A stretch of 40,955 nt of DNA, taken from Bacillota bacterium (GTDB taxonomy: Bacteria; Bacillota; Clostridia; Acetivibrionales; JAMNYG01). The DNA lies in NCBI GenBank assembly GCA_023622945.1, contig JAMNYG010000028.1:1-40955 (forward strand), written 5' to 3'. The translations under genes were made by a program, and so were the position numbers. The notes under the pieces were generated by a model, which saw only the letters and a program-made list of their open reading frames with translations, was not told the origin of the DNA and made no database searches. This document shows, piece after piece, positions 1 to 40,955 of the stretch; the first letter of the stretch is position 1; every line of letters starts with the position of its first letter.

Positions 1-86
1 TAGCTGCAATCGTTTAAAAGGACTTTTGTGGGACGATTCTTTTTTAGGAGACAGTTTTAAGGGACTTTAAGGGTAGGGGACTCTAA

Positions 87-256
87 GGGGACATTTCTTC
101 ACAAAAATTACAATTAAGTTTTAAGGGACAGTTCTTCACAAATGTTACTTTACAATATTGTAAGTTTTAGGGGACAGTTCTTAGCAAATATTTCTTTACA
201 ATTTTGGGGCGGGGTTCTTAACAAGTTTTTTAAAAAGGACAGTTATTCACAAACAT
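87..256 (+). repeat. cluster of RAYT-type short repeats
   Basis: This AT-rich stretch before the first gene holds about five diverged copies of one motif, all on the plus strand: GGGGACATTTCTTCACAAAA at 87-106, GGGACAGTTCTTCACAAA at 125-142, GGGGACAGTTCTTAGCAAA from 170, a GC-richer copy near 205-223 and GGACAGTTATTCACAAA near 238-254. Still more decayed copies lie in 1-80. The same motif fills other gaps up to 11.8 kb. I see nothing else in 1-427 except the ribosome site of the next gene. Confidence 0.8.
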
Positions 257-427
257 TAGAAAAAGTAATTTGGAAGCATTGTGTATTAAGAACATGAATT
301 AGAGAGCATAAAATTAAAGCCCTCTTAGATAGCTGATTGTTTTTGCTGCGAGTTTTTTATGTTGTCCGGGTTTTATCGTGAGTAATGCTTCTAAATATGA
401 TTAAGTTAAGAGTGAGGAGGAATTTTA

Positions 428-1666
428 ATGAATGAAATTATCCGGGATCTGGATACAGAAATGCAAAAGATGAAAGTGATCGATACTCACGAACACCTTC
501 CCCCCGAGGAGGAAATCATATCTACTAACGCTGACATTTTTACGAGAATTTATTGCCAATATTCAATGACAAGCGTAGTAAGTGCAGGATTCGGGTATGA
601 TTATGATGTGCTTAAGAACCCTGAAATACCTCTTGAAGAACGATGGAATATGTTCAAGCCATACCTATGGGCAATAAAGGATACTGGCTATGCGCGTGCT
701 GCCCAGATTGCGGCAAGGGATTTGTATGATATTGAAGACATAAATGATCATACATACAGGCTGTTATCAGAAAGGATCAAAGAAGCAACCAGTCCCGGCC
801 TTTACGACAGAATATTAAAGAAAAAATGCAATATAGAAAAAATACTGAATCAGGGCACATGGGTTGATAATGAAACAGGATATTCGGTTCCGGTATGCAG
901 GGATTTCATGCACTTGAGCTATCTTAATGAAAGTTGGATGCGTTCCATTTATGAAGACTTAAAAGAAAAACATGGAGGGGATTTTAACAGGGCAAAAGAG
1001 TTGGTGGATTTCTGGCTTCGGGAAACCAGGCGTAATGGCAGTGTTGGTGTTAAGTTTAATGCGGGATTACCGACCGACGTAATAGAAGATGCTGAAGCCC
1101 AGTCCATTTTTGAAAGGTTTAGAAACGGAAAAGCAGATGAAAAAGAGATGTCATGCTTTGGCATATGGATTATGCACAAAGTCATCGAATCGGCGCCAGA
1201 ACATAATCTTGTTGTAGCCATTCACTGCGGGCTGAATTGGCGTTGCTGGGCTGATTTTGTAAGCTTAAATCCGACAAGTGTTGTTCCTTTGCTCATAAAA
1301 TACAAAAATACTGTTTTTGACTTGTATCATGGTGGTATACCCTGGGTTAGGGAGATGGCGGTAATAGGCAACCAATATCCCAATGCAAATCTGAACCTGG
1401 TCTGGTGCCATCAGATATCACCTTATATGACAGTGCAAATGCTTAATGAATGGATAGACCTTGTGCCTGCAAATAAAATTTTAGGATTCGGCGGAGACAG
1501 CGGCAGTAGCCCGGAAAAGACATATGGAGCGCTTGCCCTGGCAAGAGAAAATATTGCAAGAGCATTGGTAGTGAGGATAAGCCGTGGAGAAATGACTGAA
1601 GAGCGAGCCCTTGATTTGTGCAAGGCTTGGTTTTATGACAATCCTAAGAGAATTTACGGATGCTAG
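428..1666 (+). CDS. amidohydrolase-superfamily TIM-barrel metal-dependent hydrolase
   Basis: A 412-residue protein with amidohydrolase-superfamily features. The first metal-binding HxH is at residues 21-23 in VIDTHEHLP. Further barrel-strand-end motifs are VAIHCGLNWR, FDLYHGGIPW, LVWCHQISPYM and a late Asp in GFGGDSGSS, followed by the usual C-terminal YDNPKRIYG helix. The overall layout recalls the uronate isomerase / Amidohydro_2 type rather than urease-type enzymes. There is no signal peptide, so it is cytoplasmic. A strong GAGGAGG site sits 7-8 nt before the ATG. It stands alone, with repeat-filled DNA on both sides. The substrate cannot be told; a sugar acid or a 2-pyrone-dicarboxylate-like carboxylate is possible. 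Family assignment is firm, reaction unknown. Confidence 0.8.
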   Translation: MNEIIRDLDTEMQKMKVIDTHEHLPPEEEIISTNADIFTRIYCQYSMTSVVSAGFGYDYDVLKNPEIPLEERWNMFKPYLWAIKDTGYARAAQIAARDLYDIEDINDHTYRLLSERIKEATSPGLYDRILKKKCNIEKILNQGTWVDNETGYSVPVCRDFMHLSYLNESWMRSIYEDLKEKHGGDFNRAKELVDFWLRETRRNGSVGVKFNAGLPTDVIEDAEAQSIFERFRNGKADEKEMSCFGIWIMHKVIESAPEHNLVVAIHCGLNWRCWADFVSLNPTSVVPLLIKYKNTVFDLYHGGIPWVREMAVIGNQYPNANLNLVWCHQISPYMTVQMLNEWIDLVPANKILGFGGDSGSSPEKTYGALALARENIARALVVRISRGEMTEERALDLCKAWFYDNPKRIYGC

Positions 1667-1694
1667 AACGAGATGGACCTTTTGTGTAACTATT

Positions 1695-1788
1695 AAGGAC
1701 AGTTTTTAACTGATGCTCCAGGGACAGTTTTTCGCTGACGCTTTGGGGACAGTTCCACAAAACAATATGGGACAGTTCTTCACAAAAG
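1695..1788 (+). repeat. cluster of RAYT-type short repeats
   Basis: Four diverged plus-strand copies of the GGGACAGTTCTTCACAAA family lie head to tail between the amidohydrolase and the small membrane protein. The last copy (1769-1786) is nearly perfect; the others, near 1695, 1721 and 1745, carry substitutions or deletions. Confidence 0.75.
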
Positions 1789-1796
1789 TTACATTA

Positions 1797-1805
1797 TGGT
1801 ATAAT
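1797..1805 (+). promoter_or_regulatory. extended -10 promoter candidate
   Basis: TGGTATAAT matches the extended -10 form (TGN-TATAAT) exactly, about 55 nt before the ATG of the small membrane protein. No good -35 is present; the DNA at that distance is the end of the preceding repeat copy (TTCTTCAC). Confidence 0.45.
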
Positions 1806-1860
1806 TGCTTAATATAAAACTTAGGTGAGAGGTTAAATCATAATTTGTATTGGAGGCAAA

Positions 1861-2310
1861 ATGGAAAAACTATATAAGTTATTGTTTGCTTTGCATTTAT
1901 TTGTAGGTACAGGGGCAATATTTGGAGGTATGGCTGCCATTATTGATCCTTATGAACCGCTTGGCATACCTCTTGAAGCTCTGAAATACTCTCCGTTTAG
2001 CAATTATCTCATTCCGGGAATAATATTGTTTTCCATTTTAGGCTTGGGGAACATCATAGGCGCACTGATATTCAAGCTGGAGCCAAGTTTTGAGGGATAT
2101 ACCGGTGGCATCCTTGGATGTGCTTTAGTCATTTGGATTGTAGTACAGTGTATTATGCTTAGATCAGTTGCTTTCCTGCATGTTTTATTTTTTCTGATAG
2201 GGGTGTTGCAAGCTGTTCTGGCTGCAATTGTTCTGTTTAAGAAGAATATGTTTCCGGTGAATATTATGCTTGCTATAATATTGAAAGTGTTGGGCATTTT
2301 CAAGAGGTAA
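1861..2310 (+). CDS. small multi-pass membrane protein, unknown function
   Basis: A 149-residue hydrophobic protein that I do not recognise. About four membrane segments are visible: near residues 5-27, 48-72, 82-105 and 107-128, then a hydrophobic C-terminus ending in a short basic tail (KVLGIFKR). There are no catalytic motifs. A GGAGG site is placed properly before the ATG, and an extended -10 promoter lies just upstream, so it looks like a real single-gene unit. RAYT-type repeats flank it on both sides. It could be a small channel-like or envelope-stress protein, but nothing in the sequence shows that. Confidence 0.65.
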   Translation: MEKLYKLLFALHLFVGTGAIFGGMAAIIDPYEPLGIPLEALKYSPFSNYLIPGIILFSILGLGNIIGALIFKLEPSFEGYTGGILGCALVIWIVVQCIMLRSVAFLHVLFFLIGVLQAVLAAIVLFKKNMFPVNIMLAIILKVLGIFKR

Positions 2311-2316
2311 TAAGTA

Positions 2317-2440
2317 AAGGGACATTTTTAAAGAGTGATGCATGAGTGGGGACATTTCTTCACTTATAACAAATTTCATGAGTAGAGACATTTTTTCACT
2401 TATAACATATTTAATGGGAAAGGGACAATCCTTCACAAAA
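2317..2440 (+). repeat. RAYT-type repeats including a 36-bp tandem duplication
   Basis: The DNA upstream of the transposase has repeat copies near 2317, 2348, 2388 and 2421. Two of them belong to an imperfect 36-bp tandem duplication (2341-2376 and 2377-2412) that begins CATGAGT and ends ACTTATAACAAATTT; the two units differ at only a few positions. The rest of 2441-2682 is very A-rich and shows only decayed fragments of the motif, such as GGAACAG at 2446 and 2538. Confidence 0.7.
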
Positions 2441-2682
2441 GGAAAGGAACAGGTTTTTAAATAAAGCAAAAATGAAAGAGAAAAAGATCTTTTTATATAA
2501 GCAGGAATTTTAGGAACTAAGTAGGAATTTTAAGAAAGGAACAGTCTTAACATAGGGCGAAACGAAATATAAGGCAAGAAGAAATATAAGGTAAAATGAT
2601 ATTTAAGGCAATAATGAGAATAATAATTCATTCACATAGTGAAATAGTAATTACATAAAACAAGAAAATAGAACAAATGTTC

Positions 2683-2712
2683 TTTACAAAATTATACATT
2701 ATATGATATATT
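2683..2712 (+). promoter_or_regulatory. sigma-A-like promoter candidate for the transposase gene
   Basis: TTTACA (2683-2688) and TATATT (2707-2712) are separated by 18 bp and lie just before the GAGGTGA ribosome site of the transposase gene. This is plausible, but the DNA here is very AT-rich, so a chance match is quite possible. Confidence 0.35.
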
Positions 2713-2731
2713 ATACTCGAGGTGAAAACAA

Positions 2732-3646
2732 ATGCCGAGAGTTGCTCGAAAAAAATCCAGCGAGTGTATGTATCATATAATGAGCCGCAGTATCAGTGAG
2801 GTAAACCTTTTTAATCGCGATGAAGACAAACGTTACTATTTATTGCTGCTGAAACGTTACTGCGACAAATTTCACGCCAGCATTTATGCGTATTGTCTTA
2901 TGGACAATCATGTTCATTTATACATAAATCCCAACGGGGCAGATATTTCAACATTCATGCATTCTCTTAACAGCGCATATGTAGCCTATTTCAACAGGAA
3001 ATACAAGAGGCATGGACACCTGTTTCAGGGAAGATTTGCAAGTACAATTGTAGACAGTCTCGCATACAGTCTCACTCTTTCAGCATATATACATAACAAT
3101 TGCAAGGATATTCCTGAATATCACGGACGTGAAGAGCAGTATCCGTTTTCTTCTTATGGCATTTATCTTGGTATTAGAAAAGACAAAGAGGATTTGGTGG
3201 ATACAAGCTTTATTTTAAGGCATTTTTCTGAGAACATTGTAAATGCAAGGAAGAAATATGAATTGTTTGTGGAAGCAATGAAAGATACGGGAATAATAAA
3301 AGAGATCGATGCTGAAATCTTCAAAGCTTACTTGGATAATGAGTATAGAAGTGAGAAAAAGTTTATTGTTCGCGACAAAAACCCTGAAGAACTGTTGGGA
3401 AGGGTTTGCGAGATTCTTGGGCATGACAGAGCTACTAGTCTTTATGCCAAATATCGGCGGGAAAAGACAAGTCTAAGAGCGTTTGCAGCATATGTAATGC
3501 GAGTTTTATGCGGATGTACGTATAAGGAAATATGCAGGCATATAGGGAATCTATCTCTTTCCGGAGTGGTAAGGCTAACAGGTATTGGGTACCGTCTCTG
3601 CATTCAAAATGAACAATATCAAAAAGCATTTGCGCTTCTGATTTAA
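2732..3646 (+). CDS. REP-associated tyrosine transposase (RAYT; IS200/Y1 HUH family)
   Basis: A 304-residue Y1-type HUH protein. The HUH pair is H60-V-H62 in MDNHVHLYI, the conserved HGHLFQGRF block follows at 94-102, and the catalytic tyrosine is probably Y119 in AYIHNN. These are the RAYT hallmarks. Residues about 215-300 form an added helical region resembling the DnaA-type C-terminal DNA-binding domain often fused to this family. RAYTs nick single-stranded DNA at short palindromic repeats and are usually single-copy domesticated genes, not mobile IS elements. No IS200-style flanking ends were found. The surrounding 12 kb is rich in one short repeat family, the likely substrate. All catalytic residues are present, so it is probably active. 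Confidence 0.88.
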   Translation: MPRVARKKSSECMYHIMSRSISEVNLFNRDEDKRYYLLLLKRYCDKFHASIYAYCLMDNHVHLYINPNGADISTFMHSLNSAYVAYFNRKYKRHGHLFQGRFASTIVDSLAYSLTLSAYIHNNCKDIPEYHGREEQYPFSSYGIYLGIRKDKEDLVDTSFILRHFSENIVNARKKYELFVEAMKDTGIIKEIDAEIFKAYLDNEYRSEKKFIVRDKNPEELLGRVCEILGHDRATSLYAKYRREKTSLRAFAAYVMRVLCGCTYKEICRHIGNLSLSGVVRLTGIGYRLCIQNEQYQKAFALLI

Positions 3647-4181
3647 TATTCTCATTTTAGGTGTTTTAGGTGTGACTAAATACACAGGCAACTAAAGTTT
3701 TGTCTGCACAATTTGAATGCATGAAGTATATCTGTTTCATAACGTTTAACCGATGCATTAAGTATAACTAATTCACAAGTCTAACTAATTGACAAAACCG
3801 GCAATACTGTTATCGTATATTTGGCTAGACGCTGTCCTGTGCGAAATAAATGCTCAGGGATTTTTATATTTTACAGGACTTTTTATATTTATAAAAAATA
3901 TATTGCTGTATAAAATTTTGTTCCTCCCAGGAAATTTCCCCCATTTTTGTTGTTAAATATAGAGTTTCTTAAGCTGTTTGAAGAATAAATTTTGAGCGAT
4001 TATGCATGTATGCATGAAAACGCATGGAAGATTATAATTTCTTTTATGTGAAAAAAGTGTAACTATGTTTGTGTAATTTCTATCATTTGAAAAGAAGTGT
4101 CCCTCTTTGTGTCTGGCATATTATTGGCATTAGCTGAATAGTTTTATTTAATGGTAACTATTATCTGTTGAGGCTGCATTA
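3647..4181. other. gene-free spacer with one repeat copy
   Basis: A 535-bp gap. It holds a short direct repeat (TAACTAATTCACAA / TAACTAATTGACAA, about 3775-3796), a near-palindrome ATGCATGTATGCAT at 4002-4015, a doubled TTTTTATATTT near 3860-3895 and one reverse-orientation RAYT-type repeat at 4088-4103. No convincing ORF, RNA or terminator is visible. Confidence 0.5.
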
Positions 4182-5681
4182 ATGCGCATAGATAAGTTTT
4201 ACAGGGATTCCTTCACTTTAACTGCATCCAACCTGTTTACAGGAATTATTGGATTTGTTTTTTCCATACTTCTGTCGAGAAATTTAGGTGCTGAAGGGCT
4301 TGGATTATATGGACTTATTATGCCTGTATATAACCTGGCTATCAGCGTTTCATGTGACGGCATGATTACCGCTTTGTCAAAAATAACAACAATATATAAT
4401 GACAGAAGAGATCTGAGAAATCTTAATAGGACCATGTCCACAGCCATGACTTTTACTTTAATTTGGAGCCTTTTTATAGCAACGGTCGTTTTTACCGGTT
4501 CTTCATTTATAGGCAGAGGGATAATAAAAGATGAAAGGAGCATAGATGCACTAAGGATTATATGTCCGGCCATTGTTTTTATATCTCTTTCAGCTACATT
4601 AAAGGGGTTTTTCTATGGAGTAGACAGGTTTAAGGTACCTGCATTTATTGACATTGTGGAAAAACTTTTTAGAGTATTGTTCTTCGTAATTGTGATTTCT
4701 TTGCTGCAGGTACGTGATGTGAAGAATTCTGTTACAGCAGCATATATCGCATTAAGTATTGGAGAGCTGACAAGCTTTATTCTTTTATATTTATGCTACA
4801 GAAAGCATAAAAACAGAAATTTGCTTCAAGTAAGGGCGACAAAAGCACAAAGCAGAATTCAACTGCTGTTTAACGTTTTTGTTATATCTTTGCCGTTATG
4901 TATAAATGGACTTCTGACATCCCTGATTGCAACAGGCTCATCTCTTCTACTGCCCAGAAGGCTTGTTTCCGGAGGGATTTCCTATGATGAAGCATTAATG
5001 CTAATAGGTAAGTTTGTTGGAATGGCCTTAAATATTGTGAATCTTCCGATGATAATAATCAGTTCAATGACCACCGTTATGGTACCTGATATTTCACTCA
5101 GTATTAGCAGAAAAGACTACTGGTCTGCTGAGATCAGAATACTGAAAGTGTTTAGGGCTGCTTTAATTGTAGGAGCATCAACTCTTATAATAAATTTGCT
5201 GATTCCTGAATCATTAGGATTACTTTTTTACAAAAGAAATGATCTTGAACGCATGATACAATTCGGTGCTGCTTGTTCCGTAATTGGCTTTATAGCTGCA
5301 CCTACATTTGGAATGCTCAATGGATTGGGAAAACAAAGGATTGTATTAAGAAATTCACTTATTATCTCTGTCCAGGGTATTGTTTTAATTATACTGCTTA
5401 CAGGCATATCTGCTATAAATATTTATGGATACGGGATAATGATGGTGATAACTTCAGTTACCGCTCTTATTATGAATTTCCATGAAATTAAGAAAACATG
5501 CGATATTCGTTTCCCGTTTAGTGATACTGCGGCCATTATGGTTATTGGGCTGATATCGATGTTTATAATAAGCAAAATCAACAACCTGATCCCTGATTCG
5601 CTTATGGTAATTGAGGCGATGTTTACTACGGTGGCGGCTTTCGGGCTTGTATATTTCTTGTATAAGTTAATCAGCGATTAA
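4182..5681 (+). CDS. SpoVB-type lipid-linked oligosaccharide flippase (MOP superfamily)
   Basis: A 499-residue polytopic membrane protein with about 14 hydrophobic segments. The N-terminus (ASNLFTGIIGFVFSILLSR, then GAEGLGLYGLIMPVY) is typical of the stage V sporulation protein B / polysaccharide-export MOP family, and GFFYGVDRFKVPA in the fourth-fifth segment region is another family block. Members flip undecaprenyl-linked precursors across the membrane; SpoVB itself acts in spore cortex synthesis. It is a single gene with only a weak GAGG ribosome site before the ATG. Clostridia carry several SpoVB/MurJ-like paralogues, so I leave the symbol blank. It is 10 kb from the glycosylation cluster and not obviously linked to it. 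Confidence 0.8.
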   Translation: MRIDKFYRDSFTLTASNLFTGIIGFVFSILLSRNLGAEGLGLYGLIMPVYNLAISVSCDGMITALSKITTIYNDRRDLRNLNRTMSTAMTFTLIWSLFIATVVFTGSSFIGRGIIKDERSIDALRIICPAIVFISLSATLKGFFYGVDRFKVPAFIDIVEKLFRVLFFVIVISLLQVRDVKNSVTAAYIALSIGELTSFILLYLCYRKHKNRNLLQVRATKAQSRIQLLFNVFVISLPLCINGLLTSLIATGSSLLLPRRLVSGGISYDEALMLIGKFVGMALNIVNLPMIIISSMTTVMVPDISLSISRKDYWSAEIRILKVFRAALIVGASTLIINLLIPESLGLLFYKRNDLERMIQFGAACSVIGFIAAPTFGMLNGLGKQRIVLRNSLIISVQGIVLIILLTGISAINIYGYGIMMVITSVTALIMNFHEIKKTCDIRFPFSDTAAIMVIGLISMFIISKINNLIPDSLMVIEAMFTTVAAFGLVYFLYKLISD

Positions 5682-5683
5682 TA

Positions 5684-5932
5684 GGGGACACTTCTTCACA
5701 ATTAACATTTTATTTGTGATACTGCAGTTTAGGTAGATCAAAAGCTATGAAAAACACGAACAATGAATCAATAATGGATCAAAGAATCAATGAATCCAGA
5801 GTTGCATGACTTTTGCTTGTATTCAGAAAAATATAAAATAATATTCATACTATAATTTATAAAGAGTTGGAGGAATTTCTGCACTATGTAAAGAAATATC
5901 CCATAAACTCGCATTTGTGAAGAAATGTCCCC
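5684..5932. repeat. inverted pair of RAYT-type repeats (REPIN-like)
   Basis: GGGGACACTTCTTCACAAT starts at 5684, only 3 nt after the flippase stop codon. Its inverted partner TTTGTGAAGAAATGTCCCC lies at 5914-5932, just before the ribosome site of the next gene. A more decayed inverted copy is at 5888-5903. The DNA between (5705-5880) has no gene and only short AATCAAT-type direct repeats. The pair can form a long-looped stem, as REPINs do. Confidence 0.75.
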
Positions 5933-5960
5933 ATAAAAGCAAGCAAAGGGAGGAAAAGCC

Positions 5961-7433
5961 ATGAACGACACATTTTTCAGGAAAGCAACACCCGGACAAG
6001 CTGGGATACCGGCAGGACGGTTGCTGGACTTCCTTACTACTCTTGAAAATAAGCGTTTCTGCATGCATTCGGTGATGGTGGTAAAAAACGGAATGCAGGT
6101 GCTTGACGCTTATTACAAACCATTTGGACCTGAGTTCAAGCATCGAATGTATTCAGTCAGTAAATCCATAGTATCAATAGCTGTAGGCATACTTGCAGGT
6201 GAAGGAAAAGTATCCTTGGATGATCCAATCAGCAAGTATTTTCCTGATCTTCTCCCAAAAGATCCTCATCCTTTTATCATGAAGGCTACCGTCAGGGATC
6301 TGCTATGTATGGCTTCGGTCCACAGCAGAAACACATATACCATGTACAGTAAAGGCTGGGTAGCCAGTCACTTCCAGACAGAACCTACCCACCTGCCCGG
6401 TAAGATATTCTTCTATGATACCTCAGCTACCGTTACCCTTACAGCGATGGTGGAGCGAGTTACAGGTATGCCTTTTCTTGAATACCTGCGTCCAAGACTG
6501 CTTGATCCAATAGGCGTATCAAAGGACATTAAATGCATCAAGACACCTGACGGTTATTCCTGGGGTGGCTCTGGCGTAATATGCACACCTCTTGACCTGG
6601 CAAAGATAGCTTATGTATGCATGCATATGGGAAAGTACAAGGACAAGCAGTTAATACCTCGGGATTATCTTGAAAAAGCAACCACCCGGCAGATAGATAC
6701 TTCGCTAAATTTCCTCGGAGATCCCGGCTGCGGCTACGGGTACCAGATATGGATAACGCCTTACGACGGGTTTGCATTCAAAGGTATGGGCGGGCAGGTA
6801 GCTTTGTGTCTTCCCAAATACGATACCATGCTTATTACTACCGCTGATGCCCAGGAGAAGGGTAATTCATACGATGTCATTATTCAGACTTTCCTTGAAA
6901 AGGTATTTCCTTATCTTGACACACCTCTACCGGAGTCAGAAGAAGCCGATCAGGCAGCATTGGAGGAATATTGCGCCAACTTATCGGTTCTGGTGGAAGA
7001 AGGCAGTTATGAAAATCCTCGTGCAAAGGAATTTTCAGGCAGGGAGTTTAAAATGTATCCCAATGATCTGGGAATAACACATTTGAGACTGGATTTTGAC
7101 AATGACAGCGGAAGGGTTTGCTATAGGAATGCAACCGGTGACCACGTACTCGAGTTCGGTATTGGCTGGAATAAGCCGAGTGTTTTCCCGGAAACACATT
7201 ATTTCGGCGACCAGATTAGCGTGCCCAAAGGGGAAGGCTATAAATGTTTAACCAGTGCTGCCTGGCTGGATGAAAATGTATTGTCACTGTGTTGTTATGC
7301 TGTAGACGATTACTTTGGCACCCTTAGAATGAAGTTTAATTTTGGAGAAAATGACATCACCGTATATATGGTAAAAGTTGCAGAAGCATTCTTTGATGAG
7401 TACCAAGGTTTTGCCAGCGGGCATATGGAATGA
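5961..7433 (+). CDS. serine hydrolase of the class C beta-lactamase / PBP-like family
   Basis: A 490-residue protein with the beta-lactamase fold over about residues 10-330 and a roughly 150-residue C-terminal extension. The nucleophile motif is S65-V-S-K68 in MYSVSKSIVS. The second motif, usually YxN, reads YDT in FFYDTSATVT, and the KTG-like box is FKGMGGQV. There is no signal peptide, so it is likely cytoplasmic, which argues for an esterase or amidase role rather than antibiotic resistance. A GGGAGGA site precedes the ATG. The gene stands alone between two REPIN-like repeat pairs. The substrate is unknown. Confidence 0.8.
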   Translation: MNDTFFRKATPGQAGIPAGRLLDFLTTLENKRFCMHSVMVVKNGMQVLDAYYKPFGPEFKHRMYSVSKSIVSIAVGILAGEGKVSLDDPISKYFPDLLPKDPHPFIMKATVRDLLCMASVHSRNTYTMYSKGWVASHFQTEPTHLPGKIFFYDTSATVTLTAMVERVTGMPFLEYLRPRLLDPIGVSKDIKCIKTPDGYSWGGSGVICTPLDLAKIAYVCMHMGKYKDKQLIPRDYLEKATTRQIDTSLNFLGDPGCGYGYQIWITPYDGFAFKGMGGQVALCLPKYDTMLITTADAQEKGNSYDVIIQTFLEKVFPYLDTPLPESEEADQAALEEYCANLSVLVEEGSYENPRAKEFSGREFKMYPNDLGITHLRLDFDNDSGRVCYRNATGDHVLEFGIGWNKPSVFPETHYFGDQISVPKGEGYKCLTSAAWLDENVLSLCCYAVDDYFGTLRMKFNFGENDITVYMVKVAEAFFDEYQGFASGHME

Positions 7434-7442
7434 TGTAGATAA

Positions 7443-7610
7443 GGGACACTTCTTCACAATCAGCAATTTTTGATGATAATTTTGCTTTATAGATGATATC
7501 AACTTTGCTTCAGACAGCAATAATTGCTATCATATTAACATGGAGAAGGGGAATTTATCACATTTGTGAAGAAGTGTCCCCAAAAATGCAAAATGTGAAG
7601 AAGTGTCCCC
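7443..7610. repeat. inverted set of RAYT-type repeats (REPIN-like)
   Basis: GGGACACTTCTTCACAAT at 7443-7460 faces two inverted copies at 7563-7581 and 7593-7610 (GTGAAGAAGTGTCCCC core). A decayed third inverted copy is near 7622-7637. The arms match almost perfectly over 17-18 bp with about 100 nt between them, so a large stem-loop is possible. The pair follows the serine hydrolase stop codon by 10 nt and may act as its 3' end. Confidence 0.8.
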
Positions 7611-7683
7611 AAAAGACCCAAAAAGTGTTCCTCGTCCCAAAAAACCAAAAAGCATCCCCTGAAAGATTGGAGGAGCAAGTTGT

Positions 7684-8694
7684 ATGACAAAGAGGGAACG
7701 GGCCCTGGCAGTTTTCAATTTCAAGCAGCCGGATGTCCCGGTTTTTGATTTGATGGAAAATACCACCTGGCCTGAGTTAAATTCTTTTTTTGAAGAAAAA
7801 TACGGGCTAAAAAGCACTGAAGAAATATTATCTTTTTTAGATTGCGACTTTCGTTGGTGTTTTGCGGTCATGCCGCCTAATAAAGGTTTCTATGGGGAAC
7901 AGAGTACATTTGCGGACGGTGTTGGTGAAAGGCCACTGCAGGGTGTTGAAACTGTAGAGGAGCTTGACAAAAGATATAATCCTGATCCTAGCCTGGTCAG
8001 CATTCCTGATTTTAAGGGCATGAGGGAAAAATATCCTGAACATGCGCTGATATTCTGCCTTGCGGGACTTACCGGTTTTTCCAGTGCATGCATGCAATTT
8101 GGCATGATGGAAACTCTTATCAAAACGGTGACCAATCCGGCTGTGCTGGAAGCATATGCCATGAAACGGGCCGAGCTTTCAATAGAAGTCATGAACCGCG
8201 GAATAGCAGCGGGGGCCAGGGAGTACTGTGATTTTTTATGGATAGGGGATGATTTCTCCAGCGAAAAGACATTGATTCTGTCACCTGAGAGTTGGCGAAG
8301 AATATTTAAACCTGCACTGGCAAAACAGGTAAGAGCCGCACGGGATGCAGGCTTTTATGTTATGATGCACTCATGCGGAGCGGTGTCGGAGGTATATAAG
8401 GATTTAATCGAGATTGGAGTTAATTGCCATATAGGCGTGCAAACTTCTGCCCATAACATGAGCGCAGAATACCTGGCCAAAAATTTTGGCGGAGAAATAG
8501 TCATATTTGGGGCTATAGACGCTCAGACAGTGCTGATTAATGGAACACCCCGGGATGTAGAAAATGAAGTGAAAAAGAACCTGGCAATTTTTGAAAAATG
8601 TGGTGGTTACATAGTATCAAATTCTCATCACACTTTGCCGGATATGCCGGGTGAGAACATAGTTGCTATGGCAAGAGCATGCGGAAAACTCTAG
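7684..8694 (+). CDS. uroporphyrinogen decarboxylase (URO-D) family protein, MtaA-like
   Basis: A 336-residue TIM-barrel protein with the N-terminal TKRERALAVFNFKQPD block seen in URO-D-family proteins that act on methylated corrinoid carriers or methyl donors, and the central MMHSCGAVSE motif with the His and Cys used for zinc/thiol binding. The C-terminal SNSHHTLPDMPGENIVAM block also fits. Such proteins usually move methyl groups to or from corrinoid proteins or CoM-like thiols. No corrinoid protein or methyltransferase activator lies next to it, but cobalamin-assembly genes follow within 3 kb. True HemE is unlikely because its usual arginine-rich N-terminal motif is absent. A GGAGG site precedes the ATG. 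Confidence 0.8.
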   Translation: MTKRERALAVFNFKQPDVPVFDLMENTTWPELNSFFEEKYGLKSTEEILSFLDCDFRWCFAVMPPNKGFYGEQSTFADGVGERPLQGVETVEELDKRYNPDPSLVSIPDFKGMREKYPEHALIFCLAGLTGFSSACMQFGMMETLIKTVTNPAVLEAYAMKRAELSIEVMNRGIAAGAREYCDFLWIGDDFSSEKTLILSPESWRRIFKPALAKQVRAARDAGFYVMMHSCGAVSEVYKDLIEIGVNCHIGVQTSAHNMSAEYLAKNFGGEIVIFGAIDAQTVLINGTPRDVENEVKKNLAIFEKCGGYIVSNSHHTLPDMPGENIVAMARACGKL

Positions 8695-8811
8695 CAAAAG
8701 TACAGCAACGCTATGTAAAATGCCATATAAGATGTTAATTTCGGAGAATACGCGTAACCCTTGAATTACTACCATTGACGCTTAAAGATTAATATTACAG
8801 AGGATGAAACA

Positions 8812-9891
8812 ATGGACTTGAAAGAATCTCTTAAAACTTTGCCCCAGCAACCGGGAATTTATTTTTTCAGAAATTCCTTAGGTGCGGTAATTTACGTGGG
8901 AAAGGCCAAAAACCTGAAAAGAAGGGTTTCACAATATTTTCAGGAAAGCAGAAACAATTCATACAAAGTAGGTAAGATGATAAAGCATATTCATTCATTT
9001 GAGTATATTACGACAGATACCGAACTGGAAGCATTTCTGCTGGAATGCGAAACTATAAGGACTTTGAAGCCGGAATACAACAGGATGCTGAAAAACATCA
9101 AAGGATATACATACATTAGGATTCCGTTTCATGAGGAATATCCAAAGCTTGCCAAAGTGAAGCAGAAAACGGAAGACGGTTCATTGTTTTTTGGTCCTTT
9201 TAACAGCGAGACCTGTGTGGATAGTGTAATAGAGTTTATAAACGACCATTATCCTGTAAGAAAATGCAATACAGGATCTGTTGCTTTAAGAAATGGAAGT
9301 TCTGCCGGCTGTCTCAATTCTCAACTGGGGACATGCCTTGCACCCTGCACCGGAAAGGATGTCAGCAGAGAATATAGAATGTGTATTGAGGATATAACCA
9401 GGTTCCTAAATGGGAAAGATTATGCTCCAATTACCGAGCTTCGTGAAAAAATGAAATCAGCTGCATCAAACCTTAACTTCGAAAGGGCAGCAAAATACAG
9501 AGATCAGCTGAGAGGAATTCGGTATATTCTCAACATGCAGAGGCTTATCAGGGCATCACGGCATGGACGCAACGTTCTTGCTGCCGAAAGATACAGGGAT
9601 GCTAATGTTAAGTTGTTTTTTATAAAAGGCAATAAACTCTTACATAAAGAATCGCTAAACCTTCATCAATTTAATTGCAACACCCTGGGAAACAGGTTAA
9701 GAAGCCTTGCAAACAGCTTCTTTAGGGAAAAAAGGAGCTGTGAGCTATATCAGGAAGATATTGATGAGGCACAGATTATATACTCATATTTAAAGAAAAA
9801 AAGTAACGGTATAAAAAGCTTCAACATTCCAGCTTCTCGTATTGACAGAGTAAACTATGAAAAAATTGCTGAATCAATCCTTAAGGATTGA
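8812..9891 (+). CDS. UvrC-like GIY-YIG nuclease lacking the C-terminal RNase H/HhH half
   Basis: A 359-residue homologue of the N-terminal part of UvrC, whose full length is about 600 residues. The GIY-YIG domain occupies about residues 10-95 (PGIYFF, then VIYVGKAKNLKRRV). A Cys4 set follows as C-x14-C-x7-C-x3-C in the region ending GTCLAPC, matching the site that binds an iron-sulfur cluster in UvrC. A UVR motif (LNFERAAKYRDQLRG), used for UvrB contact, lies at about 222-236. The RNase H-like endonuclease and helix-hairpin-helix domains are absent; the protein ends naturally with its own stop. By analogy with Cho it could make only the 3' incision. It is a single gene; a full UvrC is presumably elsewhere. 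Confidence 0.85.
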   Translation: MDLKESLKTLPQQPGIYFFRNSLGAVIYVGKAKNLKRRVSQYFQESRNNSYKVGKMIKHIHSFEYITTDTELEAFLLECETIRTLKPEYNRMLKNIKGYTYIRIPFHEEYPKLAKVKQKTEDGSLFFGPFNSETCVDSVIEFINDHYPVRKCNTGSVALRNGSSAGCLNSQLGTCLAPCTGKDVSREYRMCIEDITRFLNGKDYAPITELREKMKSAASNLNFERAAKYRDQLRGIRYILNMQRLIRASRHGRNVLAAERYRDANVKLFFIKGNKLLHKESLNLHQFNCNTLGNRLRSLANSFFREKRSCELYQEDIDEAQIIYSYLKKKSNGIKSFNIPASRIDRVNYEKIAESILKD

Positions 9892-10220
9892 TGGGTAATG
9901 CTGTTTTACAGTTTTGTAATCTCAGGCAGGCGCAGAACAATAAGATGAACTATACCGGAGGAGTATGCTTAATTTTCTGCTGTGAGAATATTTTAGCTAT
10001 CGGGATGTCAAATTTGAATACACCCGGGATACAACTGAACGATATGCTGTGCTATAATGTATGGGGTTTAGGAAATTAAAAACCCTGAAAATAACAGCTT
10101 CTGTATATGCAAATGTGGTAACATTGCTTTCCATGATAATCAATAATCCAAAAGAAGCCTCATACCGGAATTAACATACATATTAAGACCGGGGGATATC
10201 ATTCGGGAGGTAAGGCACAA
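9892..10220. other. gene-free spacer before cobU
   Basis: A 329-bp gap. A 63-codon reading frame (9888-10079) overlaps the preceding stop codon but has no ribosome site and an unconvincing composition. I looked for a cobalamin riboswitch and did not find the conserved B12-box order. No terminator is clear. Confidence 0.4.
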
Positions 10221-10778
10221 ATGGGAAAACTTGTCCTAATAACAGGTGGTGCAAGAAGCGGCAAGAGCACTTTTGCAGAAAACATGGCAAAGGCATATGG
10301 CAAAGATGTTTTATACGTTGCCACGTCTATACCATTTGACGATGAAATGAGGTACAGGATACAGAAGCATAGGGAACAGAGACCCCCGGAATGGGAGACT
10401 CTTGAGGCATATAAGGATCTTGATGCAGCGATAACAGAAAGGCTTGAAGGAAAGTCTGCAGTTATCCTCGACTGCATAACCGTTATGGTGTCAAATCTCA
10501 TGCTTGAAGAGGCTATGGACTGGGAAGGAATGGATTCAGACCGGATAAACAAGGTTGAGGAAAAGGTGAAATCGGAAATAAGCAAGCTTATACGTACGGC
10601 AAAGAACTCTCAAATACCGTTTGTCATAGTAACCAACGAGCTTGGTATGGGTGTCGTTCCTCCCTCTGTGTTGGGTAGAGCTATAAGGGATATCGGAGGA
10701 CGTGCGAACCAGATGCTTGCAGCAGCCGCTGACGAAGTTTATCTGTGTGTGTCCGGAATTCCTGTTAAGATAAAATAG
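10221..10778 (+). CDS. cobU: adenosylcobinamide kinase / adenosylcobinamide-phosphate guanylyltransferase
   Basis: A 185-residue protein with the CobU/CobP signature: an N-terminal P-loop GGARSGKST at residues 7-15, then VATSIPFDDEM, the RPPEWETLE block, ILDCITVMVSNLM, and VTNELGMGVVP near the C-terminus. It phosphorylates adenosylcobinamide and transfers GMP to give adenosylcobinamide-GDP in the nucleotide-loop branch of cobalamin synthesis. A GGGAGG site precedes the ATG. It lies 136 nt before cobS, its pathway partner, with cobC further on. The length is normal for the family. Confidence 0.93.
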   Translation: MGKLVLITGGARSGKSTFAENMAKAYGKDVLYVATSIPFDDEMRYRIQKHREQRPPEWETLEAYKDLDAAITERLEGKSAVILDCITVMVSNLMLEEAMDWEGMDSDRINKVEEKVKSEISKLIRTAKNSQIPFVIVTNELGMGVVPPSVLGRAIRDIGGRANQMLAAAADEVYLCVSGIPVKIK

Positions 10779-10914
10779 CCTAATTGTTTTAAACAGAGCG
10801 TATTTTCTGCAAATAATGAAATACATCCCGGGTATTGTTATAAAATCTCTTGTTGTAAAAAATCACGCAAGATATTACGAGATTAAATAAACCATTTAAA
10901 TGAGGGGAAGACAC

Positions 10915-11664
10915 GTGAAATACTTGAAACGGTTTGTTTTGATGGTGCAGTTTCTCACCAGAATTCCCATAAACGTTGATCTTGATGCAACAAGCGAAGA
11001 CTACGGCAAGGGACTGGTTTTTGCTCCTATTGTAGGTCTTGTGATAGGTGCCCTGTTGGTCGTCTCTTATATGATACTTAGCTTAATTTTCCCCATAACC
11101 ATGACAGCGGCTTTACTGCTGGTCATATATATTTTTGTTACCGGAGGGTTACATATTGATGGTTTAGGGGATACGTTTGACGGTTTGTTTTCCAATCGTT
11201 CGAAAGAAAGAATTCTTGAAATAATGAGAGACAGCAGGGTAGGTACAAATGCCGTTGTTGCGATATTTTGCCTTCTTCTGATAAATTGGAGCGTTGTATC
11301 CAACATAAACCCTGAGAATATTGTAATGGTCCTTATGCTGTTTCCTGTGACAGGAAGGATAGGGTCCCTTATAGGAGCGGGAGTTTCAGTTTACGCCAGA
11401 GAAGGTGGAGGTCTGGGGAAATCGTTTATTGATTTCTGCAGCATAAAAGAAATTATCATAGGAATGGTTCCATATTTGATTATTTTTTTCGTTACAGCAG
11501 GTTTAAGGGGCTTATTGCTTTCAATAGTACCTGTCATTTCCGCATTTCTGTTGACAAAGCTTTTTTCAAGGAAGATAGGGGGAGCCACAGGTGACATACT
11601 GGGTGCTGTTTGTGAGCTGAATCAGGTGATTTTCCTAATAAGCGCATATTTGATGTACCGATGA
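10915..11664 (+). CDS. cobS: adenosylcobinamide-GDP ribazoletransferase
   Basis: An integral membrane protein of about 249 residues with the CobS N-terminal block VQFLTRIPI, the conserved GGLHIDGLGDTFDGLFS motif that carries the metal-binding acidic residues, and MRDSRVGTNAVVAI. It joins adenosylcobinamide-GDP to alpha-ribazole phosphate to make cobalamin (phosphate). I prefer the GTG at 10915, which has an AGGGGAAG site 5-6 nt ahead; the ATG at 10900 would place that site inside the gene. About six membrane segments are visible. It works directly after CobU. Confidence 0.92.
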   Translation: MKYLKRFVLMVQFLTRIPINVDLDATSEDYGKGLVFAPIVGLVIGALLVVSYMILSLIFPITMTAALLLVIYIFVTGGLHIDGLGDTFDGLFSNRSKERILEIMRDSRVGTNAVVAIFCLLLINWSVVSNINPENIVMVLMLFPVTGRIGSLIGAGVSVYAREGGGLGKSFIDFCSIKEIIIGMVPYLIIFFVTAGLRGLLLSIVPVISAFLLTKLFSRKIGGATGDILGAVCELNQVIFLISAYLMYR

Positions 11665-11672
11665 AGAGCATA

Positions 11673-11792
11673 GGGACACTTCTTCACTTTGAACACTTTA
11701 AAAAATCGGTTACTTATACAACATAAAAAGTCAAGTAAAGAGGGACGTTTCTTTGCTTTCTGCAATCTAAGGGGGGACGCTTCTTCACTTTT
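11673..11792 (+). repeat. RAYT-type repeat cluster, last in the window
   Basis: Three plus-strand copies: GGGACACTTCTTCACTTT at 11673-11690, a diverged copy at 11742-11759 (GGGACGTTTCTTTGCTTT), and GGGGACGCTTCTTCACTTTT at 11773-11792. They fill most of the gap between cobS and cobC. I found no further copies downstream in the window. Confidence 0.75.
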
Positions 11793-11940
11793 CATACATA
11801 TTGGCTTTATTGCAGATTCATTTTAATTTACGGGTTGAAAGAGAATATTTCTTAGCATTAAATACTCAATAAAATTGGCTATTACGACCAAACAAAAGTC
11901 AAATGAAAATATACACAATACTCGATAAGGAGTAAGACAA

Positions 11941-12534
11941 ATGGCTGAATTGATACTTGTAAGGCATGGCGAAACTGACAGCAACAGAAAAGGTGCATAT
12001 TTAGGGTGGACCGATGTGGAACTTAATGAGACGGGCATCAAACAAGCGTACTGTGTAAAGGAAAAGCTAAAAGGCGAATCAATTGATGCTATATATTCAA
12101 GTCCGCTTAAACGAGCACTTAAAACTGCAGAGATCATTAACGAAAACTTCAAACTGGAAATTAATATAGTTGATGAGCTTAAAGAACATAATTTCGGCGG
12201 ATGGGAAAATCTAACAATTTCCGAAATAAAAGAACGTTTCTCTGAAGAATATGAAATGTTGACAAAAGATTGGATAAACCATCCCATTGCCGGAGGAGAA
12301 AGCGCCATCCAGGTTTACCATCGTGTGAAAGGATTTATAGATAACCTGCTGTCATCCAATAACTCGGGAAAATATTTAATTGTTACGCATCTGGGTTGTA
12401 TCAGGTATATTATCGTACATTTGCTTGGTATGGGGATTGAAGGAATATGGAGGTTTAATGTTGGCAATTGCGGGATAACCAGAATCAAGATCAACCGTGA
12501 AGGTTATGCATATCTTACGCTTTTAAACGGTTAG
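11941..12534 (+). CDS. cobC: histidine-phosphatase family protein, probable alpha-ribazole phosphatase
   Basis: A 197-residue phosphoglycerate-mutase-fold enzyme. The catalytic LVRHGETDSN motif is at residues 5-14 (phospho-acceptor His 8), followed by GWTDVELNETG and SSPLKRALKTAEII, and the second histidine is in VTHLGCIRY. Family members close to CobC remove phosphate from alpha-ribazole phosphate or cobalamin-5'-phosphate, which completes the lower-ligand branch. The location 276 nt after cobS supports that role. A general sugar or nucleotide phosphatase is the alternative. An AAGGAG site precedes the ATG. Confidence 0.82.
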   Translation: MAELILVRHGETDSNRKGAYLGWTDVELNETGIKQAYCVKEKLKGESIDAIYSSPLKRALKTAEIINENFKLEINIVDELKEHNFGGWENLTISEIKERFSEEYEMLTKDWINHPIAGGESAIQVYHRVKGFIDNLLSSNNSGKYLIVTHLGCIRYIIVHLLGMGIEGIWRFNVGNCGITRIKINREGYAYLTLLNG

Positions 12535-12567
12535 CAGCAGTTGCTATGTTAAGCGGTTTATCATAAC

Positions 12568-12760
12568 GTTGCATCTGATATTGACTGAGAGTTACACCTT
12601 GTAATAACTGAAAGCTGCAAATTGTATTTACCGAGAGAGGGCGTTACATTAACTGAAAATTGCACCATTATATTTATAAAAAGTTTCACCATTATATCTA
12701 TAGGAATAGTTAACATAATATTTGCGGCAGGTTGCAGATCATATTAACAGAATCTTACAG
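12568..12760. repeat. degenerate ~23-bp tandem array
   Basis: Unit starts fall at about 12568, 12591, 12614, 12643, 12659, 12683, 12709, 12731 and 12754. The first two intervals are exactly 23 bp; later ones range from 16 to 29. Most units begin GTTRCA or similar and contain a TATTRACTGAGA-like second half. Conservation is low, so this is an old or loosely maintained array. It has no spacers and is not CRISPR. It fills the gap between cobC and the promoter of the ECF gene. Confidence 0.6.
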
Positions 12761-12824
12761 TTAAAATTTACATACTATGACCAAAGATTTTATAGGTTTT
12801 ATGGATTGTAAAGGAAAAACTGTA

Positions 12825-12853
12825 TTGACAATCAGACCCCACGAGTTTATAAT
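12825..12853 (+). promoter_or_regulatory. consensus sigma-A promoter
   Basis: TTGACA at 12825-12830 and TATAAT at 12848-12853 are both perfect consensus with the ideal 17-bp spacing. Transcription should begin near 12860, about 60 nt before the ECF S-component start. Confidence 0.85.
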
Positions 12854-12866
12854 ATTCCTAACAATG

Positions 12867-12893
12867 CGATACACTTTACAGGCGTATCGATAC
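12867..12893 (+). promoter_or_regulatory. leader hairpin / palindromic operator candidate
   Basis: In the short leader of the ECF gene, CGATAC (12867-12872) pairs with GTATCG (12884-12889), and the latter is the left half of a perfect palindrome GTATCGATAC (12884-12893) just before the ribosome site. Three half-sites in 27 nt suggest a repressor operator or alternative hairpins. Confidence 0.45.
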
Positions 12894-12918
12894 AGTAATG
12901 GGGGGTGAACAATACAGT

Positions 12919-13461
12919 ATGAGGAATATGTCAACCAGAAAAATGGTACAAAACGGGTTAATGATAGCTTTAGTGTTTTTAACAACATACGTAACACGTA
13001 TACCCGGACCGGTACCTCCAGGATATATAAATTTCGGTGATGCGGTCATCATGATGACGGCAATGCTTTTGGGGAAAAACAGCGGATTTGTGTCGGGTGC
13101 AATAGGTTCGGCCCTTGCTGATATAGCTTCACCCGGAGGAATTATTTTTGCACCCATTACGTTTATTGTAAAGGGTCTGGAAGGATATGTGGCTGGGGTT
13201 TTGACACATTCCCAAGTAAGTGAAAGCAGAAGTGAATTAAGAAAGATCATGGCCGTGGTAGCAGGTGCGGCTGTCATGGTTGCAGGTTACTTTTTCGCAG
13301 AACTCTGGATACTTAAGATATTTGATGATAGTTTCGGTTACGCGGCAGCCATAACTGAGCTTCCCTTTAATCTTATTCAGGGCGGCATAAGCGCGGTAGT
13401 AGGTTATATATTGACATCACTGTTGTCTGTTGTTGGAATAAAAAGAATTCTTGAAAAGTAA
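12919..13461 (+). CDS. ECF transporter S component (substrate-binding membrane subunit)
   Basis: A membrane protein of about 180 residues with six hydrophobic segments and the small-residue-rich layout of ECF S components: an N-terminal MSTRKMVQNGLMIALVF block that docks to the shared EcfT, a PPGYINFGDAVIM loop, then GAIGSALADIASPGGIIFAPITFIVKGLEGY. The last block is typical of the PF07155 branch (riboflavin, pantothenate and related vitamins). The ATG at 12919 has a GGGGGGTGA site about 10 nt ahead; the ATG at 12898 lies before that site and is unlikely. Proximity to cob genes makes a cobalamin precursor possible, but the substrate is open. A consensus promoter precedes it and a hairpin terminator follows it. 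Confidence 0.8.
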   Translation: MRNMSTRKMVQNGLMIALVFLTTYVTRIPGPVPPGYINFGDAVIMMTAMLLGKNSGFVSGAIGSALADIASPGGIIFAPITFIVKGLEGYVAGVLTHSQVSESRSELRKIMAVVAGAAVMVAGYFFAELWILKIFDDSFGYAAAITELPFNLIQGGISAVVGYILTSLLSVVGIKRILEK

Positions 13462-13580
13462 ACCGGCGAAGTAAAACATGTCAACCCATGGAATAAAGTA
13501 TTTCAACAGATGAAATAAATTATGTCAACCGGTGAGATAAAGTATCTCAACCGATGAAATAAAGATATGTCAAAAGCATG
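13456..13580. repeat. 22-bp degenerate tandem array
   Basis: Units start at 13456, 13478, 13500, 13522 and 13544 with an exact 22-bp period, then one 23-bp step to a partial unit at 13567. The consensus core is ATGTCAACCGATGAAATAAA. The first, most diverged unit contains the stop codon of the ECF S gene. There are no spacers between units, so it is not CRISPR. The array is unrelated to the 23-bp array upstream of the same gene. Confidence 0.8.
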
Positions 13581-13591
13581 TTTTCTTATCA

Positions 13592-13628
13592 AAAATGGGA
13601 TACGACTTCTGTGTAAGTATCCCATTTT
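13592..13628 (+). terminator. hairpin terminator after the ECF gene
   Basis: AAAATGGGATAC and GTATCCCATTTT form a perfect 12-bp stem with a 13-nt loop; the U run is inside the stem's 3' arm. It can work in both directions. Confidence 0.7.
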
Positions 13629-13630
13629 GC

Positions 13631-13659
13631 TTGTTAGAATGCTTAAATTTGGTTATAAT
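13631..13659 (+). promoter_or_regulatory. sigma-A-like promoter candidate
   Basis: TTGTTA (13631-13636) and a perfect TATAAT (13654-13659) are 17 bp apart, directly after the terminator. It would give a 250-nt leader to the next gene. Between them lies a doubled CTTAAGATTTG (near 13705 and 13731) and nothing else recognisable. Confidence 0.45.
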
Positions 13660-13917
13660 AATCATAAATGACAAAATAGGTTCATCGCCTGCAAGAAGTG
13701 GATTCTTAAGATTTGCAATAACTGGCTCCTTAAGATTTGAAGTATTTCTTTAAGCGGATGTTTTCATGCATATCATGCAGATGCGTGGACACTTAGTTTT
13801 TGTATAAGTATCATGTTTCTATACGTATCATTTATGTTTGCGAATCAGATGAATGTTTGCATAACCGTTTATGAGGTTATTTGCGTGTAAATATGTGAAG
13901 GGAGTGTTGCGTAGGAT

Positions 13918-14652
13918 ATGAAACTTACGGTACTTGGGAACAATGGACCGTTTCCTGCCCCAGGAGGTGCCTGCTCCGGATATCTCATCAGCGAAGGTAA
14001 TACAAATATACTTGTGGACTGCGGAAGCGGAGTACTCAGCAACCTGCTGAAGATAATGCCTTTTGAGAATCTTGACGCAATAATACTTACACATCTTCAC
14101 AGCGACCATATGTCGGATATGATGGTGTTAAGATATGCCATCCAGAGCAAGATAAACCGGGGGCTTATGAAAAATCCTGTAAATGTGTATGCACCTTCTG
14201 AGCCGGCGGAAGAATACCAAAGGCTGAATATTGAAGGGATTTTTAACCTGAATTCCATAACGCCTGAGCTTGTCCTGAATCTTGGCAAAATGAATGTTAC
14301 ATTCAGGGAAATGAAGCATCCCTTCAAATGCTTTGCAGTTTCCTTTGAATCGGGTGGAAAACGTTTTGTTTTTTCGGGAGATACCTCCTGGTTTGAAGGA
14401 ATCATAGAGTTTTCAAAAGACGCTGATCTGGTAATGCTTGATGCAGGTCTTAAGTCAGAAGATAAAAAGAGCGACAATGTTCCTCACCTGACAGCGCATG
14501 AATGCGGGATTGTGGCAAAGGAAGCCGGAGCAGGAAAACTTCTGCTTACCCATTTCTTTCCGGAGTATAATGTTGGTGACTTACTGAAGGAAGCGGAAGA
14601 AAGTTTCGAAAATGTTGAAGCTGCCATTCTCATGAAAGAATATGTGATATAA
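13918..14652 (+). CDS. metallo-beta-lactamase-fold hydrolase, RNase Z-like subgroup
   Basis: A 244-residue protein with the MBL zinc motif HLHSDH in ILTHLHSDHMSDMMVL at about residues 55-70. Other metal ligands are visible in KHPFKCFAV (His), FSGDTSWF (Asp) and LLLTHFFPEY (His). The N-terminal LGNNGPFPAPGGACSGYLI matches the RNase Z / arylsulfatase-like branch that lacks the long exosite arm of true tRNase Z. It probably cleaves a phosphodiester or cyclic nucleotide, but the substrate cannot be inferred. A GGGAG site lies before the ATG. It is a single gene with a terminator 260 nt downstream. Confidence 0.82.
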   Translation: MKLTVLGNNGPFPAPGGACSGYLISEGNTNILVDCGSGVLSNLLKIMPFENLDAIILTHLHSDHMSDMMVLRYAIQSKINRGLMKNPVNVYAPSEPAEEYQRLNIEGIFNLNSITPELVLNLGKMNVTFREMKHPFKCFAVSFESGGKRFVFSGDTSWFEGIIEFSKDADLVMLDAGLKSEDKKSDNVPHLTAHECGIVAKEAGAGKLLLTHFFPEYNVGDLLKEAEESFENVEAAILMKEYVI

Positions 14653-14821
14653 GGGTGCTGTCATCATGTAGGAACAGGAGAATGAAGTTTCCGTTCTTTT
14701 AGTAATATAATATATGGTAAATATTGAAAGTACGATACATTGTGAATTTTGATGCACCAATTTGTCTTGGCATGCCTGATGATGCCATAAAGGCTGTGAA
14801 AGTCTCTGCGTTACAAATGGC

Positions 14822-14841
14822 TTTAGTTTACTGAAACTAAA
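14822..14841 (+). terminator. AT-rich perfect hairpin
   Basis: TTTAGTTT and AAACTAAA form a perfect 8-bp stem with a 4-nt loop in the gap after the MBL gene. It is weaker than the terminator at 14911 and has no U tract; its role is unclear. Confidence 0.35.
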
Positions 14842-14910
14842 ATTTCTGCTTTCCTGCAATTTATATTGTCATTAATTCAGTTTTCCATATGTATGTTTGA
14901 TGTATAGTTG

Positions 14911-14935
14911 AAAGCCCCTAAAGCAGCGGGCTTTT
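14911..14935 (+). terminator. rho-independent terminator
   Basis: AAAGCCC and GGGCTTT pair around a 10-nt loop and run directly into a T tract. This is a standard terminator for the MBL-fold gene. Confidence 0.8.
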
Positions 14936-15471
14936 TGATTTTGTTCTCAAAAGATAAACATAAAGGTGCATGCTTTCTTTTATATTTAGTATTCTGTTTC
15001 TCATCCCCCCGCTATAAGCAAGTCTTTCATCTAGTTACAATTTTATCTTTCATCTAGTTACAATTTTAGAAATCTGCAGCCAGAAGACAATGGACAACGC
15101 ACAGCATTACCGATACTGTGCAAAATTTCAGTTTTCATAGAAAAGGTTGCTTGCCCGACACAACTTTTCAATCATACAGAGGATTTACCTGGCAGATTCA
15201 ACATTTCAGTTTTAAGCCTTTTGCCGTCTTTTCCGGCTTGTTTTTCAGCTTAAGCCTTCTTCGGACATCCCTTATCGCTTTTTCTGACCGGATATTTTAA
15301 AACTTCCCCATTTTTTCATCATCCGCTGATTCTATTATGCATCCCGTTCTATGACTTAAGAACTTATAGTTTGTTCAAGGTAATAGTTTAAGCCTCCGTA
15401 ACCTTTGGACCCTGCAGTTCATATAAATATACCGACCCCTGCATGTGTTTACATAAGCATTAATTACAGGA
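14936..15471. other. gene-free region before the glycosylation cluster
   Basis: More than 500 bp without a credible gene. A 60-codon frame at 15118-15300 has no ribosome site. The notable structure is an exact 23-bp tandem duplication (15023-15045 and 15046-15068; core CATCTAGTTACAATTTTA). A GCCG/CGGC mini-hairpin followed by a T run lies near 15220-15240. The sigma-K-like promoter of manC begins at 15472. Confidence 0.5.
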
Positions 15472-15499
15472 ACCATATTTATTTAATTTACATAATATA
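15472..15499 (+). promoter_or_regulatory. sigma-K-like promoter of the manC operon
   Basis: AC at 15472-15473, exactly 17 nt, then CATAATATA at 15491-15499 fits the Bacillus sigma-K pattern AC-N17-CATANNNTA perfectly, about 85 nt before the manC start. Sigma-K drives late mother-cell genes for spore coat and exosporium. The DNA is AT-rich, so chance is not excluded, but the next operon of the cluster has the same pattern. Confidence 0.5.
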
Positions 15500-15585
15500 A
15501 ATCATAACCATGATCTCTTGATTGTTCAGTATTGCATCAACAACGTCCTGACCATAAAAATGTATTGATTAAGGAGTGTAAGAGT

Positions 15586-16659
15586 ATGCAAAAATATGCC
15601 GTGCTCATGGCAGGTGGTTCGGGAACAAGGCTTTGGCCTCTGTCAAAGGAAGCCAGTCCTAAACAGTTTATCCCTGTGGAGGATGGCAGCTCCATGATGG
15701 TTCAAACCATTAAACGATTGTGCAGGGTTGTTCGTCCGGAACAGTGCTTTATTTTAACAAGCCGGCTTTTAGTGGATATTACAAAAGACTCTGTGAGGGA
15801 ATACATTCCTGAAGCCAATATTTTATCAGAACCGGAGAGGAAAAACACTGCCGCATGTATTACCTATGCGACGCTTCTGCTTCAGAAAAGGCACAGGGAA
15901 GGGATTCTGTGTTTTGTACCGGCAGATGGATATGTAAAAGATACAGAAAGCTATGCGGAAGCTTTAGAACTGGCATTCGAAACCGCTGAACAGACCAACG
16001 GTATTGTCATAATCGGAGTTAAGCCTACCTATCCTGCAACCGGATATGGCTATATACATGTTGAACCTGTAAAAAATGCCGATGAGAAAACATCACGGGT
16101 TTTGAACTTTATTGAGAAACCGTCTCTGGAAGTAGCCCAGGAGCTTGTTCGTTCAGAGGATTACCTGTGGAACTGCGGAATCGTGGTGGGCACGATGGAT
16201 GCCATTATACGGAATGTAAAAGAATACATTCCAGATCATTACCACAAGCTTTCAGAAGCGCTGGAAAAAGAGGAACCTGAAACTTCTGCACTTATTGAAA
16301 AAGCTTATCGCCAGATCCAGAGCATTTCCTTTGACAACGGCGTCCTTGAAAAATGCGCTTCGTCACTGTATGCTGTCAAGGCATCCTTTGACTGGGATGA
16401 CATAGGCAGCATTGATGCCCTGGCAAAGACTCTTCAGGAGGATTCTGAAGGCAACAGGGTAAAAGGACGCCATATTGGAATCAATACAACAAACTCCATT
16501 ATTTACGGTAAAGACATCGCCATTTGCACTATAGACATAGATAACATGATCGTGGTAGGTACAAAAGACGAAATGCTTGTGTGCCCCAGGGATAAATCCC
16601 AGAAAGTGAAAAATCTCGTGGAAAAACTGAAACAACAAGGCCATGATGATCTCCTGTGA
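15586..16659 (+). CDS. manC: mannose-1-phosphate guanylyltransferase
   Basis: A 357-residue nucleotidyltransferase with the pyrophosphorylase signature GGSGTRLWPLSKEASPKQF at residues 10-28, then EPERKNTAA, the substrate loop GVKPTYPATGYGYIHV, the FIEKPS motif and NCGIVV. It makes GDP-mannose from mannose-1-phosphate and GTP, the first committed step to GDP-L-fucose. It lacks the C-terminal isomerase domain of the long bifunctional enzymes. The ATG at 15586 has an AAGGAG site; an earlier in-frame ATG at 15532 has none. It starts an operon: only 27 nt separate it from the first fucosyltransferase-like gene. Gmd and Fcl, which use its product, lie 10 kb downstream. Confidence 0.9.
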   Translation: MQKYAVLMAGGSGTRLWPLSKEASPKQFIPVEDGSSMMVQTIKRLCRVVRPEQCFILTSRLLVDITKDSVREYIPEANILSEPERKNTAACITYATLLLQKRHREGILCFVPADGYVKDTESYAEALELAFETAEQTNGIVIIGVKPTYPATGYGYIHVEPVKNADEKTSRVLNFIEKPSLEVAQELVRSEDYLWNCGIVVGTMDAIIRNVKEYIPDHYHKLSEALEKEEPETSALIEKAYRQIQSISFDNGVLEKCASSLYAVKASFDWDDIGSIDALAKTLQEDSEGNRVKGRHIGINTTNSIIYGKDIAICTIDIDNMIVVGTKDEMLVCPRDKSQKVKNLVEKLKQQGHDDLL

Positions 16660-16686
16660 GAACGTGGATCAAAGGGGGGTGAACGA

Positions 16687-17607
16687 ATGTCAAAAGACAA
16701 GTATTTATTGATAAGAGAAATATCAGCGGGATTATGGAATGAAATGCATCATGTTTTAACCCAGCTTCTTGTTGCGGAAATCCTCCAAAGGATTCCGGTT
16801 GTTTACTGGGGTGCAGGATGCTTATATGCTTCATCAGATGGCTCAAATGCATTTGAACAGTTCTTCCTGCCTGTATCAGACTGCAATGTGCAGGACCTGG
16901 CCAAGGAGGAATTTTCTTTTTATCCGCAACGGTGGAACAGCTCCAATCTTACGCTGCCCAATCCTGGCAACGCTGCGGATAACAGGTCCGGGACAGACTT
17001 TTTGGCGGAGATGGATGTTGATGTATATGTCCGGGATACCTATACGGATGTGGAAAAGATCATCCCTTTTATACCGGCAGATCATCCCTTATACGGGCTG
17101 AACCGAAAGGATTTGCTTAGCCGCCTGATACACAAATATATCCGCCTTCAAAAGGAAGTTCAGGCATATATCGATGCTTTCTATGAAGAGAATATGAAGG
17201 GCTCTGCCTTTTTGGCCGTACACATCCGTAGCAGTGACAAAATTGTAGAAGTGGGGCACCTTCATGAGTTAAATGATCAGTATCCCATGGAGATAGAAAA
17301 GGTCCTGAAGGCCAATCCAGGTATGCGGATATTTTTAATGACCGATTGCATTGAAATTCTGGAAGAGTACAAAAAAAGGTATGGAAGCCTATTAATCCAT
17401 ACCGAATGCAAAAGAGTCCCAAGAAGCGGCAAGGGAGTTCATTTTCAGGAATATCCGGATAACAGGCAAAAGGGTTTTGAAATCATATTGGATACATGGC
17501 TTGCAGCAAGATGCGATTTCTTTATCGGCAACGGATATTCAAACGTATCGGCAGCCGTCAGCGAACTTAAGGATTGGGGAAAAGACAGAATCAAGCTTTT
17601 ATATTAG
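16687..17607 (+). CDS. NodZ/GT23-like fucosyltransferase, paralogue 1
   Basis: A 306-residue protein, the first of four paralogues. It shares the layout of NodZ-type alpha-1,6-fucosyltransferases: an N-terminal LWNEMHHVLTQLLVAEILQR block followed by RIPVVYWG, NAFEQFFLPVS, FYPQRWN, and the GDP-fucose-binding H179-I-R181 in VHIRSSDK. The C-terminal block ARCDFFIGNGYSNVS corresponds to the family's last conserved motif. No signal peptide or membrane segment is present, so it acts in the cytoplasm on GDP-fucose. It sits between manC and the E1 alpha gene, 19 nt from the latter, in one operon. The acceptor (glycan or protein) is unknown. NodZ similarity is recognised by eye and motif order. Confidence 0.72.
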   Translation: MSKDKYLLIREISAGLWNEMHHVLTQLLVAEILQRIPVVYWGAGCLYASSDGSNAFEQFFLPVSDCNVQDLAKEEFSFYPQRWNSSNLTLPNPGNAADNRSGTDFLAEMDVDVYVRDTYTDVEKIIPFIPADHPLYGLNRKDLLSRLIHKYIRLQKEVQAYIDAFYEENMKGSAFLAVHIRSSDKIVEVGHLHELNDQYPMEIEKVLKANPGMRIFLMTDCIEILEEYKKRYGSLLIHTECKRVPRSGKGVHFQEYPDNRQKGFEIILDTWLAARCDFFIGNGYSNVSAAVSELKDWGKDRIKLLY

Positions 17608-17626
17608 CTGGAGGAGGCGATGAAAC

Positions 17627-18592
17627 ATGGAAAAAAGCAAATGGATGGAAATGTATAGGATCATGAGGCTTATCCGCCTGGTTGAACAAAGGATCAATGA
17701 TGAATACAAGTATGACGAGATTAAGACACCGATTCACCTGTCCATCGGACAGGAAGCTGTGGCAGCAGGTGTTTGCATACATCTCCGGAAGGATGACTAT
17801 ATCTTTGGTACCCATCGAAGCCACTCGCAGTATATTGCGAAAGGCGGAGATATCAAAAAAATGATTGCGGAACTGTACCTGAGAAAAACCGGATGTGCTC
17901 GTGGCAGAGGAGGATCCATGCATCTTGTTGATCCCGAAGTAGGGATACTTGGCTCTTCCGCCATTGTTGGCGGAAATATCCCGCTTGGAACGGGTACAGC
18001 TCTGGCTTCAAAACTTCTTAACAATGACAGGGTAACTGTTGTATTTTTTGGCGATGGAGCCGTTGATGAAGGCACATTCCATGAAAGCCTTAATTTTGCC
18101 GCGCTAAAAAAGCTGCCTGTTGTTTATGTATGCGAAAACAATTTTTACGCCATTAACTCTCACCAGCTGTCAAGGCAAGTGGGCGATAACATTTATAAAT
18201 GGGCACAGAATTATGGAATGCCGGGTTTTCAGATTGACGGAAACGATGTACTTGAAGTTTCCGATTATGCCGAAAAAGCCATTTCCAGATGCAGGAACGG
18301 TGAAGGCCCAACTCTCATTGAATGCCTTACTTACAGATGGAAAGGCCATATAGGAACGGTGGACGATGTAGGGGAAGGCTACAGACCCAGAGAGGAATAT
18401 GAGTATTGGGTTTCAAAATGCCCCATAAAAAGGTTTTCTGAATTCCTTAAAGATCAGGGAGTTTTAACTGATGAGCTAATTAAGAAAATCGATCAGGAAA
18501 TATACGATCTAATAGAAGAAGCATTCAGTTTTGCACAGAATTCTCCAAAACCTTCACCTGATGAACTGATGGATTTTGTATATGCTGACTGA
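17627..18592 (+). CDS. thiamine-diphosphate-dependent dehydrogenase E1 component, alpha subunit
   Basis: A 321-residue protein with the ThDP motif running from GDGAVDEGTFHESLNFA (from about residue 142) to ENN (about 170-172). Other E1 alpha blocks are IHLSIGQEAVAAG, GTHRSHSQYIAKG, GRGGSMHLVD and the phospho-loop-like YRWKGHIGTVDD. With the beta subunit it should decarboxylate a 2-oxoacid and hold the acyl-anion equivalent on ThDP. No E2 lipoyl transferase or E3 gene is present here, and all neighbours are sugar-nucleotide genes. That makes a normal oxidative dehydrogenase role doubtful; a carboligase role that adds a two-carbon unit to a keto-sugar is an alternative, as proposed for avilamycin AviB1/AviB2. 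A GGAGGAGG site precedes the ATG. Confidence 0.85.
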   Translation: MEKSKWMEMYRIMRLIRLVEQRINDEYKYDEIKTPIHLSIGQEAVAAGVCIHLRKDDYIFGTHRSHSQYIAKGGDIKKMIAELYLRKTGCARGRGGSMHLVDPEVGILGSSAIVGGNIPLGTGTALASKLLNNDRVTVVFFGDGAVDEGTFHESLNFAALKKLPVVYVCENNFYAINSHQLSRQVGDNIYKWAQNYGMPGFQIDGNDVLEVSDYAEKAISRCRNGEGPTLIECLTYRWKGHIGTVDDVGEGYRPREEYEYWVSKCPIKRFSEFLKDQGVLTDELIKKIDQEIYDLIEEAFSFAQNSPKPSPDELMDFVYAD

Positions 18593-18663
18593 AACTACAG
18601 GTGGAGGCGGAAGTTTTGTGAAAAGAATGATGCGTACTTTCTATTCAGAAGGAGGGTGTTTTT

Positions 18664-19707
18664 ATGCCATGGACGACGGTTCAGGTTGAAAAACTGGATA
18701 ACTTTTTTATAATGGGCGATCATACGGGTGACCGTGTTCTCACATACAGAGATGCTTTACGTGAAGCTTTGGACCAGTCCCTTGCAAGGGATCCGAGAGT
18801 GTTTATCATGGGCGAAGGTGTTGATGATGTGGCCGGTGTTTTTGGAACCACCAAGGGATTGAAAGAAAAATACGGTGCAAACAGAGTGTTTGATACTCCG
18901 ATAGCAGAAAACTCAATGACAGGTATAGCAGTGGGAGCTGCCATGGCGGGGCTAAGGCCCATATTCATTCATGCCAGGATGGATTTCCTTTTGCTTTCAC
19001 TGGACCAGTTGGTAAATCACGCATCCAAATGGTGCTACATGTTCGGAGGAAAGGTAAAAGTTCCACTGGTGGTAAGAACCATAAGCGCCAGGGGATGGGG
19101 ATCAGGAGCACAGCATTCACAGTGTATACAGGGAATGCTGATGAATGTTCCGGGTTTGAAAATTGTTGCCCCTGCCACACCTTATGATGCCAAAGGATTA
19201 ATGATATCTGCCATTATCGACAACAACCCGGTGTTGTTTGTGGAACACCGGTGGCTGCATAAAACAACGGGATATGTTCCGGAAGAAGTGTATTCAATTC
19301 CTATTGGCAAAGGCGTCATCCACCGCAGGGGAGAGGATGTCACCATTGTGGCTGTGTCCTACATGCTTGTTGAGGCATTGAAGGCTGCCGAAAAGCTTCA
19401 GGAATCGGGCATATCTGCCGAGGTTATAGATCCTCGGACATTGAAACCCCTGGATGAAAAGATACTGGTGGAATCGGTAGCAAAAACCGGGAGGCTTATA
19501 ATTGCCGACACAGGCTGCAAAACGGGCAGCGTAGCTTCCGAGATAGCTGCAGTTGCAGCTGAAAAAGCGTTCCACTTCCTGAAAAAACCCATCAAGCGGG
19601 TGTGTTGCCCTGATACGCCCACACCTACCAGCGACGTGCTGGAGAAAGCATTTTATCCTACTGCGGAGGACATTTTTGCCGAAGCGGTGAGCTTGGTAAG
19701 AGAATGA
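18664..19707 (+). CDS. thiamine-diphosphate-dependent dehydrogenase E1 component, beta subunit
   Basis: A 347-residue E1 beta / transketolase-like protein. After about 20 unusual residues (MPWTTVQVEKLDNFFIMG) it has the standard layout: LTYRDALREALDQ, MGEGVDDVAGVFGTTKGL, VFDTPIAENSMTGIAVGAA with the glutamate that activates ThDP, and GWGSGAQHSQ. The C-terminal domain carries VIDPRTLKPLDEKI. It pairs with the preceding E1 alpha. AGGAGGG lies 7-8 nt before the ATG. A 23-codon frame (18618-18689, GTG start with its own GGAGG) overlaps the start and could couple translation. No acyltransferase partner is nearby; see the alpha subunit for the carboligase idea. Confidence 0.85.
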   Translation: MPWTTVQVEKLDNFFIMGDHTGDRVLTYRDALREALDQSLARDPRVFIMGEGVDDVAGVFGTTKGLKEKYGANRVFDTPIAENSMTGIAVGAAMAGLRPIFIHARMDFLLLSLDQLVNHASKWCYMFGGKVKVPLVVRTISARGWGSGAQHSQCIQGMLMNVPGLKIVAPATPYDAKGLMISAIIDNNPVLFVEHRWLHKTTGYVPEEVYSIPIGKGVIHRRGEDVTIVAVSYMLVEALKAAEKLQESGISAEVIDPRTLKPLDEKILVESVAKTGRLIIADTGCKTGSVASEIAAVAAEKAFHFLKKPIKRVCCPDTPTPTSDVLEKAFYPTAEDIFAEAVSLVRE

Positions 19708-19746
19708 AAATAGAGAACGAAAATAGGGAATGAAAAGAGGATGATT

Positions 19747-20796
19747 ATGGACAGGATAATTGAGCAGGATTGTCTTGAATATATTGAAAAAATCGATTTA
19801 TCTCCGTTAAGGAATAAAACCGTTTACATTACAGGAGCCAACGGACTTATTGGCACTTATGTGATCTATATGCTTCATCTTGCCAATGTAACCAAAGAGG
19901 CAGGGATTAACATCGTGGGTGTCAGTAAAAGCCCTCCAGGCAGCCACCTTAAGGATATTTTCAGTGACCGGTATACGTTTCATGCGGTGGACCTGAATAA
20001 TCCGGACTGCGATTGCTTTCATGTGAAGGCTGACTATATCATCCACGGTGCAACTTATGCCCAGCCGAAGAAGTTCATCCAAAATTATCTGGATACAATT
20101 CATCTGAACACAACGGTAACCGAAAGGTTGCTAAAAAAAGCCAAGGACGATGGTGCCACTCTGTTGTATTTAAGCTCTTCGGAAGTGTATGGTGACCCGG
20201 ATGAAGAACATATACCCACCAGGGAAGATTTCCCCGGCTTGTGTTCTCCTGTGGACATAAGGGCAATCTATGCCGAGTCCAAACGTATGGGTGAGACATT
20301 GTGTTTTGCCTACAGAAACTTTGAAGCTGTTGATGCAAAAATCGCCCGGATTTCCATGACATATGGTCCCGGCATCGGCCTGAAGGATGAAAGGGTACTT
20401 GCCCATTTCCTGCGGCAGGCTCTTTTTGATAAAAAGATTGTGATGCTGGATGACGGAAGCAAAGTCAGGACATTCTGCTATATTGCAGATTGTGTTCTGA
20501 TGCTGCTTTATATAATGCTCTACGGAAAAGACTTTGTATATAATGTGGGAGGCAAAGACAGTATCAGCATTCGCACTCTTGCAGAGGAGATATGCCTGCT
20601 GACGGGAAGCACATTATCCGATGAAATTGCAAACAAGGAAAGTCTGAAAGATGTCAAGGTTTCTCCCAAATTGGTCAAACTGGATATAACAAAAGTCTTA
20701 ACCGAGTTTCCTCTCCCGCCCTTCAAACCTTTCAGGGAGGGTCTGAGCCGCACGATTGAGTGGAATATGGCGGCAAACGGGTTACATGGCTTTTAA
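19747..20796 (+). CDS. extended SDR: NAD-dependent sugar-nucleotide epimerase/dehydratase
   Basis: About 349 residues. The cofactor motif is TGANGLIG near residue 30. The catalytic region has LSSSEVYGDP and YAESKRMGE (Tyr and Lys of YxxxK), followed by RISMTYGPG and the FCYIADCV block of extended SDRs. The SSSE rather than TDE tetrad points away from RmlB and towards the Gmd / UDP-glucuronate-decarboxylase side, but the reaction is not settled. I favour the ATG at 19747, giving AGAGG a normal spacing; the ATG at 19741 is too close. It ends the manC operon, immediately after the E1 pair, and could process the 4-keto sugar those enzymes use or make. Confidence 0.8.
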   Translation: MDRIIEQDCLEYIEKIDLSPLRNKTVYITGANGLIGTYVIYMLHLANVTKEAGINIVGVSKSPPGSHLKDIFSDRYTFHAVDLNNPDCDCFHVKADYIIHGATYAQPKKFIQNYLDTIHLNTTVTERLLKKAKDDGATLLYLSSSEVYGDPDEEHIPTREDFPGLCSPVDIRAIYAESKRMGETLCFAYRNFEAVDAKIARISMTYGPGIGLKDERVLAHFLRQALFDKKIVMLDDGSKVRTFCYIADCVLMLLYIMLYGKDFVYNVGGKDSISIRTLAEEICLLTGSTLSDEIANKESLKDVKVSPKLVKLDITKVLTEFPLPPFKPFREGLSRTIEWNMAANGLHGF

Positions 20797-20852
20797 CATC
20801 CAGGGTCTGAAACCTGAAAACGCACCCATACATTTAACATAATTCTTCCATG

Positions 20853-20877
20853 ATCCCCTGCTTGCATAAGCGGGGGA
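20853..20877 (+). terminator. strong hairpin without U tract
   Basis: ATCCCCTGCTT and AAGCGGGGGAT form an 11-bp stem (one G-T pair) with a loop of about 3-4 nt, 56 nt after the SDR stop. No T run follows, so it may be a processing or attenuation hairpin rather than a standard terminator. Confidence 0.5.
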
Positions 20878-20895
20878 TAAACTGATTTATTCCGG

Positions 20896-20975
20896 GACTT
20901 TGCACATTGTGCCATTCCATAACTTTATGCCATTCTGCAACTTTGCACATTAAACAATCCAGTAACTTTGCACAT
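20896..20975 (+). repeat. iterated AACTTTGCACAT motif
   Basis: ACTTTGCACAT occurs at 20897, 20940 and 20965, with a diverged form AACTTTATGCCATT at 20921. The spacing is 25, 18 and 25 bp, all in one orientation. The last copy contains the CACA of the sigma-K-like promoter, so the motif may be an activator or repressor site as well as a repeat. Confidence 0.6.
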
Positions 20976-20999
20976 AAAACTACAGGTATACATAAGATA
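20971..20999 (+). promoter_or_regulatory. sigma-K-like promoter of the fucosyltransferase operon
   Basis: AC at 20972-20973 (context CACA), exactly 17 nt, then CATAAGATA at 20991-20999 is a perfect match to AC-N17-CATANNNTA. The predicted start, near 21007, lies about 20 nt before the GAGGTGA ribosome site. This is the second perfect match in the cluster. Confidence 0.55.
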
Positions 21000-21042
21000 A
21001 ACTTGAGTGAATTATTTAACTAAACTGTGAGGTGAAGCTTAC

Positions 21043-22221
21043 GTGGCAGGTGACAGATTTCTGCTAATCAAACCTTGGAGCAACAGGTTATGGCCTGATT
21101 TGGAACACGTTTTGGGTCAACTTTTAATAGCCGAGATCACCAACCGTATCCCCGTTGTCTACTGGCCAACCCTTTGCCTGCATAACGGGTTTATTCATAC
21201 CAACGGATTTGAACTGTATTTTGAACCTGTATCCGGTTTCAGCATTTTTGATTTAGCCAAACCTGAGTATACCTTTTATCCTCCCTTCTGGGATGCAGAC
21301 AATCTGTTGGTGGAAGATGCCGACAAGGATAAATGGATGTATAGAAGCATTGGGGATCTTATAAGCAGTGACGCAAATGTAGTGGTGGCGGATGTATATT
21401 TTTCGATAGGGGAAATAATTCCCTTCGTCAGGAAAGAAAATGCTGCATACGGCATGACAGCCACAGAGATTTACCGTTATCTCTTTAAGAAATATATAAG
21501 ACCCAAGAGGGACATTATCATGGAAGTGCAGGGATTTTACAATTCATGGCTTAAGGACGGGCATCCCCTGCTGGCAGTACATGTTCGGAGAGAAGATGAC
21601 ATGATCATTGACCAAAGGAAAGATGTAGCTGATGAAAACTACTGGACCAGGTACAGCAGAAAATACGGTTCAAAACCTTCAAAAAAACGCAAAAGAAAAT
21701 ACCGCTTTTTTGGTAAAGGGAAAATGCTGAAGGCCAATACCGAGTATCATGCTGAAATCCAAAAAATTATGAATGAATATTCCATCCGGAAAATATTCCT
21801 TCTCACCGATAGTGAGGAAGTGGTAGAGGAATACCGCAAAAAGTATGGCGATTTGATCGTGTGCACCGACTGCAAGCGATTATCGAGAAACGATCCGGCT
21901 TACAACATGGAGAACCCTATGGTGAAAAGGAGACGGGGGATAGAGACAATTAAGGACGCATATCTTGCCGCACGTTGTGACTTTTTCATCGGAAACGATT
22001 TTTCAAACCTGTCTCGGGCTATATACAGGATGAAAGACTGGCCACAGGAAAATATCAAGCTTCTTTTCCGTCAAAAGAGGAAGCGGAAATACCCCGTCAA
22101 TGCAAAAATAATCGTACCCGGAGAAAACAAGCTGCTTAGTACTTTATCAGGGTTTATAAAAAAGATTTACCAGGGGATTAAGAAAAGACTGCACATTGGA
22201 GGTGGAGAAATTGACCGCTGA
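21043..22221 (+). CDS. NodZ/GT23-like fucosyltransferase, paralogue 2, with basic insertion
   Basis: A 392-residue paralogue starting at GTG with GAGGTGA ahead. It has RLWPDLEHVLGQLLIAEI, RIPVVYWP, TNGFELYFEPVSGF, FYPPFWD and SDANVVVADVYF, blocks that line up with rhizobial NodZ, and the donor motif H180-V-R182 in VHVRREDD. Just after that motif comes an insertion of about 30 residues rich in Lys/Arg (KPSKKRKRKYRFFGKGK), absent from the other three copies. The last block is ARCDFFIGNDFSNLS. The C-terminus adds a roughly 50-residue basic, amphipathic tail. It is first of three tandem overlapping paralogues. The insertion may bind an acidic acceptor or surface; that is inference. Confidence 0.72.
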   Translation: MAGDRFLLIKPWSNRLWPDLEHVLGQLLIAEITNRIPVVYWPTLCLHNGFIHTNGFELYFEPVSGFSIFDLAKPEYTFYPPFWDADNLLVEDADKDKWMYRSIGDLISSDANVVVADVYFSIGEIIPFVRKENAAYGMTATEIYRYLFKKYIRPKRDIIMEVQGFYNSWLKDGHPLLAVHVRREDDMIIDQRKDVADENYWTRYSRKYGSKPSKKRKRKYRFFGKGKMLKANTEYHAEIQKIMNEYSIRKIFLLTDSEEVVEEYRKKYGDLIVCTDCKRLSRNDPAYNMENPMVKRRRGIETIKDAYLAARCDFFIGNDFSNLSRAIYRMKDWPQENIKLLFRQKRKRKYPVNAKIIVPGENKLLSTLSGFIKKIYQGIKKRLHIGGGEIDR

Positions 22222-23275
22222 TCGATTTTTGCTTATAAAAAGCTGGGGCTGTGGCTTTTGGTCCGACGTGGATCATGTGATGGGACAGTTGCTGGCTGCA
22301 GAGCTTACAAACAGGATTCCGGTGGTTTATTGGGGAACAAACAGCCTTTACTCCGAATCATTTAAAGGAAATGCCTTTGAATTATATTTTGAACCTGTAT
22401 CCAACTACACCATTGAAGAATTGGCCAAACCCGGTTTTACCTATTACCCCCCCATATGGAACAGCAAAAACCTCACGGTGGAAGACCTGGATAAAATAGC
22501 CTGGACATACCGAAATCTGGGCGATATGATGGCCAGCGATGCCAATGTGGTAGTCAGCGACACTCATTATTTTATACGTCCCATAATCCACTACATCCCT
22601 AAGAACCATTGGGCATATGGAATGACAGCGCACCGGATATACCGATGCCTGTTTGATAAATATATAAGGCTTAAACCGGATATTCAGGAGGAAATACAGC
22701 AATTTTATGATGAGTTCATGAAGGATTCAAAACCATTGCTGGGGGTTCACATACGTGGCGGTGATAAAGTAAAGGAAGTAGAAAACCTGTCTCATTTGAA
22801 CAGGCAATATCATAAAACCATACAAAGCTTTATTGATCGGTATGGAATTAAAAAAGTCCTGTTGCTGACAGACTGTGAAGAGATTCTGAATGATTTTAAA
22901 AAGCGGTACGGCGAGATGGTTATTTATACTGATTGCAAAAGGGGGCAGATCAACGATACCCAGAATGCTCCGCATCTAACCAGCTATTTTGATAAAAGGC
23001 GCAAAGGGATAGAGATCATAAAGGATACCTACCTGGCTTCCATGTGCGACTTTTTTATAGGCAATGGCTATTCCAATGTATCATATACGGTAAAACGCCT
23101 GAAAGATTGGCAGGACAACAACATTGTCCTTTTCTACAGGAGCCTGAAGCATGAGCTGAAGCTGGCACAAAAGCGTATAAAAGCCGACCGGAGACGAAGA
23201 AAACTGGAAAGAATTCGTCATAGGGCAGAGTATCCTGAATTATACGGAGGTGTGAACACGTATGCAGATGAATAG
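22211..23275 (+). CDS. NodZ/GT23-like fucosyltransferase, paralogue 3
   Basis: About 354 residues. I choose the TTG at 22211, which has GGAGGTGG 5-6 nt ahead; a TTG at 22196 lies before that site. The start overlaps the end of paralogue 2 by 11 nt, so the genes are translationally linked. The blocks are WSDVDHVMGQLLAAELTNR, RIPVVYWG, NAFELYFEPVS, YYPPIWN, SDANVVVSDTHYF, the donor motif H180-I-R182 in VHIRGGDK, and MCDFFIGNGYSNVS. A 45-residue tail rich in Arg/Lys (KADRRRRKLERIRHR) is unique to this copy. With an intact donor site it is likely active. Confidence 0.72.
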   Translation: MTADRFLLIKSWGCGFWSDVDHVMGQLLAAELTNRIPVVYWGTNSLYSESFKGNAFELYFEPVSNYTIEELAKPGFTYYPPIWNSKNLTVEDLDKIAWTYRNLGDMMASDANVVVSDTHYFIRPIIHYIPKNHWAYGMTAHRIYRCLFDKYIRLKPDIQEEIQQFYDEFMKDSKPLLGVHIRGGDKVKEVENLSHLNRQYHKTIQSFIDRYGIKKVLLLTDCEEILNDFKKRYGEMVIYTDCKRGQINDTQNAPHLTSYFDKRRKGIEIIKDTYLASMCDFFIGNGYSNVSYTVKRLKDWQDNNIVLFYRSLKHELKLAQKRIKADRRRRKLERIRHRAEYPELYGGVNTYADE

Positions 23276-24221
23276 ATATTTATTGATTAAATCGTTAGGC
23301 AAAAGCATTTGGGCAGATGTGGATCATGTCGTATGCCAGATTCTTGCCGCAGAGTTGACTGACAGGATTCCTGTTGTGTACTGGGGCATGGAGAGCCTGT
23401 ACAGTGAATCCATCGCAACAAATGCATTTGAGTTATTTTTCGAACCGGTGTCCCGCTTCACCATAGATGATATTATTCGACCGGGATATACTTTTTATCC
23501 GCCCACATGGAACCCTGAGAAAATTTTCGCTGAAGACAGCGACAGGTTCAAAATGGAATACAGGGATTTGAAAAGCCTGATGAAAAGTGATGCCAATATT
23601 GTTGTCAGCGATGTTTATTACCCATTGAGTTCCATATTGGCATGGACCAAAAGGTCACACTGGTCTTTCGGGAAAACGCCTTATCAGGTGTACCGTTATC
23701 TTTTTGATAAATATATAAAACCAAAGCCGGAGATAAAAAGGGAAATAAAAAAATATATCAATACCAATCCTGACTTCAGGGACGAAAGGCCGATATTGGG
23801 AGTTCACTGCACTTCAAATTCCATAGTGTATGAAGTGGCACAGATTTATGACTTAAATGAATTATACAGGCCATATATCTGGCAATTCGTATCCCGGTAC
23901 AATGTCAGACATATCTTTTTGATAACCGACTCCAATAAAATACTGAAACAATACAAAAAACTGTATGGCATAAACGGCATGTTATTATATACTGACAGCA
24001 AAAAACGTCCTCTGGAAAAACGTAAGCCTACTTATCTTCTGGAATACCCGAACAAAAGGCATAAAGGTGTGGAACTGATCAAGGATACCATTGAGGTCAT
24101 AAAGGACACGTATTTGGCTGCACAGTGCGACTTTTTTATCGGCAACGGTTATTCAAACCTGTCCAATACGGTAATGCGGCTTAAGGATTGGCCTGAAACA
24201 AATATTAAGCTGTTATACTAA
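23262..24221 (+). CDS. NodZ/GT23-like paralogue 4 with lost donor motif
   Basis: A 319-residue paralogue whose ATG overlaps the end of paralogue 3 by 14 nt, with GGAGGTG ahead. The N-terminal blocks are intact (IWADVDHVVCQILAAELTDR, RIPVVYWG, TNAFELFFEPVS, FYPPTWN, SDANIVVSDVYY). The donor motif, however, reads H182-C-T184 in VHCTSNS, so the arginine that binds the GDP-fucose phosphate, and the following Asp, are missing. A seven-residue internal duplication, ELIKDTIEVIKDTYLA (nt 24074-24110), is also unique. The final block AAQCDFFIGNGYSNLS is kept. It is probably inactive as a transferase and may serve as a partner, scaffold or acceptor-binding subunit. Confidence 0.7.
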   Translation: MQMNRYLLIKSLGKSIWADVDHVVCQILAAELTDRIPVVYWGMESLYSESIATNAFELFFEPVSRFTIDDIIRPGYTFYPPTWNPEKIFAEDSDRFKMEYRDLKSLMKSDANIVVSDVYYPLSSILAWTKRSHWSFGKTPYQVYRYLFDKYIKPKPEIKREIKKYINTNPDFRDERPILGVHCTSNSIVYEVAQIYDLNELYRPYIWQFVSRYNVRHIFLITDSNKILKQYKKLYGINGMLLYTDSKKRPLEKRKPTYLLEYPNKRHKGVELIKDTIEVIKDTYLAAQCDFFIGNGYSNLSNTVMRLKDWPETNIKLLY

Positions 24222-24255
24222 ACAGCCGGTTTTACAAGGAAGTGGAGGGATGATT

Positions 24256-25173
24256 TTGAACTCTAGTGAAGTGAAATATATAGAATTAATAAAGAGCAAA
24301 TATCCCCAGCTGGATCTGTCAAAAATTGAGTTTAACAAAACCGACGGGAGCTATAGCTTTATAGCCATAGTAAATAATGATGTGGTGTTCAAGTTCGCAA
24401 AATATGACTGGAGCGCTGCTTTCCTGAGAAATGAAGCGGATGTGATCCGCTTCATCCGGGGTTTTATTACTTTGCCCTTACCGGATGTGGAACTTGTCGA
24501 TCAGAATATGTCCAGGCATAGTTTTATCAAGGGTGCTCCTTTATACCGGAATACTTTACTGAAACTGGATTATCATACGCAGGAGAGCATTGCCAGGCAA
24601 ATTGCCACTTTCATGAATCAATTGCATACCATCCCGGTAAAAAAAGCACGAAATGCAGGGATCGGTGATTCCGCGTGGAACTGGACAAGGAGAGAGTGGC
24701 TGGCGGAATTGGAAAACATGCAAAGAAAAATATCACCTTACTGCACAGGCTATGTCAAGGAGTATTTGCGCCAGATTATACAGCCTGCCGTTGAAAATGA
24801 GGATTTTTTCAAATTCAAGCCTGTGCTCATCCATGGGGATCTGACACCTAACCATATACTGTTTGACAAGACAACCCGAAGGATTAGCGGTATCATCGGC
24901 TTTGCCAATGCAGGTTTTGGCGATCCCGCTTTTGATATCGGAATGCTTTTGGACCATCTGGGAGAGAACTTCATCAAGAGGGTTCACAAATATTATCCGA
25001 TTTCTCATGCATGCCTGGACAGAGCGAGATTTTATGCATATATCAGCAGTTTTATGTGGTTAAGGGATGTCTGCGATATGATTTCAACACGGGATTTTTC
25101 CCGTTTTCAAATTCCGGCAAAGGACAGGGACATTTCACCTTTGGGAATATCATTTTCAGATGGCAGGGGTTAA
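24256..25173 (+). CDS. APH-fold phosphotransferase-like protein, possible pseudokinase
   Basis: About 305 residues of aminoglycoside/choline-kinase fold. The catalytic loop H193-G-D-L-T-P-N199 is present, with the N-lobe lysine in VVFKFAKYD. The metal-binding Asp of the DFG-equivalent, normally I-D-F/W, is replaced by Gly 215 in GIIGFANAGFGDPAFDIG. This predicts weak or no ATP-dependent transfer. I favour the TTG at 24256, which puts GGAGGG 6-7 nt away; the ATG at 24250 is too close to it. It follows paralogue 4 by 34 nt in the same operon. Spore coat proteins of the CotS type share this fold, which fits the context but is not shown by sequence. Confidence 0.72.
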   Translation: MNSSEVKYIELIKSKYPQLDLSKIEFNKTDGSYSFIAIVNNDVVFKFAKYDWSAAFLRNEADVIRFIRGFITLPLPDVELVDQNMSRHSFIKGAPLYRNTLLKLDYHTQESIARQIATFMNQLHTIPVKKARNAGIGDSAWNWTRREWLAELENMQRKISPYCTGYVKEYLRQIIQPAVENEDFFKFKPVLIHGDLTPNHILFDKTTRRISGIIGFANAGFGDPAFDIGMLLDHLGENFIKRVHKYYPISHACLDRARFYAYISSFMWLRDVCDMISTRDFSRFQIPAKDRDISPLGISFSDGRG

Positions 25174-25255
25174 GACATCCAAAAATGCATTGTGACATCC
25201 AAAAGGGATTCGGAATAGAATGATGTTACAGGAATATCTGTTAGGAGATGGTGGT

Positions 25256-25708
25256 ATGAATTTCACTCCTGATGATTTAGGCCGTCTCACGATCAAAAAA
25301 GCACTTTTTGACGGATACAGCAAAAAACAGGTGGACAGCCTGCTTGCAAAAATTATCGAAGACTACAAAGAGATGGATAAAAAAAACCATGAGTTAAAAT
25401 GTCAGATCGCTTCCCTGAATGAGACGGTACAACATTACAAGGTACTTGAAGAATCTCTTCAGCATTCAATCCTGGTTGCGCAACATACGGCTGAACAAGT
25501 CAAGACGAACGCATGCGAGAAAGCAAAAAACATATTAAATGAAGCAGAGATAAAAGCACAGAAAATTATTGATGACGCTAACAGTGAGGCCAGAAAAATC
25601 AGGGCAAAATATGAGGAACTCAAGAATGAAATGTACGCTTTCAAAACAAAATCGGAAGCCTTGCTTCAGGCCCAGATGGATACTCTCAAGCAACTGTTTT
25701 CCGAATAA
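25256..25708 (+). CDS. DivIVA-like coiled-coil protein
   Basis: About 150 residues. The N-terminal MNFTPDDLGRLTIKKALFDGYSKKQVDSLL matches the DivIVA/GpsB membrane-curvature-binding domain. A long coiled coil follows from about residue 45 to the end, with the Ala/Glu/Lys-rich NEAEIKAQKIIDDANSEARKI stretch typical of DivIVA. The ATG at 25256 with AGGAG ahead is preferred to the ATG at 25220. Such proteins mark poles and septa and recruit partners. Here it closes the fucosyltransferase operon, so it may position the glycosylation proteins at a cell or forespore boundary; that is inference. Confidence 0.78.
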   Translation: MNFTPDDLGRLTIKKALFDGYSKKQVDSLLAKIIEDYKEMDKKNHELKCQIASLNETVQHYKVLEESLQHSILVAQHTAEQVKTNACEKAKNILNEAEIKAQKIIDDANSEARKIRAKYEELKNEMYAFKTKSEALLQAQMDTLKQLFSE

Positions 25709-25722
25709 AACACAACTCAAAA

Positions 25723-25759
25723 AAAGACAGGAGGGATGGTTGGTTATCCTCCTGTCTTT
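25723..25759. terminator. bidirectional terminator
   Basis: AAAGACAGGAGG and CCTCCTGTCTTT form a perfect 12-bp stem. An A run precedes it and T residues follow, so it can stop both the plus-strand fucosyltransferase operon and the minus-strand gmd-fcl operon that converge here. Confidence 0.88.
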
Positions 25760-25779
25760 GCCTTAAAAAGGTCAATCAA

Positions 25780-26730
25780 TTATTTTTCTGGACCTGAAAG
25801 CTGTTTTTGCATATTGACGTAATACTCATATTCTCTCCGTATTCCTTCCTTTAAATCGGTTTTCGGCTTCCAGCCGGTTTCCAGAATCTTTGAATTGTCC
25901 AGAACTCTTCGTGGTGTTCCGTCAGGTTTTGTAGCATCAAATATAATTTCTCCCTGAAAACCTACAACTTCGCGGATAATTTCAGCCAGCTCCCTTATGC
26001 TGATTTCCTTCCCGGAACCGATGTTAATCAGCTCGCTGCTTTCATAATTCTGCATCAGGTAAAGACATGCCTCGGCCATATCGTCCACATACAGAAATTC
26101 ACGTAATGGCTTACCTGTACCCCACAATTCAACAAAAGGCCGGTTTTCGATTTTGGCTTTGTGGAATTTTACAATCATGGATGGGATTACATGAGAGTTA
26201 TAAGGATCAAACCTGTCATTAATGCCGTAAAGGTTAGCAGGCATAACCGAAATATACCGGGTGCCATACTGCTTGTTGTAAGACTGGCACATTTTAATGC
26301 CCGATATTTTGGCCAGGGCGTATGCTTCATTGGTAGGCTCCAGAGGGCCGGTAAGCAGGTATTCCTCTTTAATGGGTTGAGGACAGTGTTTCGGATAAAT
26401 ACATGAACTTCCGAGGAACATCAGTTTTTTTACATTATTCTTAAAAGCACTGCGAATCACATTACATTCAATCAGCATGTTTTCCATGATGAAATCAGCA
26501 GGGTAAGTATCGTTTGCATGAATTCCCCCCACTTTCGCCGCTGCAAGAAATACATATTCAGGTTTTTCCTCTCTGAAGAACTTCTCGCATTCTGCCTGGT
26601 TTGTCAGGTCCAGTTCCTGATGCGTCCTTGTGATAATATTTTCAAACCCGTTTTGCCTAAGACATCTGACTATGGCCGAACCAACCATACCCGTATGTCC
26701 TGCCACATATATTCTGCTGTTCTTTTCCAC
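25780..26730 (-). CDS. fcl: GDP-L-fucose synthase
   Basis: A 316-residue extended SDR. The NADPH motif is GHTGMVGSA at about residues 11-19. The catalytic Ser is in LGSSCIYP and the Tyr/Lys pair is in [19 protein letters not shown] and [15 protein letters not shown] are hallmarks of the GDP-4-keto-6-deoxymannose epimerase/reductase. It converts GDP-4-keto-6-deoxy-D-mannose to GDP-L-fucose. The start is GTG with AAGGAGGG ahead, only 12 nt after the gmd stop, so the two are cotranscribed. It converges on the fucosyltransferase operon. Confidence 0.93.
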
Positions 26731-26742
26731 GAAAATCCCTCC

Positions 26743-27771
26743 TTAATCCAGCTTTATACCCGCAGCCTGGAGATCACTTTTAACCATCATGGCAACCAAT
26801 TCTTCAAAGGATACTCTGGGCTTCCATCCCAACTTGCTTTTTGCTTTTGCGGGGTTCCCCAGCAGCAGGTCCACTTCGGTCGGTCTGAAAAACTCACTGC
26901 TGACACGAACCAGTTCCTTTCCGGTATCTTTATCAACGCCTTTTTCATCTAAACCTTCTCCCGTCCAGACCAGGTTGATTCCGGCATTACGGAAAGCCAG
27001 TTCACAGAATTCTCTCACCGTATGGGTTTCTCCTGTTGCCACCACATAGTCGTCAGGTTGGTCTTGCTGGAGCATCAACCACATGGCTTCAACATAATCA
27101 CCGGCATACCCCCAGTCTCTTTTTGCGTCCAGGTTGCCAAGATATAAGCAATCCAGTTTGCCGGCAAGAATGTCAGCAATTCCTGTTGTGATTTTTCGTG
27201 TGACAAAGTTTTTTCCTCTTCTTGGGGATTCGTGATTAAAAAGTATTCCATTGCAGGCGAATAAGTTGTAGGCTTCCCGATAGTTTACAGTAATCCAGTA
27301 TGCATACAGCTTGCTCGCAGCATATGGACTTCTTGGGTAAAAGGGAGTGTTTTCATTTTGAGGTATCTCCCTTACTTTCCCGAACAGTTCGCTTGAGGAA
27401 GCCTGATAGAATTTAATTTTCGGGTTTACTTCCCTGATACTCTCCAATAACCTGACCGTACCGATGGCGTTTACATCTGCTGTGAATTCCGGTATATCAA
27501 AGGAAACTTTCACATGGCTTTGTGCCGCCAGGTTATATACCTCGTCGGGTTCAATTTTGTACAGCAATCTGCTGAGGCTGCCCGTATCGGTCATATCACC
27601 GTAATGCAGAGTTATTTTTTTCGGCTCATCCAGCAGATGGCTGATCCTTTCGGTATTATCAGTACTGCTTCTTCTGACAAGCCCATGCACTTCATATCCT
27701 TTTCCAAGCAAGAACTCCGCCAGATAGGAACCATCCTGTCCGGTGATTCCTGTAATCAATGCTTTGCTCAT
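26743..27771 (-). CDS. gmd: GDP-mannose 4,6-dehydratase
   Basis: A 342-residue enzyme with [19 protein letters not shown] at residues 8-26, GLVRRSS, the [12 protein letters not shown] block, catalytic [17 protein letters not shown] and [16 protein letters not shown], all characteristic of Gmd. It oxidises and dehydrates GDP-mannose to GDP-4-keto-6-deoxymannose, the substrate of Fcl and also a possible 4-keto acceptor for the E1 alpha/beta pair. AGGAGG precedes the ATG. It is first in a two-gene minus-strand operon and divergent from the surface-protein gene. Confidence 0.95.
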
Positions 27772-28146
27772 TGGCGTATCCTCCTATGGCATGAATGAAT
27801 TCTCATTTTGTTTACGTAATTCTTGTAAAAAACTTTGCTGCAAATCTGAGCAAATGAGATATTTCAAACTGGTAATCAAAATGACCTTGATACATTAATA
27901 TGCAAACTGATTATGTAATGTTACATTTCTTCATTCTGAGGCTTTGTAAGCAATTCAGAATTTCAGATAAGAGATAAGCAGGATTATGTAACATTCTGAA
28001 AGGCTGTGAATATTATGTAAACGAGGAGAAGCAAATGAGAAGTCCATCTCTTTCAGATGGCAAATACTCATTTTCCTCAACGGGAATGAGACAAAACTTA
28101 CTGCTTCATCCATGAAATATAGACCATTGAAAGGAAGTGACAATTA
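27772..28146. promoter_or_regulatory. divergent control region of gmd-fcl and the surface protein
   Basis: A 375-bp spacer. It contains two small hairpins, CCATCT/AGATGG (28044-28060) and CTCATT/AATGAG (28067-28090). A 26-codon frame (28035-28115, ATG with GAGGAG ahead) spans both and could be a leader peptide. Before the surface-protein gene, AC (28091-28092), 18 nt and CATGAAATA (28111-28119) resemble the sigma-K pattern with one mismatch. I could not identify a promoter for gmd. Confidence 0.4.
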
Positions 28147-30021
28147 ATGCCGACGGTAACGATTAATATTCCCGAAACAACCTTTGTATCCAGTGCCCAA
28201 CCTTCATCGAATTTTTCATTTTACCCTTTGATGTATGTGGGCATTGATACGGTATTTTCAGAATGCATCGGTCTGATGGAAATTGATTTGTCATCTATAC
28301 CCGTGACCAATGTCGACAGTGCAATTCTTCAGTTATCTGTAATTGTGAAAACCGATGGCAATCCAAGCCCCATACTTGTAAACAGGGTGACATCCCCTTT
28401 TGATGCTGCAACTGTAACTTACAACACTTTACCGTCTTTTACTCCGACATCTTCGCAGGTTAATGTCAACACGTCTGATCTGTACACGACGATAGGGATA
28501 GACATCACAACCCTCGTGAATGAATGGCTTAGCGGAGCTCAACCAAATCACGGTATTGCGCTGACAAATGAGGATGGAGAGACCCTGGTACAGTTTGGTA
28601 CTAACAATATAGTATATGAGCCATACTTCCCAAAGCTTGTGGTTACCTATCAGGACACTCCGGTTCCTACAGGTAATCCCTATGGGTATGTCTACAACAC
28701 CGGAAACCAGACAATCCCGGTACTTGGCTCTGTTCCCTTCAGCAACAATGGCGCTTTGCTTGGAATAAGGCATGATATAGACACAGCCCCTATAATTATT
28801 GATTCCGCCGGAGTATACGCGGTCTGGTATACTGTTACCGCATCGGAGCCCAACCAGTTCAGGCTGTACCTGAACGAAGATATTGTATTGGGAAGCGGTT
28901 ATGGTTCCAGTGAGAATAATAACGGTTATACAGGGATGGCTATCATTAAAGCTGCTGCAGGCGACCAGTTAACCCTGAGAAATGCTGTCAGCAACGACTC
29001 TGTTACTCTTGACAATACAGCTGGAGGAACAGGACTGGGTGTCAGCGCTTCCATCCTGATTCTCAAAGTGGGAGAGGCTGATACAACCAATCCTGCACTG
29101 GATGCGGTTAACAATGCACAGGATGTAACGCAGATGCGTACAGCCATTACCGATCCTGCTCTTGGTCTGAATCTTGCCGGTTTCAATTCCCTGAGCGCTA
29201 CAGCTCAGGATATAGTGCTCCAATCCCTGCTGGAAAACCGTCCCAATCTGGGTTATCCGTCAGTGGGCAGCGTACAGTCAGCGCTTAATACGGCGGTAAA
29301 TGAAGTGGTTGACCCTGAGAATATTCGCGTAAAAGCCGGCAGCGTGGGAGGAAACGGAAGCCTTGCACATCCTTTCGGCAACATTGCAGAGGGTATTGCT
29401 GCGGTAGTTCCCGGTGGAACGGTTCATGTAGCGGCAGGCACCTATCCCATCACAACCCAGATCAATGTGAACAAAGCGGGAATGACACTGCTGGGCGAAC
29501 CGGGTGCAGAGCTCATCCTGCAGGCAGATATCATTCCAATACTGATTACCGGTAACGGTGCAGTGGTCAAGGGTTTGACCATAACCAGCGATGTTCCCTA
29601 TCCAAAGGAATTTATCCAAATAGGTGCACCTAATGTAAGCCTTATAGGAAACACCATTTACGGTCCTGTACAGCCACCGCCGATGTCGGATTGGGTTGTG
29701 AACCGGGCTGTTGTATCCCAGGTGAGTACCCAAAACGTGCTTTTAGAGGGGAACACGTTCTACTCACTGAGAACAGGAATGTATATCAATCCGAATACAA
29801 CCGGCTCCATCATCAACAATGTGGTTTACAACACCAAAGGCGGATTCCTGGTAGACCGTGCCTTAACTACACTTACAGGTAACTCGTGGGGAGATCCGCC
29901 AAACGAATTCGACATTGTACTCCTTCCAGGAACTACAATGGGACCACCATACGACGATGTTGATCAACTGTCAGCGCAAAACAATAATGCCACCATCTCC
30001 GATCAGAGATCTGATCAGTGA
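28147..30021 (+). CDS. DNRLRE / BclA-like / beta-helix surface protein
   Basis: A 624-residue modular protein. Residues 1-172 form a DNRLRE domain (VGIDTVFSECIGLMEIDLSS, ending FPKLVVTYQD). Residues about 178-305 form a jelly-roll domain very like the BclA exosporium C-terminal domain (NTGNQTIPVLGSVPFSNNG, ANQF-like EPNQFRLYLNED). Residues about 310-385 hold a helical module (DAVNNAQDVTQMRTAITDP). Residues about 390-600 form a right-handed beta-helix starting with VKAGSVGGNGS. There is no signal peptide or anchor, so Sec export is unlikely. Spore surface proteins made in the mother cell also lack signals. Ser/Thr/Asn are plentiful, so it is a reasonable glycosylation target. AAAGGAAG precedes the ATG. 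Confidence 0.78.
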   Translation: MPTVTINIPETTFVSSAQPSSNFSFYPLMYVGIDTVFSECIGLMEIDLSSIPVTNVDSAILQLSVIVKTDGNPSPILVNRVTSPFDAATVTYNTLPSFTPTSSQVNVNTSDLYTTIGIDITTLVNEWLSGAQPNHGIALTNEDGETLVQFGTNNIVYEPYFPKLVVTYQDTPVPTGNPYGYVYNTGNQTIPVLGSVPFSNNGALLGIRHDIDTAPIIIDSAGVYAVWYTVTASEPNQFRLYLNEDIVLGSGYGSSENNNGYTGMAIIKAAAGDQLTLRNAVSNDSVTLDNTAGGTGLGVSASILILKVGEADTTNPALDAVNNAQDVTQMRTAITDPALGLNLAGFNSLSATAQDIVLQSLLENRPNLGYPSVGSVQSALNTAVNEVVDPENIRVKAGSVGGNGSLAHPFGNIAEGIAAVVPGGTVHVAAGTYPITTQINVNKAGMTLLGEPGAELILQADIIPILITGNGAVVKGLTITSDVPYPKEFIQIGAPNVSLIGNTIYGPVQPPPMSDWVVNRAVVSQVSTQNVLLEGNTFYSLRTGMYINPNTTGSIINNVVYNTKGGFLVDRALTTLTGNSWGDPPNEFDIVLLPGTTMGPPYDDVDQLSAQNNNATISDQRSDQ

Positions 30022-30028
30022 TAATCTG

Positions 30029-30063
30029 AAACGGGTTGCCCTGAAACATAGGGCAGCCCGTTA
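30029..30063. terminator. hairpin terminator between convergent genes
   Basis: AACGGG-TTGCCCT and AGGGCAG-CCCGTT form a strong stem of about 13 bp with a 6-nt loop, 10 nt after the surface-protein stop. It faces the convergent phosphohexomutase gene. Confidence 0.8.
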
Positions 30064-30118
30064 TTAAAATAAACGATAATCTTAATTAAACAGGTAATCC
30101 CGCAGTGCGGCTATGTTG

Positions 30119-31861
30119 TCAGAATATCTTCTTAACCTTGCTGAGAATGTTCTTCCTGAGCCTGCGAAGTTCTTCATGTGCAAGTCTGCTGTCCTTACCA
30201 CAGGCTTCAAAATAAATCTTAATTTTAGGTTCAGTACCTGATGGCCTGATGCAAAACCATGAACCGCCGGATACTTCACAGTATATTACGTCTGATTTTG
30301 GCAGTTTCAGGGATTCTGTTTTTCCGGTTTTTAAATCATACCTTTGCTGTTTCAGGTAGTCTCTTACTGCCACAATTTCAATATTGTCGAATGTTTTGCC
30401 GACATTGTTCCTGATTCTTGACATTCCGAGTTTTATCCTGTCAATTCCTTCTTTCCCTCTGAAGGTTCTGGAGAACATACCTCCATAATAAAACCCGTAT
30501 TTCTCATACAATTCCAGCAAAGCATCATAAAGGGTCTTTCCGTTTTGCTTGTAGTAAGCAGCTGCTTCAGCAATCAACATGGAGGCAAGAACCCCGTCCT
30601 TATCCCGTATATAGGTACCTGTCAGGTAACCGCAACTGTCTTCAATTCCTAAAACAAAACTTTTACCTCCAGGTTCATCCATTTCCCGAATCTTTTCGCC
30701 TATATATTTAAAACCGGTCAAAACATCTATCAATTCTACACCGTAGCTGTTTGCAATTGCCCTGGCCATTTCGGTGGTTACTATTGTTTTGACGGCAAAA
30801 GCATTCTGGGGAAGTAAAGAAGACTTCTGCTTCATGGAAAGGATATACTCCATCAGAAGAACCCCCACCTGGTTTCCGGACAGCAATACATAATTCCCTT
30901 TGAATTTCTTTGTCATCACACCCATCCTGTCACAGTCAGGGTCGGTAGCGATGATTAAATCAGCATCTTCTTTTTTGGCCAGCCTGATCGCATGTTTATA
31001 TACCCTGGATTCCTCAGGGTTTGGGGCCGGTTTTGCGTTTGTAAATTCAGGGTCCGGATACTCCTGATTTTCAACCACCAGTACGTTTTTAAACCCTGTC
31101 TCATGCAATATTCTTCTCACAGGCTTGTTGCCTGTTCCATGAAGGGGAGTATAAACTATTTTTAATGAATGGTTCGGGTATTCCGTTGAATTATTATTGC
31201 TGAGGGATAATGTTTTCAGTTTTGAAATATATGCATCATCAATCTCTTTACCTATTATTTTCAGCAGACCCATGCTTAAAGCAGTATCTTTTTCCATAAG
31301 CTTAATATTGGTTACGTCGGAGATATTGTTAATCTCCTCGAGTATTTTGGATGTGACTTCAGGTGTAAGTTGTCCGCCGTCTTTTCCGTAAACCTTGTAG
31401 CCGTTGTATTCCTTCGGATTATGACTGGCGGTTATGACTACTCCTGCAACGGTACCAAGAAACTTTACTGCAAAGGCCAGTTCCGGGGTTGGCTTAATCT
31501 CATCAAAAAGGTAAACTTTTATACCGTTACCGGTAAATACTTTCGCCGCCTCGAGTGCAAATTCCTGAGACTTGTACCTGGAATCATAGGCAATGACTAT
31601 GCCTCTCATTTTTGCTTCATTTTCATGTCTTACCAGGTAGTTTGTCAATCCCTGGGACGCTCTTCTCACAGTGTATTTATTAATCCTGTTGGTACCGGCG
31701 CCTATTATCCCTCTCATGCCACCTGTCCCAAAGTCAAGATCTTTGAAAAACCTGTCTTCTATTTCTTCAGGTTTGCTTCTGATTTTCATGAGTTCTGACC
31801 TTGTCTCCTGGTCAAAATATTCATTTTCCAGCCAATACAGATACTTTTCATAACTGTTCAT
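30119..31861 (-). CDS. phosphoglucomutase/phosphomannomutase (alpha-D-phosphohexomutase)
   Basis: A 580-residue enzyme of the PgcA/PGM2-like group. The phospho-serine motif is TASHNPKEYNGYKVYG at about residue 140-155, the metal loop is ATDPDCDRMG, the sugar-binding loop is GIEDSCGY, and the phosphate-binding loop is RPSGTEPKIKIYF near the C-terminus. It interconverts hexose-6-phosphate and hexose-1-phosphate and can supply mannose-1-phosphate to ManC or glucose-1-phosphate elsewhere. GGAGGAA precedes the ATG. Upstream on the minus strand, CATAATATG with AC 16 nt before it (plus coordinates 31933-31959) is a near match to the sigma-K pattern. It stands alone. Confidence 0.9.
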   Translation of the reverse strand: MNSYEKYLYWLENEYFDQETRSELMKIRSKPEEIEDRFFKDLDFGTGGMRGIIGAGTNRINKYTVRRASQGLTNYLVRHENEAKMRGIVIAYDSRYKSQEFALEAAKVFTGNGIKVYLFDEIKPTPELAFAVKFLGTVAGVVITASHNPKEYNGYKVYGKDGGQLTPEVTSKILEEINNISDVTNIKLMEKDTALSMGLLKIIGKEIDDAYISKLKTLSLSNNNSTEYPNHSLKIVYTPLHGTGNKPVRRILHETGFKNVLVVENQEYPDPEFTNAKPAPNPEESRVYKHAIRLAKKEDADLIIATDPDCDRMGVMTKKFKGNYVLLSGNQVGVLLMEYILSMKQKSSLLPQNAFAVKTIVTTEMARAIANSYGVELIDVLTGFKYIGEKIREMDEPGGKSFVLGIEDSCGYLTGTYIRDKDGVLASMLIAEAAAYYKQNGKTLYDALLELYEKYGFYYGGMFSRTFRGKEGIDRIKLGMSRIRNNVGKTFDNIEIVAVRDYLKQQRYDLKTGKTESLKLPKSDVIYCEVSGGSWFCIRPSGTEPKIKIYFEACGKDSRLAHEELRRLRKNILSKVKKIF

Positions 31862-31932
31862 GTGGATTCCTCCGTGCAGAAATACATTAATTAAGCTTTA
31901 GAAGCCGTAATGAAAAATAGGTCATCCAATAG

Positions 31933-31959
31933 CATATTATGTTAATCGCATTGCTTTGT
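31933..31959 (-). promoter_or_regulatory. sigma-K-like near match upstream of the phosphohexomutase
   Basis: On the minus strand AC, 16 nt, then CATAATATG. It differs from AC-N17-CATANNNTA by one base and one spacing unit and lies about 70 nt before the start codon. It is weak alone; I list it because perfect matches occur elsewhere in the cluster. Confidence 0.3.
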
Positions 31960-32221
31960 TACATGTCCAGACCGGATAAGAGCATATTTCGGGTCAGAAG
32001 GGCACATCGGACATGAGCAGGGTTATGCTGTCTATATGAATGACCCCTCATGGTAAAGTTAATGACCTGCAGTATGAATAACAGAGACAAAAAGTTGTCA
32101 ACAAAAAAAAGGCTATACGGAAGGGACCAGCAAAGAGGTCAAAGCTGTCAAGAATTGCTTATAAGATAAAGAATTTTGAAAGATTGAGAAAAACAGTATG
32201 GTATGGCTTGAATTTGTATAT
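31960..32221. other. gene-free spacer
   Basis: The rest of the gap between the phosphohexomutase and the beta-helix protein has no convincing ORF, repeat or RNA. The beta-helix gene's terminator follows at 32222. Confidence 0.4.
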
Positions 32222-32254
32222 AAAAAGGCAGACGACCAAACATGATCATCTGCC
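32222..32254 (-). terminator. rho-independent terminator of the beta-helix gene
   Basis: On the minus strand, GGCAGATGAT pairs with GTCGTCTGCC (two G-U pairs) and is followed by TTTTTATATA. It lies about 105 nt after the stop codon. Confidence 0.75.
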
Positions 32255-32358
32255 AATAATTCATATGCTACTTTATTTGTTTAATTCAACCTCAATATTT
32301 GACCTAAAGCTTAAATTCATTGGGCTCACTTTGGGCTATCCGAGTTCCTTTAAAAAAT

Positions 32359-33942
32359 TCATTTTTTATTTATTTCCTTCAAGTATTCACCCAGCGCCTT
32401 TCCTACAGGAAGCTCAAAAGCACCTATATCAAGAACTTTATCTTCAGGCTTGTCGCTGGTCATTCTGGGTATCGCACCGTTGTGCTTTACATACTGGAAC
32501 AGCAAATCATGACCTGCTGCGATAACATCCGGATGCAGTGGTGCGCCTCTGTCAACAACCGAAGAACCGGGCAGCAGACGGAAGTCATCATTTGCCTCAT
32601 CAACAAACTTCAGGTTCTTTCCGACTATCATATTTTCTATTGTTACCTCAGCACCTTCTGACATTTCTGCACCAGAAACAAGAATTGAATAACCGTCACT
32701 AATCCAGTTGTTCTTAAGGTGGAGTTTACCCATTCCAACGCCGAACAATCCACTATCCATAAGGACGTTTTCTTCACCTGTCATGTAGAATATGTTATTG
32801 CGGGCATCTACAGTTTCATCGTTGCTCTGTATCTGGAATATCTGCTGTATTCCCGGACGCCTGTGGATCACAGTGTTGTTGTAGAAATACAGGGTGCCCT
32901 TTCTATAATTGGTTGTGTCATCGCCGATTGCGTTCCAGTCATCATCATATATGACCCCGTTGTCTCCTCCATAGTGAATCACATTGCGGTTGGTACCCTG
33001 TCCGATGTCTATGATAACATTGCCATATACGAAGGTTTGCCTGTACTGTGGCAGGTGGACAAATTCTCCTGCTTCAACCAGGTCGAGAGCCCTGTTTCCT
33101 CCTACAAAGTAATTGTAACGAATAACTGTACCGGCGGAACGGTCTTTAAGGTTATTTCCGCAGGTTACCCCCATTTGAGGCTCGCGCACAGGTCCAAAAT
33201 AGTTGTATTCAAAGATTATATTTTCTGTAGAAGTGTAGACGTTATGTTCCAGGCCTCTTCCCTTTATTCCGTTGTCATATATCCTGTTGCCCTGGACGAG
33301 AATGTTTTTGGTTTGGCTTGCAGTAAAGAAGCCGTTGCCGCAGTCATGCATGTCGCAGTTGCGTATTACTATGTTTTCTCCATATTCTATATATATTGCT
33401 GATGCGTTGGTAAGATAATTTGTAACCTGACCGTTGTGATTTATAAATGTATAGCCAGGTTCTCCTCCGTATGTAGGACGTGCGCTTCTGAGATCAAGGT
33501 TTTCCACGATAATATATTTCGGAATTCTTCCGCTGGCAGGATCCGACATGCTGCCTTCATACCTTGCGCCGCCTATTTTCAGCACGCATCTGTTGTCATT
33601 CCAGAAGCTGTATTTGGGGCTGACTACCGCATTTTCTCCGGTTATTACGGGAAGCTGCCCATCGGGACCCGGTACACCGGTTATGGTGATGGGTGCTTCT
33701 GCTGTACCTGCGCGGGAGATACAGATCTTCTCCCTGTAAGGCTCTTCCCTCCAATAAATCTTGACTGTATCACCCGGATTTAACTCACCCCAGGGAACAT
33801 CAAACAAGGAAGTAAATTCTTTGTCCTCGCCCACTTCATAAACCCTTCCTTCAGCTGCCGATACGACGTTCATTGGCGAGTTGGGAACAAGAAGCGTGAG
33901 AATCAGTACCAGGGATAGTGTCAGCATAATTGCTCTTTTCAT
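32359..33942 (-). CDS. secreted right-handed beta-helix protein
   Basis: A 527-residue protein with a clear Sec signal peptide: MKRAIML, a Leu/Val-rich core and a likely cleavage near VVSA-AEG at about residue 29-30. The body has repeated short strands with asparagine ladders (NIVIRNCDMHDCGNGFF, NILVQGNRIYDNGIKGRG, IIFEYNYFGP), typical of parallel beta-helix pectate-lyase-like or DUF1565 proteins. The C-terminus ends in DIGAFELPVGK, common in polysaccharide-acting or surface beta-helix proteins. Catalysis cannot be assigned. GGAGG precedes the ATG. It is a single gene with its own terminator and a palindrome-rich promoter region. The neighbouring YesM/YesN-type regulators often control polysaccharide use, so a link is plausible. 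Confidence 0.78.
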   Translation of the reverse strand: MKRAIMLTLSLVLILTLLVPNSPMNVVSAAEGRVYEVGEDKEFTSLFDVPWGELNPGDTVKIYWREEPYREKICISRAGTAEAPITITGVPGPDGQLPVITGENAVVSPKYSFWNDNRCVLKIGGARYEGSMSDPASGRIPKYIIVENLDLRSARPTYGGEPGYTFINHNGQVTNYLTNASAIYIEYGENIVIRNCDMHDCGNGFFTASQTKNILVQGNRIYDNGIKGRGLEHNVYTSTENIIFEYNYFGPVREPQMGVTCGNNLKDRSAGTVIRYNYFVGGNRALDLVEAGEFVHLPQYRQTFVYGNVIIDIGQGTNRNVIHYGGDNGVIYDDDWNAIGDDTTNYRKGTLYFYNNTVIHRRPGIQQIFQIQSNDETVDARNNIFYMTGEENVLMDSGLFGVGMGKLHLKNNWISDGYSILVSGAEMSEGAEVTIENMIVGKNLKFVDEANDDFRLLPGSSVVDRGAPLHPDVIAAGHDLLFQYVKHNGAIPRMTSDKPEDKVLDIGAFELPVGKALGEYLKEINKK

Positions 33943-33989
33943 GAAGATACCTCCTTAACATTTTTTCCCGGTTATTGATCATAATGTTT

Positions 33990-34043
33990 ATGTTATATTT
34001 ACGCAAAAAATTACGTAAATCACCGGCGATTATAATATAACAT
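33990..34043 (-). promoter_or_regulatory. nested inverted repeats over a promoter candidate
   Basis: The outer arms are ATGTTATATT (33990-33999) and AATATAACAT (34034-34043); the inner arms are ATTTACG (33997-34003) and CGTAAAT (34014-34020). On the minus strand TTTACG and TATAAC, 16 bp apart, could be the promoter of the beta-helix gene, lying inside the repeats. This looks like an operator. Confidence 0.5.
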
Positions 34044-34118
34044 AAAATAGCTGAGATGTAAATTTAAGTAAATATTTCCGGATTAAAACAGCATTGGCAG
34101 ATAAATTAAACAGCACTG

Positions 34119-34265
34119 TCAATATGTAACGATAGCTGGAAATTGAGTTTCAATATATATATTCGTTGGAAGGTAACAAAATTTTGATGTAAGTAGGTGG
34201 CTGGAAGTTAAATTTTAATAGACATCGGTGGTTAGGAACCAAATGTCAATATGCGTTGAAAACCT
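34119..34265. repeat. degenerate 31-bp tandem array
   Basis: Units start at about 34119, 34150, 34184, 34215 and 34246 (periods 31, 34, 31, 31). Each begins TCAATAT or a close variant and has a TGGCTGGAAATTAAATT-like second half. It lies between the chemotaxis gene's terminator and the beta-helix gene's promoter. Confidence 0.6.
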
Positions 34266-34270
34266 CAAAT

Positions 34271-34303
34271 AAGAAGCAGCGGGTTTGTATCCCGCCGCTT
34301 CTT
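34271..34303 (-). terminator. terminator of the chemotaxis receptor gene
   Basis: AAGAAGCAGCGGG and CCCGCCGCTTCTT form a 13-bp stem (one mismatch) around a 7-nt loop. It lies about 75 nt after the stop codon on the minus strand, followed by a T-containing tail. Confidence 0.8.
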
Positions 34304-34377
34304 ATTTATTAATTATCTTAACCGATATAATATTTTTTTATCATCTTCATTATCATAACTGCCTGGTATTCATTTCA

Positions 34378-35634
34378 TTATCTTAACTTATACTTCTTCA
34401 GGTTCTTATCCAGTTCCTGCACGAGGCGATCAAGACTTTCAGATGCTTCTTTCAGCTCGCTTATCGCTTTAAGCTGATGCTCGGTAGTGGCCGCCACCTG
34501 CTGGCTTGCTGCGGCAGTTTCTTCGGAAACAGAAGAAATGTTTTCTATTGCAGTAATAACTTCATTTTTATCAGTTTGCATTTTTTCTACGGCTTCGTTA
34601 ACAATATTGATTTTTTCAACTATGGAGTCTATAGCATTTGCGATATCGTTAAATGCGTTATTAGTTTCATTTACAGCCAGGTTTTGTTCCTGGGATACCT
34701 TTCTCATTATCTCCATGGAGTTAATGGCCGCGATGGACTCTTCCTGAATGCTTTCCATCAGCGCTGAGATCTCTTCTGTAGACTTTCTGCTTTCATCAGC
34801 CAGCTTCCTTACCTCATCGGCAACTACGGCAAAACCTTTTCCGGCTTCTCCAGCCCTTGCAGCTTCAATTGCTGCATTAAGAGCCAAGAGATTGGTCTGT
34901 TCAGCAATATTCTCAATGGATTCTACAAAGAGACCTATGTCTTTGGTAGTGTTGGTGAGCTTTTCTACAACAGAGAAAATTCTTTCAGAAGTATCATAGG
35001 TTTCTTTAGATTTTTCCCTTAGGATTCTTACCGATTCAACACCTGCGCTATTGAGCTGGCTGATGCGTTTGGTTTGCTGTGTAATTTCATTGTAGCTTTC
35101 GTAAACCGAATTGATCTGTTCTGAAAGCTTTTCCACCATCTCAACACCCAGCTGTGCTTCTTCAGCCTGTGCAGATGCGCCTTTTGCAATTTCATCTACA
35201 GTCCTTGATATCTCTTCAATTGCAGCCGCTGCATTCTGTGAAGTTGTTCCTACTTGTCTGGACGCCCTTATAATCTCAGTGGACAAATTAAAAAAACCGT
35301 CTATGAGTGCACGTATATCACTTAAAACCACGTTTACCGTGGGGGCTACGCTACCGAGAATTTTATATGTACCGGAATCTACAAGATGTGAAAAATCCCC
35401 TTTTTTAATAAGCTCCATTTCACTGGAGAACCGTTGGGCGAGTTTTTTTATTGACATATGGATAAAAAAGCTGAGCAACAGATTGGTAACGATACCGGAC
35501 AGTATAAAGAATATCAAGGGTTTCCAGTCATTGACCGTAAGGCAGGTGATAATACCGAAAAACAGGCTTACTGCAATTGATAGCATGTAACCTAAGTTTT
35601 TAGGCAGATTGCTGTTGCTGTCAGATTTAGCCAT
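34378..35634 (-). CDS. methyl-accepting chemotaxis protein without extracellular sensor
   Basis: About 418 residues, starting at the ATG at 35634, which has GGGGGGT ahead; an upstream extension to 35727 has no ribosome site. Two membrane helices lie at about residues 12-33 and 40-63 with only a short loop between, so there is no extracellular ligand domain. A short HAMP-like linker follows, then a long methyl-accepting coiled coil with the conserved signalling tip [36 protein letters not shown] (shown in pieces: [13 protein letters not shown], then [20 protein letters not shown]). It should signal to CheW/CheA. Input may come from the membrane or cytoplasm. It is transcribed divergently from the histidine kinase. 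Confidence 0.88.
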
Positions 35635-35720
35635 TGATTTACCCCCCAGCATAACTATGATTATGGATTGAAAAAAGTTATAATATACCTTCGATATAAA
35701 ACTAAAAAATCCTTCTTGTT

Positions 35721-35764
35721 TTGACAATTTTTTTAAAAAAATGCTAATAGTGACTACATGTAGT
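35721..35764 (+). promoter_or_regulatory. promoter candidate and palindrome between MCP and kinase
   Basis: TTGACA at 35721-35726 is a perfect -35 with an 18-bp spacer to a weak TAATAG. Just after it lies a perfect 12-bp palindrome ACTACATGTAGT (35753-35764). It could drive and regulate the kinase gene, with a leader of about 160 nt. Confidence 0.4.
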
Positions 35765-35918
35765 TCGGTGTAAACTTGATCCAGGAAAAAATGAACAAGA
35801 GACCGACTGTTTTTGGCAAAATATAATCTGGACTTAATTTTTTCGCTTAAATGTAGTAAAATTAATTTGGAAACGTTTTTTGCAAAAAGATCAATACTTT
35901 CGTTTAAAGAAGATATCT

Positions 35919-37721
35919 ATGAAAATTAAGAAGCCCAAGTCCATATTTTCAATTATTCTGCTTTCATTCTTTGTTGTTGTGGTTCCTGTGTATATGGCAG
36001 GATTCATGATATACAGATGGGCTTTTGCCCAAATTGAGGGTGAAATAATTGCAGCCCAGTCTTCCCAGACGGAATACTACATGGAAAAGCTTTACTCTGA
36101 TATTCAGCGAATTGTGAAGCAGCAGTCAAGTCTTTTGAACGATAAGGATGTTATAATGTTATCATCACTGGGAAAGGATGGTATCGACATAGAAGCTGTC
36201 TTTGCCATCAATAGAATAATAATGAGACTGAATGCCATACTGAACAGCAGTGATATTATAAAAAATGTATCGGTTCATCTGGTAAATATAAACAGAAGCA
36301 TTCATGCAATCGGAAGCATTTCTGAGCTGTCCATGGATGACTATGAAAAACTGATGGAACTATCCTACCGGAGCACCGGACAATTATTGTTTAAAGGCCC
36401 GGTTCCTGCAACAGTTGTAGCTTCCCCCCAGCAATATACTGAAAACAACAAATATCCTGCTTATCTGGTTGAAGTGGAATTTTCACCGGAAAGCATCAGC
36501 AAGACGCTTAGATTGATGAAAAGCAGTTCCGGTGGAGGGATTGCTCTGTTTAACAGACAGGGAAACATATTTATTGGGGGAACGGGTGATTATAATGCAG
36601 CCTACAGCTTTCTTGAAAAGTTTGTAAGCCAACTCAGAGACACGTCTTTAATAAATGAAATGAGTACCGAAATCAAAACATATAATGGTAATAGCTTTCT
36701 GGTTACCATATATCAAGATCCATTAAACGGTTTAGTCCTCGTAAACTATACTTCCCTTGAAACAATATATCAGCCGTTACGGCAGTACCAGCCTTATTTT
36801 GTGATCTTTACACTGTTTGTTACGTTAATGGCATTGTTGTTTCTATATATAATGTATGGACAGATAAAACAGCCGCTGGAGGGGCTAATAAAAGCGTTCA
36901 AAACGGTTGAACAGGGCAATTTTGAAATAAATATTGAATGTAACAGCAACAGGGAATTGATGTATTTATACTCTTCATTTAACTCAATGGTAAAACAAAT
37001 CAAAAACCTGATAGATCAGGTATATAAGCAGAAAATCCTGTACCAGAAGTCAGAGCTTAAACAACTTCAATCCCAGATAAACCCCCACTTCTTATACAAC
37101 AGCTACTTTGTGCTCTACGATATGGCTGTAAACGAGGACTACGAAAATCTTGCAGATTTTGCCAGGCATATGGGGACATATTTTCAGTACATTACCAGAA
37201 ATAGCCTTCAGTTTGCCAGGCTGTACGAAGAAGTGGAGCATGCAAGGATTTATGCCAATTTCCAGGCACGCCGTTTTAGGAACCGTATCAAAATGTATTT
37301 TGAAGATCTTCCTGAATGCCTGCATGACAGGATTGTGCCAAAGGTAATCCTTCAGCCGGTAATTGAGAACGCATATGAACATGGACTGAAAAATAAGATC
37401 AGTGACGGGCTGCTGAAGATAAGTTTTGAATATACTGACCATAGCTTTGACATTATTGTTGAAGATAACGGAGATGATTTGAGGGATGAAGACATCCGTT
37501 CCCTTCAAAATCTTTTGATGAATGATGATGACAGCATGGAGTGTACCGGCCTGGTGAATATTCACCGGAGGATAGTACTAAGCTGCGGAGCAGGAAGCGG
37601 TGTTTCTGTTTCAAGAGGGGAATGGGGAGGGTTAAAGGTGGTGCTGCACATAGGGGAAATCAGCGGCAGTATGACCGACCCAAGAGAATCTGACGAAACC
37701 GGAAGGATGCAAAAATTTTAA
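35919..37721 (+). CDS. YesM-type sensor histidine kinase
   Basis: About 600 residues. A first membrane helix lies at about 10-30 (FSIILLSFFVVVVPVYMAGF), then an extracellular domain of about 260 residues, a second helix at about 297-317 and a HAMP domain. The His_kinase domain has the phospho-acceptor H390 in QSQINPHFLYN, and the ATP-binding N box is VIENAYEHGLKNKI with a reduced G box (VEDNGDDL). The ATG at 35919 is preferred; the upstream TTG at 35880 is not supported. The partner regulator starts about 200 nt downstream. YesM/YesN systems usually sense carbohydrate and control extracellular polysaccharide proteins. The adjacent secreted beta-helix gene is a possible target. Confidence 0.87.
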   Translation: MKIKKPKSIFSIILLSFFVVVVPVYMAGFMIYRWAFAQIEGEIIAAQSSQTEYYMEKLYSDIQRIVKQQSSLLNDKDVIMLSSLGKDGIDIEAVFAINRIIMRLNAILNSSDIIKNVSVHLVNINRSIHAIGSISELSMDDYEKLMELSYRSTGQLLFKGPVPATVVASPQQYTENNKYPAYLVEVEFSPESISKTLRLMKSSSGGGIALFNRQGNIFIGGTGDYNAAYSFLEKFVSQLRDTSLINEMSTEIKTYNGNSFLVTIYQDPLNGLVLVNYTSLETIYQPLRQYQPYFVIFTLFVTLMALLFLYIMYGQIKQPLEGLIKAFKTVEQGNFEINIECNSNRELMYLYSSFNSMVKQIKNLIDQVYKQKILYQKSELKQLQSQINPHFLYNSYFVLYDMAVNEDYENLADFARHMGTYFQYITRNSLQFARLYEEVEHARIYANFQARRFRNRIKMYFEDLPECLHDRIVPKVILQPVIENAYEHGLKNKISDGLLKISFEYTDHSFDIIVEDNGDDLRDEDIRSLQNLLMNDDDSMECTGLVNIHRRIVLSCGAGSGVSVSRGEWGGLKVVLHIGEISGSMTDPRESDETGRMQKF

Positions 37722-37767
37722 AGAAACACAAGAAAACAAAAGTATGTAAAAATTTTAAAGAAACAAA

Positions 37768-37886
37768 AGAAACCAGAATGTTCTGCAAGACCTCAAAAAC
37801 AGTACTTAGAAACCACAAGTGCTGCAAGACATCGGAAAGAGCTGTAAGAAACCAAAAGAGATGAGAGAAGCCGAAAGGATTACAAG
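37768..37886. repeat. purine-rich degenerate ~40-bp repeats
   Basis: AGAAACCA begins units at 37768, 37808 and 37847 (periods 40 and 39), each followed by related text such as GTGCTGCAAGA. The 197-nt spacer between kinase and regulator is almost wholly purines on the plus strand. Confidence 0.55.
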
Positions 37887-37918
37887 AAGACAAAAAGCTG
37901 CAATAAGGGGGGAAGAAA

Positions 37919-39304
37919 ATGTACAGGCTGCTGATTGTGGATGATGAACCGGATATTGCGGAAGGATTATATAATTTTTTCTATAATTACGAGGCGCTGG
38001 AGCTGGATGTATTTAAGGCATATTCTGCCTATGAGGCTATAAAAATACTTGATTCAGAAAGAATTGACATTGTGGTCAGCGATGTTTGCATGCCCGGTAT
38101 GGACGGTCTGGAGATGGTAAGCCAGGTTAAAAAGAGGTGGCCCTACTGCCAGGTAATATTTTTAAGCGGATATACCGAGTTTGAATATATATATCGTGCA
38201 AATAAACTGGAGGCAGTAAACTTTATATTAAAAACCGAAGGATATGAAGCGATAGCCAACAGCCTGCACAAGGCGATCAAGAGAATCCAGGATGAGGCAC
38301 GGCTGAGCAGAATTCATGAAAATAAGCTTGAATTCAAACATGAATTTGTAAGTTACATCCTTCAAAACATAAACATAGCTAAAGAAGAGCTGAGGAATAT
38401 CTCATCAGATATGAACATAGCGCTTGATCCGGAAAAACCTGTCTTCTTTTTGGTAGGTTTATTTAAAGACATGGACAAAAGAGACATCAGAGATAAGGCA
38501 AAAGTATACCCGGTCCTTAATGAGCTGTGCTGTCGTTATATAATTCCCCGATTTAATCTCATTTTGGATGAGTATGAAAAAAACAACCATATATTCATAA
38601 TTCAGCCCAAAGATAACAAATCTATAATTCAGCCCAAAGATGATAAATCCATGATTCAATCCAGAGATAACAAATCTATAATTCAGTCCCCAAATAACAA
38701 ACCGGCAGAATTCCCGGAAGAGAACCGTACCGGTTATATAGCTGAAATAAAAGGTTTGGTTGAAATGATGCAGAATGCTTTTTTGGATGAACTGTCGGTC
38801 AACGTCTCTTTCGTCATCCTTGATGAACCTATATATTTAAATGAACTTGGTTCATGTTATAAAAATATGAAGAGCCTGCTTAATGATGGAGAAGAAGCGG
38901 GGATGGAGCTTATAATAGTTAACCAGGATATGATCTCGTCATTGATTAAGGACGGGAAGAGGTATTCCCTGGGCGATACCCAGGCCATATCCATTGTAAA
39001 GAACTATATAGCGGAAAACCTGGATAAACCTTTGTCGCTGACACTTCTTGCAAATCTGGTATATTACAATTCATCTTATTTATCAAGGATTTTTAAGAAA
39101 TTTACCGGTATGACTTTAACAAACTACATAACAAAAATGAGGATGGAAAAAGCAAAGGAGATGCTTACCCGAACAAACAAAAAGATAAATGCAATTGCAT
39201 CCGAGCTGTGTTTTGCTTCCCAGTCCTATTTTAATCAGGCTTTCAGGAGAGAAACGGGGATGTCACCTCTCGAGTACAGAATAAAGTATAGGAGAATGTT
39301 ATAG
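37919..39304 (+). CDS. YesN-type response regulator with AraC DNA-binding domain
   Basis: A 461-residue protein. The receiver domain is at residues 1-120, with acidic D8/D9, phospho-acceptor D55 in VVSDVCMPGMDG, and K106-type lysine in FILKTEGYEA. A helical middle domain follows. Residues 227-262 are four tandem nine-residue repeats of NKSIIQPKD type, encoded by 27-bp DNA repeats (38597-38704). The C-terminal AraC double helix-turn-helix is at about 355-455 (LANLVYYNSSYLSRIFKKFTG, then ASQSYFNQAFRRETGMSPLEYR). AAGGGGGGAAG precedes the ATG. It acts with the preceding kinase. Confidence 0.9.
   Translation: MYRLLIVDDEPDIAEGLYNFFYNYEALELDVFKAYSAYEAIKILDSERIDIVVSDVCMPGMDGLEMVSQVKKRWPYCQVIFLSGYTEFEYIYRANKLEAVNFILKTEGYEAIANSLHKAIKRIQDEARLSRIHENKLEFKHEFVSYILQNINIAKEELRNISSDMNIALDPEKPVFFLVGLFKDMDKRDIRDKAKVYPVLNELCCRYIIPRFNLILDEYEKNNHIFIIQPKDNKSIIQPKDDKSMIQSRDNKSIIQSPNNKPAEFPEENRTGYIAEIKGLVEMMQNAFLDELSVNVSFVILDEPIYLNELGSCYKNMKSLLNDGEEAGMELIIVNQDMISSLIKDGKRYSLGDTQAISIVKNYIAENLDKPLSLTLLANLVYYNSSYLSRIFKKFTGMTLTNYITKMRMEKAKEMLTRTNKKINAIASELCFASQSYFNQAFRRETGMSPLEYRIKYRRML
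38597..38704 (+). repeat. 27-bp coding tandem repeat
   Basis: Four in-frame 27-bp units (38597, 38624, 38651, 38678) inside the response-regulator gene encode the nine-residue repeat IIQPKDNKS and variants. The first two are nearly identical; the last is most diverged. Confidence 0.85.
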
Positions 39305-39489
39305 GACGAAATACACCATAACCATATTTACCTATCTTTGGACAACTTTGAATTTACCTTCAGGACAAACATGGGAGAACCATTTGAATGAAGTAAAAAA
39401 ATATAAACCTATGTAAAGATTATTATATTTAATCATGGCCCGGGGTTATGTATCATGTAATTGAAAAAAACATAAGGAGATAATACTCC

Positions 39490-40545
39490 ATGAGAAAAAT
39501 TTATCTCCATGAGTTCAAGCCGAAAACCAAGCTGAAAGTAGAAGAACATATCGTATTAAAGCCCAGGTTTCCTGCAATTGACTGTCACGGGCATTTTGCA
39601 GACCTTTACTGCCCGCTGTATTCAAAGCCCGGTGAATGGAACAAACCTGATATAAACAGGATAAAAGATACTTTCCTGGAGAACGGGATTGTAAAGGTGG
39701 TAAACCTTGATGGATTCTGGGACGGATTTTTCGGATTGTCTCTTGAAGAAATCTTAGGGACTTTCAGCACACACGACGACTTTTTCGTAAATTTCGTTTC
39801 AATCAATACCAATCTGGTTAATCAGCCCGATTTCGAACAGTATGTAAGACAGCATTTAAAAAAGTCGCATGATTTGGGAGCCAGGGGAATAAAGCTTTTC
39901 AAACACGTAAGCCTGATGGTTGAGCAATCCCCGGGTGTATATGTGCCAGGAAGAAATATCAGAATTGACGACAAACGTCTTAGCGTAATATGGCAGACGG
40001 CAGCGGAACTGAAAATGCCCGTATTGGTTCATATTGCTGATCCCGAGGCTTTTTTTGATCCGGTGGATGAGTACAATGAACGATATCTTGAGCTGATGGA
40101 GCATCCTGAGTGGTCTTATTACGGCAGCGGCACGTACACATTTCAGGAATTGATGGAAGCGCAGCAAAACCTGTTGGCAGACAATCCTGATACGGTGTTC
40201 ATTGTTGCTCATGTGGGCTCCAATGCCGAAAACCTGAAATTTGTATCCCAATGCCTTGACAGGTATCCCAACATGTACATTGACATTGCCGCCAGAATAG
40301 ATGAATTGGGAAGACAACCTTACACTTCAAGAAAATTCTTTTTAAAGTATCAGGATCGCATACTGTTTGGCACCGATGTTTATACACATAATCTGAAATA
40401 CCAATACAGGCCTTACTTCCGCTTCCTGGAGACATGGGACGAGTGGATACCCGGGGGCTGGTGGCCTATGTATGGAATAGGGCTTGAGGATTCGGTATTG
40501 GAAAAAGTATATTACGAAAATGCCAAACGGGTACTGGGATTATAA
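39490..40545 (+). CDS. amidohydrolase-family (Amidohydro_2) metal-dependent hydrolase
   Basis: A 351-residue protein. The first metal pair is H33-G-H35 in AIDCHGHFADL; other barrel-end motifs are VLVHIADPEAFF, FIVAHVGSNAENL and ILFGTDVYTHNL, with the terminal YYENAKRVLGL helix. This is the pattern of the 2-pyrone/ACMSD-like Amidohydro_2 group, which includes decarboxylases and lactonases. There is no signal peptide. AAGGAG precedes the ATG. It is probably read with the following alpha/beta hydrolase. The substrate is unknown. It is distant from the amidohydrolase at the start of the window (different motif spacing and length). Confidence 0.85.
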   Translation: MRKIYLHEFKPKTKLKVEEHIVLKPRFPAIDCHGHFADLYCPLYSKPGEWNKPDINRIKDTFLENGIVKVVNLDGFWDGFFGLSLEEILGTFSTHDDFFVNFVSINTNLVNQPDFEQYVRQHLKKSHDLGARGIKLFKHVSLMVEQSPGVYVPGRNIRIDDKRLSVIWQTAAELKMPVLVHIADPEAFFDPVDEYNERYLELMEHPEWSYYGSGTYTFQELMEAQQNLLADNPDTVFIVAHVGSNAENLKFVSQCLDRYPNMYIDIAARIDELGRQPYTSRKFFLKYQDRILFGTDVYTHNLKYQYRPYFRFLETWDEWIPGGWWPMYGIGLEDSVLEKVYYENAKRVLGL

Positions 40546-40604
40546 CAATCCAAACCGTTGAGCCGATATCGGAAAAAGGAAAAGGGATGTGAGGACTTTG
40601 GAAG

Positions 40605-40955
40605 TTGTTATATCATGGTTATCTCGGAAGGAAGGAGTTCATACTTCCCCAGGCGTACCACCTGGCAACAAAAGGTTTTTTCGTGGTGGTGCCGGACGCT
40701 TACGGGCATGGTGAAAGAAGCGGGAACTCCGTGGTAGACCTGATGACGGCCATTGTTAAAACCACGCCCGAAGTAAACAAGATTATTGAAAGCTATAAGG
40801 ACAACGATTATGCAGATTATACAAGAACAGGATTGGCCGGATATTCAATGGGAGGATGCATAACATTCTATTACCTTGTTTCATGCGAAAAGAAGATAAA
40901 AGCCGCAGTGCCCGTTATAAGCACACCTGATTGGGTTTCAATTGCCGATGGGTTT
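40605..40955 (+). CDS. alpha/beta hydrolase, partial (runs off the window)
   Basis: An open frame to the end of the window with alpha/beta-hydrolase features: the oxyanion motif YHGYLGRKEF, FFVVVPDAYGHGERSG, and the nucleophile elbow GYSMGG. It resembles the YjfP / dienelactone-hydrolase-like esterases. The frame is closed upstream by a stop at 40590-40592 and offers only a TTG at 40605 as start, which leaves almost nothing before the HG motif; relatives have about 20-30 residues there. A second frame just upstream (GTG at 40589, RTLEVVI) would supply a plausible first strand, so a frameshift or sequencing error at about 40610 is likely. Confidence 0.65.
   Translation, partial: MLYHGYLGRKEFILPQAYHLATKGFFVVVPDAYGHGERSGNSVVDLMTAIVKTTPEVNKIIESYKDNDYADYTRTGLAGYSMGGCITFYYLVSCEKKIKAAVPVISTPDWVSIADGF

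Follow-up and report, generated by a model that had tools for sequence, protein, structure and literature searches.

A conserved trio of NodZ/FUT8-like paralogues in a clostridial GDP-fucose locus with sporulation-type promoters

Genes and features of the locus

The window (the whole 40,955-nt stretch of clostridial DNA analysed here) encodes four NodZ/FUT8-like paralogues, referred to as P1 to P4, amid genes for sugar-nucleotide synthesis and sites of the sigma-K promoter type (Table 1). Family, fold, synteny, overlap, residue loss, selection and promoter conservation were computed for them. A sequence-only reading of this DNA had described the four genes, with P2–P4 in tandem and joined by overlaps of 11 and 14 nt, a separate ribosome site for each inside the preceding gene, and P1 as the most compact member; the coordinates and the intact reading frames of all four bear this out, for P3 and P4 in the case of the ribosome sites. 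P1, the smallest, has 306 aa; P2 has 392 aa and a GTG start.

Table 1. Positions of genes and promoter-like sites in the window
Position	Strand	Feature	Basis
15472..15499	+	sigma-K-type promoter, AC-N17-CATAATATA, 32 nt 5' of manC	consensus match
15532..16659	+	ManC, mannose-1-phosphate guanylyltransferase (product GDP-mannose)	NTP_transferase, ManC_GMP_beta-helix; GMP_PMI model below cutoff
16687..17607	+	P1, predicted NodZ/FUT8-like fucosyltransferase; optional in relatives	NodZ 32.8 bits (cutoff 28.3); donor residues kept
17627..18592	+	E1 alpha, TPP-dependent dehydrogenase; kept in cluster	E1_dh; synteny
18664..19707	+	E1 beta, TPP-dependent dehydrogenase	Transket_pyr, Transketolase_C
19741..20796	+	sugar epimerase/dehydratase, NAD-dependent	Epimerase PF01370
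20972..20999	+	sigma-K-type promoter, AC-N17-CATAAGATA, 43 nt 5' of P2	consensus match, cross-locus conservation
21043..22221	+	P2, paralogue with basic catalytic-loop insertion (~35 aa); probable non-catalytic partner	O-FucT 39.5 bits (cutoff 31.5)
22211..23275	+	P3 (HIRGGDK), probable catalytic fucosyltransferase (predicted)	FUT8_N_cat 36.7 bits (cutoff 27.6); NodZ/FUT8 fold; residues
23262..24221	+	P4 (HCTSNS), probable pseudo-fucosyltransferase	NodZ/FUT8 fold; residue losses; dN/dS 0.084
24250..25173	+	APH-fold kinase, 3' of P4, conserved	APH PF01636; synteny
25220..25708	+	DivIVA/GpsB-like coiled-coil protein, conserved in cluster	DivIVA PF05103
25780..26730	-	GDP-L-fucose synthase (Fcl/WcaG-like)	Epimerase family; synteny with gmd
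26743..27771	-	Gmd, GDP-mannose 4,6-dehydratase	TIGR01472 569 bits (cutoff 415)
28147..30021	+	DNRLRE + BclA_C-like protein; candidate spore-surface acceptor	BclA_C 37.2 bits (cutoff 38); DNRLRE 110.7 bits
30119..31861	-	phosphomannomutase/phosphoglucomutase-like (PMM-like)	PGM_PMM I-IV; sigma-K-like site 31959-31933 (consensus match)

The P2/P3 overlap is counted from a TTG at 22211 that follows GGAGGTGGAGA; an alternative P3 start lies at 22196. At the P3/P4 junction, GGAGGTGTGAACACGT precedes the ATG of P4, and the ribosome sites of both P3 and P4 are strong. Most orthologous loci repeat the 11-nt P2/P3 overlap, which has been lost in six of them, and all show a P3/P4 overlap of 11–41 nt; overlaps kept in this way across loci are not due to chance.

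The motifs that the sequence-only reading had considered common to the four proteins were recovered in part. RIPVVYW and CDFFIGN are present in all of them; SDAN is not found in P1, which has MDVD, and the NAFEL-FFEPVS block holds in outline, with NAFEQFFLPVS in P1 and NGFELYFEPVS in P2. Pairwise identity to P3 is 44–51%. The genome, an 86%-complete draft, contains no further paralogue, and no Rfam RNA family was detected anywhere in the window. Three ACTTTGCACAT repeats (20897, 20940 and 20965) are clustered upstream of P2; over the whole window this motif is no more frequent than by chance, its count being reached in 12 of 100 shuffles.

Sugar-nucleotide genes and the candidate acceptor

Together, the PMM-like, ManC, Gmd and Fcl-like products would cover all steps that lead from mannose-6-phosphate to GDP-L-fucose. 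The gmd and GDP-L-fucose synthase genes lie side by side in nearly all complete loci. The genes for E1 alpha and beta, the epimerase, the APH-fold kinase and the DivIVA-like protein are conserved neighbours. An assignment of the APH gene as a CotS-type spore kinase was rejected; the listed matches include no CotS model, and general APH models score far below their cutoffs.

The protein encoded at 28147–30021 has no obvious signal peptide; its BclA_C score falls just short of the cutoff (Table 1), and collagen-like repeats are absent from its translation. In the order, relatives of this DNRLRE/BclA_C protein, some of them single-domain matches, are found in 17 of 18 trio carriers and in 3 of 40 non-carriers. 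In Ruminiclostridium, they are located elsewhere in the genome (again partly as single-domain matches); since they are not adjacent there, the protein is only a suggestion as acceptor. The chances that the acceptor is a protein at all appear about even.

In principle, the product of P2–P4 could instead be a fucose-containing spore or envelope polysaccharide, with the BclA_C/DNRLRE neighbour being incidental. Such a product would be in keeping with the sugar-nucleotide genes, epimerase and APH-fold kinase at the locus, and with the distant position of the BclA_C-like genes in Ruminiclostridium. However, the conserved block comprises no flippase, polymerase or initiating transferase; the Polysacc_synt flippase of the window (4182–5681) lies outside the block, past unrelated genes, and the concentration of the DNRLRE/BclA_C family in trio carriers argues against an incidental neighbour. 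We regard a polysaccharide product as unlikely, if still a serious competitor.

Descent, fold and catalytic residues of the paralogues

The gene order P2-P3-P4 is identical in 17 of 17 related clostridial loci (Ruminiclostridium and uncultured relatives); the presence of P1 is variable. The family was found in 18 of the 58 genomes of the order-level sample, and no carrier among them has one of P2–P4 without the others, except at contig ends. The class-level sample added one more genus, with carriers of all four paralogues, and the phylum-level sample no additional carrier. Phylogenetically, every paralogue forms a separate clade that spans genera (clade values 100/100 for P2 and for P4, 99/99 for P3); the duplication is thus ancient, and one copy is no substitute for another. 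On this tree, the P2-P3-P4 triplet is older than the split of Ruminiclostridium from its relatives. The proposal of local duplication with divergence was therefore right as to process, the event itself being an old one that preceded this split; recent tandem duplication is ruled out by the tree, and the patterns of conservation, which are specific to each lineage, contradict functional equivalence of the four copies. A mobile or phage origin was also rejected, as a tblastn search with P3 gave no match in phage and plasmid collections.

Against curated Pfam cutoffs, P1 passes for NodZ and FUT8_N_cat, P2 for O-FucT alone and P3 for FUT8_N_cat; P4 reaches none (NodZ score 13.4). A profile built from the paralogues matches NodZ (1e-11), FUT8 (about 1e-7) and POFUT1 (1e-4) in the PDB. 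The AlphaFold2 models of P3 (pLDDT 75, which is moderate; pTM 0.74) and P4 (pLDDT 82.5; pTM 0.83) display a GT-B-type fold, with NodZ and FUT8 as the best PDB matches in Foldseek for both (E about 1e-11 to 1e-12; TM-scores 0.5–0.6). The predicted fold is thus retained even in P4. Both this fold and membership of a family with GDP-fucose as donor are supported by sequence, structure prediction and the adjoining GDP-fucose genes.

In the profile alignment, the HIRGGDK motif of P3 stands opposite HVRRTDK of FUT8, and R187, D190 and K191 (P3 numbering throughout) correspond to FUT8 R365, D368 and K369. In FUT8, these residues serve in donor binding or positioning, and activity depends on them (PMC12930516; PMC7014118); in POFUT1, mutation of the equivalent arginine (R240A or R240K) abolishes activity (PMC3180450). 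Residues were counted over distinct sequences, namely 17 for P1, 26 for P2, 25 for P3 and 24 for P4. In P3, R187, D190, K191, E194 and N294 are invariant (25/25), and P1 has the equivalents of R187, K191 and E194 in 17/17 and of D190 in 16/17. P4 retains E194; D190 and K191 occur in 0/24, being replaced by A/S and I/L/V, and R187 in 19/24, with K, Q or T in the remaining five. The P4 of the window has T at this position, and an additional, truncated P4 (locus L016) has H. In P2, E194 is found in 0/26 sequences, D190, K191 and N294 are variable, and R187 is kept in 21/26 and replaced by C or L in five members of one clade; immediately after HxR, about 35 inserted residues form a basic stretch that is itself variable. 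According to the tree, the arginine has been lost independently at least four times: in at least three P4 lineages, including that of the window, once in P2, and never in P1 or P3. The dN/dS values are 0.084 for P3, 0.084 for P4 and 0.154 for P2.

This picture is complicated by NodZ, for which the alignment likewise shows no D/K pair behind HxR. Loss of D190 and K191 alone is thus no proof of inactivity in P4, and the arginine provides the stronger argument. From these substitutions, P4 is likely to be inactive in the host organism; P4 and P2 orthologues that retain the arginine may be active. P2 and P4 have probably diverged to a point where the catalytic centre has been lost (P4 in the host organism) or is being lost (P2).

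A different possibility is that three or four active fucosyltransferases modify a single spore glycan one after another, each at a separate acceptor position. That the paralogues are old lineages, each conserved separately, would agree with this, as would retention of the HxR arginine in most P4 and P2 orthologues and the ability of NodZ to function without the D/K pair. Set against it are the threonine at an essential arginine in the window's P4, the absence of D190 and K191 from every P4 orthologue, and the repeated arginine losses in P4 and P2 without relaxed selection, which together render sequential action rather doubtful. The residue patterns are explained better by one catalytic member, P3, accompanied by pseudoenzymes than by four transferases acting in turn. 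The sequence-only reading had offered both sequential addition of fucoses and a hetero-oligomer; with P4 having lost these residues and yet being kept everywhere under purifying selection as strong as that on P3, the hetero-oligomer is the better fit.

Promoters, proposed mechanism and known systems

The sigma-K promoter consensus, a motif from B. subtilis, is AC-N16/17-CATAnnnTA. Sites matching this consensus are found upstream of P2 at 27 of 28 loci, against about 0.48 expected, where the 27 are related by descent and do not amount to a tally of independent events. Upstream of manC, they occur at 17 of 23 loci (about 0.55 expected), six starts being without one; both expectations were derived from first-order Markov sequences. 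In the P2 promoter, the CATA of the −10 element and the later AT are invariant across loci, and the spacing is near-fixed with a variable spacer sequence. A site also precedes gmd at 11 of 24 loci, with none at the window's gmd; there is none at nine inner operon genes of related loci. Neither the sigma-E nor the sigma-G pattern was matched 5' of the window's operons. The spoIVA gene is present in 56 of 58 order-level genomes, including that of the host, which also has a split sigK-like gene. Going by these promoters, sporulation control of the P2–P4/manC locus is likely, and its probable role is fucosylation of the spore surface late in sporulation. The sequence-only reading had missed the promoter, and hence the biological setting.

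Several trio carriers belong to Ruminiclostridium, which is cellulolytic, and the paralogues might conceivably glycosylate the vegetative cell surface or the cellulosome, with CATA-type promoters arising by chance. The near-universal promoter at P2 starts, with its near-fixed spacing and variable spacer, and a candidate acceptor devoid of an obvious signal peptide make this improbable. Decay of P4 (and P2) into pseudogenes, as the missing catalytic residues might imply, is hardly credible and for P4 ruled out by dN/dS, with both reading frames intact at all loci and 119 of 307 columns invariant in the P4 alignment.

The overall reading that we favour, with a probability of about 0.6, is that of a sigma-K-controlled trio for spore-surface fucosylation, for which catalytic activity, physical association, acceptor and spore location are predicted from sequence. 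P2-P3-P4 would be an ancient operon of three GT23-like proteins, probably translationally coupled, and expressed by sigma-K RNA polymerase late in sporulation in the mother cell. The adjoining PMM/ManC/Gmd/Fcl genes would supply GDP-L-fucose, the donor for P3 as catalytic fucosyltransferase; P2 and P4 would act as its structural or acceptor-recognising partners in a cytoplasmic hetero-complex, and P1 would be an optional, second active transferase. The target would be a glycoprotein or glycan of the coat or exosporium, for which the adjoining BclA_C/DNRLRE protein is a possible candidate. The balance tips slightly towards a physical P2-P3-P4 complex, although overlapping reading frames could be coupled without one. 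More tentatively, and perhaps wrongly, the trio may be envisaged as a cytoplasmic sporulation machine for protein fucosylation, in which a GT23-like catalytic subunit depends on two obligatory pseudo-fucosyltransferases that choose or hold the spore-surface acceptor.

The literature searched, in which coverage was incomplete and subscription papers were few, yielded no description of the locus. Its parts are of known kinds; a fixed trio with conserved decayed members and a sporulation promoter appears undescribed there. For other sugars, an active glycosyltransferase paired with an inactive one is a known arrangement; in the same incomplete literature, no fixed trio on the FUT8/NodZ fold was found. 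The trio offers a testable model for the origin and retention of pseudo-glycosyltransferases, and the locus suggests that clostridial spores bear fucose on their surface; as several of these clostridia are cultured type strains, tests are practical.

Among known systems, rhizobial NodZ, an alpha-1,6-fucosyltransferase of family GT23, is the best PDB match by both profile and fold. It shares the expected GDP-fucose donor and, with P3 and P1, the HxR arginine; it differs in that identity is about 18% over the fold, that there are four paralogues here rather than one, and that two of these lose donor-site residues and the locus has a sporulation promoter. The window contains no nod genes, and the setting is a clostridial sporulation-type locus. 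FUT8, the GT23 core alpha-1,6-fucosyltransferase, resembles P3 in the aligned motif, but its N-terminal region is unmatched, and the trio is bacterial and predicted to be cytoplasmic. The protein O-fucosyltransferases POFUT1 and POFUT2 (GT65/GT68) belong to the same fold class with weaker matches; their scores are below those of GT23, and EGF or TSR acceptor domains were not seen here.

In C. difficile, bclA1–3 encode sigma-K-controlled spore-surface glycoproteins, and sigma-K governs coat and exosporium glycoprotein genes (PMC3789822). The window's neighbour at 28147–30021 has a BclA_C-like domain but no collagen-like repeats, and in the passages of that study that were consulted, GT23-like transferases with GDP-fucose genes were not mentioned. 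None of P1–P4 has a Pfam match to DUF1975. The O-GlcNAc transferases GtfA/GtfB of serine-rich repeat adhesins combine a catalytic transferase with an acceptor-handling partner (PMC6973325). They provide a works-like analogy only, since the trio is not a member of that family; the sugar, the family and the secretion route differ, and the trio has three members where GtfA/GtfB has two.

A P3 homologue outside the clostridia

A single gammaproteobacterial homologue matches P3, the probable catalytic member of the overlapping trio, at 37%. Because this lone protein carries a motif of the catalytic type, HLRGSDK, its sequence suggests that the ancestral state was catalytic.

The glycosylation cluster and the DNA upstream of P2

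The E1 alpha/beta pair, which is of the pyruvate-dehydrogenase type and lacks E2/E3, is a constant member of the glycosylation cluster. Immediately 5′ of the P2 promoter, ACTTTGCACAT occurs as three exact direct repeats inside 80 nt. The interval between the epimerase gene and P2 is occupied by a subtilase-like ORF (named by eye) in R. papyrosolvens, and by a DNRLRE-type ORF in L023.

Locations of genes, ORFs and repeats
Feature	Location	Context
IS200/Y1-type transposase gene	window 2732-3646	
E1 alpha/beta pair	window 17627-19707	glycosylation cluster
ACTTTGCACAT repeats	window 20897-20975	upstream of P2
Subtilase-like ORF	L026:7220-8443	epimerase–P2 interval
DNRLRE-type ORF	L023:7550-8686	epimerase–P2 interval
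Gammaproteobacterial homologue	L028:5932-6837	
Large serine recombinase (named by eye)	L116:900-2414	sigK-splitting element
Gfo/Idh-type oxidoreductase-like ORF (named by eye)	L116	sigK-splitting element
GH42-like beta-galactosidase ORF (named by eye)	L116	sigK-splitting element
Large serine recombinase, GH53-like ORF, agr-like ORFs (named by eye)	L117	spoIVA-splitting element

Interrupted sporulation genes

In the window's genome, about 5.5 kb is inserted within sigK, leaving the gene in two parts (L116, G000:C164:13800-20800). The insertion is a skin-like element, with a cargo of sugar-metabolism ORFs. In several Ruminiclostridium-like genomes spoIVA, a core sporulation gene, is broken after about residue 405 by an inserted element (L117, G023:C1:2862900-2871000). 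The split in G017 and G020-G022 is similar to that of G023, as is that in G025, where the parts lie about 39 kb apart. The spoIVA-splitting element is possibly another excisable interruption of a sporulation gene.
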